In this document: positions 1 to 64,000 of the stretch, in pieces
Numbering within the stretch: the stretch's first letter is position 1
Layout: the number at the start of each line of letters is the position of its first letter
Notes under the pieces: model-generated
Told to the model about the DNA's origin: nothing
Database searches by the model: none
What the model saw: only the letters and a program-made list of their open reading frames with translations
Program-made: the position numbers and the translations under genes
Assembly: GCA_017478205.1 (NCBI GenBank)
Contig: JAFVDZ010000091.1
Span: forward strand, 1-64,000
DNA length: 64,000 nt
From: Spirochaetales bacterium
GTDB lineage: Bacteria; Spirochaetota; Spirochaetia; Sphaerochaetales; Sphaerochaetaceae
Reading direction: 5' to 3'

Positions 1-290
1 GTAGGAGTTGCGATACCAACTGCTACATCTACCTTCTCGTCCTTGAAGAGTCGTGCAATTGAAGCACAGGTGGAAATATCGCCATTTGCATTTTCGCTAT
101 GGATTGTATAGTTCAGATCGGTAGTGGCCATATAATCCTTGATACCCTGTTCAATTGAGTCAAGAGCAGGATGAGCAAGAAGCTTTGAGATACCGATTTT
201 GTAGGCATTTGATTTCTTTTCGCCTGCACCTGAAGCGAAGAGAAGTGCGGAAACAAGAAGAAGAATGAGAATGGTTGATAGTTTTTTCAT
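1..290 (-). CDS. ABC transporter substrate-binding protein (5' part)
   Basis: The reading frame starts at an ATG at 290 and runs off the left edge of the window, so about 96 N-terminal residues are visible. It opens with a signal peptide (basic MKK, hydrophobic core, then LFASGAGEKK) and continues with YKIGISKLLAHPALD and GDISTCASIARLFKDEKVD. This pattern is typical of the PF04392 ABC_sub_bind family, periplasmic binding proteins of uncharacterised importers, some with tryptophan or other amino-acid ligands. The signal peptide has no lipobox cysteine, so export as a soluble periplasmic protein is inferred. The permease and ATPase genes would lie beyond the left edge. An AAGGAAT ribosome site and a near-consensus promoter precede it. 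Confidence 0.8.
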   Translation of the reverse strand, partial: MKKLSTILILLLVSALLFASGAGEKKSNAYKIGISKLLAHPALDSIEQGIKDYMATTDLNYTIHSENANGDISTCASIARLFKDEKVDVAVGIATP

Positions 291-314
291 AATGTAAATT
301 CCTTATGTTTTGTT

Positions 315-342
315 ATTATAGATAGAAACATATCAATGTCAA
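315..342 (-). promoter_or_regulatory. sigma70-type promoter of the substrate-binding protein gene
   Basis: On the minus strand TTGACA (342-337) is followed after 16 bases by TATAAT (320-315), a near-perfect consensus promoter, with the start codon 25 bases downstream. The decamer ATAGAAACAT occurs twice on the plus strand (322-331 and 353-362), 31 bases or three helical turns apart, on either side of the -35 box. This could be a regulator site. Confidence 0.7.
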
Positions 343-498
343 GATACTATTTATAGAAACATTAAGATTTTTTCTCATTCTATAAGCAAGTAGTCCAGGA
401 AACTCCTTTTGGTGCTCTTGGAAGAACTCTGTATTTCGGAAACTAACATAAACTTTTAAGTCATTAGAAGAACATCCATTTCCCAGGATGGGTGAAAG

Positions 499-526
499 AA
501 TAGGAAAGGATCCTATTGATTTTTTT
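499..526 (+). terminator. Rho-independent terminator-like hairpin
   Basis: AATAGGA (499-505) and TCCTATT (511-517) form a perfect 7-bp stem around a 5-base loop, followed by GATTTTTTT. No intact gene lies upstream on this strand, so the terminated transcript is unknown. It may belong to a decayed gene or a small RNA. Confidence 0.55.
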
Positions 527-557
527 CGAATATAGCATTACACAGGAATTGACAGAG

Positions 558-611
558 CCTACCACGCATAAGGCAAAAAATGCACTGCGGACCACGGTAG
601 GACTTTTTTTT
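558..611 (+). terminator. Two-tier hairpin followed by a T tract
   Basis: CCTACC (558-563) pairs with GGTAGG (596-601), and inside it GCAT (566-569) pairs with ATGC (580-583). A run of eight T follows at 604-611. It lies only 32 bases after the hairpin at 499-526, so the DNA between them could be a short separate transcript. Confidence 0.45.
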
Positions 612-790
612 GGCCTAAGAGTAATTTAAGGATAGCACTGTCGCTATCTTAAATAATGTATCCAATAAAGACGAGTTGTTGTCATCGTTTACTTAATTAT
701 CATCATGTTGCATTAACCCTCTTAACTTAAATATAGATATACTGTAATATAAAACCGAATAGATATTCAGTATTGAAAGAAGGACTACAA

Positions 791-1360
791 TTGGCTCAGG
801 TATTGAAAGATGAAATATTTGAACGTATCTACCTTTCTGGAGTAGATGTGTTCTATGAAAAAGACTTTCGCAGCGCAACGATGCAGGAAATTGCAACTAG
901 GGCAGGAATTCCAGTTTCTCTGATCTATAACTACTATAAGAACAAGGCTGAACTGTTTGATAAGATTGTTTCATCACTGTATGTGAACTATGACAAGATT
1001 GCCTATGAAGAAGAACAATCTGAAGGTCTTCCATCTGAAAAGTATAAGAGTATAACTGAAGACTACATCCTCAAGCTGCTTGAAAAGCATAAGATATTTG
1101 TGATTCTCATGGATAAAAGCCAGGGAACAAAATATGAAACTGCAAAGGAGCAATTTATCCATTCAATTGAACAGCATATCAAACGACAGCTAGGGAAGAA
1201 GACTCACATCTCCTATAATGATATGCTCTGCCACATTCTTGCTAGTAACTTTGCAGAGGGTATATTGGAAGTTGCAAGGCATTATGAAAATCATGAGTTT
1301 GCTCGTACAATGCTTGATCTCGTAACAAAGTGTTATTACGAGGGAGTGAACTCTTTGTAA
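791..1360 (+). CDS. TetR/AcrR-family transcriptional regulator
   Basis: A 189-residue protein with an N-terminal TetR helix-turn-helix (SATMQEIATRAGIPVSLIYNYYKNKAELF, in two parts about residues 27-52) and an alpha-helical ligand-binding domain. TetR proteins are usually repressors of neighbouring transport genes. I place the start at TTG 791 because AGAAGGA (778-784) sits 6 bases before it. An in-frame TTG at 773 has no ribosome site. The two ABC transporter genes at 1489-4940 follow on the same strand with a palindromic operator between, so the regulator probably controls them. The effector is unknown. Confidence 0.85.
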   Translation: MAQVLKDEIFERIYLSGVDVFYEKDFRSATMQEIATRAGIPVSLIYNYYKNKAELFDKIVSSLYVNYDKIAYEEEQSEGLPSEKYKSITEDYILKLLEKHKIFVILMDKSQGTKYETAKEQFIHSIEQHIKRQLGKKTHISYNDMLCHILASNFAEGILEVARHYENHEFARTMLDLVTKCYYEGVNSL

Positions 1361-1417
1361 GAAGGGCCACATGCTAATCTAATTTGGAGAAGCTGGGCCT
1401 TTATCTTTAACTTATGT

Positions 1418-1433
1418 GTTAGCAGTAGCTAAC
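1418..1433. promoter_or_regulatory. Palindromic operator, site A
   Basis: GTTAGC (1418-1423), spacer AGTA, GCTAAC (1428-1433): a perfect 6-bp inverted repeat 55 bases before the first ABC gene. It overlaps the expected -35 region of a possible promoter whose -10 would be TATAGA (1440-1445). The same palindrome, with two spacer differences, lies upstream of the second ABC pair at 38531-38546. Confidence 0.65.
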
Positions 1434-1488
1434 TATTTGTATAGATTAATACCGAATTTCAATTCGTTATTAAAGGAGGATTTACTAA

Positions 1489-3225
1489 ATGACCAACCAA
1501 CAGGAATTGGTGAAGCAGGTGATAGGTAAGAACAAGCTATCGAACATTATGCTTTGTTGCAAAGTTGTTTTTGACCTACTTCCACAAGTACTTTTGATCC
1601 ACATGATTGGATTGTACTTCTTGTCAGAGCTCACAAGAAATCAGATCAGATGGGAATGCAGTGTCATCTTGATATGCTTTATCGCGAAGGCAATATGCTC
1701 CTACTTATCAACATGGTCAGCACATAAAGCTGCTTACACATGTCTGACAGAATTGAGACTTCAGATAATCCGTCACCTGAAAAAATTGTCTCTTGGATTC
1801 TTCCAGGAGCGTAAGATAGGTGATTTGACAAACATCGTGCACCACGATGTTGAACAGGTAGAAGGATATCTTGCTCATGGACTTCCTGAAATAATGTCAG
1901 CAACTATTCTTCCAATCGCAGTATTCTTCATTATGCTGTGGGTAGACTACCGTCTTGCGCTTGTAATGATTGCTGGTATTCCTCTGATGTGGATCACTAA
2001 AACTATCTCAGCACCAATTTGGGCAAAGAACTTCAAGATATACTCTGATTCAGTGACCAGAATGCAAGAAAACGTCATGGAATATGTTTCCTGCATTTCT
2101 GTAATCAAAGCCTTCGGAAAAGAAGAAACAAAAACCGAAAGAACAATTCAGGCAGCAAAAGACTATGATTATTGGGTCAAGAAGTCCATGGCAGGAATTT
2201 CTGTTCCGATGGGCTTGATCATCTTGTTCATGGAATCAGGAATAGTTCTCGTGATGATTCTTGGAACATATCTTCTATCCATTGGACAGATCAAACTATC
2301 GAATTTGATTCTTTCGATTGTCCTTGGAGGACTGTTTACATCATCCATTGCCAAGGTAGCAACATTCCAACATTACAGAATTGTGTTCAATCAAGCAATG
2401 AATGGAATATGGTCGATACTTGGTGTTGAAGCTCCAAAGAGACCTGGAAAGAGTGAGAAGCTAGTAAATGGAGAAATTGTCATCTCGAATCTGGATTTTG
2501 CATACAACAAAGATGAGAAAGTTCTGGATAACATCAATCTTTGCATTCCAAAGGGGACTAAGACTGCATTGGTTGGCTCTTCTGGGTGTGGGAAAAGTAC
2601 ACTTGCAAATCTACTTATGGGATTCTGGGAACCGACAAAGGGCAACATCACAATAGGGGGCAAAGATACAAAGAAGTATTCAGAAAAGGAAGTGAATAGC
2701 CTCTTTTCTATCGTTCAGCAAGAGGTCTTTCTCTTCAATCTGAGCATGGAAGAAAATATACGGATTGGAAAACCTGATGTGGGAGCGGAAGAAATCATAG
2801 AGGCCGCAAAGAAAGCCAGAATCCATGATTTCATCATTTCTCTTCCTAATGGGTATCAGACTTTGGCAGGTGAAACGGGTGTCAAATTCTCCGGAGGTGA
2901 AAAGCAGCGGATTTCCATTGCTCGCATGATATTGAAGGATGCCCCAATCATAATTCTAGATGAAGCAACTGCTTCACTGGATACAGAGAATGAAACCTAC
3001 ATTCAGGCAGCAATTGACTCTTTGAGCCAGGATAAGACTGTCATTATGATTGCCCACCATTTGAACACAATCCAGGATGCAGATCAGATCGTTGTAATGG
3101 ATAGCGGAAGGATCGTAGACATAGGAAAACATAAAGAGCTGCTTGAGCACTGTGCTCTATACAAAACGATGGTTGAAAATCAAAACAAGGTCGACAACTG
3201 GAAGATTAAGGAGGTGTCACTTTGA
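1489..3225 (+). CDS. Half-size ABC transporter (permease-ATPase), first of pair 1
   Basis: A 578-residue exporter-fold half transporter. An N-terminal six-helix membrane domain carries the coupling segment MEYVSCISVIKAFGKEE, and the C-terminal nucleotide-binding domain carries Walker A GSSGCGKST (about 364-372), signature FSGGEKQR, Walker B IIILDEATA and a switch histidine in IAHHLNTI. It starts at ATG 1489 after AAGGAGG. The next gene overlaps it by 4 bases, so the two probably form a heterodimer. The sequence style resembles the TetR-linked YbtP/YbtQ/IrtAB-like pairs common in gut anaerobes, some of which move metallophores. The substrate cannot be read from sequence. Confidence 0.88.
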   Translation: MTNQQELVKQVIGKNKLSNIMLCCKVVFDLLPQVLLIHMIGLYFLSELTRNQIRWECSVILICFIAKAICSYLSTWSAHKAAYTCLTELRLQIIRHLKKLSLGFFQERKIGDLTNIVHHDVEQVEGYLAHGLPEIMSATILPIAVFFIMLWVDYRLALVMIAGIPLMWITKTISAPIWAKNFKIYSDSVTRMQENVMEYVSCISVIKAFGKEETKTERTIQAAKDYDYWVKKSMAGISVPMGLIILFMESGIVLVMILGTYLLSIGQIKLSNLILSIVLGGLFTSSIAKVATFQHYRIVFNQAMNGIWSILGVEAPKRPGKSEKLVNGEIVISNLDFAYNKDEKVLDNINLCIPKGTKTALVGSSGCGKSTLANLLMGFWEPTKGNITIGGKDTKKYSEKEVNSLFSIVQQEVFLFNLSMEENIRIGKPDVGAEEIIEAAKKARIHDFIISLPNGYQTLAGETGVKFSGGEKQRISIARMILKDAPIIILDEATASLDTENETYIQAAIDSLSQDKTVIMIAHHLNTIQDADQIVVMDSGRIVDIGKHKELLEHCALYKTMVENQNKVDNWKIKEVSL

Positions 3226-4940
3226 TTAAGGAAATATGGAATACTCTTACTCCTGGTGGAAAGCGATCTTTATCGATCTCTGTCATAGCTTTTACCCTGT
3301 ATGCACTCTCGGGAATCGCAATGATGTATATCGTTCTCAAGGCACTGGAGAGTGTTGTTACAGGCAATGGAAACTTGCTTTTGTATTGGATATGTCTAGT
3401 TGTCTGTCTTTTGATAAAAGGTTGCAGCAATATACTTGCAGATGTAAGAAAGCACTATGCTGGGTTTGATATTGTCTATCAGGTACGAAAGAATATCATC
3501 TATCGCCTGAAAGAGTTTTCGCTTGGCTTCTATACAAATGAACGTTTGGGTGAGATTAGTACAATCATCCATAAAGATGTAGATAAGATGGAGATGGTCG
3601 TCGGCCATATGTGGACTAGGATGCTTGCCGATTTCATTGTGTCGATTATTCTGTTTACTGTTCTTGTCATTTACAGCCCAAAAATGGCCTTGCTCATGGC
3701 ATCTTCATTGCCACTTGCAATCCTGTTTCTTGTCCTTGGTCTAAAGAGAGCAAGATATCTAGAAAATGAAGCTGGAAACGATCTTGCTGATATGGTGAGT
3801 GTCTTTGTGGAATACATAAAAGGAATTCCACTCTTGAAAGCCTATTCTGAAAGTCACCAGTTTGAAAGAAGAGTTGAAAGATCGGCAAGTGTCTTTGGGC
3901 AAAGTTGCAAGGCTGTTTCAAGAAATCGTGCTGCTGTCTTGTCATTCTATGGCTTTATCCTAGATGTCTCTTTCTGGATTATGGTCACAGTAGGACTTGT
4001 CATGATGATGAAAGGTGAGCTTTCTGCTTATTCTTTCTTGCTCTTTGCAATCATCAGCCGTGAGTTCTATAAGCCATTTCTTAATCTGGAAAGCCATTGG
4101 GCAAACTATCTGACTGTGACAGACAGCTACCGCCGTATCAAGAAGATAACAGAAGCTGAAACAGTTCCAAATCCTAAAAGAGCACTTCAAGCTAAAGAGT
4201 ACTCGATCTCTTTTGATGATGTTTCGTTCTCTTATGAGGAGGGTGGTTTTTCTATTGAGGACATTTCCTTCCATACACCTGAACGAACACTTACTGCTCT
4301 TGTCGGTGGTTCGGGTTCTGGCAAGACAACAGTTACGAATCTCCTTTTGCGTTTTTGGGATGTAAATAGCGGTTCAATCAAAATCGGTAATGTTGATATA
4401 CGGGATATGAGTTACGATGATCTTTTATCTTCTGTCAGTATCGTCATGCAAAATGTCCAACTCTTTGCTGATACAATAGGGGGGAACATTAGACTTGGAA
4501 AGGCTAATGCAACAAAGGAAGAAGTTATCACGGCAGCAAAAAGGGCTCGCATACACGACTTTGTCATGTCATTGCCTGATGGTTATCAGACAATGATAGG
4601 GGAAAATGGTGTAGGACTTTCTGGTTGTCAGAAGCAACGCCTTTCTATCGCGAGAGCTTTCTTGAAAGATGCACCGATCTTGCTTTTGGATGAGATTACA
4701 AGCAATGTAGATCCTGTCAATGAAGCTTTGATACAACAAGCCATATCAGATCTGGCAAAGGATAGGACTGTCCTGGTAATTGCCCATCACTTAAGTACGA
4801 TCCGCAGTGCAGATCAGATATTGGTTTTCCAGGAAGGTAGGATTGTCCAATCGGGTAAACATGAAAGCCTAATAATGGATAAGAAGGGGTACTACTATAA
4901 TCTATGGAATTTCTCAGATCAGAGAGCTGACAATTTGTAG
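3222..4940 (+). CDS. Half-size ABC transporter (permease-ATPase), second of pair 1
   Basis: A 572-residue partner of the preceding gene. It starts at TTG 3222 inside a TTGA overlap with the previous stop, after AAGGAGG. It has a membrane domain and a nucleotide-binding domain with Walker A GGSGSGKTT, Walker B ILLLDEITS and IAHHLSTI. The ABC signature reads LSGCQ instead of LSGGQ, and the D-loop is SNVD rather than SALD. The heterodimer may therefore have one impaired ATP site, as in several known heterodimeric ABC exporters. A strong terminator follows at 4964. Confidence 0.88.
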   Translation: MIKEIWNTLTPGGKRSLSISVIAFTLYALSGIAMMYIVLKALESVVTGNGNLLLYWICLVVCLLIKGCSNILADVRKHYAGFDIVYQVRKNIIYRLKEFSLGFYTNERLGEISTIIHKDVDKMEMVVGHMWTRMLADFIVSIILFTVLVIYSPKMALLMASSLPLAILFLVLGLKRARYLENEAGNDLADMVSVFVEYIKGIPLLKAYSESHQFERRVERSASVFGQSCKAVSRNRAAVLSFYGFILDVSFWIMVTVGLVMMMKGELSAYSFLLFAIISREFYKPFLNLESHWANYLTVTDSYRRIKKITEAETVPNPKRALQAKEYSISFDDVSFSYEEGGFSIEDISFHTPERTLTALVGGSGSGKTTVTNLLLRFWDVNSGSIKIGNVDIRDMSYDDLLSSVSIVMQNVQLFADTIGGNIRLGKANATKEEVITAAKRARIHDFVMSLPDGYQTMIGENGVGLSGCQKQRLSIARAFLKDAPILLLDEITSNVDPVNEALIQQAISDLAKDRTVLVIAHHLSTIRSADQILVFQEGRIVQSGKHESLIMDKKGYYYNLWNFSDQRADNL

Positions 4941-4963
4941 TGAAGTCTATTTGGAATGAAAGT

Positions 4964-5011
4964 ATGCCGACGGTTTTGCTTTGTATAGGTACAATCGTCG
5001 GCATTGTTTTT
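4964..5011 (+). terminator. Terminator of the tetR/ABC operon
   Basis: ATGCCGACG (4964-4972) and CGTCGGCAT (4996-5004) form a perfect 9-bp stem with a 23-base loop, followed by TGTTTTT. It lies 23 bases after the stop of the second ABC gene. Confidence 0.85.
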
Positions 5012-5070
5012 GATAAAACAAACTGAAGCCTAATATTATTGATATTTCCTTTCTAGATGAGGTCAGAAGA

Positions 5071-5103
5071 CAAAAACGGCAAAGTCTGAAAAAGCTTTGC
5101 CGT
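5071..5103 (-). terminator. Terminator of the acidic protein gene
   Basis: ACGGCAAAG (5076-5084) and CTTTGCCGT (5095-5103) form a 9-bp stem. Read on the minus strand it is followed by TTTTTG, as expected for the end of the 5150-5428 transcript. Confidence 0.8.
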
Positions 5104-5149
5104 TTCTCTCGTAAACTCTTTATGATTATATTCTCATAAGGTGATATGT

Positions 5150-5428
5150 TCAGAAGTCGATATCGAACCTTTCATCTCTCTCATCTTCGTACTGACGCTC
5201 TTCATCATCGTCATCGATAGAAAAGACGTGGTCTGAAAGATCATCGTCATCATCAGAGTGTGATGAATATCCATCTTCATCTTCTATGTCATCGAAGTTA
5301 TCGAATTCGATGCCATACTCTCTGTCCGAGTAGCTGTCATCTAGATCATCGCCACCTTTTCTGAAATATTCATCTTCAAGACGATCGAGATCGTCATCAT
5401 CTAGATCGAAAGATTTTCTGTAGGCCAT
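5150..5428 (-). CDS. Very acidic small protein of unknown function
   Basis: A 92-residue protein preceded by AGGAGGT five bases before ATG and followed by its own terminator, so it is a real gene despite low complexity. Roughly half of the residues are Asp or Glu, with runs such as DLDDDDLDRLEDE and SDDDDDLSDH. It has no cysteine, no signal peptide and no membrane segment. I do not recognise a family. It is expected to be largely disordered and strongly negatively charged, so binding of cations or of basic proteins is possible but only inferred. Confidence 0.7.
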   Translation of the reverse strand: MAYRKSFDLDDDDLDRLEDEYFRKGGDDLDDSYSDREYGIEFDNFDDIEDEDGYSSHSDDDDDLSDHVFSIDDDDEERQYEDERDERFDIDF

Positions 5429-5537
5429 AGCTACCTCCTGACTGTTGTTGATAAACTAGTTATAAACCGAAAATGATGCACATGGAAGAGTAATGTTGAT
5501 TGAAACATTATCTTGATTCTGTTCATATAATATAAAT

Positions 5538-6629
5538 ATGAAGAAACTAATTTTATTAATTTTCACTCTTCCCCTGTTTCTTTTATCCTGTACGACAGGA
5601 GTAAAAATCGATTATCTGGCACCATCGGAGATTGACATGTCCTCCTATCGGACAGTTGCAATCGCATCCTGTGTGCCATATACAAAGACAAAGAATCCAG
5701 GTTTGATAATACGAAACCTAGATGTCTTTTCTGATGTCGATTATGTCTATCAATCTGGATACAACGGTAAACGCTTTGCAAAGAAGAGCTCTGAGTATGT
5801 TACAGATCTCTTCGAAACGACACTAAAGGGTACTGGGTACTTCACAGTGATAGGGCATGAGGTTACTGATTCAATCATAAGTGCCTCAAAGAAGGGTTAT
5901 GATATAAAACCATTTATTCAGAGCTACAATATCGATGCGATCATAATTCCTAAGATTTCATATGCTGAAATCGATGAAGCGATCGAGAGTGACGAGTATA
6001 CAACAAGAGTCAAGAACGCAAGTGGTGAGTATGTTGAAACGATAGCGTACAGATACATACTCCATCAGAGTGTATCTATTACTGTTTCCTATACAATAAT
6101 CGATACAGCAACGATGGAGGTCTACTCGACAAAGAAACTGCAGGGCTATAGGAAAGAGCAGTCGGATACGAATCATTTTTCAAACGTTGGAAAGGATCCT
6201 CTTCAGATCGCAAAGAAGATAATCTACAGCTTCGATGAGGACTTGATCGTGGACCTTGTTCCTCATAGGATGGTTGCAGAGTTCAACTTAGTGAAGAACA
6301 AACCTAAGCTTGATGAAGCAAAGGCTGTGTACAAGATTGTAAACAAGAATCCAGCATTTGCAGAGCTTGAATTCAAGAGACTCTATGATACATATGGACA
6401 CATTCCATCGGGCGTAAATGCTGCAATTCTGAAAGCAAAGAATATGGATTATGATGGTGCGATAGAGCTTCTTGGAAATATCTACTCTGCTAGTGGAGAC
6501 AGGAATGCATATAGCTTGCTTGAAAGCGTGAAGTGCATGAAAACGCAGACAACACTAGCTACCAAACAGTTTGAGAGAGTAGGTAACAAAACTGATCGGA
6601 ATATATTCCAGACAATAATGGATGAATGA
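5538..6629 (+). CDS. Putative lipoprotein, CsgG/FlgO-like N-terminal part
   Basis: A 363-residue protein with a signal peptide and lipobox FLLSC near residue 18, so it is predicted to be a lipid-anchored envelope protein. The first 220 residues have the alternating pattern of CsgG/FlgO/LpoB-like lipoproteins: a YRTVAIASC strand, helices, then a strand IDAIIIPKISY. The last third (LVKNKPKLDEAKAVYKIV, then NMDYDGAIELLGNIY) looks like short TPR-like helical hairpins. No enzyme motif is visible. There is no Shine-Dalgarno sequence; TATAAT (5526-5531) ends 6 bases before the ATG, which suggests a leaderless mRNA. The family assignment is tentative. Confidence 0.7.
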   Translation: MKKLILLIFTLPLFLLSCTTGVKIDYLAPSEIDMSSYRTVAIASCVPYTKTKNPGLIIRNLDVFSDVDYVYQSGYNGKRFAKKSSEYVTDLFETTLKGTGYFTVIGHEVTDSIISASKKGYDIKPFIQSYNIDAIIIPKISYAEIDEAIESDEYTTRVKNASGEYVETIAYRYILHQSVSITVSYTIIDTATMEVYSTKKLQGYRKEQSDTNHFSNVGKDPLQIAKKIIYSFDEDLIVDLVPHRMVAEFNLVKNKPKLDEAKAVYKIVNKNPAFAELEFKRLYDTYGHIPSGVNAAILKAKNMDYDGAIELLGNIYSASGDRNAYSLLESVKCMKTQTTLATKQFERVGNKTDRNIFQTIMDE

Positions 6630-6638
6630 TTGCTTAAC

Positions 6639-6688
6639 ACTTGTTAGGTATTTTACATTATTTTTTTGCAATCAATATCCTAACAAGT
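6639..6688. repeat. Long-armed inverted repeat
   Basis: ACTTGTTAGG (6639-6648) and CCTAACAAGT (6679-6688) are perfect 10-bp arms separated by 30 AT-rich bases that contain seven consecutive T. It lies 10 bases after the lipoprotein stop and just before a second hairpin (6708-6742). Confidence 0.6.
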
Positions 6689-6707
6689 AGGTAAAAATAC
6701 AAGAAAT

Positions 6708-6742
6708 GAGGGTAATATGCGTTAAATTACCCTCGTTTTGTA
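6708..6742 (+). terminator. Terminator downstream of the lipoprotein gene
   Basis: GAGGGTAAT (6708-6716) and ATTACCCTC (6726-6734) form a perfect 9-bp stem with a 9-base loop, followed by GTTTTGTAT. Confidence 0.8.
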
Positions 6743-6836
6743 TATGCTTTAAGGTCATAAAAGCCATTTTTTTACTCAATTTCAATTTTTATCTCATCTC
6801 TTGCGTTTTGAAACTTGAGAATAATAAAATCGTATT

Positions 6837-7487
6837 ATGGAATTTCTGGATATGCATTCGCATCTTCTTCCTGGTGTCGATGATTCGCGTCAGAGCAGAT
6901 TTTTCTTTGACAGAATGCTCAGGTGTTACGCTGAAATCGGATTTGGGGGGATTGTCTTTACACCTCATATAGACAATCCATCTGTAAGGACGAAAAAGGA
7001 TCGCATCCAGAAGACCTTTGAGTGGGCGAGCAGAAAGGCTGAAGAGTATGATCTCAAGACCTACTTGGGCTCTGAGTACTATGTCGTGGATCAGAAGAAA
7101 ATCGATTTGATTCCGATATTCGGCAAGTATGCTCTGTGTGAAACCTTTACTGGCACTATGCCAAAGGATTATCTGGATGTCCTGAGAAGAGTCAAGGACA
7201 AGGGATATGAGATCATAATTGCCCATATCGAAAGGTATATCTGGCTAAAGCCGGATAGTGATGTGATGAGGAGCCTTGTCGAGGAACTGAAGGTCAAGAT
7301 CCAAGTCAATGCCATGGGGGCAATGACAAAGGAAGGGAAACGATATCTTTCTCTTGATATGGTAGATTTCTTGGCAAGTGATTGCCATGGTGATAGGAAG
7401 CTTGTGGGCGAGCTATACAGACAGCTCGAAAAGAACCCAAATGTCGCATTTAAAATGTGTGATTTTTTCGCACAGGAAATAGAATAG
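6837..7487 (+). CDS. PHP-domain phosphoesterase, CpsB/Wzh-like
   Basis: A 216-residue metal-dependent PHP hydrolase. The metal-binding motifs appear in family order: MHSHLLPGVDD (residues 6-16), FTPHID, LGSEYYV, IIAHIERY and LASDCHGD near the C terminus. CpsB/YwqE members are Mn-dependent protein-tyrosine phosphatases acting on capsule-synthesis kinases, while other PHP enzymes cleave small phosphoesters. No capsule genes are nearby. It is the first gene of a tight operon with the AAA ATPase, RloB-like and LuxR genes (gap 10 bases, with the AGGAGG of the next gene overlapping its stop). There is no Shine-Dalgarno sequence; TAAAAT (6825-6830) ends 6 bases before ATG. The substrate is unknown. 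Confidence 0.82.
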   Translation: MEFLDMHSHLLPGVDDSRQSRFFFDRMLRCYAEIGFGGIVFTPHIDNPSVRTKKDRIQKTFEWASRKAEEYDLKTYLGSEYYVVDQKKIDLIPIFGKYALCETFTGTMPKDYLDVLRRVKDKGYEIIIAHIERYIWLKPDSDVMRSLVEELKVKIQVNAMGAMTKEGKRYLSLDMVDFLASDCHGDRKLVGELYRQLEKNPNVAFKMCDFFAQEIE

Positions 7488-7497
7488 GAGGTAGCCA

Positions 7498-8742
7498 ATG
7501 CTGCTGAACATGACTATTGCAAACTTCAAATCTGTGAAGGATGCACAGACCATTAGCTTCGAGGGTCTCAAGGATAATAGACTCGACGATAGCAAGGTCG
7601 TTCGAATTAATGATAGGATCAAGGCAATAAAGACCAGTGCTATCATCGGTCCAAACGGTGCCGGAAAGAGTTCATTTGTCAGAGCCCTTGAGGTCCTTAA
7701 CAGAATTGTCACTTCAGCTGATGATGCTGAAGGCGTACTCGCAAACTCTCTTAGAGGAACTTCATTTGCATATGGTGTTGACAAGATGACACCTGCAACG
7801 ATCAGTGTTGATGTCCTGCTTGATAAGGGTGAAGAGGGAAATGATGAAAAGCCAATGATTATTGCTTCCTATACTCTCGCAGCAAGCAGCGAAAGAATTC
7901 ATGAAGAGTCCCTCTATTACACGATCAACGGCTCAAAGAAGCTGATGTTCGAGCGTCTCTACAATACTGATAAAGATGCATATGAATACAGATTCGGCAA
8001 GCTATACAGAGGCGAAAAGAAGCGTCTTGCTGGCAAGATCGGCCAGGATAATTCCTTCCTCGGTCAGGCTGCAAGAAATGGTGGCCTCACCTGTCAGGAG
8101 CTCTATTCCTGGTTCACAGATAGCCTGAACATTCTCCCAATGGGTGTTTCTCAGGCAGCTGAGAACTACATTGCTTCTAAACTTATTGAGCATCCAGCAT
8201 GGAAGGAACAGCTCATCGAGTTCTTCTGGGCTGTCGATATTACCGATATCAGACGTGTAGGCGTCAGAGAGGATGGAAAGGTTTCATTCACTCACGTATA
8301 TATCAACAACAAGAAGGCTGATGGTTATTCAAACCTGTTTTCAATGGAGTCCCTCTCTCTCAGAAGACTTACACTCCTTGCAGTTGCTTTCTTTGAGAGC
8401 TTCGTTTCTCACAAGCTTCTGGTAATCGATGACTTTGGCATGCTCTTGCATCCAGATGTTCTCTGCCACCTTGTTGAGATCTTCGAGAACTGTAACAAGA
8501 ACAGCCAGATGCTCGTTGTTGACTGCAACCCATCACTTTTGAAGGAAGGTCTCCTCAGAAAGGATGCAGTCTGGTTTGCACAGAAGAATCATGAATCAAG
8601 TACCGAATACTATTCACTTGCTGACTTCAGAAAGGCTAGAGGTAAGGCAAGCCCAAGAGAAAGATATCTCCAGGGTGCTTATGGAGCTCTTCCAATCACA
8701 AGTGATTTCTACTTCGTCTCTGACGTAGAGGAGGATAAGTAA
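7498..8742 (+). CDS. AAA15-type ATPase (RloA/AbiLi-like) with altered catalytic motifs
   Basis: A 414-residue ABC/SMC-like ATPase of the AAA_15/AAA_21 group. Walker A is IIGPNGAGKSSF (about residues 47-58), the N-terminal strand is LLNMTIANFKSVKDA, and the C-terminal block YSLADFRKARG...RYLQGAYGALP is typical of ATPases paired with RloB proteins (AbiLi, RloA). The Walker B is VIDDFGMLLHP, with Asp where the family usually has the catalytic Glu. The usual TTHD/TTHN switch is VDCNP, so the switch histidine is missing. It starts at ATG after AGGAGGTAGCCA. The RloB-like gene follows after 1 base. Codon use matches the neighbouring housekeeping genes, so a recent transfer is not evident. Confidence 0.85.
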   Translation: MLLNMTIANFKSVKDAQTISFEGLKDNRLDDSKVVRINDRIKAIKTSAIIGPNGAGKSSFVRALEVLNRIVTSADDAEGVLANSLRGTSFAYGVDKMTPATISVDVLLDKGEEGNDEKPMIIASYTLAASSERIHEESLYYTINGSKKLMFERLYNTDKDAYEYRFGKLYRGEKKRLAGKIGQDNSFLGQAARNGGLTCQELYSWFTDSLNILPMGVSQAAENYIASKLIEHPAWKEQLIEFFWAVDITDIRRVGVREDGKVSFTHVYINNKKADGYSNLFSMESLSLRRLTLLAVAFFESFVSHKLLVIDDFGMLLHPDVLCHLVEIFENCNKNSQMLVVDCNPSLLKEGLLRKDAVWFAQKNHESSTEYYSLADFRKARGKASPRERYLQGAYGALPITSDFYFVSDVEEDK

Positions 8743-8743
8743 A

Positions 8744-9373
8744 ATGCAGTTAAGAAAGAAGAAAACTACAGAATTCAAGGGCACAATGCTGCTTGTCACA
8801 GCAACAGAGGCTGAAGCTCTCTTCTTCTCACAGATGAGAAAAGACTGCCGTTTTACAAACCTCAATGTTGTCTGTTCTAACGCAAAGACTCTGAAGGAGA
8901 TCATCACATTTGCTGCAAGAAAGAAGAATCAGGGCAAGTATGATAGGACATTCTGTGTCTTTGGACTTGATGACCTCAATACATCTATCGAAGAGATCAA
9001 GAGCAATGAGGAAGCAGTTGCCAACAGAAGAATCCAGCTCTGCTACTTCAACCCAACCTTCGAAATGTACTTCTATTTCCACCTTGGCGAGCTTGATAGA
9101 TTTGTTGGCGATGCTGAATTCTTCAAGAGCAACATTGCAAAGGCTGTAAAGGATTATGAATTTACACCAGAGTTCCTTGGAACAAAGGGTTCAAATTTCC
9201 ACCTCCAGCTCTTCCCAAGACATGCAACTGCAGATCTCAGGATCAGAGATTATAACCGTGTTGCTAATCAGGCAACTGGAGCTAAGGCTTGTGGTGTAGT
9301 CGAGCTCAATAATGCTATCACAGAAATCTGTGGTACTGCAGATATGAGCCACAATACAAGGGTGTTCAGGTAA
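8744..9373 (+). CDS. RloB-like protein (AbiLii-like, TOPRIM-fold)
   Basis: A 209-residue protein matching the RloB family (PF13707): a first acidic motif TATEAEALFF near residue 24, then VFGLDDLN at the position of the family's second acidic motif, and FNPTFEMYFYFHL matching the usual SNPCFELWLLLHF block. RloB proteins occur beside restriction systems and as the second component of AbiL phage-defence modules. A nuclease-like role is inferred from the TOPRIM-like fold. It starts 1 base after the ATPase stop, inside an AGGAGG-containing tail, and is followed after 3 bases by the LuxR gene, so it is translationally coupled to both. Confidence 0.78.
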   Translation: MQLRKKKTTEFKGTMLLVTATEAEALFFSQMRKDCRFTNLNVVCSNAKTLKEIITFAARKKNQGKYDRTFCVFGLDDLNTSIEEIKSNEEAVANRRIQLCYFNPTFEMYFYFHLGELDRFVGDAEFFKSNIAKAVKDYEFTPEFLGTKGSNFHLQLFPRHATADLRIRDYNRVANQATGAKACGVVELNNAITEICGTADMSHNTRVFR

Positions 9374-9376
9374 GTA

Positions 9377-10276
9377 GTGATTTCATCGATTCTACTATTA
9401 TGCTCGATAGCCGCACTTAGTATTGTAAGTATGGATCTGGCCCTTTCCTGCGTTTACGCAAGAAGGGCCAATCGTCATTCTTGGACAAACCTTTTTATTG
9501 TCTTTCTTTCAACAGCTTTGGGGCTTGTCCTTGCAGAAATCCTCTCTTCCTGGTCTTCAATTATCTTCAGTGGAACAGCAGAGAGGGTTCTCCATATCAT
9601 TTTCGAGGCTCTGAAGAAGGCAGACGGAAGCTTCATGATGTTCTTTGTACCCGTCTTTTCATCCTGGTTGATTGCATACCCGCTATCATTCAAGACAAAG
9701 GTATTCTTCTTCCTCATTTCTGCCATTTATCTTGTTTCTAGCATCCTATATTTCATTTTCCCAAGTTATGAGATATTCGACCAGCTTCCATACGGTCTTG
9801 TCATATTCGACCTCTTGTATGTAAATGGTGTCATCTTCACCAAGTCAAAGAGTGTAGAGAATAGGGGAATAAGACTTGTAGTTACCTCTATCATGGCAAC
9901 GAGCTTTCCTGTCCTTGCAATTGCACTTGTCGGCCTTGTCGTCCCACAATTAAGGCCTTTGATGATAATTCTATGTATCCTGTCAATTGGAATCGTTGTC
10001 CTGGTCTTTCTATTCATTGCCCTTTCAAAAAAAGAGCATGGGGATGTAAAGCATCTCAAGAAGGAGCTTACGCTCGATGATCTCAAGCAGTATGGAATTA
10101 CCGGTAGAGAGTTCGATGTAATCCTTCTTATCAGGGATGGACTTACTGCCAAGGAGATAGCTTCCACGCTTACTATCAGCGTAAACACTGTAAACAACCA
10201 CATTGCCAATATATTCTCGAAGACAGGGGTCAGAAGCCGTATCGATCTTCTCAATCTTATTCAGGATATTTGGTAG
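9377..10276 (+). CDS. Membrane-bound LuxR-family regulator
   Basis: A 299-residue protein. The first 215 residues form about seven hydrophobic segments, and the last 65 hold a LuxR/GerE helix-turn-helix (GITGREFDVILLIRDGLTAKEIA, in two parts, then ISVNTVNNHIANIFSKTG). It starts at GTG 9377, three bases after the RloB-like stop. Proteins with a 7-TM N-terminus and a LuxR C-terminus are common in gut bacteria and are thought to sense membrane or small-molecule signals. Direct coupling to an ATPase/RloB pair is unusual. The regulator may control its own operon, but no operator is evident. Confidence 0.8.
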   Translation: MISSILLLCSIAALSIVSMDLALSCVYARRANRHSWTNLFIVFLSTALGLVLAEILSSWSSIIFSGTAERVLHIIFEALKKADGSFMMFFVPVFSSWLIAYPLSFKTKVFFFLISAIYLVSSILYFIFPSYEIFDQLPYGLVIFDLLYVNGVIFTKSKSVENRGIRLVVTSIMATSFPVLAIALVGLVVPQLRPLMIILCILSIGIVVLVFLFIALSKKEHGDVKHLKKELTLDDLKQYGITGREFDVILLIRDGLTAKEIASTLTISVNTVNNHIANIFSKTGVRSRIDLLNLIQDIW

Positions 10277-10341
10277 GGAAGTTGTACAAATCTTTCAAAG
10301 ATAATACTATTTAGCAAAATCATGTTTTAGGAGCTTTTTTA

Positions 10342-11817
10342 ATGGAAGTTCGTGTACGCTATGCCCCGTCGCCAACTGGGTTACAGCACATCGGAGGAGT
10401 GCGAACAGCACTCTATAATTATTTCTTCGCCAAGGCCAATGGAGGAAAGTTCATTCTCCGTATCGAAGACACAGATAGAGAGAGATATACAGACGAGTCC
10501 CTCCAGGATCTCTATGACACACTCTCATGGCTTGGTGTAAAGTGGGATGAAGGTCCTGTTGTCGGTGGACCTTATGGTTCTTATGTCCAGTCTGAAAGAC
10601 TCGAGCTCTATCAAAAGTATGCAAAGCAGCTCGTTGAGGATGGAAAAGCATATTATTGCTACTGCACTCCAGAGCGTCTTGAAAAGGTTCGCCAGGAGCA
10701 GATTGCATCCAAGAGTCAGTATCAGGGCTATGATAGACATTGTGCAAATCTCACTCAGGAAGAAAGAGAAGAGCTTGAAAAGCAGGGTATCAAACCTGTT
10801 ATCCGTCTCAGAGTTCCTACAGAAGGAAAAACAACATTCCATGATATTCTCATGGGTGATATCACCAGAAAGAATAAGGATGTATCCCCAGATCCTATCC
10901 TTCTAAAGAGTGATGGTTTCCCAACATATCACCTTGCAAATGTAATCGATGACCATCTCATGAAGATTACTCATATCATGAGAGCGCAGGAGTGGATTCC
11001 ATCTGGCCCACTTCATATCCTCCTTTACAATGCATTTGGCTGGGAGCCACCTCAGTACTGTCATCTTCCTATGGTAATGGGCAAGGATGGACAGAAGCTT
11101 TCCAAGAGACATGGAGACACCGCAGTCAGAGACTTCAGGGCAAAGGGCTACCTTCCTGAGGCTATCCTCAACTACGTTTCACTCGTAGGCTGGTCTTTGG
11201 ATGGTTCAACAGAATTCTTCTCAAGAGAAGAGCTCGAAAAGTGTTTCAAGCTTGAGAACATCCACGTCTCTCCTGCAGTCTTCGACTACAAGAAGCTTGA
11301 CTGGTTCAACGGTCAATATATCAGAGCAAAGAGTGATGAGGAGCTTGCTTCCCTGATTCTCCCATATATGCAGAAAGCAGGATTCATTTCAGCTTCATAC
11401 ACAGATGATGAGAAGAAGAAACTCCTTAGACTTGTTCCATCTTTGAAGGAGAGAATGAAGGTTCTCTCTGACTGTACAGAGCTTTCTGCTTTCCTCTTCG
11501 AAGACAAGCCTTGTCTTGATAAGGAAACATATATTGCAAAGAAGTGCACAGAGGAGCAGACAAAGGAAGCTTTGTATAAGGCCGGAGAGATTATTCTCCA
11601 AGACAGCAAAGCAGGTGTTCCTTTTGCAGATACTGAAGCAAAGGTATGTGCTCTTGCCGAAGAGATGGGTATCAAGGTAAATGGCTGTTTCCAGCCAATC
11701 AGAGTTGCTATCACAGCATCTACTGTATCACTTCCACTCCACGACTCTATTGAACTTCTTGGTCTTGAAGAGACCGAGAGGAGAATCAAGAGAGCTCAGG
11801 AACTATTCAACAACTAA
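10342..11817 (+). CDS. gltX: Glutamyl-tRNA synthetase
   Basis: A 491-residue class I synthetase that charges tRNA-Glu (and possibly tRNA-Gln) in the cytosol. The N-terminus VRYAPSPTGLQHIGGVRTAL contains the HIGH-type motif, ILRIEDTDRER is a family block, and KLSKRHG (about residue 250) is the KMSKS loop. Length is normal. It starts at ATG after TAGGAGC and leads a run of three synthetase genes with glyS and tyrS. This product supplies glutamyl-tRNA to the GluTR encoded at 60432. Confidence 0.96.
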   Translation: MEVRVRYAPSPTGLQHIGGVRTALYNYFFAKANGGKFILRIEDTDRERYTDESLQDLYDTLSWLGVKWDEGPVVGGPYGSYVQSERLELYQKYAKQLVEDGKAYYCYCTPERLEKVRQEQIASKSQYQGYDRHCANLTQEEREELEKQGIKPVIRLRVPTEGKTTFHDILMGDITRKNKDVSPDPILLKSDGFPTYHLANVIDDHLMKITHIMRAQEWIPSGPLHILLYNAFGWEPPQYCHLPMVMGKDGQKLSKRHGDTAVRDFRAKGYLPEAILNYVSLVGWSLDGSTEFFSREELEKCFKLENIHVSPAVFDYKKLDWFNGQYIRAKSDEELASLILPYMQKAGFISASYTDDEKKKLLRLVPSLKERMKVLSDCTELSAFLFEDKPCLDKETYIAKKCTEEQTKEALYKAGEIILQDSKAGVPFADTEAKVCALAEEMGIKVNGCFQPIRVAITASTVSLPLHDSIELLGLEETERRIKRAQELFNN

Positions 11818-11835
11818 TTCAGGAGATAAATAAAA

Positions 11836-13191
11836 ATGGCAGACGAAAGAGAAGAACTCAAGCCAAATGTAACATTAGACAAGATCGTATCCCTCTGCAG
11901 AAGAAGAGGTTTCATTTTCCAGTCATCTGAGATCTATGGTGGTCTCAATGGTGCTTACGACTACGGTCCACTCGGTGTTGAACTCAAGAACAACATCCGT
12001 GACTTCTGGTGGAAGGAGATGACCCAGCTGCACGATAATATCGTAGGCCTGGATGCATCTATTCTCATGCACCCAACTGTATGGCAGGCATCCGGTCATG
12101 TTTCTAACTTCTCTGACCCAATGGTCGACTGTAAGATCTGTAAGGCTCGTTTCCGCGCTGACCAGATCGATCTTAACGCTCCATGTCCAAACTGTGGAAA
12201 CCGTGATAGCTTCACTGAACCAAGAAACTTCAATTTGATGTTCGAGACTCACATCGGTGCTAACAGAGATGCTGCATCTGTTGTTTATCTCCGCCCAGAG
12301 ACTGCTCAGGGTATCTATGTTGATTTCAAGAATGTTGTACAGTCTTCTAGAGTCAAGATTCCATTTGGTATTGCTCAGGTAGGCAAGTCCTTCAGAAATG
12401 AGATCACAACCAAGAACTTCATCTTCCGCTCCTGCGAATTCGAGCAGATGGAGATGCAGTTCTTCTGTAAGCCAGGTTCAGAGGACGAGTGGTTCCCATA
12501 CTGGAGAGAGCAGAGAATGAACTTCTACAAGAAGATGGGTATCGATACCAACCGCCTCAGATGGCATCAGCATGGTCCAGATGAACTTGCATTCTATGCA
12601 AAGGATGCATACGACATCCAGTTCCTCTTCCCAATGGGCTGGCAGGAACTTGAAGGCGTACACTCCAGAACAGATTACGACCTTACACAGCACTCAAAGT
12701 TCTCTGGCAAGGATCTCACATACCTCGATCCAGAAACCAACGAAAGATATATCCCATATGTTGTCGAGACCAGTGCAGGTCTTACAAGAAACGTTCTCAT
12801 GGTTCTTTCCGATGCATATGAAGAAGAGCCAACTCCAGAAGGTGATGTAAGAACTGTTCTTCACTTCCACCCAGCAATTGCACCTGTAAAGGTTGCTGTC
12901 CTTCCTCTTGTAAAGAAGGATGGTCTTGCTGAGATCGCAACCAAGCTTGAGCACGAGCTCAGAGACGATTTCACTACCTTCTATGATCAGAGCGGTGCTG
13001 TTGGTAGAAGATACAGAAGACAGGATGAGATCGGTACTCCATACTGCGTAACAGTAGACTACCAGACAAAGGAAGATAATACTGTCACTGTTCGTTTCCG
13101 CGATAGCATGCAGCAGGAGAGAGTCAAGATCGATGAACTCGTAAGCTTCCTCAAGAAGGCAATGAAAGAGTACAAGAGGGTTTCCAAGTAA
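11836..13191 (+). CDS. glyS: Glycyl-tRNA synthetase, dimeric (class II) type
   Basis: A 451-residue GlyQS-type enzyme of the alpha2 form, not the split alpha/beta form. Visible blocks are GFIFQSSEIYGGLNGAYDYG, RPETAQGIYVDFKNV and FGIAQVGKSFRNEI (motif 2 region). Two CxxC pairs (CKIC and CPNC, about residues 97-119) may bind zinc. An AGGAGA ribosome site precedes ATG 11836. The stop and the tyrS start share one base (TAATG). Confidence 0.96.
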   Translation: MADEREELKPNVTLDKIVSLCRRRGFIFQSSEIYGGLNGAYDYGPLGVELKNNIRDFWWKEMTQLHDNIVGLDASILMHPTVWQASGHVSNFSDPMVDCKICKARFRADQIDLNAPCPNCGNRDSFTEPRNFNLMFETHIGANRDAASVVYLRPETAQGIYVDFKNVVQSSRVKIPFGIAQVGKSFRNEITTKNFIFRSCEFEQMEMQFFCKPGSEDEWFPYWREQRMNFYKKMGIDTNRLRWHQHGPDELAFYAKDAYDIQFLFPMGWQELEGVHSRTDYDLTQHSKFSGKDLTYLDPETNERYIPYVVETSAGLTRNVLMVLSDAYEEEPTPEGDVRTVLHFHPAIAPVKVAVLPLVKKDGLAEIATKLEHELRDDFTTFYDQSGAVGRRYRRQDEIGTPYCVTVDYQTKEDNTVTVRFRDSMQQERVKIDELVSFLKKAMKEYKRVSK

Positions 13192-14435
13192 TGAACAAGG
13201 CACTTGAAATACTGAAAGAACGTGGCTTCATCAAGGACTGTACCGATTACGATCAGCTTTCTGATCTCATGGATCAGGGCCCTGTCAAGTTCTATGTAGG
13301 TGTAGACCCAACAGGACCTTCCATGCACATCGGTCACGTTGTTCCTTTCTTTGCCATGCATCATCTCCAGCTCTGTGGCCACAATCCAATCGCATTGGTA
13401 GGTGGTGGTACAGGCTTGATCGGAGATCCATCTGGCAAGACAGAGATGAGAAAGATTCTCTCTGTTGAAGAGATTCAGAGAAACGCAAAGGCAATTGCAG
13501 GTCAGCTCAGTAAGGTTGTCGACTTTTCTGAAAACCCTGCTCCTGGAGTTGGCAAGGCAGTTGTCATGAACAATGCTGACTGGCTTATTGACCTGAATTA
13601 CATCACATTCCTTCGTGATATCGGTTCTAAGTTCTCTGTAAACAGGATGCTCTCCTTTGAAGGAACAAAGCAGCGTCTTGAAAGAGGTCTTTCCTTTATC
13701 GAGTTCAATTACCAGCTGCTTCAGAGCTATGACTTCTACATGCTCTGGAAGAATGCTGGCTGCCGTCTCCAAATCGGTGGTGCAGACCAGTGGGGCAACA
13801 TCGTTGCTGGTATCGATCTTATCCACCAGATGGATGGTCCTCAGTGCTTCGGCCTGACATTCAATCTCATCATGAGAGCTGATGGCAAGAAGATGGGAAA
13901 GAGTGAGAAGGGTGCCATCTTCCTTGATAAGAACCTTTGCTCTGTATATGACTTCTACCAGTATTGGAGAAACGTAAACGATGCTGATGTTATCAAGTTC
14001 ATGAAGATATTTACCTTCATGAGTCTCGATGAGATTGCTGAGTACGAAGATCCAAAGAGAAACATCAACGAAGCTAAAGAGCGACTTGCATATGAGCAGA
14101 CCAAGATCGTTCATGGCGAAGAGGAAGCAGAGAAGGCAAGAGATGCAGCAAAAGCTCTCTTTGCAGGTTCAGGCAACAAGGAAGGAATGCCTACAGTAGA
14201 AATTGAGAAGAGTGAACTTGAAACAGGTATCGGTCTTCTTGCTCTCTATGTAAAGGCAGGCCTTGCTGCTTCCAACAGCGCTGCAAGAACACTTGTAATG
14301 CAGGGTGGTGCAGAAGTCAATGGTAATAAGATTACTGATGCAAGATATACAGTTACTCTTAGCGATGTAACTGATGAAGAGGATATCATCCTTAAAGCTG
14401 GCAAGAAGAAGTTCTGCCGTGTGCTTGTAAAGTAA
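13191..14435 (+). CDS. tyrS: Tyrosyl-tRNA synthetase
   Basis: A 414-residue class I synthetase. It shows VGVDPTGPSMHIGHVVPF (HIGH motif near residue 46), GGTGLIGDPSGK, the tyrosine-binding block GGADQWGNI and KKMGKSEKGAIF as the KMSKS loop. The last 70 residues form an S4 RNA-binding domain. It is coupled to glyS by a one-base overlap and ends in a clear terminator. Confidence 0.96.
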   Translation: MNKALEILKERGFIKDCTDYDQLSDLMDQGPVKFYVGVDPTGPSMHIGHVVPFFAMHHLQLCGHNPIALVGGGTGLIGDPSGKTEMRKILSVEEIQRNAKAIAGQLSKVVDFSENPAPGVGKAVVMNNADWLIDLNYITFLRDIGSKFSVNRMLSFEGTKQRLERGLSFIEFNYQLLQSYDFYMLWKNAGCRLQIGGADQWGNIVAGIDLIHQMDGPQCFGLTFNLIMRADGKKMGKSEKGAIFLDKNLCSVYDFYQYWRNVNDADVIKFMKIFTFMSLDEIAEYEDPKRNINEAKERLAYEQTKIVHGEEEAEKARDAAKALFAGSGNKEGMPTVEIEKSELETGIGLLALYVKAGLAASNSAARTLVMQGGAEVNGNKITDARYTVTLSDVTDEEDIILKAGKKKFCRVLVK

Positions 14436-14460
14436 TTCTGCTTGGTTGTATAGATCTTTG

Positions 14461-14491
14461 TGGTCCTGATGCTATGTCAGGACCATTTTAT
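14461..14491 (+). terminator. Terminator of gltX-glyS-tyrS
   Basis: TGGTCCTGA (14461-14469) and TCAGGACCA (14477-14485) form a perfect 9-bp stem with a 7-base loop, followed by TTTTATT. Confidence 0.9.
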
Positions 14492-14578
14492 TCATTTAAA
14501 CTCGGAAGAGCTGAAAACCCACATTTCAAGCTCGGGATCTCAAAGCATCCGATAAGTCTTGGAAAACAGAAACTATCT

Positions 14579-14722
14579 TTATACATCCACAATTGAATAA
14601 CCATATTCATTGCTTATCAATCGAGAAGCTTCGTTGTCATATATATGGCAGTGTTTTTTCCCTGTCGCATTCCTTTTCCATTGAGGAATCTTGTTGAAGG
14701 TTGTTGTAAATGGATTCTGCAT
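14579..14722 (-). pseudogene. N-terminal fragment of a possible archaeal-type ATPase gene
   Basis: A 47-residue frame with AGGAGG eight bases before ATG 14722. It begins MQNPFTTTFNKIPQWKR, which resembles the start of the large family of archaeal-type AAA ATPases (NPFTLTFGK.P) that is repeated in many treponeme genomes. The P-loop that should follow within 40 residues is absent and the frame stops at 14579. I read it as the 5' stub of a deleted gene with its promoter retained, but a genuine small protein cannot be excluded. Confidence 0.35.
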
Positions 14723-14760
14723 AAGAAGTTCCTCCTGTTTTATAAAAGTTTAAACTATTT

Positions 14761-14808
14761 ATAACCATTTATAATTTTCCACATTTTTTTATAACCGTTT
14801 ATAATTTT
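14761..14808. repeat. Tandem operator-like repeats
   Basis: ATAACCATTTATAATTTT (14761-14778) and ATAACCGTTTATAATTTT (14791-14808) are direct repeats with a 30-base period differing at one base. On the minus strand each reads TTATAAAYGGTTATAA, an imperfect palindrome. They lie upstream of the minus-strand ATPase-like fragment, as an operator would. Confidence 0.55.
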
Positions 14809-14927
14809 GAAAACTTTTTATAACTTACTTAAGAGCACCGCTCAAGAACCATAAATGTCTCCAAGGAAGTATCAACAATGACAAAAGCCTCTGAGTAATG
14901 AAACCTGTCACAATTCTTTGCTGTAGA

Positions 14928-14965
14928 TAAAAAGAGTGCTTGCAACTTAGACTGGCAAGCACTCT
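14928..14965 (-). terminator. Terminator of guaA
   Basis: AGAGTGCTTGC (14933-14943) and GCAAGCACTCT (14955-14965) form a perfect 11-bp stem. On the minus strand it is followed by TTTTTAT. Confidence 0.88.
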
Positions 14966-14976
14966 CTGAAAGACTC

Positions 14977-15960
14977 TTATTCGAACTCTATTGTTCCTGT
15001 TGGTTTTGGTGTGAAATCATAGAGGACTCTGTTTACACCCTTTACTTCATGTGTGATTCTCTCGACAAGATGCTGCATGAGATCGAAAGGAATGTTCTCA
15101 ACTGATGCACTCATTGCATCTGTTGTGTTGACAGCTCTGATAATTACAGACCATTCGAAGGATCTCTTTCCATCCTTTATGCCGGTACTCTTGAAATCAG
15201 GGACAACAGTGAAATACTGCCAGACCTTGCCTTCAAGGCCATACTTATGAAATTCCTCTCTTAAAATTGCATCAGATTCTCTTACTGCCTCTAAGCGGTC
15301 GCGTGTGATTGCTCCAGGACATCTTACACCAAGACCTGGGCCTGGGAATGGCTGTCTGAATACCATGCCATCAGGGAGTCCGAGAGCCTTTCCTACGATT
15401 CTGACTTCATCCTTGAAGAGAATCTTGACAGGCTCGACTAGTTCGAACTGGAGATCTTCTGGAAGTCCGCCAGCATTGTGGTGTGCCTTGATTCCTTTCT
15501 CACTTTCGAGAATATCTGGCCAGATTGTACCCTGAGCAAGGAAGGAAACACCTTCAAGCTTTCTTGCTTCCTCTGCAAATACTTCGATGAACTCATTTCC
15601 TATGATCTTTCTCTTTGTCTCAGGGTCTGTGACACCTGCAAGTTTATCAAGGAAGCGGTCTGTTGCATCGACATAGACAAGATTTGCCTTCATCTGGTTT
15701 CTGAATACTTCGATTACCTGTTCTGGCTCGCCCTTTCTCAAAAGTCCATGGTTTACATGTACACATGTCAGTTGGTTGCCAATTGCCTTGATAAGGAGAG
15801 CTGCAACGACTGATGAGTCGACACCGCCTGAAAGTGCAAGGAGAACCTTCTTATCCTTTACTTGCTCCTTGATTACTTCAAGCTGCTCGTTGATGAACGC
15901 TTCAGCCTGCTGTGTGGTAGTGATGCGGACCATATTATCCGGTCTTCTGTCTGATGCCAT
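14977..15960 (-). CDS. guaA: GMP synthase, ATP-pyrophosphatase subunit only
   Basis: A 327-residue protein that forms GMP from XMP, ATP and ammonia. The PP-loop LLALSGGVDSSVVAALL lies near residue 40, followed by GTIWPDILES and the C-terminal dimerisation domain (FPGPGLGVRCPG ... KPTGTIEFE). The N-terminal class I glutamine amidotransferase domain of usual bacterial GuaA (about 200 residues with a Cys-His-Glu triad) is absent, and the start is well supported by CGGAGGAACAAT before ATG. A separate amidotransferase subunit, as in archaeal split GMP synthases, must be elsewhere or the enzyme uses free ammonia. None is seen in this window. Confidence 0.93.
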   Translation of the reverse strand: MASDRRPDNMVRITTTQQAEAFINEQLEVIKEQVKDKKVLLALSGGVDSSVVAALLIKAIGNQLTCVHVNHGLLRKGEPEQVIEVFRNQMKANLVYVDATDRFLDKLAGVTDPETKRKIIGNEFIEVFAEEARKLEGVSFLAQGTIWPDILESEKGIKAHHNAGGLPEDLQFELVEPVKILFKDEVRIVGKALGLPDGMVFRQPFPGPGLGVRCPGAITRDRLEAVRESDAILREEFHKYGLEGKVWQYFTVVPDFKSTGIKDGKRSFEWSVIIRAVNTTDAMSASVENIPFDLMQHLVERITHEVKGVNRVLYDFTPKPTGTIEFE

Positions 15961-16037
15961 ATTGTTCCTCCGTTAGATTATCTAACTCCCATGCTACTAG
16001 AGAGTAGGTGTGAATTGAAAGATGAAATAATCTCATT

Positions 16038-17165
16038 TTATGTGTTTAGAGACATTGCACTTCTGTCGATCTGCTTCATGTTCTCTGCAATATTTATGCT
16101 CTGAGGACATGCTTTCATGCATCGTTTGCAGGAAACACAATCTCCTCCATTCTTTGTAAGAGATAGATACTCTTTCTTGAACTTGTCTCCATCGTGGTCG
16201 ATAAGGTATGTGTTGTAGATTTCGAACACAGTAGGAATATCTATGCCTGCAAGTGCACATGGCATGCAATAGTGACATTTAGTGCATGGAACATTCTTTG
16301 TCTGCAGAAATAGGTGAGTGACTTTATCAAGAATATCGATCTCATCCTTATTCAGTTTTATCACAGGAGAGAATGTTCTTATGTTGTCATCAAGCTGAGC
16401 TTGGTCATTCATGCCTGAAAGGACGACAAGTACATTATCAAGAGAAGAAACCCATCGGAATGCCCAGGATGCTATCGATGCATCAGGATTGTAATTCTTC
16501 ATGATGGAAATTGCTTCAGGAGTGAGTGTTGTGAGCGCACCACCTCTAACTGGCTCCATTACCATAACAGGAAGATTATGCTTTGTAACTGTCTCGTAGC
16601 TAAGTTTAGCGTTCTGAAGAGAATAATCGACATAATTTAGCTGAAGCTGAACAAAATCGAAATCTCCCATCCCGATCATCTCTTCAATGTCTGTTGCGTA
16701 GCCATGGAATGAGAAACCGAAATTCTTGATGACACCTTCCTTTCTCTTTCTATCGAGAAAATCATAGATTCCACTCTCTATGCTCTTTTTCATGCCTTCA
16801 AGGTTGATTGCATGGAGAAGATAGTAGTCGATGTAATCAGTCTGGAGATTGATAAGCTGTTGCTTGAAGATTCCTTCTGCTTCGATCAAGCCATTCTTGA
16901 TCATATTGATAGGCATCTTCGTTGCTATGTTTATCTCTTCTCTTGGAAGAGTCTTTAAAACTCTTCCGACAAACTCTTCGCTTGTCCTGTTGTGGTAAGG
17001 GTAGGCAGTATCAAAATAGTTGACTCCCTTGTTGTATGCATCAAGAAGAAGAGCTTTAGCCTTCTCTTCGTCAATTTTCCAGTCTGAACCTTCTACTAGT
17101 GGAAAGCGCATACAGCCAAAGCCAAGACGCGAAATATTTCTGTTGTTGTGTTGTTTGAAATCCAT
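16038..17165 (-). CDS. Aldo/keto reductase with C-terminal 4Fe-4S domain
   Basis: A 375-residue COG1453-type oxidoreductase. The aldo/keto reductase barrel shows LGFGCMRFP near the N-terminus, FDTAYPYHN with the catalytic Tyr, ATKMPI and the LQTDYIDYYLLHA block. The C-terminal 90 residues carry ferredoxin-like cysteine clusters CTKCHYCMPC and CVSCKRCMKACP. The physiological substrate of this group is unknown. There is no Shine-Dalgarno sequence; on the minus strand TATCAT ends 6 bases before ATG. It sits alone between two terminators and may belong functionally with the hexuronate genes upstream, but nothing in the sequence proves that. Confidence 0.88.
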   Translation of the reverse strand: MDFKQHNNRNISRLGFGCMRFPLVEGSDWKIDEEKAKALLLDAYNKGVNYFDTAYPYHNRTSEEFVGRVLKTLPREEINIATKMPINMIKNGLIEAEGIFKQQLINLQTDYIDYYLLHAINLEGMKKSIESGIYDFLDRKRKEGVIKNFGFSFHGYATDIEEMIGMGDFDFVQLQLNYVDYSLQNAKLSYETVTKHNLPVMVMEPVRGGALTTLTPEAISIMKNYNPDASIASWAFRWVSSLDNVLVVLSGMNDQAQLDDNIRTFSPVIKLNKDEIDILDKVTHLFLQTKNVPCTKCHYCMPCALAGIDIPTVFEIYNTYLIDHDGDKFKKEYLSLTKNGGDCVSCKRCMKACPQSINIAENMKQIDRSAMSLNT

Positions 17166-17189
17166 ATTGTTATGATAATAATGGATTTA

Positions 17190-17219
17190 AGAAAAACGGG
17201 AAGCTTTTTTCGCTTCCCG
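17190..17219 (-). terminator. Terminator of the uxuA-gntR-uxuB operon
   Basis: CGGGAAGC (17197-17204) and GCTTCCCG (17212-17219) form a perfect 8-bp stem. On the minus strand it is followed by TTTTTCTT. Confidence 0.88.
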
Positions 17220-17228
17220 CCATACATT

Positions 17229-18836
17229 TTAGATGTTTACTACCTCATGTATTGTTTTTCTTACAGCACCCTTTGCTGAAACTAGACGTGTAAAGTAGTC
17301 GAGTATTACAGGATAGAGTGGTGTTGTTGTGACATCCAGACCGAAAATCGTTTCATTTTTTAGCAAACTCTTGAGAGTACTCTCAAATGGTCCCTTGTCG
17401 CCAAGCTTTATGCTTGAAACAATTGGCTGGACAGTTGTCAGCATTGGATCAGGTGAAAGAGTGAAGGTGTTGCCTTCATCATCTACACCAAGAAGGTATC
17501 TGAGCCAGAGAGCATACACAAGTGGAGCGACCTTCAGTGTGTTGACATCAAGATCGTCCGATGCGATATATGCCTTTATGGTCTCACCAATTCTGATAGA
17601 AAGCTTCTGAGAAGTATCAGTTGCAATTCTCTGTGGAGTGTCAGGCATGAATGGGTTTGGAATTCTCACGCAAAGCACTTCGTCGATGAAGGCTTTTGGA
17701 TCGATAATGCCAGGGTTTGTCACTACAGGAAGACCTTCCTTGTAGCCTAGAATCTCGACCATCTTCTTAAGGTCTGGATCCTTCATCTCGTTTGCAATGA
17801 GGTTGTAGCCAAGAAGGCAACCTGAGACAGCGAGTGCTGTGTGCAAAGGATTGAGACAGGTGCAGACCTTCATTCTCTCTACCTTATTGACAGTCTCTCT
17901 GTCACAGAAGTAGACACCAGCCTTTTCAAGTGCAGGCCTTCCATTTGCAAAGTTATCTTCGATTACGAGATACTGTGGCTCCTCAGCATTTACGAAAGAA
18001 GCAATGTAGGTATGTTTTGATGTGATGATAGGCTCTGCATCCTCATAGCCATCCTTTTCAAGCATTGCTTTGACAGAATCATCTGGGCGTGGTGTGATCT
18101 TGTCGATCATGGACCATGGGAAGGAGACGCACTTTTCGTCACTAATCCAACCTACAAAGTCCAAGCTTACTTCACCTTTTTCCTGATATGACTTTGCAAT
18201 TGTTACCATTGCATTCTTGAGCTTTTCGCCATTGTGAGAGCAATTGTCCATAGAGACAAGAGCGATAGGGGCCTTGCTCTCTGTATATCTTTCATAGAGG
18301 AGGGCAGTGAGGCGACAAAGGAACATGGATGCATCCTTAAGTGGAAGAGAGAAGTCCTTCTCATAACCTTTGAACAGGGTTCCATCTGGAGCATAGAGTG
18401 CATAGCCTTTTTCTGTGATCGTGAAGCTGATCATCTGGAGAGTCGGGTTCTTGATTGCACTTGCAAGCACAAGATAATCTTCAGATGAAGGGTCAACCTT
18501 GTTTGCAGAAACAACTGAGCCGATGATTTCCTTCTCGATCGAACCATCAGCTTTCAGCGTGACAGCGGTAGTAAGAGAGTCGTGTGGCTTATAGATATTG
18601 TCTATAATCTCAAAGTCAAAACCCTCTCCAACTACGATACCTGTATCCATCAGACCTTCATTGAGGAGTTTCTGACAAAGACCTGCTGGGAAGATCCTGA
18701 AAATGTTTCCAGCACCAAAGTGCACCCATTGTGGGCGCTTTTCAGTATTCTTTCTTATGCTCTCTCTGTCATAGTTGTATAGCTTATATCCCTTCCAGAG
18801 AGACTTGTTCATCAATTCTTTTTCATTCAGCTTCAT
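17229..18836 (-). CDS. uxuB: D-mannonate oxidoreductase (fructuronate reductase) family
   Basis: A 535-residue member of the polyol-specific long-chain dehydrogenase (mannitol dehydrogenase) family. The nucleotide-binding segment is QWVHFGAGNIFRIFPAGL (about residues 35-52). The block VCTCLNPLHTALAVSGCLLGY contains the family's catalytic-region signature. UxuB interconverts D-fructuronate and D-mannonate, and the neighbouring mannonate dehydratase fits that role better than mannitol or altronate dehydrogenase. It is the third gene of the operon, 10 bases after gntR. Confidence 0.85.
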   Translation of the reverse strand: MKLNEKELMNKSLWKGYKLYNYDRESIRKNTEKRPQWVHFGAGNIFRIFPAGLCQKLLNEGLMDTGIVVGEGFDFEIIDNIYKPHDSLTTAVTLKADGSIEKEIIGSVVSANKVDPSSEDYLVLASAIKNPTLQMISFTITEKGYALYAPDGTLFKGYEKDFSLPLKDASMFLCRLTALLYERYTESKAPIALVSMDNCSHNGEKLKNAMVTIAKSYQEKGEVSLDFVGWISDEKCVSFPWSMIDKITPRPDDSVKAMLEKDGYEDAEPIITSKHTYIASFVNAEEPQYLVIEDNFANGRPALEKAGVYFCDRETVNKVERMKVCTCLNPLHTALAVSGCLLGYNLIANEMKDPDLKKMVEILGYKEGLPVVTNPGIIDPKAFIDEVLCVRIPNPFMPDTPQRIATDTSQKLSIRIGETIKAYIASDDLDVNTLKVAPLVYALWLRYLLGVDDEGNTFTLSPDPMLTTVQPIVSSIKLGDKGPFESTLKSLLKNETIFGLDVTTTPLYPVILDYFTRLVSAKGAVRKTIHEVVNI

Positions 18837-18846
18837 ATAGAGACCT

Positions 18847-19527
18847 CTACTTGAAATATTGTGGAAATTGTTCTTTTAGAATCTCGAGCTCCTCGTTGAG
18901 TCTTGATAGGTGTTTCCTATCAAGAGAGAGTGTGCCCTCGATATCCTTGTTTTCAATGTGCTCGATAAGGGCAGTGTGTTCTGCCAATACAGAATCTACA
19001 ATTCCTTCAGCCTTGTATGATAGAATTCTTATCCTCCTCTCATTTCCTGTGTGAGATGAGAGAACATTCCAGCACTGTTCGAGTCCTGTCTCTGAGTAAA
19101 AGAGATGGTGCATCTCATCATCAGTGTTGAAGAATTCCAGATAATCTTCACTTAAAAGGGCAGCCTTCTGCTTCAGAAGAATGCTCTTGAGCTTTGTAAC
19201 AAATACTTCAAGCTCAAGAGGAGTTCGCTCCTTCTTGATAGCAGCTTCGAGTGCATGGAGCTCAAGAGATGAGCGCATGAACCTCTCTTGCCTTATCAAG
19301 TCAATGTTGAGGAAGGAAACCCGCGTCCCACTTTGAGGGAAGATGTCAACAAGACGATACTCTTCGAGGCGAAGGAGTGCATCGCGAACAGGGGAGCGGG
19401 AAAAGCCCATCTCCTCTGTCAGCTTTGACATGTTGATCTCCTGTCCTGGGAGCAGTTCAAGATTGACTATCCTCTCTCTAAGGTAGTCGTAGACTCTGAT
19501 GTTTGCCTTGACAGAATCTCTCTTCAT
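18847..19527 (-). CDS. GntR-family regulator (FadR/FCD subgroup) of hexuronate genes
   Basis: A 226-residue protein with an N-terminal winged helix (VYDYLRERIVNLELLPGQEI, INMSKLTEEMGFSRSPVRDAL) and a helical FCD effector domain with conserved acidic and His residues (FFNTDDEMHHLFY, AEHTALIEHIENKD). UxuR/ExuR-type regulators respond to hexuronates. It overlaps the uxuA stop by ATGA and lies between uxuA and uxuB. A perfect palindrome upstream of uxuA is a candidate binding site. Confidence 0.88.
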   Translation of the reverse strand: MKRDSVKANIRVYDYLRERIVNLELLPGQEINMSKLTEEMGFSRSPVRDALLRLEEYRLVDIFPQSGTRVSFLNIDLIRQERFMRSSLELHALEAAIKKERTPLELEVFVTKLKSILLKQKAALLSEDYLEFFNTDDEMHHLFYSETGLEQCWNVLSSHTGNERRIRILSYKAEGIVDSVLAEHTALIEHIENKDIEGTLSLDRKHLSRLNEELEILKEQFPQYFK

Positions 19528-20597
19528 CCTCTTTTTGCTGCCTTATCGATTGCTTCCCAGAGTCCGAGAATGTATTCAGCTCCGAGTGCTCTGTCGTAAA
19601 GACCATAGCCTGGCATACACTTTTCACCCCAGATGGTTCTTCCATGGTCTGGTCTGATGATTCCATCAAATCCAGTCTCGTAGAGAGCCTTTACAGCCTC
19701 ATAGAGGTCAAAAGAGCCATCAGATGAAAGGTGAGCTGCTTCTTCGAATACACCGCTTTCGAAGTGATGCAGATTTCTTACATGAGCAAATGGGATTCTT
19801 CCCTTGCATGCTTTGATGATATCAACAAGGTCATTCTTTGGATTCGAGCCGAGAGAGCCCATACAGAATGTGATGCCATTGTATGGCTTATCTACTGCCT
19901 TGAGGAGTTTGACGATCTTTTCTTTTCCTGTGATGATTCTTGGAAGGTTGAAAACTGGCCATGCTGGATCATCTGGGTGGATACCCATCTTGATGCCATA
20001 CTTTTCACATACAGGGCCGATAGCTTCAAGGAAGTATACGAGGTTATTAAATAGCTTAGTTTCATCTACATCCTTGTATGCCTCAAATAGCTCCTTGACC
20101 TTTGCAAGTCTCTCTGGTTCCCAGCCTGGCATTACAAAACCGTTAGAGGAGGATGTAGTCTGGTCAAAGAAGGTCTGAGGATCTATCTTGTCGACAATCT
20201 TCTGGTCATATGCAAGGACTGTACTCTTGTCAGGGCGAACCTTTGCAAGGTCTGTTCTGGTCCAGTCAAATACAGGCATGAAGTTGTAGCAGACCATGTC
20301 GATGCCATGCTTGCCTAAAGCTTCAAGAGACTTGATGTAGTTATCGATGTGTCTGTCTCTATCTTTTGTACCGATCTTGATTGCATCTGAGACATTAACA
20401 GATTCGATACCTTCGAGCTTGAGACCACTCTTTTCTACGATATTCTTGAGTTCAACAACTCTTTCTTCTGGCCACTCTTCTCCTGCAGGGATGTCATAGA
20501 GTGTAGAAATTACACCAGATACACCAGGAATCTGTCTGATCTGTTCGAGAGTGACTGAGTCAAAACCAGGTCCATACCAACGAAGTGTCATTTTCAT
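19524..20597 (-). CDS. uxuA: Mannonate dehydratase
   Basis: A 357-residue TIM-barrel enzyme that dehydrates D-mannonate to 2-keto-3-deoxygluconate in hexuronate breakdown. Family features include LRWYGPGFDSVTLEQIRQIP at the start, the metal and substrate region MGIHPDDPAWPVFNLPRI, CMGSLGSNP and the C-terminal IRPDHGRTIWGE. I place the start at ATG 20597 (MKMTLRWYG), which has AGGAGA nine bases upstream. A longer frame to 20888 crosses the promoter region and lacks family similarity. Confidence 0.94.
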   Translation of the reverse strand: MKMTLRWYGPGFDSVTLEQIRQIPGVSGVISTLYDIPAGEEWPEERVVELKNIVEKSGLKLEGIESVNVSDAIKIGTKDRDRHIDNYIKSLEALGKHGIDMVCYNFMPVFDWTRTDLAKVRPDKSTVLAYDQKIVDKIDPQTFFDQTTSSSNGFVMPGWEPERLAKVKELFEAYKDVDETKLFNNLVYFLEAIGPVCEKYGIKMGIHPDDPAWPVFNLPRIITGKEKIVKLLKAVDKPYNGITFCMGSLGSNPKNDLVDIIKACKGRIPFAHVRNLHHFESGVFEEAAHLSSDGSFDLYEAVKALYETGFDGIIRPDHGRTIWGEKCMPGYGLYDRALGAEYILGLWEAIDKAAKRG

Positions 20598-20616
20598 AAG
20601 GCAATTTCTCCTATTA

Positions 20617-20630
20617 ACTAATATATTAGT
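20617..20630. promoter_or_regulatory. Candidate GntR operator upstream of uxuA
   Basis: ACTAATATATTAGT is a perfect 14-bp palindrome 20 bases before the uxuA start, followed by related sequence ATACTTATTAG. Its place at the head of an operon containing its own GntR gene makes autoregulation likely. Confidence 0.5.
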
Positions 20631-20715
20631 ATACTTATTAGGAGTTGGCAATAGAATTTTTTGCCTGTTCTTCAACTTATTCAAATGTTCTATACTCACG
20701 AGTGAGGAGATAGAT

Positions 20716-21051
20716 ATGGATGAAATGATCAAGGACCAGATTTCTGATAGATGTGAGATATTCATCGATGAAGAGGATGAAAGTTTCTGGGCTGTAGTAG
20801 GGGAAAGAATTGTTACACAGGGTGGCTCTGTTACATTCCTCACAGCTGCAATTGACTCAGAGAGTGAGGATGTATCACTCTGGATCACTGAATCCTCGAT
20901 CTATTCACTTCTCTCTGGCGAGTGTGATGATGAAGTGCTTGAGAATACTGCAAGTAATGGATTTGTTGAAAACATCGCCAAGGCTCCATATCAAGATGAG
21001 ATTGCTGAGCTTGTGAATATGATAAAGCAGAAGGCGGAGGAAAGAAGATGA
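20716..21051 (+). CDS. Small acidic protein of unknown function, coupled to an M48 protease
   Basis: A 111-residue soluble protein with no signal peptide or membrane segment. Start is ATG 20716 after GAGGAGAT, five bases upstream. It overlaps the protease start by ATGA. The sequence is rich in Glu/Asp and Ser (FIDEEDESFWAVVGERIV, AIDSESEDVSLWITESSIY). I do not recognise a family. Tight coupling suggests a role with the membrane protease. Confidence 0.7.
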   Translation: MDEMIKDQISDRCEIFIDEEDESFWAVVGERIVTQGGSVTFLTAAIDSESEDVSLWITESSIYSLLSGECDDEVLENTASNGFVENIAKAPYQDEIAELVNMIKQKAEERR

Positions 21052-22289
21052 ACCAGAATATGTTTCTATACCTATTTCTCTTTGGTGAGATAGTTTCCTT
21101 TGCTTTGAATGAGTTCATCTCGTTTTCAACCTATCTATATAAGAAAAGTGGGAAAGCTGAGATACCTGAATATGCTAGAAGTTATATCGATGAAGGAACT
21201 GAAAAGAAGAGTGATGAATATTACAAGGCAAAATTTGTCTTTGGCCAAGTGAGAAGATGTACTGTATTTGTCTTTTCCTTGCTCTTGGTGTTTCTTGGCT
21301 ACTACACATGGCTCTATGATTTGATGGATGTAGGCAATCTATATCTACAGAGTGTCCTTTTCCTTGTCTTTCTCTCTCTTCCTGGTCTGGTTTTGAATAT
21401 TCCATTTACGCTCTACAGTGAGTTTGTAATTGAAAAGAAGTTTGGCTTTTCCAATACAAGCTTTAAGCTCTGGCTTTCAGATTTAGTAAAGAATATCGTG
21501 ATAGAATACGTCTTGGGATTCCTGCTCTATGGTGTACTTGTCTTTATCTTGCAGAGTTTGAAGGATGCTTGGTGGTATGTTGCAGGTATCTTCCTTGTTC
21601 TCTTTTCTCTCATTTTTACAGTTATATATCCAATTTGGATTGCACCACTTTTCAATAAGTTTGTTCCGCTTGAGGAAGGAAGCCTGAGAGAAAAGCTTGA
21701 TGCATTGCTATCTCGTGAGGGTTTATCGTTAAAGAAGGTCTTTGTCGTGGATGAAAGCAAGAGAAGCAACCACAGCAATGCATACTGCTCGGGTTTTGGT
21801 AAAAACAAGAGGATTGTCCTCTATGATTCACTTATCAAGACCTTGGATGAAGATGAGATAGTTGCTGTCTTTGCTCATGAGCTTGGACACGCAAAGAAAA
21901 AACATATTGCAAAGAGGCTTATAACATCCTTTGCAATTCTGTTTCTTGCTTTGTATCTTGCCTCTCTTTTAATCGGTAATGAAATGATGTATCTCTCCTT
22001 TGGCTTTGATTCAACAAACCCTGTAGTCGGACTTTTCTTGCTCTCTCTTGTGTTTGGACGCTATCCAGGATTCTTGTCCTGGATCGGAAACTACTTCTCA
22101 AGAAGAGATGAGAGGGAAGCTGATATGTTTGCAAAGAAGAAGCTTGGAAGTGGCGAAAAGCTCGCTTCTTCACTTCTCAAGCTTCAAAAACAGAATCTTT
22201 CGAATTCACAGCCATCTAAGGTTGAAGTGTTCTTCAGATATTCACACCCAACTGTATTCATGAGAGTTGAGTACTTGCTTGAGCCTTAA
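21048..22289 (+). CDS. M48-family membrane metalloprotease (Ste24/CAAX-type)
   Basis: A 413-residue integral membrane zinc protease. It has several N-terminal transmembrane segments, then the zinc motif FAHELGHAKKKH (HExxH near residue 276), two more hydrophobic segments and the third-ligand region SRRDEREADMFA. The layout matches Ste24/CAAX endopeptidase-like M48A proteins, which also occur in bacteria as membrane quality-control proteases. Its 3' end overlaps the convergent aldolase gene by 4 bases. Confidence 0.9.
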   Translation: MNQNMFLYLFLFGEIVSFALNEFISFSTYLYKKSGKAEIPEYARSYIDEGTEKKSDEYYKAKFVFGQVRRCTVFVFSLLLVFLGYYTWLYDLMDVGNLYLQSVLFLVFLSLPGLVLNIPFTLYSEFVIEKKFGFSNTSFKLWLSDLVKNIVIEYVLGFLLYGVLVFILQSLKDAWWYVAGIFLVLFSLIFTVIYPIWIAPLFNKFVPLEEGSLREKLDALLSREGLSLKKVFVVDESKRSNHSNAYCSGFGKNKRIVLYDSLIKTLDEDEIVAVFAHELGHAKKKHIAKRLITSFAILFLALYLASLLIGNEMMYLSFGFDSTNPVVGLFLLSLVFGRYPGFLSWIGNYFSRRDEREADMFAKKKLGSGEKLASSLLKLQKQNLSNSQPSKVEVFFRYSHPTVFMRVEYLLEP

Positions 22290-23332
22290 AGTGCCTCAAG
22301 CACACTTATCAGCTCCTTCACGCTCTCTTCTTCAGTTGCCCAGCTAGTTGCAACTCTGATAACTGTGTGTTCATCGTCATACTTTTCCCAAAAGCCATAG
22401 GAAACCTTGCTCCTAAGAGTTTCAAGTTTGCCATTTGGGACAATTATGAAGCACTGGTTTGTAGGTGTTCTGTAGAGAAGGGAAAGTGTCTTCAAGCCTG
22501 AAACTGAATCTTGGATTGTCTTTGCAAACTTGACTGCTTTCTTTCCAATTTCAAGGTAGAGGTTGTCCTTGAAAAGTTCATCGAACTGAATTCCGATAAG
22601 TCTTCCCTTTGCAAGCAGTGCTCCATGCTGCTTCTTGGTTGTAAGGAAGTGGCTTACTAGATTCTCATCTGGAATTACGATAGCTTCTCCAAGGAGTGCA
22701 CCACATTTGGTTCCTCCGATATAGAAGATGTCTGTAAGGCGTGCAAGATCTGAAAGAGTGATATCGTTTTCCTCACTTGCAAGTGCATAGGCAAGTCTTG
22801 CGCCATCAACATAGAGTGGAAGGGAATAATCGTGTGAAACTTTTGATAGCTCCTCAAGCTCTTTCTTTGTATAGAGTGTTCCATATTCAGTTGGCTGAGA
22901 GATGTATACCATACCTGGCTTTACCATGTGTTCATGGTTTTCATCAGCGTAATAGGTTTCGAGGTAAACCTTGAGGTCTTTAGCTGACATCTTTCCCTTG
23001 TCAGAGATAACTTCAAGAACCTTGTGGCCACCAAATTCGATAGCACCAGCCTCATGAAGTGCAACGTGTCCAGTCTTTGGAGAGACGACACCTTCATAGT
23101 TTCTAAGCAGTGCATCGATGACAGTTGCATTGGTCTGTGTGCCACCGACCATCAACTCAACTTTTGCATTTGGACAGGAACAAGCTTTCCTGATCCTTTC
23201 AATTGCAGATAGAGTATAGTTGTCCTGTCCATAACCTGGTGTTGCTTCAAGGTTGGTGCTTACAATCTTTGAGATGATATTTGGATGTGCTCCTTCTTGA
23301 TAGTCGGATGCAAAGAATAGTTTTTCAGACAT
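22286..23332 (-). CDS. ltaE: Low-specificity L-threonine aldolase (beta-eliminating lyase family)
   Basis: A 348-residue PLP-dependent fold-type I enzyme. It opens with FASDYQEGAHPNII and has VELMVGGTQTNATVIDALL, the PLP-ring histidine region HVALHEAGAIEFGGHKV, LPLYVDGARLAYAL and FYIGGTKCGAL with the Schiff-base lysine. These enzymes cleave threonine or allo-threonine to glycine and acetaldehyde. Related lyases act on other beta-hydroxy amino acids. Ribosome site AAGGAAA precedes the ATG. Confidence 0.88.
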   Translation of the reverse strand: MSEKLFFASDYQEGAHPNIISKIVSTNLEATPGYGQDNYTLSAIERIRKACSCPNAKVELMVGGTQTNATVIDALLRNYEGVVSPKTGHVALHEAGAIEFGGHKVLEVISDKGKMSAKDLKVYLETYYADENHEHMVKPGMVYISQPTEYGTLYTKKELEELSKVSHDYSLPLYVDGARLAYALASEENDITLSDLARLTDIFYIGGTKCGALLGEAIVIPDENLVSHFLTTKKQHGALLAKGRLIGIQFDELFKDNLYLEIGKKAVKFAKTIQDSVSGLKTLSLLYRTPTNQCFIIVPNGKLETLRSKVSYGFWEKYDDEHTVIRVATSWATEEESVKELISVLEAL

Positions 23333-23502
23333 AGTGATTTCCTTTTATGCAGAAGATTACATTTCACTAAGGTCTTAGTCAAATGTAAATAGCACAAGAG
23401 ACAGTAAAATAGTTTCATGATATTGTCGATATATTGAAATAATATTGTGATAAAGTATAGAATTACTACGAATTGCAGAAACTAGTTTCATTGGAGTTCT
23501 TT

Positions 23503-24357
23503 ATGGGTGGAAAAGGAAATTCAAAGCTACAGGTTTTAATCGACAGGAATATTGTAGATTTCAAGGAGCAGGAGAGAAAGGTCGCAGACTTTCTTCTCGA
23601 GCATGAGGATGAGCTTCTCAAGCTTTCTGTAGGAGAGATTTCCTATGGAGCGAGTGTTTCGAAGGCAACTGTTGTACGCTTCTGTAAATCTTTGGGCTTC
23701 TCTGGCCTTAAGGAATTCAAGATATTCTACCAGAGCGGTGGAAACTCGCTCCACGATGTTGGTGAACTTGATTGGCAGAGCAAGGATACTCAGATTACAG
23801 AGCTTTTACTTGCGCACTCAGTAAAGGCGATCGAAGGAAGTCTCTTCAACAACAACTCTATTTCCTTTACCAGGACTGCCGATCTACTTGTGAACGCACA
23901 GAACATCATTGTAATTGGAGTAGGTGGAAGCAAGATCATTACCCAATATTTCTATACAGAGATATCTCGTCTTGGAAAAAGAGTTACAGTCCTTGCAGAC
24001 CACTTTGAGCTTTGTCAGATACAGCACAGCCTCAAAGAGGAAGATGTCGTATTCTGTGTTTCCTGTTCAGGTGAAACAAAGGATCTTGCAGACTTTGTTC
24101 TGAAAGCTAGAAGCGAGAAGGCTTCGATCATATCACTCACAAACGATCCTGATTCAACAATTGCAAAAAATTCAGATGTTGTTCTCAAGGCAACACCAGA
24201 AAGCTCCTTCATGGAGGAAGAGAATATGCTCTCGAGACTTTCGCAATTCTCTGTGATAAACGCACTCTTTGTCATGATTGCAGTAAGATGCGGAAAGGAT
24301 GAATCCTTCAGAAACGAATTCGATCGTCTTTCCAATTACAGAAACATAATATCGTAA
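23503..24357 (+). CDS. MurR/RpiR-family transcriptional regulator
   Basis: A 284-residue protein with the N-terminal RpiR helix-turn-helix (LSVGEISYGASVSKATVVRF, CKSLGFSGLKEFK) and a C-terminal SIS sugar-phosphate domain (IIVIGVGGSKIITQYF, VFCVSCSGETKDLADF). Start ATG 23503 has GGAG six bases upstream and is preferred to in-frame TTG codons at 23473 and 23491. RpiR proteins sense phosphosugars. The neighbouring azlCD genes are an odd target, and no sugar genes adjoin it. Confidence 0.88.
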   Translation: MGGKGNSKLQVLIDRNIVDFKEQERKVADFLLEHEDELLKLSVGEISYGASVSKATVVRFCKSLGFSGLKEFKIFYQSGGNSLHDVGELDWQSKDTQITELLLAHSVKAIEGSLFNNNSISFTRTADLLVNAQNIIVIGVGGSKIITQYFYTEISRLGKRVTVLADHFELCQIQHSLKEEDVVFCVSCSGETKDLADFVLKARSEKASIISLTNDPDSTIAKNSDVVLKATPESSFMEEENMLSRLSQFSVINALFVMIAVRCGKDESFRNEFDRLSNYRNIIS

Positions 24358-24441
24358 ATGGACAACTTGGAGAGGTACTGGTGTTGATGTACTTCTCATT
24401 TTGAGCTATGAATTATTCCATTGGTTTTTTGGAGGCTTGTT

Positions 24442-25140
24442 TTGAGTAACGGCAAACTTGCCAGGGAAGGAATCCAGGACGGATTCCCTATTTTTCTTGG
24501 CTATTTTTCTACATCTTTAGCTTTTGGATTGCTCTGTAGGTCCAGTGGATTCAATGTTCTTGAGAGTACCTTTATAAGTCTTTCAAACTTCTCGGGTTCA
24601 GGTCAGTTCTTGATGATCAACCTATTCAATGCTGGCTCTTTGATGGTCGAAATTGTCCTATCTGTCTTTTTTCTGAATACACGATATATGTTCATGGCCT
24701 CATCTCTGTCTCAGCGTCTTGAAAAGCCTGAGTCTGTCTGGGGAAGGCTGATGTGTGGCTTTGGTACAACAGATGAAATTTTCACTGTCGCATCCTTCAA
24801 GAATCGAAAGCTTGAGTATGCATACCTTGCAGGTCTTATCTTTACAAGCTACTCAGGCTGGTGCAGCGGTACATTTATTGGCTATATTGCAGGCACATTC
24901 CTTCCTGATGTAATTCAGAAGGCAGCTGCAATAACCTGCTATGCAATGTTTGCATCCCTCCTTGGAGGAGAAACCAGAAGAAATATGAAGGCTCTGCTTG
25001 CATTGATGATTTCAGGTGGGGTCAACTCTTTTCTGATTCTCATCGTTAAGCTGGGAACAGGAATTTCTTTCCTGATTTCCATGTTGATTACAGCAGTGCT
25101 AGCTGCATTTATCTATACTGACGAGGAGGCTGGTGTATGA
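24442..25140 (+). CDS. azlC: Branched-chain amino-acid exporter large subunit (AzlC family)
   Basis: A 232-residue membrane protein with about six hydrophobic segments. The N-terminus GIQDGFPIFLGYFSTSLAFG and the SLSNFSGSGQF and LMCGFGTTDEIF blocks are characteristic of AzlC. With AzlD it forms an exporter of branched-chain amino acids. TTG 24442 is chosen as the start because GGAGG (24431-24435) lies six bases before it. It overlaps azlD by ATGA. Confidence 0.92.
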   Translation: MSNGKLAREGIQDGFPIFLGYFSTSLAFGLLCRSSGFNVLESTFISLSNFSGSGQFLMINLFNAGSLMVEIVLSVFFLNTRYMFMASSLSQRLEKPESVWGRLMCGFGTTDEIFTVASFKNRKLEYAYLAGLIFTSYSGWCSGTFIGYIAGTFLPDVIQKAAAITCYAMFASLLGGETRRNMKALLALMISGGVNSFLILIVKLGTGISFLISMLITAVLAAFIYTDEEAGV

Positions 25141-25439
25141 AGAGAGGCATTTTGATGATCATCCTCTGTTCCATTGCAACAATGATTCCGAGAATCTTTC
25201 CATTCTTCATGCCATTCCTTTCTCGTTTGCCAAAGTTTGTAAGAAAATGCATGAATCTTCTCCCTGTTGCAGCATTGGGTGCCCTGATCTTCCCACTTGC
25301 ACTTACTGATTTCGGTTCAAGCTGGTATGCAGGTCTTGGTGGAGTTGCACTTTCATTCATCGTTGCATATTTCAAGGCCCCAATGATTGTTTCAATAATT
25401 GTTGCCTTGATTTCAACAACACTTTTGCTGATTATCTGA
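25137..25439 (+). CDS. azlD: Branched-chain amino-acid exporter small subunit (AzlD family)
   Basis: A 100-residue protein with three to four transmembrane helices. It contains the AzlD motif TMIPRIFPFF and KCMNLLPVAALGALIFP. It is translationally coupled to azlC. Length is normal for the family. Confidence 0.92.
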   Translation: MKRGILMIILCSIATMIPRIFPFFMPFLSRLPKFVRKCMNLLPVAALGALIFPLALTDFGSSWYAGLGGVALSFIVAYFKAPMIVSIIVALISTTLLLII

Positions 25440-25440
25440 A

Positions 25441-25620
25441 TTTCTGGTCAAGTTTTATTTTTCCTGTTGCAATTCATCTAAATCAAATTCTACTTGAGGC
25501 TGACTACATTGCAAATGCAACCGAAAATGATTATAGCAAAGAAAATGTAAGTAATTTCATGAAACGGATTATAAAATCCAAAAGTGCACAAGAACTATTG
25601 AAATCTATATTCAAGATTTG
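25441..25620 (+). pseudogene. Possible C-terminal gene remnant
   Basis: A frame without a good start codon reads about 60 residues through to a stop at 25620, ending MKRIIKSKSAQELLKSIFKI. Its composition looks protein-coding, and it is followed directly by a hairpin. No family is recognised. It could be the tail of a deleted gene, or chance. Confidence 0.2.
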
Positions 25621-25650
25621 AAAAAATAGCAGCCCAAATGGCTGCTATTT
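25618..25650 (-). terminator. Terminator of the acyl-CoA synthetase gene
   Basis: AAATAGCAGCC (25624-25634) and GGCTGCTATTT (25640-25650) form a perfect 11-bp stem with a 5-base loop. On the minus strand T residues continue past the stem. Confidence 0.85.
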
Positions 25651-25670
25651 CAATCTAGAGATATGAAGAA

Positions 25671-27377
25671 TTAATTTGCAACGGTATTTCTCTTGATCTT
25701 TCTAGTTGTTGTTTCCTGCATTCTTTCTTCAAGGATTGTAATCTTGTCGATTCTCTTGTAGGCAAGCAATGTGAGGTTTACCTTCTTTACTTCCTTCTCG
25801 ATATCTTCTTCGATTTCTTCCTTGCTCTTTCCCTTATAGTAATCCTGAGAAGGGAAGATTACAGCTTCGATCTGCTCAGCCGGAACATCCTTCTTTGCCA
25901 TGTATCCTCTGACCATAATCTGCTCGATTGCAGGATTGGTCTGGAATGCATCCTCGATTTCCTCAGGATAGACATTCTTACCACCCTCTGTGACGATGAG
26001 GTTCTTAGCTCTACCACGGATGAAGAAATATCCTTCTTTGTCTACAGAACCAAGGTCACCAGTCTTGAGGTATCCATTCTCATCGAAGAGTTCGTCTGTA
26101 TGCTCTTTATCAAGATAGTAGCCAGGTGTTACATTTGGACCCTTTACTCTGATTTCACCAATTCCCTGTTCATTTGGTTCTGCAATGATTACTTCCATGC
26201 CTTTAAGAGCTTTACCAATTGAAGCAGTCTTGAAGTGGTCTTTAGGGTTGAGTGTAACTACAGGGGCACACTCTGTGAGGCCATAGCCCTGGACAAAGTC
26301 GAGACCAAGCTGGTTGTACTTCTTGAAAACTTCTGGAGCAAGTGGACCTGCACCACAGATGAGCAAGTTGTTGTTTTCAAGTCCGAGCTGAGAAAGAATT
26401 TTCTTTCTGAAGAACTTCTTGAAAGGAGAGTAGTTGAAGTTCTGCTTGAAAAAGCCGTTGATGCTCATCATCGCATGAAGCAATGTGTTTACTGCCTTTC
26501 CTTTCTTCTCCATTCCCTTTTCGATACCAGCAAGGAGCTTGTTGTAAAGAAGAGGGATTCCCATGAAGATTGTGACATGACCTTTCTTGAGGTCATTGAG
26601 CATGCGTGTGATGATAATGCCATGTCCAAATAGACACTCAGCACCATGCTTGATTGTCTCAAGGAGAACTGTTGTACAGCAGTAGCTATGATGGAGAGGC
26701 AAAAGTGCATAGAGAGTATCATTCTCAGTACAACCCATGCCATCAGCAACAAGATATGTGTCTGAGACGATATTCTTGTTTGTCAGCATGGCAGCTTTTT
26801 CATTGCCAGTAGTTCCACTTGTAAAGAGCAGGGCTGCAAGGTCGTCATCACCAATCTTGACACTCTCCCTGATAGTCTCAGGCTCAGCTGTCATGACGTT
26901 TTCAATTCCTTCAGCTTCGCCGAGCAATGTCATGATGCCATAGACACCTTTGAACCACTCATCTTCCTTGTCAAGTTTCTCGATCACATCGCTATCTGCA
27001 AGTATGTATGAACAGTCTGCGAATGCTGCAAGCTTCTGACAGCGATCGATGTGCATCTGATTGTCGATAGGAACCACAACAGCTCCGCAGTAGTTTACAG
27101 CAAGGTAGCCAAGACCCCACTGGATTGAGTTCTTTCCGTTCAGGAGAACTCTGTCTCCTTTCTTTACTCCTGCTTCGATCATCTTGGAGCCAATCTTTTT
27201 TATAAGCTCGGCAACCTGTGTGTAGGTGTAACTTTTTCTTTCTGGATCATAAACTGTGAAACAGGACCTTTCTGGAAAGCGTGAAAGGGTGATGTTGAAC
27301 ATCTGGGTAATTGTTGGCCATTCGCCATCAAAGAACTTACCTCTATATGGGTCAAGTTCGTGCCATGTATTTGTCAT
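25671..27377 (-). CDS. AMP-dependent acyl-CoA synthetase (long-chain fatty acid CoA ligase family)
   Basis: A 568-residue adenylate-forming enzyme. The P-loop is LLFTSGTTGNEKAAML (about residues 189-204), followed by FVQGYGLTECAPVV, the A8 region GYLKTGDLGSVDKEGYFFIRGR and the catalytic-lysine tail TTTRKIKRN. It is expected to activate a fatty acid with ATP and load it onto CoA at the inner membrane. In spirochaetes, which depend on host fatty acids, such enzymes serve uptake. It is monocistronic with its own terminator. The acyl specificity is not visible. Confidence 0.88.
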   Translation of the reverse strand: MTNTWHELDPYRGKFFDGEWPTITQMFNITLSRFPERSCFTVYDPERKSYTYTQVAELIKKIGSKMIEAGVKKGDRVLLNGKNSIQWGLGYLAVNYCGAVVVPIDNQMHIDRCQKLAAFADCSYILADSDVIEKLDKEDEWFKGVYGIMTLLGEAEGIENVMTAEPETIRESVKIGDDDLAALLFTSGTTGNEKAAMLTNKNIVSDTYLVADGMGCTENDTLYALLPLHHSYCCTTVLLETIKHGAECLFGHGIIITRMLNDLKKGHVTIFMGIPLLYNKLLAGIEKGMEKKGKAVNTLLHAMMSINGFFKQNFNYSPFKKFFRKKILSQLGLENNNLLICGAGPLAPEVFKKYNQLGLDFVQGYGLTECAPVVTLNPKDHFKTASIGKALKGMEVIIAEPNEQGIGEIRVKGPNVTPGYYLDKEHTDELFDENGYLKTGDLGSVDKEGYFFIRGRAKNLIVTEGGKNVYPEEIEDAFQTNPAIEQIMVRGYMAKKDVPAEQIEAVIFPSQDYYKGKSKEEIEEDIEKEVKKVNLTLLAYKRIDKITILEERMQETTTRKIKRNTVAN

Positions 27378-27595
27378 TCTTTTTGAATCCTCAGGTGGTG
27401 AATAATCACCAGATACGTTATTTTTAACAATATAGGCATATTATGTCAATAAAAAGTTAATTTTAAATATAATAAAGTTTTAAGGGATATAGCAAATTAT
27501 GACTATATACCATATGGGTTACCAAAAAGATAAACAAAGGGTTGTTTCAGGTTTCTTTCTCTTGTGATATAGTCAAGAAATGAGAGGAAAAAACT

Positions 27596-28438
27596 TTGAA
27601 ATACTTTCTTAAAGCATATGCCAAGGTGAATATTGGACTTAGAGTCCTGCCAAGGAGGGAGGATGGTTTCCATCCTTTGAAAAGTTATTTCCATAAAGTA
27701 TCTATATATGATGAGATAACGCTTGATGTAAGACCATCTGATGATTTTTCTGTAACGATAAAGGGAAATGAAAAGTATCTTGAAGGAGGGGAAGATCTCA
27801 TGGCCAAGGCTGCCAGAGCCTTCAGTGATCTGACAGGGCTTACTTTCTCTTCTGATATTATCATATATAAGAATCTTCCATCTCAGGCAGGCCTTGGCGG
27901 AGGATCTTCAGATGCAGCCCAGATTCTGCTTGCATTGAACCGACATTTTTCATATCCCTTGAATTCTGATGAGGTTCAGTCTCTTGCACCCTCTTTGGGA
28001 AGTGATGTTCCTTTCTTTACATCAGGAATGAACGCAGCATATGCAGAGGGAAGGGGAGAAATCCTTAAAGAGGTTGAGGCCTTGAATTATCCGATAATAA
28101 TTTTAAAGAGGGATGATGAAAAGGTGAGCACAAGAGAAGCTTTTCGTCTTCTTGATGAAAGGAAAAACTACACTCAAAGTATAGGTACTTGGCCATTGCC
28201 TCTTCATATGTGGCAAGAGAATTATGTCAATGATTTTGATATCCTCCAGGCGTGTAGAAAAGAGAGGGAAATTATGAAAATCCTTTCCCTCGCCCCATAT
28301 AATTCAACAACTGGAAGTGGGAGTGCACAACTTGTTGTTTTTGAGAATTTGCAACAAAGAGAGAATTGGTTTTGTGCATTTAAAGGCTTAAATTCAAGTT
28401 TTACCCCTTTTTTCGGCGTTCTTTGTTGCAATTCATAA
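27596..28438 (+). CDS. ispE: 4-diphosphocytidyl-2-C-methyl-D-erythritol kinase
   Basis: A 280-residue GHMP-family kinase of the MEP isoprenoid pathway. KAYAKVNIGLRV is the N-terminal substrate motif, LPSQAGLGGGSSDAAQILLA the ATP-binding glycine loop, and TTGSGSAQLVVF the third GHMP motif. The start is TTG 27596 after GAGAGGA. Its product feeds undecaprenyl phosphate synthesis, which links it to UppP encoded at 55726. Confidence 0.93.
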   Translation: MKYFLKAYAKVNIGLRVLPRREDGFHPLKSYFHKVSIYDEITLDVRPSDDFSVTIKGNEKYLEGGEDLMAKAARAFSDLTGLTFSSDIIIYKNLPSQAGLGGGSSDAAQILLALNRHFSYPLNSDEVQSLAPSLGSDVPFFTSGMNAAYAEGRGEILKEVEALNYPIIILKRDDEKVSTREAFRLLDERKNYTQSIGTWPLPLHMWQENYVNDFDILQACRKEREIMKILSLAPYNSTTGSGSAQLVVFENLQQRENWFCAFKGLNSSFTPFFGVLCCNS

Positions 28439-28507
28439 CTAATAGAGATATATTCTAGTACTGTTGGTAAATTTAGGAAAACTTCTAATAGCCAAGAGAG
28501 GGTAATA

Positions 28508-28762
28508 ATGGTCATTACAGATATCAAGATCAGAAAGGTTTCAGACACAGAACAACTTCGAGCCTTTGCAACAGTGGTGTTTGATTCTGTACTAGTAGTC
28601 CATAATCTAAAGATTGTTTCCACAGGTGATAAGCTAATAATTGCAATGCCATCAAGGCTTGTAAACAAGGGTGAGTTCAAGGATATAGTTCACCCCATCA
28701 ACAGCGAGTTCAGACAGTACATCTCCCAGGAAATTCTAAAAGCGTATAACGAAGCTCTCTGA
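28508..28762 (+). CDS. spoVG: SpoVG-family RNA/DNA-binding regulator
   Basis: An 84-residue protein matching SpoVG: ITDIKIRKV at the start, LRAFATVVFDSVLVVHNLKI, then the conserved MPSR block and FKDIVHPIN. SpoVG proteins bind nucleic acids and modulate gene expression in Firmicutes and in Borrelia. GAGAGGG precedes the ATG. It lies immediately before the tRNA-Gln gene. Confidence 0.94.
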   Translation: MVITDIKIRKVSDTEQLRAFATVVFDSVLVVHNLKIVSTGDKLIIAMPSRLVNKGEFKDIVHPINSEFRQYISQEILKAYNEAL

Positions 28763-28808
28763 TAGCTTTACTTCAACGAAGAACTTTGATATTCTCATTC
28801 ATGTTCAA

Positions 28809-28881
28809 TGGGAAGTCGCCAAGTGGTTAAGGCAGTGGGTTTTGATCCCGCCATTCGTGAGTTCGAGTCTCGCCTTCCCAG
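28809..28881 (+). tRNA. tRNA-Gln (anticodon UUG)
   Basis: A 73-nt cloverleaf. The acceptor stem is TGGGAAG (28809-28815) with CTTCCCA (28874-28880) and discriminator G. The D arm contains AAGTGGTTAAGGC, the anticodon stem GTGGG/CCCGC encloses loop TTTTGAT with anticodon TTG, and the T arm reads GTTCGAGTC. The 3' CCA is not encoded. A terminator follows at 28896. Confidence 0.95.
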
Positions 28882-28895
28882 TTGTATGTTTATTG

Positions 28896-28933
28896 GAGAG
28901 ATGAAAAGGAGGTTTTCATCTCTCTTGTTTTTT
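28896..28933 (+). terminator. Terminator after tRNA-Gln
   Basis: GAGAGATGAAAA (28896-28907) and TTTTCATCTCTC (28913-28924) form a perfect 12-bp stem with loop GGAGG, followed by TTGTTTTTT. Confidence 0.92.
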
Positions 28934-29247
28934 GCTGTGTCGGCAAAGCTAAGTTATATATCGCTCCTTTTAAATTTGTTCTGTCATTTACTTCAACTTT
29001 GAGAGAATCGTAGTAGTGTGAAACATGAACCAAAAATGATAGGTCATACAGCACATCAGAGCATTGTTGTCTAGATTACATTTTAAGTTGGATGTTTACA
29101 AACTGTTTGTGCAAATATTTATTGATTTGCTTGTGACAAAAGCTATACTTCATTTAGTTGCATTCAGGTTCATATATGAATAGTGAACTTCGATCAAATA
29201 AAATCACAAACTTTCCCCAAGAGGGTAGAAATAAGGAGTTATGAAAA
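28934..29247 (+). other. Leader region of the lectin-like gene
   Basis: No gene is present. Two short inverted repeats (ACAAACTGTTTGT near 29098-29110 and GCAAAT/ATTTGC at 29111-29130) lie just upstream of and across a likely promoter, and AAGGAG (29233-29238) is the ribosome site of the next gene. The rest shows nothing recognisable. Confidence 0.4.
29122..29149 (+). promoter_or_regulatory. Likely promoter of the DUF1566 lipoprotein gene
   Basis: TTGATT (29122-29127), 16-base spacer, TATACT (29144-29149). It is placed about 100 bases before the start codon and overlaps the inverted repeat GCAAAT/ATTTGC. Confidence 0.5.
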
Positions 29248-29371
29248 ATGCTGAGAAAAAGCTTTTTCATCACATGTCTCTTGATGTTTGCATTGTTTGC
29301 AATCTGTCTTGTTTCCTGAGATGATGACAATGATGAAAGTGAAGCAGCCACTGCCATCGTCTACAAGGTAG

Positions 29372-30019
29372 GCGATGAAGGTCCTGCAGGTGGAATTATC
29401 TTCTATGACTGTGATGCTGATAATGAAGATGACAATGCAGATGGCCTTGAATCAAGTGAATGTGGCTGGAGATATCTTGAGGCAGCACCAGCAGACCTTA
29501 GAATTGTTGATGATGAACCTACTGTTGATTCAACTCTTACTGGCTATTCTAATGCAACAAGTACTGCATTTATATTTGGTTACTATAAAGTTGATGGTAA
29601 TAATTCTTATGTCAATGGAACAACCACATATAACAGCTCAAACTGCACGGGAACAGCTATCGATCGGTACTGGGAAGAACAATACTAAATTGCTTGTTGA
29701 TACTATGGGAACCGATTATGCTTATTCATCATATAGTGGATCCACTACAACCACTGACTATGCAGCAAGGCTGTGCGATATTCTTGAGTATAAAAAAGAT
29801 GAAGTGACATACACAGACTGGTTCCTTCCAAGCAAGGAAGAACTGAATCTGATGTATACAAATCTCTACAAGAATGAATTGGGCGATTTTACAGGTTACT
29901 ATTACTGGTCCTCCAGTGAGTACGACGCAGACGGCGCGTATCTACAGGAATTGAGCGATGATAATCCGTACGGCAACTACCGCAACTACTATTACAGTGT
30001 GCGTCCAGTTCGGGCTTTC
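29372..30019 (+). repeat. Internal repeat copy 1 (DUF1566 domain 1)
   Basis: The first of two tandem domain-length repeats. Long stretches are nearly identical to copy 2, for example around GGAACAACCACATATAACAG. It ends in a divergent segment (29906-30019) bounded by the shared sequences TGGTCCTCCAGTGAG and GTGCGTCCAGT. Confidence 0.7.
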
Positions 30020-30165
30020 TTGAATGATGAAGTCTGTGAACACACATGGGATGAAGGTGAGGTCACTGTGGAAGCAACTTTTTATAATAATGGTATAAAG
30101 ACTTACACTTGTACAGAATGCCATATGACCAAGGTCGAAATAATTCCTATATTAACCCCAGAAGT

Positions 30166-30829
30166 AGGAAAAGCAGGTCCAACAGGTGGTATTATCTTCT
30201 ATGACTGCGATGCAGATAATGACACTGGAAATGCAGATGGCCTTACATCAAGTGAATGTCTCTGGAGATATCTTGAAGCAGCACCTGCTGATTTGAGGAT
30301 TGTTGCAGGCACTCCTACTGTTGATTCTTCTACCGAAGGCTATTCAAATGGATCGTATGAAATCTACTACGGCTACTACAGAACTTCTGATGACGGTGAC
30401 GAGCTCTATGTAAATGGAACAACCACATATAACAGCTCAAACTGCACAGGAACAGCAATAGGTACCGGAAAGAAGAATACTGAACTGCTTGTTGGTACTA
30501 TGGGAGATGAAGCATACAAGTATCATCATACAAATAGCAACAATTCAGAGAAGATTTCTGATTATGCAGCAAGGTTGTGCGATATCCTCGAGTATACAAA
30601 AGATGGAGTGACATACACAGACTGGTTCCTTCCAAGCTTGGATGAGCTGAATCTGATGAATACAAATCTGAAGGCGAAAAGCTTGGGCGATTTTGAAAGT
30701 GCCTGGTACTGGTCCTCCAGTGAGGACAGCGTCGGCGCAGACGGCGCGTTGTTACAGTTCTTAAGCAGTGTGTTTCAGCTCGGCTACAGCCGCAGCTCCG
30801 TTTACAGAGTGCGTCCAGTGCGGGCTTTC
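30166..30829 (+). repeat. Internal repeat copy 2 (DUF1566 domain 2)
   Basis: The second repeat, about 794 bases downstream of copy 1. Its terminal segment (30710-30829) is two codons longer than that of copy 1 and differs at most codons between the shared flanks, although the domain body is well conserved. Confidence 0.7.
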
Positions 30830-30879
30830 ATTTAACTATTTAACTAGTTGGAAGGAGATTGCTTTGGCTCTGTGCTGGC

Positions 30880-30908
30880 TTGTGTCTAGTTTTTATTGCT
30901 GATATAGC
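30880..30908 (+). promoter_or_regulatory. Promoter of a candidate small RNA
   Basis: TTGTGT (30880-30885), 17-base spacer, TATAGC (30903-30908), upstream of a compact hairpin-rich segment that ends in a terminator. Confidence 0.45.
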
Positions 30909-30911
30909 CTC

Positions 30912-31055
30912 TTTCTGAAACTTCCTGAATTCCCAAGGGAGGATATATGCTTCCTTTGAGAGTGGAGTATGAAGCATATATAGAGCAAATGGCAAGATTC
31001 TGTTTCAAAGAGAGTATCTTGAGAGGTTCCAAGGATTATGGAACTTCTCTTTTTT
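30912..31055 (+). ncRNA. Candidate structured small RNA
   Basis: About 145 bases between a promoter-like sequence and a terminator. GAAAC (30917-30921) with GTTTC (31002-31006), extended by CTCTTT (30909-30914) with AAAGAG (31007-31012), closes the structure. Inside, ATATATGCTTC (30943-30953) pairs perfectly with GAAGCATATAT (30971-30981), and TCCC-AA-GGGA forms a small hairpin. The 3' end is GAGAGGTTCC (31021-31030) with GGAACTTCTC (31040-31049) and six T. It does not show SRP, tmRNA or RNase P signatures. It might instead be the leader of the ctc operon that follows. Confidence 0.45.
31021..31055 (+). terminator. Terminator of the candidate small RNA
   Basis: GAGAGGTTCC (31021-31030) and GGAACTTCTC (31040-31049) form a 10-bp stem with one G-T pair, followed by TTTTTT (31050-31055). 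Confidence 0.75.
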
Positions 31056-31166
31056 ATGCAGGCTCTTGCATCAAAGTATATTATCTTGATAATATCATCG
31101 AGTGTGCGTAGCACAATCAATCCATGGTAATTGGCAATAAGCCAATGAGAGTATAAGGAGAAAATT

Positions 31167-31781
31167 ATGAGCGATATTACACTCAAGGCAACCGTCAGAA
31201 AGTCTGATTTCGGTTCTGCTGGTTCTCGTCGTCTTGTAAGAAGTGGTTCTATTCCTGCTATCATCTATGGTAAGGAAGCCCCTCTTGCAATCGTTATCAA
31301 CGCTAAGGAATTTGTTTCCAAGCAGCATCTCTTCAGTGAGACCACAATCATCAAGCTTGATGTTGATGGTACTGAGAGAAACGTTTTCGTCAAGGCTGTC
31401 CAGGAAGATTTCCTCAAAGGCATCATCAACCACGTTGACTTCTATGAGATCACATATGGTGTTCTTCTCAGAACTAAGGTCGAAGTTGTACTCGAGGGTA
31501 CTCCAGTTGGCGTAAAGACAATGGGTGGCGTTCTTGAGCAGGTTGTTCATGAAGTTGAAATCGAGTGTTTCCCAAGACACCTTCCAAAGGTTCTTACTGC
31601 AGATGTATCAGGTCTCAACCTTTTCGATACAATCAGAGTTTCCGATCTCGTTGTTCCTGCTGAAGTAAAGGTCCTCACCAATGGTGACGAGACTATTGCT
31701 ACAGTCAAGGGTGTCAAGGAAGAAGTTGCAGCTCCTGCAGCAGACGCAGCAGCTCCAGCTGAAGCAGAGGCAGCAAAGTAA
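31167..31781 (+). CDS. rplY: Ribosomal protein bL25, long (CTC) form
   Basis: A 204-residue bL25/CTC protein: an N-terminal 5S-rRNA-binding L25 domain (RLVRSGSIPAIIYGKE) and the C-terminal TL5/CTC beta domain, ending in an Ala/Glu-rich tail (APAADAAAPAEAEAAK). AAGGAG precedes the ATG. It is followed after one base by pth, a very common order in bacteria. Confidence 0.94.
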   Translation: MSDITLKATVRKSDFGSAGSRRLVRSGSIPAIIYGKEAPLAIVINAKEFVSKQHLFSETTIIKLDVDGTERNVFVKAVQEDFLKGIINHVDFYEITYGVLLRTKVEVVLEGTPVGVKTMGGVLEQVVHEVEIECFPRHLPKVLTADVSGLNLFDTIRVSDLVVPAEVKVLTNGDETIATVKGVKEEVAAPAADAAAPAEAEAAK

Positions 31782-31782
31782 G

Positions 31783-32349
31783 ATGGTCTATATTTTCGGT
31801 CTAGGAAATCCTGGACCGGAGTATGAAATGACTCGTCACAATGTGGGAGTGGAGACACTCTCTCGCTTAGCAGCGTTCTTTCAGGTCAAACTGAAAAAAC
31901 GCTGTTTTTGTAAATATAGATGGGCTCGTTTCAATACTCCAAAGATGGGAGATGTAACTCTTATATTTCCTCTAACTTACATGAATCTATCAGGCACTGT
32001 CGTTCCATCTCTTGTAAAGGAGGGCGATGAAGTCATCGTCATCTGTGACCAGATGGATCTTCCTGCAGGTTCATTGAGAGTGAAGAAAGGTGGCTCATCT
32101 GCAGGCCATAATGGTCTCAAGAGCATGCTTTCCTTCCTGCCTGGAAACTTCAAGCGTGTATATATCGGAGTTGGAAGACCTGAAGAAGGTGTATCTGTTC
32201 AAGATCATGTATTAAGTCGCTTCTCAGATTCTGATAGAATATTGGTAGATAAGACAGAAGAGAAGGCAGTTTCTTGCCTCGTATCCCTCCTGGAGGGTGA
32301 AACTTTTGAGAAAATCCAGATGGAGGCTAACAGCTTCAAGGTAGATTAG
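31783..32349 (+). CDS. pth: Peptidyl-tRNA hydrolase
   Basis: A 188-residue enzyme that releases stalled peptidyl-tRNA. FGLGNPGPEYEMTRHNVG carries the catalytic His region (His about residue 19), followed by LTYMNLSG and KGGSSAGHNGLKSM. Start ATG 31783 is one base after the rplY stop. A longer frame into rplY is not needed. Length is normal. Confidence 0.95.
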   Translation: MVYIFGLGNPGPEYEMTRHNVGVETLSRLAAFFQVKLKKRCFCKYRWARFNTPKMGDVTLIFPLTYMNLSGTVVPSLVKEGDEVIVICDQMDLPAGSLRVKKGGSSAGHNGLKSMLSFLPGNFKRVYIGVGRPEEGVSVQDHVLSRFSDSDRILVDKTEEKAVSCLVSLLEGETFEKIQMEANSFKVD

Positions 32350-32353
32350 TGCA

Positions 32354-33604
32354 ATGACGACAAAGGAAAGCCTAGAGAAATTTATCAAGCTGTATCCATC
32401 TCTTGAAAAGGCATCGAGAGTAACAGTTGCCTTTTCAGGTGGTGCAGATTCTTTAGCCCTCCTTTATACTTTGCACTACGCCTTTCCTTCTCTTGAAATA
32501 ATTCCTGTATATGTAAATCATGGCCTAAGACCTGATGAAGAGCTTGAAGCTGAAATCGAGCAGAACAGAAAGAACTGCGCATCCATCGGTCTTGAACTTG
32601 TTGTTGAAACAATAGAGAAGGGTAAAATTGAATCCTTTGGACGTGAGAATGGGATAACACTTGAAGCGGCCGCAAGAATCTTTCGATATGAAAGACTTGA
32701 ACGAATCCCTTCAGATTACCTTCTTACAGCTCATACGAAATCAGACCATATTGAACTGATTGTGATGAGGATGCTAACTGGCTCATCTTTGAAGGCCCTG
32801 ATCGGTATCAGACCCAGAAGAGGAAGGATATTGCGTCCACTCATCTACTCGACTCGCTCAGATACTATCGCATTTTGTAATGAAAATAAGCTTGAGTATG
32901 TAAATGATTCATCAAATGATACAGATTTCTGTTTCAGAAATCGTGTTCGACACAATCTTTCATCACTTTTCGATGAAGAGACTATTTCTTCTCTCTTGAG
33001 GATTTCTGAAAACCTTCGACTAAGTGAAGAAAGGGACAGTGTTGTCAAAATCGAAAAGGGAAAACTTTCCCTTTCTCTTGATAGGAGTGAATACCTTAAA
33101 GCTGGTCCATTTGGAAGGAACAATGCACTTGAAGAGATATATTCCTATTTTGAAGACGATAGGATGAGCGAAAGCAAGAAAAGACTGCTTGAAGATGTAA
33201 TTTTGAATGGTGGGAAAGCAAACTTCAAACATTTTATCTGTATAAGTAGGAGAGAAAGAGTTTGCTTTTATAGACGTATTGCCAATTTTTCCTGCCACCT
33301 TGATGAAAAGCTTCCATATGGGCTGAAGTTTGAAAAATGCAATGACAAAAAGGCCTTGAGCTTTGATATAAACGAGGATATGTTCCTCCGCCTTAGCGAG
33401 GAGGGAGATACTATCAAATTGGTCGAAGGAGAAAAAAAGGTTGCATCTCTCCTTTCTGAATACAAGCTACCTTATGCAGTGGTTGTCGATAGCAAGGATG
33501 GAATTGTTGCGCTCTTTTCCTCCTTCCTTGGAGGAAGAGATCGTCTGAGAGCTTCTTACGTGGGGCTTGATGGAGGAAATAGACCTTTCTGGCGCATCAT
33601 TTAA
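32354..33604 (+). CDS. tilS: tRNA(Ile)-lysidine synthetase
   Basis: A 416-residue enzyme that converts C34 of tRNA-Ile(CAU) to lysidine, so the tRNA reads AUA. The N-terminal PP-loop is VTVAFSGGADSLALLY (about residues 24-39), then NHGLRPDEE and TAHTKSDHIELIVMRMLTGS. The C-terminal part is divergent, as usual. The order tilS-ftsH is widely conserved. Confidence 0.93.
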   Translation: MTTKESLEKFIKLYPSLEKASRVTVAFSGGADSLALLYTLHYAFPSLEIIPVYVNHGLRPDEELEAEIEQNRKNCASIGLELVVETIEKGKIESFGRENGITLEAAARIFRYERLERIPSDYLLTAHTKSDHIELIVMRMLTGSSLKALIGIRPRRGRILRPLIYSTRSDTIAFCNENKLEYVNDSSNDTDFCFRNRVRHNLSSLFDEETISSLLRISENLRLSEERDSVVKIEKGKLSLSLDRSEYLKAGPFGRNNALEEIYSYFEDDRMSESKKRLLEDVILNGGKANFKHFICISRRERVCFYRRIANFSCHLDEKLPYGLKFEKCNDKKALSFDINEDMFLRLSEEGDTIKLVEGEKKVASLLSEYKLPYAVVVDSKDGIVALFSSFLGGRDRLRASYVGLDGGNRPFWRII

Positions 33605-33678
33605 ACATCTTATAGCCTTGTCCTATTTGAGATGTTTGTTTATATTTAGTTTTGAATATTTTAGTTCAAGGATTATAA

Positions 33679-35733
33679 ATGGATAAGAACGATAAAATGG
33701 ATATGGAACCTGAGAAGAAAATAAACTCTGAGGAAGTATCCGAAGTAGAAAAGAAAGCTGATACAGCTACTAATGTACCGCCTGAAGAGAAGAAGAGCGA
33801 GCCATCAGAGGACGAAGATAAAAAGAAAGAAGACGAAAAGGATGATGGCAAGAAGGAAAAGGAGAATGTATTCGACTCCTACCGATATTGGGGAAGCAAT
33901 AATCAGAAGGGCAAGATGCCTATCAAAAATCGCTTCACACTTCTTGTTTTCATTGCTCTCATTCTTGGTTTTGCCTTCCTTTTCTTCTCTGAAAGTGAAA
34001 AGCAGCAGGCTGTTCCTTCCAACTGGTCCACCTTCACTAGGATGGTAGACAGTGGAATGGTCACAAGTGTCGAGATAAAGGATGAAAGTGAAGTTACATT
34101 CACTACTATCGATGGACAGCTTGCAAAAGCAAGAATTCCATATTCAGATCCAACTCTCCTCGACACTCTCAAGGAAAAGAATATCACCATCGTGGGAACC
34201 GTATCCGGTATTTCCCCTTGGATGGTCATAATCCAGCTCTTACCATGGATCATCTTTTTGTTCATCATCATCAATATGTACCGAACCACTGGTGCCGCTG
34301 GTGGCGGAAAGATGATGAGCAGCTTTGGAAAGAGCCATGCTCAGCAGTACAGTGATAAGGATAAGAAGGTATTCTTCAAGGATGTTGCAGGTCAGAAGGA
34401 GAGCAAGTATGAGCTTCAGGAGGTTGTAGACTTCTTGAAAAATCCAGAACGCTTTGTAAAGATTGGCGCAAAGATTCCAAAGGGTGTTCTTCTTGTAGGT
34501 CCTCCTGGAACTGGTAAGACCTTGCTTGCGAGAGCTGTTGCTGGAGAAGCTGGCGTAAACTTCCTCCATACTTCAGGATCCGACTTTGTCGAGATGTTCG
34601 TTGGTATGGGTGCTGCAAGAGTCAGAGACCTCTTTGAACAGGCAAGAAAGACTGCTCCATGTATCATCTTTATCGATGAGCTCGATGCAGTAGGTCGCCA
34701 GAGAGGTTCAGGCCTCGGTGGAGGACATGATGAAAGAGAGCAGACTCTCAACCAGCTCCTTGTCGAGATGGATGGATTCTCTGCAGACCCAGGTGTAATA
34801 GTCATGGCCGCAACAAACCGTCCTGACGTACTTGACCAGGCTCTTTTGAGACCAGGCAGATTTGACCGCCAGGTTGTAATCGACCTACCAGATGTCCAGG
34901 AAAGACTTGAAATCCTTCGAATTCACTCAAAGAAGGTCAAGTTAACTGAGGATGTTGACCTTGAGAGAGTTGCAAGAGCAACACCAGGATCTTCTGGTGC
35001 AGACCTTGCAAACCTCGTTAATGAAGCAGCTCTCTATGCTGCCAGAGCTGACCATATGACAGTTTCTATGGCAGATTTCGAGCAGGCTAGAGACAAGATA
35101 CTTCTTGGAGTTGCAAGAAAGAGCAGGTTCATGACACCTGAAGAGAAGAAGGCAACCGCATACCACGAAGCAGGACATACTCTCCTTCATTACTATCTCA
35201 AGCACACAGACCCACTTCACAAAGTCACTATCATTCCACATGGAAGAGCACTTGGTGTCACAATCTCTCTTCCTGAGAAGGATAACTATACTCTCACAAG
35301 AAGCTATCTGATGGACCGTATCGTTATCGCAATGGGTGGTTATGTAGCTGAAGAAATTATCTATGGCGAGACAACAACTGGTACAAGCAACGATATCAAG
35401 CAGGCAACCAATATGGCACACAGAATGGTTACCGAGTGGGGTATGAGTAAGCTTGGCTTCATCAACCTTGGAAATGAGGATGAACCTCTCTTCCTTGGTC
35501 GTGAGATCACACAGAAGAAGGATTACTCTGAGAGCACAGCTGAGAAGATCGATGAAGAAGTTAGCAAGATACTTGCTGAAGGAATGGCTACAACCAGAAA
35601 GATTCTCACTGAGCACCGTGACCAGCTTGATAAACTCACTGAGGCTCTCTGCGAGAGAGAGACAATGGATGATGCTGAGATCAGAGAGCTGCTTGGCTTT
35701 GAAAGTGTAAAGCATACAACGGAGCTTGTATAA
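33679..35733 (+). CDS. ftsH: ATP-dependent zinc metalloprotease FtsH
   Basis: A 684-residue inner-membrane AAA protease. It has two transmembrane segments (about residues 90-107 and 178-195) around a small periplasmic domain, Walker A GPPGTGKT (near 274), Walker [10 protein letters not shown], the second-region-of-homology arginines and the zinc motif HEAGH (near 496). An unusual cytosolic N-terminal extension of about 75 residues is almost all Lys, Glu, Asp and Ser and should be disordered. LepA starts directly after the stop. Confidence 0.96.
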
Positions 35734-37551
35734 ATGGCAGTTGATACCATAAGAAAGCGAAACTTCTGTATTATCGCACATATCGATCACGGCAAGTCGA
35801 CTCTTGCCGATCGTTTCATCGAGAAGGCAGCCCTTGTCCAGACAAGAGGTCCAATGGGGACTCAGCTTCTAGATAACATGGATATCGAGAAGGAGCGTGG
35901 CATCACTATCAAGAGCCAGGCTGTAACGATTCCATACAAGGCTGCTGATGGAAATGAGTATGAACTCAACTTGGTTGATACTCCGGGTCACGTAGACTTT
36001 ACATATGAAGTCTCTAGGGCTATTTCGTCCTGTGAAGGTGCTCTGCTTTTGATAGATGCAAGCCAGGGTGTAGAAGCTCAGACTCTAGCAAATCTCTATC
36101 TTGCAATGGAGCACAATCTTGAGATCATTCCTGTAATCAACAAGATCGATTTGCCAAGTGCAGATATTCCAGCATGTCTTCATCAGATCGAGAATGACCT
36201 TGGCCTTGATCCAGACATGACCTGCATGGTCTCTGCTAAGACAGGTGAAGGTGTCGATACTCTGTACGATGCAATTGTCGAATATATTCCAGCTCCATCT
36301 GGTAAGGCAGACCTTCCTCTCTCTGCACTGATATTCGATAGCCACTACGATCCATATCGTGGTGTAGTTGTACACTGTCGAGTATTCGATGGCGAACTCA
36401 GGACAGGTGATGAGATAAGATTCATGCATTCAGGTGCAGTCTACAAGGTTGAAGACTGTGGAACCTTCGAGCTCAAGCTCAACTCCACAGGAAAGCTCTC
36501 AGCTGGCGATGTAGGCTATTTCATTGCAGGTATCAAGACCATCAGTGATATCAGAGTAGGTGATACAGTAACTCGTACCGATAAGAGTGCCTCTGAGCCT
36601 CTATCTGGTTTCAAGGAAGTAAAGCCTGTCGTCTTCTCATCTATCTATCCAGTTGATAGTAATGATTATGAAGAACTTCAGGAGGCAATTGAGCGCTTGA
36701 AGCTCAACGATGCATCCCTTGTCTATGAGAAGGACAATTCAGCTGCCCTAGGTTTTGGTTTCAGATGTGGTTTCCTTGGCATGCTTCACCTTGAAGTTGT
36801 ACAGGAGAGAATCGAGAGAGAATTCGATCTTTCGATCGTTTTCACATCTCCATCTGTACGTTACAAGGTGTATATGAAGAATGGCGAGAAACTTGAAGTC
36901 GATAATCCACTTGAGTATCCGGACCCAATGAGAGTCGATTACGCTGAAGAGCCATATATCCAGGCCAATATCATCACACCAACACAGTATGTTGGTCCGA
37001 TTATCTCTCTCTGCCTTGAGAAGAGAGGTATCCAGACCAATATGAACTACCTTGATGAGAAGAGAGTAGAACTCATATATGAGATGCCTCTTTCCGAAGT
37101 TCTTTTCGATTTCTATGACAGACTCAAGAGTATCTCCCGTGGTTATGCCTCCTTTGATTATGATGTTATAGGCTACAAGAAGACAGAGCTTGTCAGACTC
37201 GATATTCTTGTAAACGGAGATCCCGTAGATGCACTTTCTCAGCTTGTCTTCAAGGACAATGCTCAGAGCCGTGGTCGTCAAGTCTGTGAAAGATTGAAGG
37301 ATGAGATTCCTCGTCAGCAGTTCAAGATTGCAATCCAGGGTGCCATCGGTGGTCAGATCATAAGTCGTGAAACTATCAGCGCATACCGAAAGGATGTAAC
37401 TGCAAAGTGTTACGGTGGTGATATTTCCAGAAAACGTAAGCTCCTTGAAAAGCAGAAGGAAGGTAAGAAGAGAATGAAACTTGTCGGCAACGTCGAAATT
37501 CCACAGTCTGCCTTCCTTGCAGTTCTCAAGACAAATGACGATAAGGAGTGA
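35734..37551 (+). CDS. lepA: Elongation factor 4 (LepA)
   Basis: A 605-residue translational GTPase. G1 is AHIDHGKSTLADR, G3 DTPGHVDF, G4 NKID, and the C-terminal LepA-specific domain (ISRGYASFDYDVIGYKKTELV, in parts, and KRKLLEKQKEGKKRMK) is present. It back-translocates or remodels stalled ribosomes. The ATG follows the ftsH stop without a gap. Confidence 0.96.
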   Translation: MAVDTIRKRNFCIIAHIDHGKSTLADRFIEKAALVQTRGPMGTQLLDNMDIEKERGITIKSQAVTIPYKAADGNEYELNLVDTPGHVDFTYEVSRAISSCEGALLLIDASQGVEAQTLANLYLAMEHNLEIIPVINKIDLPSADIPACLHQIENDLGLDPDMTCMVSAKTGEGVDTLYDAIVEYIPAPSGKADLPLSALIFDSHYDPYRGVVVHCRVFDGELRTGDEIRFMHSGAVYKVEDCGTFELKLNSTGKLSAGDVGYFIAGIKTISDIRVGDTVTRTDKSASEPLSGFKEVKPVVFSSIYPVDSNDYEELQEAIERLKLNDASLVYEKDNSAALGFGFRCGFLGMLHLEVVQERIEREFDLSIVFTSPSVRYKVYMKNGEKLEVDNPLEYPDPMRVDYAEEPYIQANIITPTQYVGPIISLCLEKRGIQTNMNYLDEKRVELIYEMPLSEVLFDFYDRLKSISRGYASFDYDVIGYKKTELVRLDILVNGDPVDALSQLVFKDNAQSRGRQVCERLKDEIPRQQFKIAIQGAIGGQIISRETISAYRKDVTAKCYGGDISRKRKLLEKQKEGKKRMKLVGNVEIPQSAFLAVLKTNDDKE

Positions 37552-37585
37552 TATCGATAGATTTGGAATTTCTCCAATATTGTAT

Positions 37586-37627
37586 AAAGGGATGCTTACA
37601 TTCGAGGAGCATCCCTTTTGTATTTTA
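37586..37627 (+). terminator. Terminator of the rplY-lepA operon
   Basis: AAAGGGATGC (37586-37595) and GCATCCCTTT (37609-37618) form a perfect 10-bp stem, followed by TGTATTTT. It abuts the 3' end of the convergent GH114-like gene. Confidence 0.88.
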
Positions 37628-37628
37628 G

Positions 37629-38426
37629 TTATCTCAGTTCTAAGCCTTTTGCATTGTACCAGAGGAAATTGTTCTCTATGCAATACATATCAATTACTTT
37701 GGCAAGGTTATGATTTGCACCATATTCAAGCAAGTAAACAGATAATCCATAATTCTTTACCTTTGAAAGATAATCCTTGAAGTAGTCTGTCTCTTTTTTC
37801 TCTTGCTTGGAATAAGTATGGTTTTCAAAATCTATACTTGTGAACACTGTTTCCTGATTGATTCCATCGAAAAGTGACAAGGCTATGTTTTCTTTCATGC
37901 ATCTTGAGACGAAAGTGTCTCCACCATTGATGAAAAGTGGTAGGCCATAGCCCTTTAAACCCTTCATGATTGTACATAGTCCCTGGTAGATATCATCTTC
38001 AGGAAAATGATAATAAACATCAGAATTGTCTATGAAAAAGCCATCAAGGCCTAGTTCTGCATACTCCTTTCCAAGAGTCTCTATGATGAATGATTGCCAG
38101 GAAGGAGATGCTACATTGACCCAGCGTTCATCAGGCCAATCTTCATAGATGCCAAGATGTAGATTCTTGAAGCGGTCATAATATGGTCTATACTCCTCTA
38201 CTGCACCTACATTGAGGTATCCATATACTGTTTTTCCTTCGTTATGTAGTATTTGAATTTGCTCCGCTGTAAAAGAAGATGGTTCTATTACAACAATGCT
38301 GTACCTGTCCAGTTTTTGTATTTCATCACTGTCGATACCGAGAAACACACCATAATCTAAAGAAAGTGTGGTGCATCCTGTAAAAAGAAGGATAGCCCAA
38401 GATAAAATGAATAAAAATCTTCTCAT
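37629..38426 (-). CDS. GH114-like lipoprotein (endo-alpha-1,4-polygalactosaminidase family)
   Basis: A 265-residue protein with a signal peptide and lipobox LLFTGC. The mature part reads as a TIM barrel of the glycoside hydrolase 114 / TM1410 type: TVYGYLNVGAVEEYRPYY, DERWVNVASPSWQSF, GLDGFFIDNSDVYYHF (candidate catalytic Asp) and FINGGDTF. GH114 enzymes cleave galactosaminogalactan-type polymers, but many bacterial members have no tested substrate. It is monocistronic and convergent with lepA. Confidence 0.82.
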   Translation of the reverse strand: MRRFLFILSWAILLFTGCTTLSLDYGVFLGIDSDEIQKLDRYSIVVIEPSSFTAEQIQILHNEGKTVYGYLNVGAVEEYRPYYDRFKNLHLGIYEDWPDERWVNVASPSWQSFIIETLGKEYAELGLDGFFIDNSDVYYHFPEDDIYQGLCTIMKGLKGYGLPLFINGGDTFVSRCMKENIALSLFDGINQETVFTSIDFENHTYSKQEKKETDYFKDYLSKVKNYGLSVYLLEYGANHNLAKVIDMYCIENNFLWYNAKGLELR

Positions 38427-38530
38427 GCTGCATTCTCTTTCGTGTTTGATGATTTTTAGTATACATCATTAGAGTGATAGAGAGAAATTCACATCAATTG
38501 ACCAAAATAGTAGCGATGATGTATAAAGTA

Positions 38531-38546
38531 GTTAGCAATGGCTAAC
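38531..38546. promoter_or_regulatory. Palindromic operator, site B
   Basis: GTTAGC (38531-38536), spacer AATG, GCTAAC (38541-38546), extended by one more pair (A/T) on each side. It lies 91 bases before the first gene of the second ABC pair and matches site A (1418-1433) at 14 of 16 positions. Confidence 0.65.
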
Positions 38547-38637
38547 TTTAATATTTCTTTATCATGATTGTCCCCATTTTCATGCTAATTTGAAGTTTTT
38601 AACTTCAATAGATATACACAAGGAGGGGATAGGAAAC

Positions 38638-40377
38638 GTGCTCAAGAAAGTATTCCGATATGGAAAAGAGAACAATATCAAGACAGTGCTGTCTTTACTC
38701 GTATTGATATTGGCAGTTATCTTTCAAACATTACCATTTGTCTTTGTCTACCAAGTCATACACAAGGTAATTGGAAAGGCAGAAATTACACCAGAATTCA
38801 TATTGTTTTCATCAGGTGGGGTATTACTCTCACTGATAATATATTCATTCCTGTACACAAAGGGGCTTGATATTTCGCACAAAGCAGCTTATGGCACGCT
38901 GATGAATCTACGTGTCTCTTTGCAAGAGAAAATGGAAAAGCTACCTCTTGGAGTGATAGATGAGAGGGGAACTGGTGCATTCAAGAAGATCTTTGTCGAT
39001 GATATCGAAAGCTTGGAGCTGCTATATGCTCATGCAATTCCAGAAGGTTCTTCAAATCTGTTTGTTGTAATCGTCGTGTATATATTTCTGTTTGTCTTCA
39101 GTTGGAAGCTTGCTTTTTTAGCTGCTGTCACGATACCAATGGGCTTTATTGCCATGAAGATCATGTACAGTTTAGGAATGAAATACATGGATGCCTACTA
39201 TAAGGCAGGACGTTTTATGAACAACACCATTATTGAGTATGTTCATGGAATGGAGGTTGTCAAGGTATTCAATAAGTCAAGTGAATCCTATGAGAAGCTA
39301 AAGAATTCAGTTATAGGATTTAGAGATTACACTCTTTTATGGTATAAAGTGTGCTGGCCAATGATGGCAGTTTATGGAGCAGTTCTTCCATGTACTCTCT
39401 TTGCAAACCTCCCAATAGGGTCGTATTTGGTCATTTCAGGCTTTGTAGAGCTAGAAGAATATGTGCTAGTGCTTTGTCTTTCTCTCAGTCTTGGAATACC
39501 GCTCTTAAGAGCACTTACCTTTATTCCTACATTCCCACAGATTGCCTACAAGATCGAACAGATTGAAAAGATTATGGGTGCTCCACCACTGAAAGAAAGT
39601 TGTGATGGTTTCAATGGAAAAGATCATAGGATCGAATACAGGGACGTTACTTTCGGTTATGGAGAAAAGGAAGTTCTCCACAACATAAATCTGACAATAG
39701 AGCCAGGTTCATCAACTGCACTTGTTGGCGAATCGGGATCAGGAAAGAGCACACTAGCGAAGTTACTTGTCCACTATTACGATGTGAAGAGTGGTCAGAT
39801 TTCTATCGGCGGACAGAATATCACTGATATAAGCCTTGAATCACTTAATGAACTAGTTTCGTATGTGTCTCAGGACAATTTCCTTTTCAACATGAGCTTG
39901 ATGGAAAACATTAGGCTTGGTAAGCCTGATGCAACAGATGAGGAGGTTATGGAAGCTGCTAAGAAGGCACAATGTGGATTTATCAAAAAGATGCCAAGAG
40001 GCTTTGATACACCTGCTGGAGATGCTGGAAACCAATTATCAGGTGGCGAAAAGCAGCGTATCACTCTAGCTCGAGCAATCTTGAAAGATGCACCGATTGT
40101 GGTTCTTGACGAGGCAACTGCCTTTTCCGATCCAGAAAATGAAGAAAAGATAGCATCTGTCTTGGCAGAGTTCATCAAGAAAAAGACTCTTGTCATCATC
40201 GCCCATCGTCTTTCTACTGTCAAAAATGCGAGTCAGATATGCGTGCTTAAGGATGGTGAAATTGTTGAGAGGGGAACTCATGAAGAATTGCTTGAAAATG
40301 GTCATGAGTACAAAAAACTTTGGCTTAGTCATGTTAAAAGCATGGAATGGGGAATTACAAAGGAGGAAGAGCTATGA
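38638..40377 (+). CDS. Half-size ABC transporter (permease-ATPase), first of pair 2
   Basis: A 579-residue exporter-fold half transporter. Start GTG 38638 is chosen because AAGGAGGGG (38620-38628) lies nine bases upstream; an in-frame TTG at 38590 has no ribosome site. It has the membrane segment IIEYVHGMEVVKVFNKSS, Walker A GESGSGKST, signature LSGGEKQR, Walker B IVVLDEATA and IAHRLSTV, all canonical. It resembles the first member of pair 1 (shared HKAAY and EYV...VxKxF positions). ATGA overlap with the next gene indicates a heterodimer. The substrate is unknown. Confidence 0.88.
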   Translation: MLKKVFRYGKENNIKTVLSLLVLILAVIFQTLPFVFVYQVIHKVIGKAEITPEFILFSSGGVLLSLIIYSFLYTKGLDISHKAAYGTLMNLRVSLQEKMEKLPLGVIDERGTGAFKKIFVDDIESLELLYAHAIPEGSSNLFVVIVVYIFLFVFSWKLAFLAAVTIPMGFIAMKIMYSLGMKYMDAYYKAGRFMNNTIIEYVHGMEVVKVFNKSSESYEKLKNSVIGFRDYTLLWYKVCWPMMAVYGAVLPCTLFANLPIGSYLVISGFVELEEYVLVLCLSLSLGIPLLRALTFIPTFPQIAYKIEQIEKIMGAPPLKESCDGFNGKDHRIEYRDVTFGYGEKEVLHNINLTIEPGSSTALVGESGSGKSTLAKLLVHYYDVKSGQISIGGQNITDISLESLNELVSYVSQDNFLFNMSLMENIRLGKPDATDEEVMEAAKKAQCGFIKKMPRGFDTPAGDAGNQLSGGEKQRITLARAILKDAPIVVLDEATAFSDPENEEKIASVLAEFIKKKTLVIIAHRLSTVKNASQICVLKDGEIVERGTHEELLENGHEYKKLWLSHVKSMEWGITKEEEL

Positions 40378-42119
40378 TGTTTTCCTTGATTTCTCGTATT
40401 TTGAAACTTTCAGGGCGTTACAGGGGGCGAATACAGCTTGCTTTCCTCTTTTCAGTTATAGAGGCAATCCTTTCCAAAATGCCTATTCTTTACGCTATAT
40501 TGGTAATCAACAAGCTGTATTATAAAACTCTTGAGACAAAAGATTGCATCTATATTGGTCTTCTTGTACTCATTACCTTGATTTTACAGATCATTGTCTA
40601 TCATGCGCGTGACAGATTGCAAAGTGGAGCTGGATATTTGCTGTTTTCTGACAAACGACTTGAGCTGGGAAATCATCTCAGACGCCTTCCGATGGGCTAC
40701 TTTACAGAAGGAAATATTGGAAAGATCAGCTCTGTGCTATCAAGCGACATGGCTTATGTAGAGGAGCAGGTCATGCAAAAGATTGCAAATATCTTGTCAT
40801 TTGCATTTTCTGCTGTCATCCTCATTATCTTTATGTTCCTGATGGATTATCGCCTTGGCCTTGTATCTCTCCTTATCTCTGTTATTGCCCTCATATCTGG
40901 ACATAAAATGAGCAAGCAATCAATGAAGGAAGCTGTAAAGAGGCAGGAACAGAATGAAAACTTGACTGATGCTGTGCTTGAATTTGTCGAAGGAATCGGC
41001 GTTATAAAGAGCTATAATCTTTTAGGTGAAAGATCTGGAGAAATCAGAGAAAACTTCAAGATTACAAAAGACAAGTGCATAGAATTCGAAAAGACGATGG
41101 CTCCTTGGATGACTGGCCTGAATTGCCTCTACGGAATTGGTATTGCTGCCCTCATGTCTTGTGGAATTTCTCTGTATGTGGACGGAAATCTCACACTGAA
41201 TTATGTGATGGGTATGCTTTTATTTGTGATGGAAGTCTTCAATCCTCTAAAGGCTCTGTTATCTGAATCCATAAACCTTACTATCATGGAAAGCTGTCTA
41301 GATCGATTGGATGAGATCATGAGTGAAGAGAAACTTCCTGATGATGGAAATGAAAAACTTCCTGAAAATCTATCAAAATTGGAAGTTTGCTATGATCATG
41401 TATCCTTCTCCTACAAGGAGCAGGAAGTACTGCACGATGTAAGCTTTGTATTAAAGCCCAATACTTTGACAGCTTTGGTCGGAGCAAGTGGATCTGGAAA
41501 GACAACGATTGCAAATCTTTTGCCAAGATTTTGGGATGTAAAGTCAGGTACGATCAAAGTGGGTGGCGTTGATATACGAGCCTTGCCAATAAGTGTCTTG
41601 ATGGATCAGATCAGTATGGTTTTCCAGAGAGTATATCTTTTCGAGGATACAATCTATAACAATATCCTGATCGGAAGATCTGATGCTACAAGGCAAGAAG
41701 TCATAGAAGCTGCAAAGAAAGCTCGTTGCTACGATTTCATCATGAAATTACCTGATGGCTTTGAAACAAAGGTTGGTGAAAGCGGGGCGACTCTCTCTGG
41801 TGGTGAAAAGCAGAGGATCTCAATTGCAAGGTGCATCCTGAAAGATGCTCCTATCATTATTCTTGATGAAGCAACAGCAAGTGTTGATATGGATAATGAA
41901 AGTTATATTCAGAATGCCATTTCTGCCCTGGTCAAGGGAAAGACCTTGCTTGTAATTGCACACAGATTGAATACAATTCAGGCAGCAGACCAGATTCTTG
42001 TTATTTCTGAAGGAAAGATAATTGAAAAAGGAAAACATGATGAATTGATGAAAAAAGATGGCGTTTATCGCGATTATCTAAAATTGAGATCAGAAAATAG
42101 GGGATGGAGTCTTACTTGA
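40374..42119 (+). CDS. Half-size ABC transporter (permease-ATPase), second of pair 2
   Basis: A 581-residue partner. ATG 40374 overlaps the previous stop (ATGA) and follows AAGGAGG by seven or eight bases. It shows Walker A GASGSGKTT, signature LSGGEKQR, Walker B IIILDEATA and IAHRLNTI, all intact, unlike the second member of pair 1, whose signature is LSGCQ. No regulator gene adjoins this pair, so control by a distant regulator through site B is plausible. Confidence 0.88.
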   Translation: MMFSLISRILKLSGRYRGRIQLAFLFSVIEAILSKMPILYAILVINKLYYKTLETKDCIYIGLLVLITLILQIIVYHARDRLQSGAGYLLFSDKRLELGNHLRRLPMGYFTEGNIGKISSVLSSDMAYVEEQVMQKIANILSFAFSAVILIIFMFLMDYRLGLVSLLISVIALISGHKMSKQSMKEAVKRQEQNENLTDAVLEFVEGIGVIKSYNLLGERSGEIRENFKITKDKCIEFEKTMAPWMTGLNCLYGIGIAALMSCGISLYVDGNLTLNYVMGMLLFVMEVFNPLKALLSESINLTIMESCLDRLDEIMSEEKLPDDGNEKLPENLSKLEVCYDHVSFSYKEQEVLHDVSFVLKPNTLTALVGASGSGKTTIANLLPRFWDVKSGTIKVGGVDIRALPISVLMDQISMVFQRVYLFEDTIYNNILIGRSDATRQEVIEAAKKARCYDFIMKLPDGFETKVGESGATLSGGEKQRISIARCILKDAPIIILDEATASVDMDNESYIQNAISALVKGKTLLVIAHRLNTIQAADQILVISEGKIIEKGKHDELMKKDGVYRDYLKLRSENRGWSLT

Positions 42120-42155
42120 TAATGCCCTGACATAGAAAAAAGGGAAATTAACATA

Positions 42156-42200
42156 AACGATCATACAGGAGTAACTAACTCTTGCATGGTCGTTTTGTAT
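42156..42200 (+). terminator. Terminator of ABC pair 2
   Basis: AACGATCAT (42156-42164) and ATGGTCGTT (42186-42194) form a 9-bp stem with one wobble pair, followed by TTGTATT. Confidence 0.7.
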
Positions 42201-42247
42201 TCAAACATATTGTTTCAATTCTTTACCAAGCTGTTTATAATTAAGTT

Positions 42248-43225
42248 ATGTCAGTAGTAACAAAAGATTTTGGCCTTATGCCAGAAAGCGGTGAGAAGGT
42301 CGAGAAATTGATCATCACCGATAAAGATTATCAGGCAGCAATTCTAACAAAGGGTGCTATTCTAAATGCCTTCTCCTACAAGGGGAGAAATATTGTCACA
42401 TCGAGCGATAAGATAGAGACATATCTTGGTCGCTGTGGCCACATGGGTGAGGTCGTTGGCCCCTTTGCCAACAGAATCGCAAATGGACGCTTTTCACTCG
42501 ATGGGCAAGTCTATGAGCTTGAAATTAACAGTGGCCACAATAATATCCACTCAGGCAGTGCAAACTTTGGCTCAAAGCTCTGGAAGGTTGTCAACATGAC
42601 TGATAACAGTGTCGAGCTTGAATGTGAGAAGAAGGATGGGGAAGGAGGCTTTCCTGGTAACGTTACTATCCGTACCACATATACGCTGAAGAATGGAAGC
42701 CTGACACTTCACTACAAAGTCACTACTGATAAAAAGACAGTTGTCAATATTACAAACCATGCCTATTTCAACTTGCATGGCAAGGCTGTAGACGCTCGTG
42801 ACCATGTAGTCTACCTTGACTGTCCATATTATCTTGAAATAGATGAAAATCAGATACCGTCCTCAGTCAAGGCTGTAGAGGGTACTGATTTTGATTTCAC
42901 AACTCCACACCTTCTTTCAGAGAGGAGGAATGGAAACTATGACCACTGCTTCATCTTTGGAAAGACCAAGAGAGGATATGTGTCTTGCGATGGCCTTAAA
43001 CTTTCAGTTGAAACCGACTGTGAAGCCGTACAGCTATATACTGCTGCCTCTTACAATGTCAAAGGTTGCTCTCAGGGTGACTTTGGCCCATATATGGCTC
43101 TGTGCCTTGAAACTAGTGGTTATATCGATAGCCCAAATCAGAAAGAATTTCCGTCCCCAGTCCTATCTCCAAAAGAGATATATGAAAGGACGACCACATA
43201 TACACTTTGCGAGGTAGATAGATGA
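42248..43225 (+). CDS. galM: Aldose 1-epimerase
   Basis: A 325-residue mutarotase with EVVGPFANRIANGRF, the ligand His region NITNHAYFNLHG and the catalytic Glu region ALCLETSGYID. It interconverts alpha and beta anomers of galactose or glucose. TATAAT (42236-42241) ends 6 bases before the ATG and there is no Shine-Dalgarno sequence. It overlaps udk by ATGA. A second, more divergent epimerase is encoded at 61504-62364. Confidence 0.93.
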   Translation: MSVVTKDFGLMPESGEKVEKLIITDKDYQAAILTKGAILNAFSYKGRNIVTSSDKIETYLGRCGHMGEVVGPFANRIANGRFSLDGQVYELEINSGHNNIHSGSANFGSKLWKVVNMTDNSVELECEKKDGEGGFPGNVTIRTTYTLKNGSLTLHYKVTTDKKTVVNITNHAYFNLHGKAVDARDHVVYLDCPYYLEIDENQIPSSVKAVEGTDFDFTTPHLLSERRNGNYDHCFIFGKTKRGYVSCDGLKLSVETDCEAVQLYTAASYNVKGCSQGDFGPYMALCLETSGYIDSPNQKEFPSPVLSPKEIYERTTTYTLCEVDR

Positions 43226-43836
43226 AAGTTTCACTCATTGGAATCACAGGCGGTTCAGGATCTGGAAAGAGTACTGTAGTCAGGAAGATTACCGAGGCAT
43301 ATAGCGATAGTATCTGTATTGCACAGGATAACTATTACAAGTCAGCCACATTTGTAAACAACGATAACATCACATCCTACAACTTTGACCGCCCAGAAGC
43401 TCTCGATCTTGATCTGATGTATGAAAATCTTGTCGATCTGAAGAATGGCAAGAGTGTAGATATCCCTCAATATGATTTCGTCCACCATGCAAGAAAAAAA
43501 GAAACGATGCATATCGAACCAAAGAGAGTAATCATCGTAGATGGTCTCATGGTGCTATATGATGAAAGGATCAGGAATCTGCTCGATCTCAAACTCTATG
43601 TCGATACTCCTGCAGATATCAGATTTGTTCGCCGTCTCCAGAGAGATATAAAGGAAAGAGGAAGAACTGTAGATTCTGTAATCGAGCAGTATGTCAATGT
43701 AGTGCGCCCAGGACATGAAAAGTATATCGAGCCATGCAAGGCCTATGCAGATCTCATAATCCCAGAGGGTGGCTACAACGAGAATGCTCTATTCGTTCTG
43801 GTCAATCACGTCCAGACTCTCGCCAAGAACCTCTAG
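43222..43836 (+). CDS. udk: Uridine kinase
   Basis: A 204-residue P-loop nucleoside kinase of pyrimidine salvage. Walker A is GITGGSGSGKST (about residues 8-19), then QDNYYK, NFDRPEALD and IIVDGLMVLYD. ATGA overlap with galM. The 3' end runs 35 bases into the convergent yidD gene. Confidence 0.92.
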   Translation: MKVSLIGITGGSGSGKSTVVRKITEAYSDSICIAQDNYYKSATFVNNDNITSYNFDRPEALDLDLMYENLVDLKNGKSVDIPQYDFVHHARKKETMHIEPKRVIIVDGLMVLYDERIRNLLDLKLYVDTPADIRFVRRLQRDIKERGRTVDSVIEQYVNVVRPGHEKYIEPCKAYADLIIPEGGYNENALFVLVNHVQTLAKNL

Positions 43837-44116
43837 GTTTTCTGTATATCCTGTAGCTGTCTCTAATTCCTTTTACTGTAAAGACCTCTGGTACCTCATC
43901 GGGACCACCTAAAAAGCCTGGACGACAGCGCAGGATTCGACTTAGCCCAAGTATCGTCCCCTTGATTATCCCATGCTTTCTGACAGCTTGGATGAAATAG
44001 CTTGAACAGGATGGAGTGTAGCGGCACTTCATTGGTCCCATCATAGGGGAAAAGACTCCCTTGTAGATGAAGACTGGAATAAGATAGATATTTCTGATGA
44101 ATGCCTTTATATCCAT
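43802..44116 (-). CDS. yidD: Membrane protein insertion efficiency factor YidD
   Basis: A 104-residue YidD protein: IYLIPVFIYKGVFSPMMGP with an amphipathic helix, then the signature CRYTPSCSSYFIQAVRKHG and CRPGFLGGPDEVP. It assists YidC-dependent membrane insertion. I choose ATG 44116; a TTG ten codons upstream (44146) abuts the divergent yaaA start. Neither has a clear ribosome site. The usual rnpA-yidD-yidC context is absent. Confidence 0.9.
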   Translation of the reverse strand: MDIKAFIRNIYLIPVFIYKGVFSPMMGPMKCRYTPSCSSYFIQAVRKHGIIKGTILGLSRILRCRPGFLGGPDEVPEVFTVKGIRDSYRIYRKPRGSWRESGRD

Positions 44117-44145
44117 AGTAGGAAGGATAGCGTAAAAAGATTGCA

Positions 44146-44877
44146 ATGAGAATTATTATTTCACCTGCAAAGAAGATGAGAGTCGATAAGGATACGTTTC
44201 CAGTTCGAACTACACCTGAATTTCTAGATAGAGCCTTGTATCTTCAATCCCTTCTGAGGACTCTGGATAGAGATGGGCTAAAGAGGGTATGGGCTTGCTC
44301 TGACAAGCTTTTAGATAAATCAAGCGAGTTCCTTTCATATGACCTTGAAAGAGCTTTGACTCCTGCATTAATTTCATACGATGGGATACAGTACCAGTAC
44401 ATGGCACCATCAGTATTTACATCAAGTGAACTCGATTATCTTTCATCAAGACTCAGAATAATTTCTGGCTTCTATGGAGTCTTGAGACCCTTTGATAAAG
44501 TTGCTCCCTACCGTCTTGAGATGCAGGCAAACTTTCCATCTAAGGGTGGGCTGTATGCCTATTGGAAAGATCTGATATACAAAAGTGTAATCGATGAAAG
44601 TAGGGTTATCCTCAACTTGGCATCTGAAGAGTATGCAAAAGCTATCAGACCATACCTTAAAAAGGATGATATTTTCATCGACTTCTATTTTGCTGAGAAA
44701 GATGGTGACAAACTTGTTGAAAAGGGAGTATATGCAAAGATTGCACGAGGTGAGATGGTAAGATATCTATCCTGTGTTAAGGCAGAGGATCTTGAGACTA
44801 TAAAGAGTTTCAATGCAGCTGGTTATGTTTTTAGCAAAGAGCATTCAAGTCAGAGGCGCTTTGTCTTCATCCGTTGA
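44146..44877 (+). CDS. yaaA: YaaA/UPF0246 peroxide-stress protein
   Basis: A 243-residue protein with the family opening IIISPAKKM and later ISGFYGVLRPFDKVAPYRLEM, NLASEEYAKAI and the C-terminal FNAAGYVFS. E. coli YaaA lowers free iron under hydrogen peroxide stress and has a DNA-binding fold. It diverges from yidD and is followed by the yqeC gene group. Confidence 0.92.
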   Translation: MRIIISPAKKMRVDKDTFPVRTTPEFLDRALYLQSLLRTLDRDGLKRVWACSDKLLDKSSEFLSYDLERALTPALISYDGIQYQYMAPSVFTSSELDYLSSRLRIISGFYGVLRPFDKVAPYRLEMQANFPSKGGLYAYWKDLIYKSVIDESRVILNLASEEYAKAIRPYLKKDDIFIDFYFAEKDGDKLVEKGVYAKIARGEMVRYLSCVKAEDLETIKSFNAAGYVFSKEHSSQRRFVFIR

Positions 44878-44919
44878 TTTTCCTTTTAAATGATGGCTCG
44901 ATACTCTAGAATTCAATGT

Positions 44920-45609
44920 ATGGAGCTTTATTCTTATATTGATAGTAATTATCTCAAAGGAGAGAGGAATATAATTAGCCTTACAGGGGGAGGCGGAAAG
45001 ACTACATTTCTTATTGGTCTTTCTTGCTTTCTCAAGAATAAAGGAAAGAGTGTTCTACTTACTACTACAACAAAACTCATAAGACCTGAGAAGTTAGATT
45101 ACAAAGTTGACCACATCTTCTATGAAAGAGATAGTGTGCTGAATTATAAACCGAAGAAAGGTGAATCTGTGTTTTATGCAAAGCTCCTTGATGAAAGAAA
45201 ATGTTGTTCAATCGATCCATCAGATATCGAATTGTTATCACATCTCTATGATGTAATCATAATTGAAGCAGATGGGGCTGCATTCCTTCCTTTAAAGCTC
45301 CACACACAAAAAGATCCAGTGGTCGTTAAAGAAACTACACTCACTGTGATGATAATGGGAGCATCTGGCTTTGAAAGAAGAGTTGAAGATGTATGCTTTG
45401 GCTCATGCAAGGAAGGGCTTGCAGATTTGAGTTTCTATCAAGCTCTCATCGATGATCCTGAAGGTGTTCTAAAGGCATCAAGGGGAGATGGTGTTGTGAT
45501 CATCAATCAATGTGATGAATTTAGCTATGAGGAACTCTTGAACTTGAAATGTAGATACAGGTTGCTCTTTGCAAGTGAAAGGGAGGATAGTATCTATGAA
45601 GTTGTTTGA
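44920..45609 (+). CDS. yqeC: YqeC, selenium-dependent molybdenum hydroxylase maturation
   Basis: A 229-residue P-loop protein: ERNIISLTGGGGKTTFLIGL, LLTTTTKLIRP and VIIIEADGAAFLPLK match YqeC. ATG 44920 gives the family's usual start, with TAGAAT ending 7 bases before it and no ribosome site. Other in-frame ATG codons at 44890 and 44893 are less convincing. It overlaps the XdhC-YqeB fusion gene. YqeB and YqeC co-occur with selenium-dependent molybdenum hydroxylases. Confidence 0.88.
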   Translation: MELYSYIDSNYLKGERNIISLTGGGGKTTFLIGLSCFLKNKGKSVLLTTTTKLIRPEKLDYKVDHIFYERDSVLNYKPKKGESVFYAKLLDERKCCSIDPSDIELLSHLYDVIIIEADGAAFLPLKLHTQKDPVVVKETTLTVMIMGASGFERRVEDVCFGSCKEGLADLSFYQALIDDPEGVLKASRGDGVVIINQCDEFSYEELLNLKCRYRLLFASEREDSIYEVV

Positions 45610-47092
45610 AAAGGCTTCCTTTCTTGAGAAAAGAAATCTTCCCTTTGCTCTAGTCACCATAACAGGCTTTTGTGGAGTAGTTCCAAGACAGACAGGAAGG
45701 ATGCTGGTAACAGAAACCGGAGAGTGCTTTGGCAGTGTTGGTGGTGGAGAGATTGAAAGAAGGGCAAGAAGAGAAGCACTCGATGCCTTGAAGAGGGGTG
45801 AAAACAGGGTTGTCGAGATCGAAACAGATATTGGAAAAGTAAGTATGGTAATTGATGTTGCATCAAAAAAGAGAAGGGCTGTAATAGTTGGATATGGCCA
45901 TGTTGGAAGAGCAATCTTCAATCTGCTCTTTGGAATTGGTTTTTCAATCGATATTGTCGATGTGAACGAAGTTGATGAAGAAAGAGCTGAGAACATATAT
46001 CGAAAAGAGAATGCGAAAGCAGGACTTCTGATGGCCAATATCGATTGCTTTACATGTGTAATTGTCACAACTCAATTTGATGAAGAGCTTTCAAAAGTGC
46101 TTGATGAATGCGATGCATTCTATGTTGGCTTCCTTGCTTCAAGAAGTAGAGCGGTACTTTCCAACAAAAGTTTCTTCGTCCCTATGGGGTATGATATCGG
46201 TGCTGAAAAGCCAGAAGAGATTGCAGTCTCTGTATGTGCAGAAATCCTGATGGCTGAAAACAAGAGAAGTGGAAGAAGCATCTCATCTGAAAGTCGAAAA
46301 TCAATTATCGTGCGTGGAACCGGAGATATCGCAACAGCTGTTATAATCAGGCTGCACAATGCAGGTTACAATGTGCTCGGTGTCGATCTTGATAAGCCAA
46401 CCCAGATAAGAAGGAATGTATCCTTTGCCGAGGCTATGTATGAAGGCTCTGTAACAGTAAGTGGTGTAGAAGCAAGAAAGATTACAGATATAAAGCAGCG
46501 CTTTGCTCTCTGGGACAAGAGGATTGTCCCAATCCTTTCCGATGAAAATCTTTCTTGTCTTCCTGATGTGAAACCTCTTGTTGTTGTAGATGCAATAATT
46601 GCAAAGAAGAATCTTGGTACAAATAGGAAAATGGCACCTTTGACAATTGCTTTAGGCCCAGGTTTCTATGCAGGCCGTGATGTCGATGTCGTTATAGAAA
46701 CAAGCAGGGGCCATGAGCTTGCAATGATAATAAAAGAGGGAGAAGCAAAACCAAACACTGGAATTCCTGGAATAATTGAAGGACACGGAAAGGATAGGGT
46801 TGTAAGAGCCCATACAAGTGGAAGTTGGAAGGGAATCAAGACGTTTGGGGATGAAGTGAAGAAGGGTGAGACTATTGCATATATTGGGGAAGAGAAAGTT
46901 GAAGCGACAATAGATGGAATTATTCGTGGTATGCTTCATGATGGTCTTGAAGTAACTTCAGGCTTCAAGGTTGCCGATATCGATCCTAGAGGACTCTCTG
47001 TCTCCTGGTGGCAGCCTTCTGACAAGGCAAGGGCCATTGCAGGGGCTGTTCTTGAGGTTGTTGATAGCTTCTTCTTTATTGAGCACATGTGA
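45596..47092 (+). CDS. XdhC-YqeB fusion protein
   Basis: A 498-residue protein. Residues 1 to about 235 match XdhC/CoxI (PRQTGRMLVTETGECFGSVG, GGEIERRARREAL, Rossmann block VIVGYGHVGRAIFNLL, VGFLASRSRAV). Residues about 240 to the end match YqeB/EF2563 (IIVRGTGDIATAVIIRLHNA, ALGPGFYAGRDVDVVIETSR, GHELAMIIKEG). XdhC proteins handle molybdenum cofactor for xanthine-dehydrogenase-like enzymes. Start ATG 45596 has GGGAGG nine bases upstream and lies 14 bases inside yqeC. I know these domains mainly as separate proteins, so the fusion is notable. Confidence 0.85.
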   Translation: MKLFEKASFLEKRNLPFALVTITGFCGVVPRQTGRMLVTETGECFGSVGGGEIERRARREALDALKRGENRVVEIETDIGKVSMVIDVASKKRRAVIVGYGHVGRAIFNLLFGIGFSIDIVDVNEVDEERAENIYRKENAKAGLLMANIDCFTCVIVTTQFDEELSKVLDECDAFYVGFLASRSRAVLSNKSFFVPMGYDIGAEKPEEIAVSVCAEILMAENKRSGRSISSESRKSIIVRGTGDIATAVIIRLHNAGYNVLGVDLDKPTQIRRNVSFAEAMYEGSVTVSGVEARKITDIKQRFALWDKRIVPILSDENLSCLPDVKPLVVVDAIIAKKNLGTNRKMAPLTIALGPGFYAGRDVDVVIETSRGHELAMIIKEGEAKPNTGIPGIIEGHGKDRVVRAHTSGSWKGIKTFGDEVKKGETIAYIGEEKVEATIDGIIRGMLHDGLEVTSGFKVADIDPRGLSVSWWQPSDKARAIAGAVLEVVDSFFFIEHM

Positions 47093-47114
47093 TAAAAAGT
47101 ATAATCTTTACTCT

Positions 47115-48398
47115 ATGCATGAAATGAACGTATTAACTTCCATAAAGGCTGTTAGAAAAGGAGCAAAGGAGCTGGCGCTGCTTTCAGATGAAGAGCGAGT
47201 CGCTCTTCTTGAGAGAGCTGCTGCCACTCTATTGGATAGATGTGATGAAATTCTCTCTGCAAATGAGATAGATCTTGAAGAGAGTAGAGAGAAGGGTATA
47301 AAGGATGCAATCCTACATAGAATTGCTCTACCTAAAGAAAAGCTTGAGTCAACCGTTCAAGCTATGAGGTCTGTTGGTAAGCTTCCTTGTCCAATTGGAA
47401 AAGTAAAGGAGAGAAGACTTTTGGATGAGGGACTCCTCCTTGAGAAGGTCACATATCCTCTTGGTGTAATTGGTATGATCTTCGAGGCTCGTCCTGATGC
47501 AATGATCCAGATAATCTCACTTGCGATCAAGAGTGGAAATGGAATCATCTTGAAGGGTGGCTCTGAAGCTAAGAATACAAATCAGGCAATAGCTAGGATA
47601 CTGTCTGACTCTCTTGATGGAGCTAAATGGATGCTCCTCCTTTCAAGCCACAGCGATGTTGATATGATGCTTAAAGCTGAAAAGGATATCGATCTGATCA
47701 TTCCTCGTGGCTCTAATGAGTTTGTCCGTCACGTCATGGAAAATACTCACATTCCTGTAATGGGCCATGCAGATGGAATTTGCAGTGTCTATATCGACAA
47801 CGAAGCAGACCTCGAGAAGGCTGTAAGGGTTGCAACGGATGCAAAGGTTCAGTATCCAGCTGCTTGCAATGCAGCTGAAACTATATTGGTGCATAGAGAT
47901 ATTGCAGCTGCTTTCCTGCCACGATTCAAGGAAAGTCTCGATAGTTACAATGTGATAATCCACGCAGATGAAGAGACAAGAAAGTATATCGAGTGTTTAC
48001 CTGCAAGTGAAGAAGATTACCACACTGAATACCTTGCATTGGAAGTTGCAATAAAGGTTGTAAAGGATATCGATGAAGCAATTGAACATATTGCTAATCA
48101 CTCCTCGCATCACACAGATGCAATCGTCACAGAAAACAAAGATAAGATTGTACGCTTCTTTAATGAAGTAGATTCAGCTGATGTTTTTGCCAATGCTTCT
48201 ACAAGATTTGCTGATGGATTCAGATTTGGTCTTGGTGCTGAAGTCGGTATCTCAACAAGCAAGCTCCATGCTCGTGGTCCTGTAGGCCTTGATGGACTTA
48301 CTACCACAAAGTGGCAGCTCAGAGGATCTGGCAATATTGTCGCATCGTACTCTGGGAAGAATGGAAAACAATTCCTTCACAAGGAGCTTGATGTATGA
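47115..48398 (+). CDS. proA: Gamma-glutamyl phosphate reductase
   Basis: A 427-residue aldehyde-dehydrogenase-fold enzyme, the second step of proline synthesis. It has PLGVIGMIFEARPDAMIQI, GNGIILKGGSEAKNTN, QYPAACNAAETILVH with the catalytic Cys, and ARGPVGLDGLTTTKW. Start is ATG 47115 (or 47124). TATAAT (47100-47105) ends nine bases upstream and no ribosome site is seen. The ATGA overlap with proB indicates co-translation. ProC is encoded at 54307. Confidence 0.95.
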   Translation: MHEMNVLTSIKAVRKGAKELALLSDEERVALLERAAATLLDRCDEILSANEIDLEESREKGIKDAILHRIALPKEKLESTVQAMRSVGKLPCPIGKVKERRLLDEGLLLEKVTYPLGVIGMIFEARPDAMIQIISLAIKSGNGIILKGGSEAKNTNQAIARILSDSLDGAKWMLLLSSHSDVDMMLKAEKDIDLIIPRGSNEFVRHVMENTHIPVMGHADGICSVYIDNEADLEKAVRVATDAKVQYPAACNAAETILVHRDIAAAFLPRFKESLDSYNVIIHADEETRKYIECLPASEEDYHTEYLALEVAIKVVKDIDEAIEHIANHSSHHTDAIVTENKDKIVRFFNEVDSADVFANASTRFADGFRFGLGAEVGISTSKLHARGPVGLDGLTTTKWQLRGSGNIVASYSGKNGKQFLHKELDV

Positions 48399-49513
48399 GA
48401 GATTTTTCTGCAATGAAGAGAGTGGTTATCAAGGTTGGAACCAACCTCATAACCCGTGACAATGGAATTGATGAAGCTAGAATCGTTGATATCTGTCGCC
48501 AGATTGCATCTCTCAGAGAGAAGGGGTATCAAGTCATATTGGTCTCTTCCGGTGCTGTAGGCTTGGGTGCAAAGGAGCTTGGACACGGAAAGAAGATTGC
48601 CTATGTTCCAATGAGACAGGCTTGTGCAGCAATTGGAAACCCAATCTTGATGAGCCATTACCGAAAGGCATTCAGTATATATGATACGATCTGTGCACAG
48701 GTTCTTCTGACAAGAAGGGATTTGAATAACAGGACCACATACAACAATCTCCGCGCTAGTGTTTCAACTCTTCTGACTCTTGGAGTAATTCCAGTTTTCA
48801 ACGAAAACGATGTTGTTGCAAACACGAATGAAATCGGTGAAATCTTTGGCGACAATGATAGGATGAGTGCCATGATCGCATCTAAGATCGATGCAGATCT
48901 TCTTATCCTCCTAACTGATATAGATGGTGTCTATACAGGAAATCCAAAGAGTGATAAGGATGCTGTCTTCATCCCTGAAATCGAGCATGTAAGTGGCAAG
49001 ATCATGAGCTATGCAAAGGGTGCTGGCTCCACATTCTCCACAGGTGGTATGAAGACCAAGCTGATGGCTGCCCAGATTGCTTCAATGGCTCATTGTGGGA
49101 CAATAATTGCATCAGGATATGAGAAGGACTCTCTTATCAGAATAATGGCGGGAGAGCTGGTTGGAACCTATATCCATCCTGAAAAGAAACTCACTCAGAG
49201 ACAGAGGTGGATCATCAACAACTCTCATGTTGGTGCCATCATGGTAGATAAAGGGGCAAAGAAGGCACTTGGAGACAAGAAGAGTCTGCTTCCTTCTGGT
49301 GTTGTAGGTGTCGTTGGGGTCTTTGATGCGGGAGATGTTGTTGCTATAATGGATACAGATGGCTTCGTCTTTGCCAAGGCAGTTCCTTACTTCAACAGTA
49401 CAGATATCGCATTGATGAAGGGGCTATCAACACAAGAGGCAGCGAAGGCCATATCAAAGGCCCACATAGATTGTTTATTCAGACCGGAGGACTTGGTTTT
49501 AACAGATGCATAA
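48395..49513 (+). CDS. proB: Glutamate 5-kinase
   Basis: A 372-residue amino-acid kinase with a C-terminal PUA domain, the first and feedback-controlled step of proline synthesis. It has VVIKVGTNLIT, ILVSSGAVGLGAKELG, NENDVVANTNEIGEIFGDND and GGMKTKLMAAQIA. AAGGAG (48381-48386) lies eight bases before ATG 48395. Confidence 0.95.
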   Translation: MRDFSAMKRVVIKVGTNLITRDNGIDEARIVDICRQIASLREKGYQVILVSSGAVGLGAKELGHGKKIAYVPMRQACAAIGNPILMSHYRKAFSIYDTICAQVLLTRRDLNNRTTYNNLRASVSTLLTLGVIPVFNENDVVANTNEIGEIFGDNDRMSAMIASKIDADLLILLTDIDGVYTGNPKSDKDAVFIPEIEHVSGKIMSYAKGAGSTFSTGGMKTKLMAAQIASMAHCGTIIASGYEKDSLIRIMAGELVGTYIHPEKKLTQRQRWIINNSHVGAIMVDKGAKKALGDKKSLLPSGVVGVVGVFDAGDVVAIMDTDGFVFAKAVPYFNSTDIALMKGLSTQEAAKAISKAHIDCLFRPEDLVLTDA

Positions 49514-50426
49514 TCCATATAGGATAATTCAGAAACGTCAGGATTTTGGCCTATCGCTTTCCAATATTGGAGCGCCAGACCAGCTTTCTATTGTCCTTTT
49601 GGACAGTGCAGATAGTGATCTCTTGGATAAGACCATCGAATGGTATCTCGAGAACCTCAACTTCAATATCCATGTGATAACAATTGAAGAGAGGATTGAA
49701 GAGAACAATCTGTCTGAAAAGTATCCAGATGTTACCTTTATCGTCTTCAAGAACCTTACTACGATAGGGGCTATGCTGAATGCAGTTGCAAATGTTACCT
49801 ATTCTTCCTATATTCTGGTTACCAGGACTGATACTCAGCTTGTGAGCTTTGATGGAGAGCTTCTATATGCTGCTATGGGCAAGGGTATAAAACCTTCTAT
49901 CATCACTCCAGTGCTTTTCAATTGTGATATGGAGATAATGAGTTCTCTGAGAAGACCCAATCTGCTTAACCGTGACATAGATCCTCAGGCCGAGGCTCCT
50001 ATTGTTGATGATTCTATTCTTCAGAGAAACCTCTATCCTATCTTTGGAATAGGGCTTTATGAAAGAGCTCTATTTCAGCGCATGAGGGGTTTCGATGAGG
50101 AGATCATAAGCGACTATTGGCAGCTTCTTGACTTTGGAATCAGGGCAAACCTTTTTGGTAATCCTGTATATACAACCGCAGCTCTTGCATTCCGCTTCTA
50201 TGAAAAGCACTCCATCATTGAAGACAACATGAATTGTGAAGGCATGGAAAGGTGCTACACTAAAGCGCTATCGATTCGCAGAATAAACGGAAGGAATATC
50301 ATCCAGAAGTGGAGACCTTATGTTGACAAGGAACTTTATAGAAACGAGATAAAGACAAAGCAGGTCGTAATTCAGAAGACAGATTTCTTCACTCTTATGG
50401 AAAACTGGGATGAAAAGGTCGAGTAA
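49506..50426 (+). CDS. Glycosyltransferase-like (GT-A fold) protein
   Basis: A 306-residue protein without signal or membrane segments. The first half resembles a GT2-type fold: LSIVLLDSADSDLLDKTIEW, a helix-strand repeat, and ILVTRTDTQLVSFDGELLY where a DxD-like motif would sit (TDT). FGIGLYERALFQRMRGFDEE resembles the acceptor-side block of family 2 enzymes. Donor and acceptor are unknown. It starts inside the last codons of proB and overlaps the amidase gene by 17 bases, so it belongs to the same transcript. Confidence 0.6.
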   Translation: MHNPYRIIQKRQDFGLSLSNIGAPDQLSIVLLDSADSDLLDKTIEWYLENLNFNIHVITIEERIEENNLSEKYPDVTFIVFKNLTTIGAMLNAVANVTYSSYILVTRTDTQLVSFDGELLYAAMGKGIKPSIITPVLFNCDMEIMSSLRRPNLLNRDIDPQAEAPIVDDSILQRNLYPIFGIGLYERALFQRMRGFDEEIISDYWQLLDFGIRANLFGNPVYTTAALAFRFYEKHSIIEDNMNCEGMERCYTKALSIRRINGRNIIQKWRPYVDKELYRNEIKTKQVVIQKTDFFTLMENWDEKVE

Positions 50427-51135
50427 GTCCCTATTTCTATTCCTTCTATTTTTTCTCATCTCAATTCCTTGTATCTTGGCATCCTGCTTTGAGGGTAGAG
50501 TGTCCACATTTATAATCGATGCAGGACATGGCGGAAAGGATCCAGGGGCTCAAGGCTTCGGAATAAATGAAAAAGATATCAACCTTGAAATTGCCAAGGA
50601 AATTGGATCGAGACTTGAAAAGAGTGGTCGCAATGTTCTTTTGACTCGCTATGATGATTATTTCCTTTCTCTTGCTGAGAGGTGTGATATAGCAAACTCA
50701 TCAACTGTCTATTCAAGTGGTTATCCTCTCTTTGTCTCTATCCATGTCAATGCATCTGAAGATGAGAGTGCATCAGGCTTTGAAGTCTACATAAAGGATG
50801 AAAGCAAGCTTGTCAATATGATTTCAAGATCGATGAATCAACTGCTTGCAATCAAGTATTCATCCTACAAGCCATCAGAACTGAATAGATTCAAAGATGA
50901 TCTGTCAATGGCTGTTGCTGAAAGCATAATCCAGAATGTGAAGAAGAATCTTCCTGAGACAAGAATCAGAGGCGTCAAGAGAGGGGATCTGTATGTTCTC
51001 AATTCAACCTGGATGCCAAGTGTCCTGATCGAACTTGGCTTTATTTCAAACAGGAAAGAAAATGGGTATCTCAAAGATGAGAGATACAAGGATCTGATGG
51101 TGGATGCGATAGTGAAAGCTTTGGAAAGCTTCTAG
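50410..51135 (+). CDS. N-acetylmuramoyl-L-alanine amidase, lipoprotein form
   Basis: A 241-residue Amidase_3 (AmiC-type) zinc hydrolase that cleaves the peptide from murein. FIIDAGHGGKDPGAQG carries the first zinc His, INEKDINLEIAKEI the Glu, and PLFVSIHVNASED the second His. The C-terminal block is WMPSVLIELGFISNRKEN. A signal peptide ending ILASC suggests lipid anchoring. The gene overlaps the glycosyltransferase-like gene upstream and, by 4 bases, the convergent def gene. Confidence 0.9.
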   Translation: MKRSSKSLFLFLLFFLISIPCILASCFEGRVSTFIIDAGHGGKDPGAQGFGINEKDINLEIAKEIGSRLEKSGRNVLLTRYDDYFLSLAERCDIANSSTVYSSGYPLFVSIHVNASEDESASGFEVYIKDESKLVNMISRSMNQLLAIKYSSYKPSELNRFKDDLSMAVAESIIQNVKKNLPETRIRGVKRGDLYVLNSTWMPSVLIELGFISNRKENGYLKDERYKDLMVDAIVKALESF

Positions 51136-51539
51136 ATGATTATCCCATCAAGGTGATCGATTTCATGCTGGATAATTTCAGCTACAAAGAGAGAAAAGCT
51201 TTCTCTCCTCTTTTTGAAGTTGATATCCTCGAACTCCACTTCGATTTTCTCATACCTTGTGCATGTTCTTTTTCCATCAAGAGAAAGACAGCCTTCCTCT
51301 GTTTGGTACTTTCCACTCTTTGAAACTATCTTGGGATTGTACATGACAATTGCAAACATCCCTATCATGACTGCAATTATTCGTTTGTTTTCGCCAATCA
51401 TGTTCGCAGCCATACCGACACAGCTGTCGCTATTTGCCTTGAGTGTATCCAGAAGGTCTCTTGCGATATTCTCATCGCTTTTAGTTGCCTTTTCGGCTAT
51501 ACGGAAAATACTTTCACCTTTAACTATATTCTTGACCAT
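51132..51539 (-). CDS. def: Peptide deformylase-like protein (short form)
   Basis: A 135-residue metalloprotein with the three deformylase motifs in short form: GMAANMIG (motif I with Met in place of the usual Gln), EEGCLS (motif II) and QHEIDHLDG (motif III, HExxH). This matches the compact deformylase-like subgroup found in clostridia and other anaerobes. The replaced Gln in motif I leaves its activity uncertain. The start codon lies only a few bases after the pncB terminator and has no Shine-Dalgarno sequence. Confidence 0.82.
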   Translation of the reverse strand: MVKNIVKGESIFRIAEKATKSDENIARDLLDTLKANSDSCVGMAANMIGENKRIIAVMIGMFAIVMYNPKIVSKSGKYQTEEGCLSLDGKRTCTRYEKIEVEFEDINFKKRRESFSLFVAEIIQHEIDHLDGIII

Positions 51540-51542
51540 ATT

Positions 51543-51571
51543 TAAAAGAATGCCGGCAAGTTATGCCGGCA
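51543..51571 (-). terminator. Terminator of pncB
   Basis: TGCCGGCA (51551-51558) and TGCCGGCA (51564-51571) are self-complementary and form an 8-bp stem with a 5-base loop. The minus strand continues TTCTTTT. The def start codon follows almost at once, so def may depend on read-through. Confidence 0.8.
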
Positions 51572-51576
51572 GATAA

Positions 51577-53016
51577 TCATTTGCTTTCTCTGCTCTTTAG
51601 AAGCAGGTTGTATTTCAGGTTTTTCAAATCCTCAGAGAGTGAAACTTTGTAGATGTGAGGATTTATCTGTCTCTTGTAACTCTTGTGAAGAGTCTCGAGA
51701 TTCTTGCTGACAGAGCTCTGAATCTCTCTGATATCTCTTACAGGAGATACTCTCTTGCCATTCTTCATCTTGAGTGAGAGAAGTGGCTTGATAGAGGTAT
51801 AATTCTTCTCCTTCATCACAAAGAAGTCACCAAGGCTGAATGGGTGATAGAAGGTATGTTTCTTTCCTGTTTCGATAACTTCATCTTCAAGACAGATCAA
51901 GTCTGCAAGCATGCTGTTTTCACTATCGTAGAAGCGATATACTTGCTTCCTTCCTGGGTTGGTTGTCTTTTCAAAGGAGTTGGATATCTTCATCACAGGC
52001 TCCATAGTTCCATCCTTGAGCTCTCTTGCAGCTAGCTTGTAGACACCATTGAGAGAGGACTGTTTTCCACCAGTGACGAGGTGAGTACCAATTCCCCAAC
52101 TGTCGATTGGAACACCATCGGAGACAAGAGTCTGAACGATTTCTTCTGTAAGATCGTTCGAGACACAGATTATTGCATCTTCAAGACCTGCCTTATCAAG
52201 ACGTGATCTTATCTCCCTTGGAAGGTAAGAAAGGTCACCAGAGTCAATTCTTACACCTATCTTGTGTCCCTTTGCCTTCTGTTCAAGTCCAATCTTTATT
52301 GCAGCTTCGATACCAGAGCCGAGAGTGTCGTAGGTATCGATCAGGAAGACAGCGTTGTCAGGGTAGAGGGATGCAAATTCTCTGAAGGCTTCCTCTTCAT
52401 TGTCAAAGCTCATGATCCAGGAGTGAGCCATTGTGCCAGAAACTGGAATTCCATACTTCTTGCCAGCATATGTATCACTGGTGACTTTTGTTCCACCGAT
52501 GAAGCTTGCTCTGGCAGCAGAGTGGCCACCATCTGGACCTTGGGCTCTTCTGAGGCCAAATTCCATAATTGCACCCTTGCCTTGGGTTGCAAATACCATG
52601 CGGCTTGCCTTTGTGGCGATAAGGGTCTGGAAGTTGACCTTGTTAAGAAGGAATGTCTCGATTAGCTGTGCATCACAGAGTCCGGTTTCGACTCTTATCA
52701 GAGGTTCGCCTGGGAATGCTATTGTGCCCTCGTCGAAGGCATAGATATCTCCACTGAAGCGATATGAAGAGAGATATTCGAGGAACCTCTCATCGAACAT
52801 CTTCAAGGATCTGAGATAATCGATGTCCTGCTCTGAGAATTTGAATTCAGCAATCTCATCGATGAGTTCCTCGATTCCAGTGAAGATTGTATAGCCTCCC
52901 TGGAACGGATTGGTTCTGTAGAACATATCGAATACAACGCGTGGGTTATGATTCTTTAGAAAATAACCCTGCATCATTGTAAGTTCATAAAAGTCAGTTA
53001 CCAGTGCCGATACCAT
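51577..53016 (-). CDS. pncB: Nicotinate phosphoribosyltransferase
   Basis: A 479-residue NAD-salvage enzyme. It opens LVTDFYELTMMQGYF and has GAIMEFGLRRAQGPDGGHSA and the phosphoribosyl-pyrophosphate region IGVRIDSGDLSYLPREIRS. GAGGGACG precedes the ATG. It follows serS after 23 bases on the same strand. Confidence 0.93.
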   Translation of the reverse strand: MVSALVTDFYELTMMQGYFLKNHNPRVVFDMFYRTNPFQGGYTIFTGIEELIDEIAEFKFSEQDIDYLRSLKMFDERFLEYLSSYRFSGDIYAFDEGTIAFPGEPLIRVETGLCDAQLIETFLLNKVNFQTLIATKASRMVFATQGKGAIMEFGLRRAQGPDGGHSAARASFIGGTKVTSDTYAGKKYGIPVSGTMAHSWIMSFDNEEEAFREFASLYPDNAVFLIDTYDTLGSGIEAAIKIGLEQKAKGHKIGVRIDSGDLSYLPREIRSRLDKAGLEDAIICVSNDLTEEIVQTLVSDGVPIDSWGIGTHLVTGGKQSSLNGVYKLAARELKDGTMEPVMKISNSFEKTTNPGRKQVYRFYDSENSMLADLICLEDEVIETGKKHTFYHPFSLGDFFVMKEKNYTSIKPLLSLKMKNGKRVSPVRDIREIQSSVSKNLETLHKSYKRQINPHIYKVSLSEDLKNLKYNLLLKSRESK

Positions 53017-53039
53017 AGCGTCCCTCTTGTTGTGTTGTT

Positions 53040-54314
53040 TTATTTTTCGATCTTGTCAAAACCTGTATACTTTACAAGTGCTTCAGGAATTGTGATGGAA
53101 CCATCTTCGTTCTGATAGTTCTCCATGACAGCAACCATAGCTCTTGAAAGTGCAACTGCTGTACCGTTGAGCATGTGGACGAACTTGATCTTTCCATCAT
53201 CGTCTCTATAGCGGATATTCAGGCTTCTTGCCTGATAATCAGTACAGTTACTTGTACTTGTAACCTCGCCATACTCGCCATTCTCACCACGACCTGGCAT
53301 CCAAGCTTCGATATCGAATTTTCTGTAAGCAGGTGCACCGAGATCACCAGTTGCTGTATCGACTACACGGTATGCAAGTCCAAGACCAGAGAAGATTTCC
53401 TCTTCGATAGAGAGGAGTTCCTTGTGGAATTTATCACTTTCCTCAGGAAGGCAGTAGATGAACATCTCGAGCTTGGAGAACTGGTGTACGCGGTAAAGAC
53501 CCTTGGAGTACTGTCCTGCGCCACCTGCTTCTCTTCTGAAGCAGTGAGAGAGACCAGTCATTCTGATTGGAAGATCCTTCTTGTCGAGGATTTCATTCTG
53601 ATAATAGCCACCAAGTGTGATTTCAGCAGTACCTACAAGACAGGTGCCAGTGCCTTCAAGAGTATAGATGTTGGATTCTGCGCCTCTTGGATTGAAGCCG
53701 ATACCCTGCAAAATCTCTTCCTTTGCGATATCTGGAGTGATGAATGGAGTAAAGCCATGCTTCATTACGATATCCATTGCATAGCGCTCAAGTGCCATCT
53801 GGAGAATAACTGCCTTGTTCTTTATATAGTAGAACTTCTGTCCTGCAACCTTAGCTCCACTTTCGAAATCGAGAATATCTAGCGCCTCACCAAGCTGGAC
53901 ATGGTCCTTTGGCTGGAAAGAAAACTTCTTTGGTTCCCCATGGAACTTGATTGCAAGAGAATCCTTGTCTTCCTTTCCAACTGGTGCTTCTGGATGTGCA
54001 TAGTTAGGAATAGTTCTAGCTTCTTCATTGAACTGTGCATCGATCAGAGCAAAATCTGCTTCCTTTGCTGCAAGCTCATCCTTGAGTGCCTTTCCCTCTG
54101 CGATGAGAGCCTGACGAACATCATTCTCCATCTTGCCCTTCATCTTCTTTGCATTCTCATTTCTCTTCGCTCTGAGATCCTCGATGTCATGCAAAAGCGC
54201 AGCACGCTTGTCCTGATCCTGGATAATCTTATCCAGGTCTACGTTCATCCATCTGTTCTGGATGTTTGCCTTGATTTCATCGTACCTAGTTCTCAGTTCC
54301 TTAATGTCAATCAT
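53040..54314 (-). CDS. serS: Seryl-tRNA synthetase
   Basis: A 424-residue class II synthetase. The N-terminal coiled-coil tRNA-binding arm covers about residues 1-110, followed by motif 2 region SHCFRREAGGAGQYSKGLYR and the motif 3 region LNGTAVALSRAMVAVMEN. It overlaps the end of proC by 8 bases, which implies co-translation. Confidence 0.96.
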   Translation of the reverse strand: MIDIKELRTRYDEIKANIQNRWMNVDLDKIIQDQDKRAALLHDIEDLRAKRNENAKKMKGKMENDVRQALIAEGKALKDELAAKEADFALIDAQFNEEARTIPNYAHPEAPVGKEDKDSLAIKFHGEPKKFSFQPKDHVQLGEALDILDFESGAKVAGQKFYYIKNKAVILQMALERYAMDIVMKHGFTPFITPDIAKEEILQGIGFNPRGAESNIYTLEGTGTCLVGTAEITLGGYYQNEILDKKDLPIRMTGLSHCFRREAGGAGQYSKGLYRVHQFSKLEMFIYCLPEESDKFHKELLSIEEEIFSGLGLAYRVVDTATGDLGAPAYRKFDIEAWMPGRGENGEYGEVTSTSNCTDYQARSLNIRYRDDDGKIKFVHMLNGTAVALSRAMVAVMENYQNEDGSITIPEALVKYTGFDKIEK

Positions 54315-55134
54315 TCTTTTTATTCTTCCTTATTGATTCAAGCGCGGCCTTTTCAAGCTCGACGCTTTTTCTATAGCATGATGTTACTGCATTGACGAGT
54401 GTACCGTCAAAGCCCCCTTGATAGAGGGCATCCATTCCCATGATTGTGGTTCCCTTTGCAGAGCAGACCTGACTCATGAGTTCAACTGGATTCTTTCCTG
54501 TGCTCTCTTGCAGTGCACAGGCACTTATAAGAGTGGAGCGCACTATATCGACACTCTTATTGTATGGTATGCCAACTTCAGTTCCTCCCATTGCAAGTGC
54601 ATGTATGAACTCGAAGACAAAAGCAATTGCGCTACCAGAAATTCCAATGAAGGCTGAAAAAAGCTCCTCATCGAGAATGAAGGCATCTCCAATTGCAGAA
54701 GCAACCTGGAATGCTGTCTTTTTGAACTCTTCACTTGCTGAAGCTTTGAATGCGACAGCTGTTACAGCCTTTGAGATCTTTGCTGCAATATTTGGCATGA
54801 AGCGAGCTATATTGTCACTTGGTATATTGCTATCGATTACTGCAATAGGGACTCCTGCTGCGATGCTTATGATATTCTTTCCCTTTGCAAGAGAAAGTTC
54901 ACCATAAATAGTTTGCAACACCTGTGGCTTTACAGCAATGAGGATGTAGTCTGATCCTTCTATCAGAGAAGAGATACTGGATGCAGCTTCTGCATTGCTG
55001 TGCTCTTTGATGAAGCTATCGAGAGTAGGGCGGTAGCTGTCAAAGACAGTTACTGAAAAGTCGTCCCTGTTCGAAAGAGCAGATGCAATTGCTCCGCCCA
55101 TGTTTCCACAGCCGATAATACCAATCTTTGTCAT
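54307..55134 (-). CDS. proC: Pyrroline-5-carboxylate reductase
   Basis: A 275-residue NAD(P)H-dependent enzyme completing proline synthesis started by ProB and ProA (47115-49513). The N-terminal Rossmann motif is IGIIGCGNMGGAIASAL, then ILIAVKPQVL, RFMPNIAAKISKAVTA and the GSAIAFVFEFIHAL dimer helix. It overlaps trmL by 4 bases. Confidence 0.94.
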   Translation of the reverse strand: MTKIGIIGCGNMGGAIASALSNRDDFSVTVFDSYRPTLDSFIKEHSNAEAASSISSLIEGSDYILIAVKPQVLQTIYGELSLAKGKNIISIAAGVPIAVIDSNIPSDNIARFMPNIAAKISKAVTAVAFKASASEEFKKTAFQVASAIGDAFILDEELFSAFIGISGSAIAFVFEFIHALAMGGTEVGIPYNKSVDIVRSTLISACALQESTGKNPVELMSQVCSAKGTTIMGMDALYQGGFDGTLVNAVTSCYRKSVELEKAALESIRKNKKND

Positions 55135-55643
55135 AGGCTATCCTCCCATGTGTGTCTGTGTAGCTGACCTTCGATCTTGAAAGGATGTGTAAATCCTCTC
55201 TGTCTATAATAATCATAAACTGCAATTGCAACACTATTTGATAGGTTCAAGGATCTTGTTTCGTTTATCATTGGAATCCTCAGACAGAAGGAAGGAAAGC
55301 GAAGGAGAATCTCTTCCTCTATTCCTCTGCTTTCCTTTCCAAAGATGAGATAGACATCTTCATTCTCTGGATATGAGACGTCACAATAATTCTTTCTAGC
55401 TTTTGTCGTGAAGAAGAAAAGCTTTTTCCCTTCGTGTGCTCTTAGAAAATCTTCTGTGCTTTCCCAAATGTTTATCTCTACATCTTTCCAATAATCGAGA
55501 CCTGCACGCCTTACAGCCTTTTCGTCTATTGAGAAGCCAAGTGGCTTTACCAGATCGAGAACTGTGCCAGTAGCAACACAGGTTCTAGCTATATTCCCTG
55601 TATTGTGAGGAATTTCTGGTTCAAAGAGGACAACGTGCAACAT
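55131..55643 (-). CDS. trmL: tRNA (cytidine/uridine-34 2'-O) methyltransferase
   Basis: A 170-residue SPOUT methyltransferase. It has FEPEIPHNTGNIARTCVATG, LIFGKESRGIEEEIL and the knot motif IPMINETRSLNLSNSVAIAV. It methylates the wobble base of tRNA-Leu. It heads a trmL-proC-serS transcript. On the minus strand TATACT ends seven bases before ATG, with no ribosome site, so it may be leaderless. Confidence 0.93.
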   Translation of the reverse strand: MLHVVLFEPEIPHNTGNIARTCVATGTVLDLVKPLGFSIDEKAVRRAGLDYWKDVEINIWESTEDFLRAHEGKKLFFFTTKARKNYCDVSYPENEDVYLIFGKESRGIEEEILLRFPSFCLRIPMINETRSLNLSNSVAIAVYDYYRQRGFTHPFKIEGQLHRHTWEDSL

Positions 55644-55646
55644 AAA

Positions 55647-55662
55647 AAGGAGTATACTCCTT
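55647..55662. repeat. 16-bp perfect palindrome in a divergent intergenic region
   Basis: AAGGAGTATACTCCTT is its own reverse complement. It sits four bases upstream of trmL and contains the TATACT that would be the trmL -10 box. A repressor bound here would block trmL. Confidence 0.55.
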
Positions 55663-55725
55663 ATTTTCTATCGTGTAACTATATCCATCTTTTCAAAATT
55701 GAAGAAAAAAATAAGAATAGAGCGC

Positions 55726-56532
55726 ATGGAATATATAAAAGTAATTCTCCTTGGAATAATTCAGGGAGTGACAGAGTGGCTTCCTATATCATCAACAGGC
55801 CACCTTCTACTCTTCAATGAGATATTTCCCTTAGCGGTTTCTGAAGATTTTGAAAGTGTCTTCATGGTTGTTGTGCAACTTGGATCTATCCTTGCAGTCG
55901 TTGTTCTCTACTTTGAAAAGCTGTGGCCTTTCAAAAGAGATAGCAAGGAGAGGGGAAAATCGATAAATCTTTGGCTCAAGGTCATTGTTGCTTCTCTACC
56001 TGCAGCAGTTGCAGGTCTCCTTCTTGATGATTTGATCGATTCAAAACTGTCAAACTATCTTGTAATTGCATTCTCTCTCTTCGTGTACGGTGTTCTCTAT
56101 ATCTATATAGAAAAGAAAGAGAAGCTTAGAGTGAGAGTAAACTCACTTGAGGAGCTTTCATACATTGATGCTGTCAAGATGGGTGCTTTCCAGATGCTAG
56201 CTCTGATTCCTGGAACTAGCCGATCTGGATCTACAATCCTAGGTGGTCTGCTCTGTGGCATTTCTCGACCTGTTGCAGCTGAGTTCAGCTTCTTCATGGC
56301 ACTTCCTGTAATGGCTGGAGCATCCCTACTAAGACTCTTGAAGCATGGAATTGGATTTACATCAAGTGAATGGATGATTCTCCTTCTTGGCTCATTTGTC
56401 GCCTTCATCGTTTCACTTTTCTCTATCAAGGCCCTAGTTGGATATGTGCGAAAGCATGATTTTGCTGTCTTTGGTATCTACAGAGTAGTTCTTTCAGTAG
56501 TCGTAGTGCTTTTCTTTACTCTTGCACATTGA
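55726..56532 (+). CDS. uppP: Undecaprenyl-diphosphatase UppP (BacA)
   Basis: A 268-residue integral membrane phosphatase that recycles the murein and glycan carrier lipid. The two signature loops are GVTEWLPISSTGHL (near residue 12) and IPGTSRSGSTILGG (near 160). Start ATG 55726 gives the standard N-terminus MEYIKVILLGIIQG. An in-frame TTG at 55699 only adds basic residues. No Shine-Dalgarno sequence is seen. The 3' end overlaps the convergent dinB gene by 17 bases. Confidence 0.94.
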   Translation: MEYIKVILLGIIQGVTEWLPISSTGHLLLFNEIFPLAVSEDFESVFMVVVQLGSILAVVVLYFEKLWPFKRDSKERGKSINLWLKVIVASLPAAVAGLLLDDLIDSKLSNYLVIAFSLFVYGVLYIYIEKKEKLRVRVNSLEELSYIDAVKMGAFQMLALIPGTSRSGSTILGGLLCGISRPVAAEFSFFMALPVMAGASLLRLLKHGIGFTSSEWMILLLGSFVAFIVSLFSIKALVGYVRKHDFAVFGIYRVVLSVVVVLFFTLAH

Positions 56533-57697
56533 ATTGATTTCTCTTTTTCAGGGTGGCAGCCTTTTTGATGTCTGCCCCCTTTTTGTTCATTTCAACGATT
56601 GCTTTCTCAAGTCTTCTGAGCCTTTCCTTGTCTTCGACAAACAGCTCTAATTGCTGTGCATGGTCACCTTTGTAGAGGGAATATAGTCCAACACCTAAAA
56701 GTCTTATCCCTCCACCATGATATCGTTTGTAGAATATTTCCTTTGCAAGCTTATAGACATCATGACTTGTATATATTCCTTCATCGGGCGTTATCTGTAT
56801 GCTGGTCGTGGAAAAATCATTGTAGCGAATCTTCACACCGACAGTCCTTGCCATCAAGCCATCTGAAAGACAGCGGAACATGACTTCCTGACTCATCTCA
56901 AGTAGAAATGTCTCTATTGCCTCCTGCCCAAATAGGTCAGGGTAGAATGTGTTCTCTGTCGAAACAGATCTTGTCTTGCTTTCTCCTTGATATATCCCTG
57001 GGTCGATTCCTCTGCTGACAAGATAGAGATAGTGGCCTGCACTGTTTCCAAATAGCCTTTCAAGGTTGGACTCTGAAAAGCTTCTGAGATCCTGTGTTGT
57101 AAAGATCCTTCTTTTCTTTAGTTCTTCCTGCATAGCCTTGCCAACGCCCCAGAGCTTCTTGATCCCAACAGCATCGACAAAATCAGTTTCTTTTCCATAT
57201 GGCACCATCGTAAGTCCATCGGGTTTACGGTAATCAGAAGCCATCTTTGCAATGAATCTAGATGAGCCGATGCCTATTGAAACAGTCAGGCCTGTCGTCT
57301 CTTTTATCATCCTTTTAAGAAGATGACCTGCCTCGTTTGCCTTTGGGTATATTCTCTCCATTCCAGTCATATCGAGGTAGGCTTCATCGATACTTGCCTG
57401 GATAAATCCAGGTGCAAAGTTTTTTACTATATCCATGACTTCTTTGCTTTTTTCACTGTAGCGATCCATTCTACCTGGAATACAGATAGCATTTGGGCAG
57501 AGTTTCAGCGCTGTGACCATTGGCATAGCAGAGTGAACACCATAACGCCTTGCTTCATATGAACAGGTTGATGCAACACTCCTAGGTCCTGGGTGTCCTA
57601 TTATCAAGGGCTTTCCTTTGTATTCAGGGTGGTCAAGTACCTCAACTGAAGCAAAGAAGGCATCGAGATCGATATGAAAGAATACTGGGTTACTCAT
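56516..57697 (-). CDS. dinB: DNA polymerase IV
   Basis: A 393-residue Y-family translesion polymerase. HIDLDAFFASVE (residues 8-19) and SIDEAYLDMTG (near 102) supply the catalytic acidic residues, and the C-terminal tail contains QLELF, a sliding-clamp binding motif. Its start lies 8 bases inside the small upstream gene at 57690-57914. No LexA box is evident. Confidence 0.94.
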   Translation of the reverse strand: MSNPVFFHIDLDAFFASVEVLDHPEYKGKPLIIGHPGPRSVASTCSYEARRYGVHSAMPMVTALKLCPNAICIPGRMDRYSEKSKEVMDIVKNFAPGFIQASIDEAYLDMTGMERIYPKANEAGHLLKRMIKETTGLTVSIGIGSSRFIAKMASDYRKPDGLTMVPYGKETDFVDAVGIKKLWGVGKAMQEELKKRRIFTTQDLRSFSESNLERLFGNSAGHYLYLVSRGIDPGIYQGESKTRSVSTENTFYPDLFGQEAIETFLLEMSQEVMFRCLSDGLMARTVGVKIRYNDFSTTSIQITPDEGIYTSHDVYKLAKEIFYKRYHGGGIRLLGVGLYSLYKGDHAQQLELFVEDKERLRRLEKAIVEMNKKGADIKKAATLKKRNQFNVQE

Positions 57698-57914
57698 TTT
57701 CTTCTAGGTGTTTCACAGCTTGTGAAATTGAAATTATCTTGAAAGAATCGCTCATAAGTGCAAGCAATGCCTTTTTGCTTTCGCTCTGTGTTGGCTTTCT
57801 TCCAACGAGCTTTCCATCGTCAAGGGAGAGTCTTTCAAGTGACCAAGTGTCATCACTATCTCCGTGAAAGTGTCTATATATTGCATTGTCGATCATTACA
57901 TAATCAGTCTTCAT
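57690..57914 (-). CDS. Small protein of unknown function between murE and dinB
   Basis: A 74-residue protein with GAGGTGA five bases before ATG 57914; an in-frame GTG overlaps the murE stop. The sequence (YVMIDNAIYRHFHGDSDDTW, SLDDGKLVGRKPTQSESKKA) is soluble and not recognised. Overlaps on both sides place it in a murE-orf-dinB transcript. Confidence 0.6.
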   Translation of the reverse strand: MKTDYVMIDNAIYRHFHGDSDDTWSLERLSLDDGKLVGRKPTQSESKKALLALMSDSFKIISISQAVKHLEENE

Positions 57915-57916
57915 AA

Positions 57917-59374
57917 TCACCTCGAACAGATAGCACAGAGATCAGAAAGTGCATTTCTCACAGCCTCTCTTTCAGAATACTTCCTTTTTTCCTTTCCTTC
58001 TATCGACATCTCATGTCCCTTGCCAAGCAGGAATATAGAGTCTTTCACAGATGATATTTCCAATGCTTTTAAAATGGCATCCTCTCTTCTTTCGATAATT
58101 TGGATATCAACTCTGCTTCTGAGCTCTGTGGGGATACCTGAAAGGATATCGTTCACAATTTCATCGAAACTTTCGTTCCTGTTGTCTTCTTCTGTCAATA
58201 TGAGATGTGATGAATATCTGCTAGCTTCTCTTCCAAGTCCCGCTCTCTTGCTTTTGTCTCTTTCTCCTGCAGCACCTAGCACTGTTATGAAATCTCCATC
58301 AGGATAAAGAGCCCTGTAGTCAGATAGGAGGCGAGACACGCTGTCTGGTGTGTGAGCAAAGTCAATGATTATATTCCTTCCGATATTGTTCTGGACTAAT
58401 TCATCTCTGCCTTCAACTCTCTTTAGATTGCTAAGTCTCATGAGAACTTCGGGTAGGGGAAGTGATAGGAGTGATGAAACAAGTGATGCTGCTGTAAAGG
58501 CATTTTCAAGCATGTAGCTGTGGAAGAATGGCAGTGTATATTCTTTGCCATCATATATAAATGTAAGAGAAGATGTATCCAAACTCACTATTTCAGGTCT
58601 ATCGAGTACTTTTACCTTTGACTTGAATCTTTCTTCTGCTTCCTCTCTTGCTATGTTGTCTGAGAGGATGAAACACTTACCATCAGTCATTTCAAAAAGG
58701 CGGAGCTTTGAATCGATATATGCTCTATGTGTCTTATGGAAATCTAGGTGTTCACTTGTAATTCGTGTGAGCAATGATGATGTGAAGTGAATGCCTTCAA
58801 GACGGTCATATTCCTTTGATAGAGCATGACTTGTTGCTTCTATGACCATATATTCACAACCATTGTTACAGGCATTCTTCAAAAAGCTATGAAGAGGGAA
58901 GGCTTCAGGAGTTGAAAGTCTCCAGGGTGTCTTTTTAAGACCGGAGCCGTCATCAACATAGACTGTGGATGTAAGGCCTGCAGCCTTGCCAAAGGATTTA
59001 AGTAGCTGATAGATGAAATATGATGTACTGCTCTTTCCATCAGTTCCACTCACTCCAATGAGCTTTAGATTCTTATCGGGGTATTGGAAGAATGCGCGTG
59101 ATGCTTTTGCATATACGTTTCTTATGTTCTCTTGTGTGGAGATGCATTTGACACCTAAAGGAAGTTGGATATCCTTTTCACATACAATTGCAATGGCTCC
59201 TCTGTCTATCGCATCCTGGATATAAAGTTCTCCATTGGTCCTTGTTCCTCTGAAGCAGAAGAAGACAGAGTCCTTGATGATCGACGTAGAGTCGTAGAAG
59301 AGGCCAGTAATTGTCCTATCATCATTCTCTTTAGCATCTTTCTTTATTAGATATGTTAGTTCCCTTACTGTCAT
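57917..59374 (-). CDS. murE: UDP-N-acetylmuramoyl-tripeptide synthetase (MurE family)
   Basis: A 485-residue Mur ligase that adds the third amino acid to the murein precursor. It has LIGVSGTDGKSSTSYFIYQL (P-loop), VIEATSHAL, RITSEHLDFH and IIDFAHTPDSVSRLL. In the position of the DNPR motif that selects diaminopimelate, this protein has TEEDNRNES. Spirochaetes often use ornithine, so a different third residue is plausible but not proven. Start ATG 59374 is preceded by TAGAAT ending seven bases upstream; a longer start at 59410 is possible. Confidence 0.88.
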   Translation of the reverse strand: MTVRELTYLIKKDAKENDDRTITGLFYDSTSIIKDSVFFCFRGTRTNGELYIQDAIDRGAIAIVCEKDIQLPLGVKCISTQENIRNVYAKASRAFFQYPDKNLKLIGVSGTDGKSSTSYFIYQLLKSFGKAAGLTSTVYVDDGSGLKKTPWRLSTPEAFPLHSFLKNACNNGCEYMVIEATSHALSKEYDRLEGIHFTSSLLTRITSEHLDFHKTHRAYIDSKLRLFEMTDGKCFILSDNIAREEAEERFKSKVKVLDRPEIVSLDTSSLTFIYDGKEYTLPFFHSYMLENAFTAASLVSSLLSLPLPEVLMRLSNLKRVEGRDELVQNNIGRNIIIDFAHTPDSVSRLLSDYRALYPDGDFITVLGAAGERDKSKRAGLGREASRYSSHLILTEEDNRNESFDEIVNDILSGIPTELRSRVDIQIIERREDAILKALEISSVKDSIFLLGKGHEMSIEGKEKRKYSEREAVRNALSDLCAICSR

Positions 59375-59445
59375 ATTATCTATTCTAGCAAATGCTGGAT
59401 AATTGTGCATTCTAACGGTTTTTGATATGTGATATATTTAAGTTC

Positions 59446-60435
59446 ATGAAAACATTACTTTCAATCCTTCTATTGTTAGCTATCTCTTCCAATCTTCTCT
59501 TTGCTTGGAGTGATGTGTCTAGCAGTGGAAGTATAGAGGCAATAGAAAAGAATCCGGCAGCAATTGCAAAGCGTGAAAGATCGAAGAATAAGGACTTCAT
59601 CGTAAAGCTCGATTACTCTGACAGCTATGAACAATATCCGCTTGAGGATGTAGATGATTTTTCATATGTAAACATTCCCAAGACTTCGCTCTCACTTGGT
59701 TTTGTCGGTGGTAACCTTGCCTTCTTTGCCGAGATTGGAATCTACCTAGATAACAAGAATAAAGATACTGAAGGTCATACATATTATGACTTCAATAACA
59801 CGACCAACTTCAGGTTCGCAACCTCCTGGGAGTACAATAAATTAGCTTTCGGTGCGACAATCTCTGGTGGAAATCTTTCACAGAGGCTGAATAAGCAGGT
59901 GGACAATGGATTCGATATCGTCGGAAATGCTCTTTTTGGTGATTACGAGATTCACTCCGGAATGGAAAATCTGCAGTTCGGTGTAGGTTCTCTCTTTGTC
60001 GATGGTCCATACAGCGTAGGCTTGAATATAGACAAGCTACTGTATATGGAAGATGAGGAGTTCAAGACAGATTGGGATGAAATGATGAAAAGTCTGACAC
60101 TGGGCGCCTCCTTTATCTTCAATAAGTACACAAGCTATGGGGACTTGAGACTTTTTAGACCTAGAGTATTCTTTGAAGTTGCCAATGTAACATCATCTAG
60201 CTGTGAAACTAGCTTCGGTTTCACAACTACCTTCCAGTTCCTGCCAAACAAGGAGCTTGATGCGACAGTTGCATATGTAAGTATCAGTAACGGTGCAAAG
60301 AACCTTTTTGATGGATATGATAGCTATGCACTATTCGAACTCACATATCTATCGGGCAGGTTCAGATATGGAACGACTATTGATAACAAGAACAATTCAA
60401 CAAACGTCTCTCTCTTCTTGAGGTACTTAAGGTGA
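59446..60435 (+). CDS. Predicted outer-membrane beta-barrel protein
   Basis: A 329-residue protein with a cleavable signal peptide (hydrophobic core then NLLFAWSD). The rest alternates short amphipathic strands such as KTSLSLGFVGGNLAFFAEIG, FRFATSWEYNKLAFGATISG and STNVSLFLRYLR, which ends in aromatic/basic residues as barrel strands do. Cysteines are rare. No family is recognised. TATATT (59433-59438) ends seven bases before ATG. GTGA overlap with hemA is unusual for an envelope protein. Confidence 0.6.
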   Translation: MKTLLSILLLLAISSNLLFAWSDVSSSGSIEAIEKNPAAIAKRERSKNKDFIVKLDYSDSYEQYPLEDVDDFSYVNIPKTSLSLGFVGGNLAFFAEIGIYLDNKNKDTEGHTYYDFNNTTNFRFATSWEYNKLAFGATISGGNLSQRLNKQVDNGFDIVGNALFGDYEIHSGMENLQFGVGSLFVDGPYSVGLNIDKLLYMEDEEFKTDWDEMMKSLTLGASFIFNKYTSYGDLRLFRPRVFFEVANVTSSSCETSFGFTTTFQFLPNKELDATVAYVSISNGAKNLFDGYDSYALFELTYLSGRFRYGTTIDNKNNSTNVSLFLRYLR

Positions 60436-61517
60436 AATTGATCGCCTTCGATTTCACTCATGCTCCCGAAGAGATTCTTAACTTGCTTCTCTATGAAAGA
60501 GATGATGTAAGGAGAGTGAGCCGTGCATTGCTTTCTTCTACTCGTTCACGATATGTTCTTCTGATTACTTGTAATAGAGTAGAGGTTTATACGAGCGATG
60601 AGAGTGAAATCACTCACACTTTGCTTTCATCAGCATTGAATCTTAAATACTTTGCTGTAAGGCCATATAGATATGAGATGAGAGATGATGAGGTGATACA
60701 CCATCTTTATATGCTCTCTACAGGTGTCAAATCAGCATATTTTGGAGAGGAAGTCATCCTTTCTCAACTCAACATCGCAATAGAGACAGCAAGGTCTATT
60801 GGAAGTGTTTCAAGTGAATTGAATGTGCTCTTTCAAAGTGCAATTACATTCGCAAAGAAAATACACACCCAGATGAAGGTGCGTGTCTTCGATCACGATA
60901 TTGTTACAAGAACTATAGAGCTAGTTGATAGACGAAAGACTCTAGTGCTTGGAAGCGGGGAGCTTGCAAGGAGTATTGCGCAGGCTCTAAGTGAAGCAGG
61001 TGTAGAGACATATCAAGCGATCAGGGATATTTTTAAAGCAGATTTTCTCGTTCCTCATTCAGTCAAGGCTGTCTCTTGGGATGATAGATATTCTATCCTT
61101 CCTTCTTTTGATGTAATCATCTCTGCATCAAGTTCAATTGGTCATACACTCAGAGAAGATGCTTTGCCTCTTGTAAAAGGAAAGCTGCTACTTGATCTTG
61201 CAGAGCCTTATGATTTCCCTCCTTCTTTCAATTCATTGAAGCTGAAAGATCTTGGCTCAAGTACACCTTTGAAAGATGCTGTAGTTAGAAGAATCGATGA
61301 GAGTGCAAGAGGGGAAGTTGAGGTTTTTCTCTCTGAAATGGAAAAGCGAAAGGGTTATAAGGAGATAGAGGATAGGGCAGTGGATATTGCATCAGATTCT
61401 GTAAGACGCCTGAATTCCACACTGGACCTTGATAAAGAAACAGGCCTCGCAGAGAAGGTCTATGAAACCATCCGCAAGGCCAGTATAAATGCGATGATGA
61501 GAACTAGAAAATATTGA
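60432..61517 (+). CDS. hemA: Glutamyl-tRNA reductase
   Basis: A 361-residue protein with the GluTR catalytic motif LLITCNRVEVYTS (Cys near residue 46), GEEVILSQLNIA, the NADPH-binding TLVLGSGELARSIAQAL and a C-terminal dimer helix. It reduces glutamyl-tRNA to glutamate-semialdehyde, the first step toward heme, siroheme and cobalamin. No other tetrapyrrole gene is in this window. The identity is diverged but motifs are intact. Start is GTG 60432 overlapping the previous stop. The 3' end overlaps the epimerase gene by 14 bases. Confidence 0.85.
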   Translation: MKLIAFDFTHAPEEILNLLLYERDDVRRVSRALLSSTRSRYVLLITCNRVEVYTSDESEITHTLLSSALNLKYFAVRPYRYEMRDDEVIHHLYMLSTGVKSAYFGEEVILSQLNIAIETARSIGSVSSELNVLFQSAITFAKKIHTQMKVRVFDHDIVTRTIELVDRRKTLVLGSGELARSIAQALSEAGVETYQAIRDIFKADFLVPHSVKAVSWDDRYSILPSFDVIISASSSIGHTLREDALPLVKGKLLLDLAEPYDFPPSFNSLKLKDLGSSTPLKDAVVRRIDESARGEVEVFLSEMEKRKGYKEIEDRAVDIASDSVRRLNSTLDLDKETGLAEKVYETIRKASINAMMRTRKY

Positions 61518-62364
61518 ATGTGTTCTCGTAAGTCTTCTTGCTGTTCTTCTTGAGAAGCTCAACACCTTCCATCTTCTCAAGGTCCTGATCTCTAGATGCA
61601 TCCTGGAAGGAATACATTGGTTCAAGACAGATATACTGTGCTCTCTTAGGTGCACAAGTCCAGCAGACGAAGGTCTTGAAATCACCCATGTGAACTGTTA
61701 CACCATGTGGTGCATCATCACAGACGAGAGTTACTTCCTCACTCTTGATATTCCACAGTGCGATTGGTCCCTTATCGAGCTCTTTTCTTGTAAGAGGGAG
61801 AGTGTCGCCAACAAGGAAATCCTTCTCGACTTCGAAAACTCCGTTTACCTGATATCTTCTATCGACCTTTTCATTGGCAACAAAAGAAAGAGAGTACTTC
61901 TCGACATCTGTGCCCTTGCCATTCATATCAAGTGAGAAAGCGGGGTGCCAACCATATGTGAAATAGAGGTCGTTATCCTTTGAATCGATTTCAGCCTTTG
62001 CTGTGTATCCATTTTCAAGAAGTGTATAGGTTACTGTCAGAGCAAAGTTGAAAGGATAGCATTTCTTGGTCTCTTCGCTCTCTTCAAGTAGGAAGACAGC
62101 TTCATTTTCCTTCTGACTGACAAGCTTGAACTCTGTATCTCTTGCAAAACCATTATTAGGAATCTTGTAGCTCTTACCCTTGTAGATGATTGTATCATCC
62201 TTGATTGGACCAGTTACAGGGAAAAGAAGAGGTGCTCTTCTGAACCAGTATTCCTTATCTCCATTCCAGATGTACTCGACATTGTCCTTTACAAGGCTCT
62301 GTGGTTCAGCGCCAAGAGTGGAGATAACAAGTTTCGAATTACCATTGGTAAGTGTTACGTTCAT
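61504..62364 (-). CDS. Aldose 1-epimerase family protein (LacX-like)
   Basis: A 286-residue galactose-mutarotase-fold protein: LGAEPQSLVKDNVEYIWNGD, FRRAPLLFPVTGPI, IPNNGFARDTEF with the family His-substitute region, and FTYGWHPAFSLD. It is closer to the LacX/YihR branch than to GalM at 42248. The substrate may be a sugar phosphate or another aldose. AAAGGAG precedes the ATG. Confidence 0.82.
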   Translation of the reverse strand: MNVTLTNGNSKLVISTLGAEPQSLVKDNVEYIWNGDKEYWFRRAPLLFPVTGPIKDDTIIYKGKSYKIPNNGFARDTEFKLVSQKENEAVFLLEESEETKKCYPFNFALTVTYTLLENGYTAKAEIDSKDNDLYFTYGWHPAFSLDMNGKGTDVEKYSLSFVANEKVDRRYQVNGVFEVEKDFLVGDTLPLTRKELDKGPIALWNIKSEEVTLVCDDAPHGVTVHMGDFKTFVCWTCAPKRAQYICLEPMYSFQDASRDQDLEKMEGVELLKKNSKKTYENTFNIF

Positions 62365-62377
62365 TTTGACTCCTTTA

Positions 62378-62412
62378 TTAAAAAAAAGGGGACCTGATGA
62401 TACAGATCCCCT
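62378..62412 (-). terminator. Terminator of the repeat-containing membrane protein gene
   Basis: AGGGGACCT (62387-62395) and AGATCCCCT (62404-62412) form a 9-bp stem with one wobble pair. On the minus strand nine T residues follow. Confidence 0.85.
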
Positions 62413-62426
62413 CGAATTAACTTAAA

Positions 62427-63269
62427 TTAGATAAATAGATTATCTGCTTCCTTCAAAAGAGCGTCACCTGTTGTGAGCTTGTCGCTCTCGACAGAAAGGA
62501 TTGCATAGCAGGCTTCTGGAATTCTATCGACACTAGAATTGATGATCTCTTCTGTCTCATTCTGTGTTGCATGAGGAATGAGGAGAGCAATCTTATCCTC
62601 ACCATTCTTGAAGACATAGCCATACTTTCCATAAAGCTCATTTAAGATATCTTCGTTTACGCTATCTGAAAGCTTGAAGAGAACAACAGCAACTCTGCTA
62701 CCACACCCCTTACAGAAATTGATCTCTTCTTCGATTACCTGATCCTGATCTAGGTAGACTTCTTTTGGCTTTGGATCGCCAACAAGCTTCTCTACAACTA
62801 TCTCTCTTACGATTTCAACTGGGTATTCCTTGATGATTTCCTTTGTGACCTCGACTGGAATTTCCTTGATGACTTCTACAGGAACTTCCTTCTCGACTTC
62901 AACAATCTTTTCAACTTCTACTGGAACTTCCTTTATGACCTCAACTGGAACCTCTCTGTCAACAAACTTCTCAACTTCAACAATCTTTTCTACAGCTGGG
63001 GCAGCCACACTTTCTTCTGCAATCTTTCTCTCTTCGATTTTCTTGCTCTTCTTGCTGTTTCTGCCTCCTTTGATACAGCCGATTTCAAAAAGAATTAGGC
63101 CAACAAGAAGAGGGAAGATAGCAGATAGTGCTTTATAAATCTGCTCGTTATTGATGTTCATTGAAGGAGCAAGATAATTGATGAATACCAGGGCACAAGA
63201 AGCAACGACAATGATTGAAAGAATCAAACTGACAAATACAAGTTTAGCTGTGGTGTGTGGTTTACCCAT
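62427..63269 (-). CDS. Membrane protein with E-V-P-V-E-V repeats and a CxxC motif
   Basis: A 280-residue protein. Two transmembrane helices (about residues 9-32 and 47-66) are followed by a basic stretch (KGGRNSKKSKK). A repeat region (about 94-160) then gives several copies of EVPVEVIKE/VEKIVEVEK-type units. A C-terminal globular part follows, with CKGCG near residue 188. The charged repeat is probably an extended stalk. The C-terminal domain is not recognised. AGGAGG-like GGAGG lies 11 bases before the ATG. Confidence 0.7.
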   Translation of the reverse strand: MGKPHTTAKLVFVSLILSIIVVASCALVFINYLAPSMNINNEQIYKALSAIFPLLVGLILFEIGCIKGGRNSKKSKKIEERKIAEESVAAPAVEKIVEVEKFVDREVPVEVIKEVPVEVEKIVEVEKEVPVEVIKEIPVEVTKEIIKEYPVEIVREIVVEKLVGDPKPKEVYLDQDQVIEEEINFCKGCGSRVAVVLFKLSDSVNEDILNELYGKYGYVFKNGEDKIALLIPHATQNETEEIINSSVDRIPEACYAILSVESDKLTTGDALLKEADNLFI

Positions 63270-63341
63270 TTTTTAATAGCCTCCAGTTGGAAGTATGTAC
63301 ATAAAGATACTCATTAATTATTATAGGGAATAGGATTTCTA

Positions 63342-63854
63342 ATGACAATAAAAAAACTTGCAATTATTGCTTTATACATAACTCTTTCATTCATTTTTCT
63401 TACTTTAACCTGTGGTGAGGACGGTTTTCTTGTGACAAGAGGCCTTGAAAAAAGATATGAAGAGCTCGAAAAAAGAAGTGAGCTTTACAAGGTTGAAATA
63501 GAGACTCTTGAAAATCAGATAGAAAACAGCAAAGGGGATGGCTTAAAGGATTTAGCTCATTTTATAGGATTTGAAAAGACAGGAGAAAAGGTTTTCTACT
63601 TCGATTCAAGTGATGAAGATTTGAAAAAAGATGAAGTGATAGTGGAGGAAAGTGATCAAGTGTTTACTGGAATGTCTAAACTTCTGATTGTTTTTTTGAG
63701 TCTCCTTTGTGGAATGATCCTTTTCCTTTTGCAGACACTTTTTCATTATCTATTATCTATGAGAGTTGGTTCCAAACACTTCTTTGATAATCCAACAAGG
63801 GCAAATAGAGCAAAAAAAGAGAGGAGAGATAGCTATGATGACATCGATTTTTGA
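63342..63854 (+). CDS. Two-helix membrane protein with coiled coil
   Basis: A 170-residue protein: an N-terminal membrane helix or signal (KLAIIALYITLSFIFLTLTC), then a coiled coil (RYEELEKRSELYKVEIETLE, then NQIEN), an acidic linker and a second membrane helix (LLIVFLSLLCGMILFLLQTL), with a basic C-terminal tail. The first part recalls FtsB/DivIC septum initiators, but the second helix does not fit, so that identity is uncertain. It overlaps the tsaC start by 20 bases. Confidence 0.6.
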   Translation: MTIKKLAIIALYITLSFIFLTLTCGEDGFLVTRGLEKRYEELEKRSELYKVEIETLENQIENSKGDGLKDLAHFIGFEKTGEKVFYFDSSDEDLKKDEVIVEESDQVFTGMSKLLIVFLSLLCGMILFLLQTLFHYLLSMRVGSKHFFDNPTRANRAKKERRDSYDDIDF

Positions 63855-64000
63855 TTTTGATGAAAAAGATATAGAGAAAAAGGTTGCAAAATTGATAAAT
63901 GAAGGGAAGGTTGGAATCATTCCCTGTGATACCATCTATGGAATCAGCGCCAGAGCTGACAAGGAAACAGCTGAAAGAATTCTTGAAATCAAGAGAAGAC
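63835..64000 (+). CDS. tsaC: L-threonylcarbamoyladenylate synthase (Sua5/YrdC/TsaC), 5' part
   Basis: The frame runs off the right edge after 55 residues. The start is ATG 63835 or 63838 behind GAGGAGA. The sequence VAKLINEGKVGIIPCDTIYG then ISARADKETAERILEIKRR matches the N-terminal YrdC domain, where the PxDTxYG motif and the later KxR bind substrate. The enzyme makes the threonylcarbamoyl-AMP used for the t6A modification of tRNAs. Confidence 0.85.
   Translation, partial: MMTSIFDFDEKDIEKKVAKLINEGKVGIIPCDTIYGISARADKETAERILEIKRR

Follow-up and report, generated by a model that had tools for sequence, protein, structure and literature searches.

A disrupted lipoprotein gene inserted between tRNA-Gln and rplY

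The window analyzed here is a 64,000-nucleotide stretch of contig C27, part of a 1.90-Mb draft genome of a Spirochaetales bacterium that is divided into 98 contigs and is 97.5% complete. Between tRNA-Gln and rplY, the window contains an inserted segment with a disrupted gene for a DUF1566 surface lipoprotein, by descent a target of a diversity-generating retroelement (DGR), followed by a degraded copy of the DGR accessory gene avd. The features of this locus are as follows:

28809–28881, forward strand: tRNA-Gln, left neighbor of the insertion (ARAGORN and Rfam; same neighbor in 13 genus relatives)
28936–31064, forward strand: inserted segment of ~2.1 kb with approximate junctions, not present in the closest relative (alignment to the empty site of that relative, G004, locus L182)
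29248–30835, forward strand: two-domain DUF1566 surface lipoprotein pseudogene, DGR target by descent (translation and Pfam Lcl_C matches)
29317–29319, forward strand: TGA stop at the codon expected for the lipobox cysteine, ..ICLVS*DDD (translation)
29659–29666, forward strand: ATCGATCG, a tandem duplication of 4 bp causing a frameshift within domain 1 (alignment of eight domains and sequence)
29738–30019, forward strand: C-terminal part of DUF1566 domain 1 (PF07603 match, E = 2.1e-7)
29906–30019, forward strand: variable region 1 with flanks (flank positions and alignment of copies)
30176–30832, forward strand: DUF1566 domain 2, intact, predicted to be C-type-lectin-like (PF07603 match, AlphaFold, and PDB match)
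30710–30829, forward strand: variable region 2 with flanks (flank positions and alignment of copies)
30847–31049, forward strand: degraded avd gene with no open frame (alignment to the avd relic of contig C94)
31167–31781, forward strand: rplY, encoding ribosomal protein L25, right neighbor of the insertion (gene annotation and gene order of relatives)

Comparison with related genomes delimits the insertion. Fourteen genus relatives gave an rplY match, and in 13 of them rplY and pth come after tRNA-Gln within a few hundred bases, the site between tRNA-Gln and rplY being empty; the spacing between these two genes in the window genome is 2285 bases.

The reading frame of the target gene, starting at 29248, encodes a lipoprotein signal peptide and then runs into the TGA codon, at the position where the homolog on contig C30 reads LVSCGGG, and domain 1 is split by the 4-bp duplication. 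This disruption had been missed in the initial annotation. Both lesions rest on one assembly and part of them could be sequencing error.

Domain 2 yielded an AlphaFold model with a mean pLDDT of 89.3. When this model was compared with the PDB, the only match with E < 0.001 was 8q4e, the C-terminal domain of Lcl from Legionella, and further matches were to C-type lectins with weak E-values. The modeled domain would therefore provide a C-type-lectin-like scaffold, and the fold that had been attributed to DUF1566 from the letters alone is borne out by the match to the solved Lcl structure. Lcl is the best match by both sequence and structure and shares the same C-type-lectin-like DUF1566 fold; it is an adhesin, and no mention of DGR diversification was found in its description (PMC11162425).

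Adenine-directed variation in eight variable regions

DGRs use a reverse transcriptase and the accessory protein Avd to copy a template into cDNA, making errors at its adenines, and this cDNA replaces a variable region. In the window, the last parts of the two DUF1566 domains diverge sharply, at 29906–30009 and 30710–30819, between a conserved 5' flank, TGGTCCTCCAGTGAG (positions 29906 and 30710), and a conserved 3' flank, GTGCGTCCAGT (positions 29999 and 30809), as had been observed at the outset. The domain bodies had been called nearly identical, which is too strong for a DNA identity of 78–84%, with up to 94% in short blocks. Downstream of the aligned GCG, the two copies differ at 15 codons rather than about 13; exactly eight of these are changed only within bases 1–2 and have C or T in common as third base, in agreement with the first count (GAT/AGT, AAT/TTT, TAC/CTC, AAC/TAC, TAC/AGC, AAC/AGC, TAC/TCC, and TAT/GTT).

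The genome encodes nine DUF1566 domains: two in the window, five on contig C94, one at the end of contig C30, and one on contig C7. The first eight have the same variable-region structure, and the six copies on C94 and C30 carry the same signature as the window pair. The C7 copy was set aside as an ordinary domain, as this signature is missing from both its variable region and its 3' flank. The C94 and C30 target genes, which are still open, encode four large lipoproteins of 752, 2048, 1319, and 1219 amino acids with lipobox signal peptides and six variable regions, some also containing BspA-type leucine-rich repeats or carboxypeptidase-regulatory-like domains. All eight variable regions have in common their flanks and the 3' segment GTGCGTCCAGTNCGGGCTTTC, which follows the variable region at the place of a candidate initiation site and shows no mismatch in six of the eight copies. 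Their lengths vary by entire codons, a difference that one template alone does not account for.

We predicted the template from the eight copies by placing AAC or AAT at every codon that has a C or T third base and variation in its first two bases; its core is AACGCRTGGAANCAGAACTTCAACAAYGG. The prediction was fixed before any real template repeat had been seen. Among 139 genomes of the family, its best foreign matches were on G126:C26 and G130:C87 (85% over 98 nt), and in both cases (loci L083 and L084) the matched site is a template repeat, flanked by avd and by a reverse transcriptase gene whose product has the motif LPIGNLTSQ. A DUF1566 target lies upstream of avd in G126, where 14 of the 16 substitutions between template and variable region (L083) fall at A. 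A search of 2.9 million viral contigs with the predicted core found seven, each with homologs of the reverse transcriptase and avd.

The template repeat matched in the family, which comes from another genus, was used to label the A columns in the alignment of the eight copies. Variation was 0.548 at A columns versus 0.255 elsewhere, an excess that was significant under column permutation (p = 5e-5) and under the stricter permutation of whole codons (p = 0.003); the window pair alone gave 0.54 versus 0.26 (p = 0.02). Variation hence falls on the adenines of an external template, the mark of a target gene. Differences at codon positions 1, 2, and 3 were 0.44, 0.44, and 0.26 in the variable region, compared to 0.13, 0.07, and 0.23 in the body just upstream, so that the variable region reverses the usual pattern. 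Differing sites made up 120 of 254 at predicted A versus 26 of 247 (~10%) at predicted non-A. The non-adenine share exceeds that expected of an active system, likely reflecting drift after loss or the use of more than one template.

Could these patterns have arisen by ordinary divergence of paralogs, with diversifying selection and gene conversion in the DUF1566 family and no retroelement? The presence of nine domains, both tandem and dispersed, would suit this explanation, as would the C7 copy, which differs in the way an ordinary paralog would. However, selection accounts neither for conserved third bases beside varying first and second bases nor for the coincidence with the adenines of a foreign template, and the avd relics directly behind two targets are left unexplained. 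This explanation is thus largely refuted and we consider it highly improbable.

Relics of avd and the missing reverse transcriptase and template

The degraded avd gene in the window lies directly downstream of the second variable region, the same placement as the intact avd of L083. Being too decayed, it gives no protein-family match by itself, and its alignment to the intact L083 avd (20.5) is within the range of shuffled sequences (maximum 22.5), i.e., the direct link is not significant. The window relic is instead tied to avd through a second relic on C94, to which it aligns locally with a score of 60.5; the highest score among 500 dinucleotide shuffles was 25. The C94 relic, located directly behind one of the C94 variable regions, is frameshifted and better preserved than that of the window; it matches the families DivGenRetAVD (E = 2e-6) and bAvd (E = 3e-6) and is ~67% identical to the intact L083 avd.

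The initial annotation had proposed a search of the genome for a template repeat and a reverse transcriptase, whose absence from a complete genome would count against its reading, and neither was found in the assembly. No DGR-type reverse transcriptase was detected in this incomplete draft (97.5% complete), either as an RVT_1 domain or as a match to the L083 enzyme; the predicted template finds only the variable regions in the same draft assembly; and the only avd copies there are the degraded ones in the window and on C94. Given the avd relics and the gene lesions, these absences are better read as loss of the system than as a sign that the lead was false. The suggestion that the two domains are DGR targets therefore holds as one of descent, supported by eight variable regions with an adenine signature, the template match, and avd beside two targets: they are targets by descent, with diversification at the window locus probably no longer ongoing. 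In viral contigs, the target domain found only a 23-residue match at two loci and the avd relic found no matches.

At the ends of contigs C27, C29, C30, and C94 (L178, L179, L180, and L028) lies an insertion sequence that is present in multiple copies and has imperfect inverted repeats of 16 bp (CTCAAAGTTGACACTT); it breaks the assembly in several places, the window contig included. C30 and C94 end at opposite ends of this kind of insertion sequence, with a 7-bp flank of TTAACTA. Since their ends match its two ends, these contigs are probably neighbors.

A draft of 98 contigs, several of which end at an insertion sequence, could miss a reverse transcriptase in unassembled sequence. The system might then still be alive, with its reverse transcriptase and template unassembled or with the reverse transcriptase of a resident element acting in trans, such that the six C94 and C30 regions would still be diversified and only the window copy would be dead. 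The long intact frames of the C94 and C30 target genes and the breaks at insertion sequences beside the target array are compatible with this, and a single core driving remote targets is known in Treponema denticola (PMC4891356). Against it stand a 97.5%-complete assembly without any reverse transcriptase, the degradation of the avd copies, the frequency of non-adenine differences, and a gap between C30 and C94 that apparently consists of one insertion sequence only. We regard a living system as unlikely; the DGR looks dead, at least in this assembly.

Reverse transcriptases of genus relatives were also checked and rejected. Those of L063, L064, and L068 are part of other DGRs, whose templates are unrelated, that of L169 is group-II-type by motif, and the adjacent pair in L067 is Drt3a/Drt3b. 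As observations in their own right, L063, L064, and L068 from the same genus and L065 from the same family are complete DGRs, all with unrelated templates and with template and variable-region repeats of 104–124 nt and 89–92% identity, and the L063 element sits among phage-tail-like genes. The L067 pair (G014, positions 3623–7100) matches Drt3b (E = 2e-160) and Drt3a (E = 4e-85), i.e., an anti-phage DRT3 pair.

Probable decay of the cassette and its relation to known systems

The locus is very probably the remnant of a decayed DGR cassette that once diversified DUF1566 lipoproteins, and which has since lost its reverse transcriptase and template, while avd decayed and the window target became a pseudogene. 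The cassette, inserted between tRNA-Gln and rplY, would have been ordered as target, avd, and originally the template repeat and reverse transcriptase. With Avd, the reverse transcriptase would have copied a template rich in AAC and AAT, mutating its adenines, and the mutated copies would have overwritten the ends of DUF1566 domains in surface lipoproteins, presumably varying ligand-facing residues. Eight variable regions of the genome would have taken up such copies, either here or in a recent ancestor. Loss of the reverse transcriptase and template, decay of avd, and disruption of the window gene would have come afterwards.

Alternatively, the target and avd may have been acquired as orphans without a reverse transcriptase, with no diversification ever taking place in this host. 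The insertion has no counterpart in the genus relatives; the genome G022 contains a target, avd, and template with no reverse transcriptase beside them; and acquisition of the target gene only has been considered for T. denticola SP32 (PMC4891356). However, diversification here or in a recent ancestor would account more simply for eight diverged regions with a common template signature, and we judge orphan acquisition to be rather improbable.

Leftover DGR target genes are present in T. denticola (al-2 and SP32) in genomes that lack the reverse transcriptase and template (PMC4891356); as in the present case, the targets are spirochaete lipoproteins with adenine-directed variable regions. In contrast, the T. 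denticola system has an HRDC-type accessory gene and a TvpA-like target rather than DUF1566 targets, and in the window genome decayed avd relics remain and the window target is a pseudogene. Within the same family, the DGRs of G126 and G130 have homologous target domains, avd, and templates in the order target, avd, template, and reverse transcriptase, but they are from a different genus and, unlike the window cassette, are complete and apparently intact. DUF1566 is reported to be the commonest target domain of DGRs, and one template often serves several variable regions; the bacterial DUF1566 DGRs described from human microbiomes and other genomes differ from the present one in having kept their reverse transcriptase and template (PMC4159848; PMC6642488).

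Several loci in other genomes bear on related elements. L066 (G022:C49, positions 1–3300) contains a DUF1566 target, an intact avd, a template repeat, and, where the reverse transcriptase would be expected, a short frame that by eye has the appearance of a PD-(D/E)XK-type nuclease; it is possibly a DGR that lost its reverse transcriptase. Single DUF1566 genes in other genera (L086, L087, and L077) have a flank, TACTGGTCCTCCAGTGA, that is identical at the DNA level to copies of the window genome, with no avd or reverse transcriptase nearby, and are perhaps further orphaned targets. Among named genomes, the closest one encoding a similar domain is a MAG of the Spirochaetales from roe-deer rumen (L088; domain identity of 62%). 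As a tentative and rather doubtful extension, the reverse transcriptase may have been lost in several rumen spirochaete lineages, with G022 as an intermediate and the four intact lipoproteins with their six regions as a repertoire either frozen or diversified in trans.

Leftover targets as such are already known from T. denticola; the present case adds relics of avd, a pseudogene, an empty site, and a template that was predicted correctly. A DGR can be recognized, and its lost template correctly predicted, from the scars in its target genes without a reverse transcriptase or template. Together with the empty site in close relatives and the intact cassettes in the same family, this makes the locus a clear example of how a DGR decays in spirochaetes of the gut.
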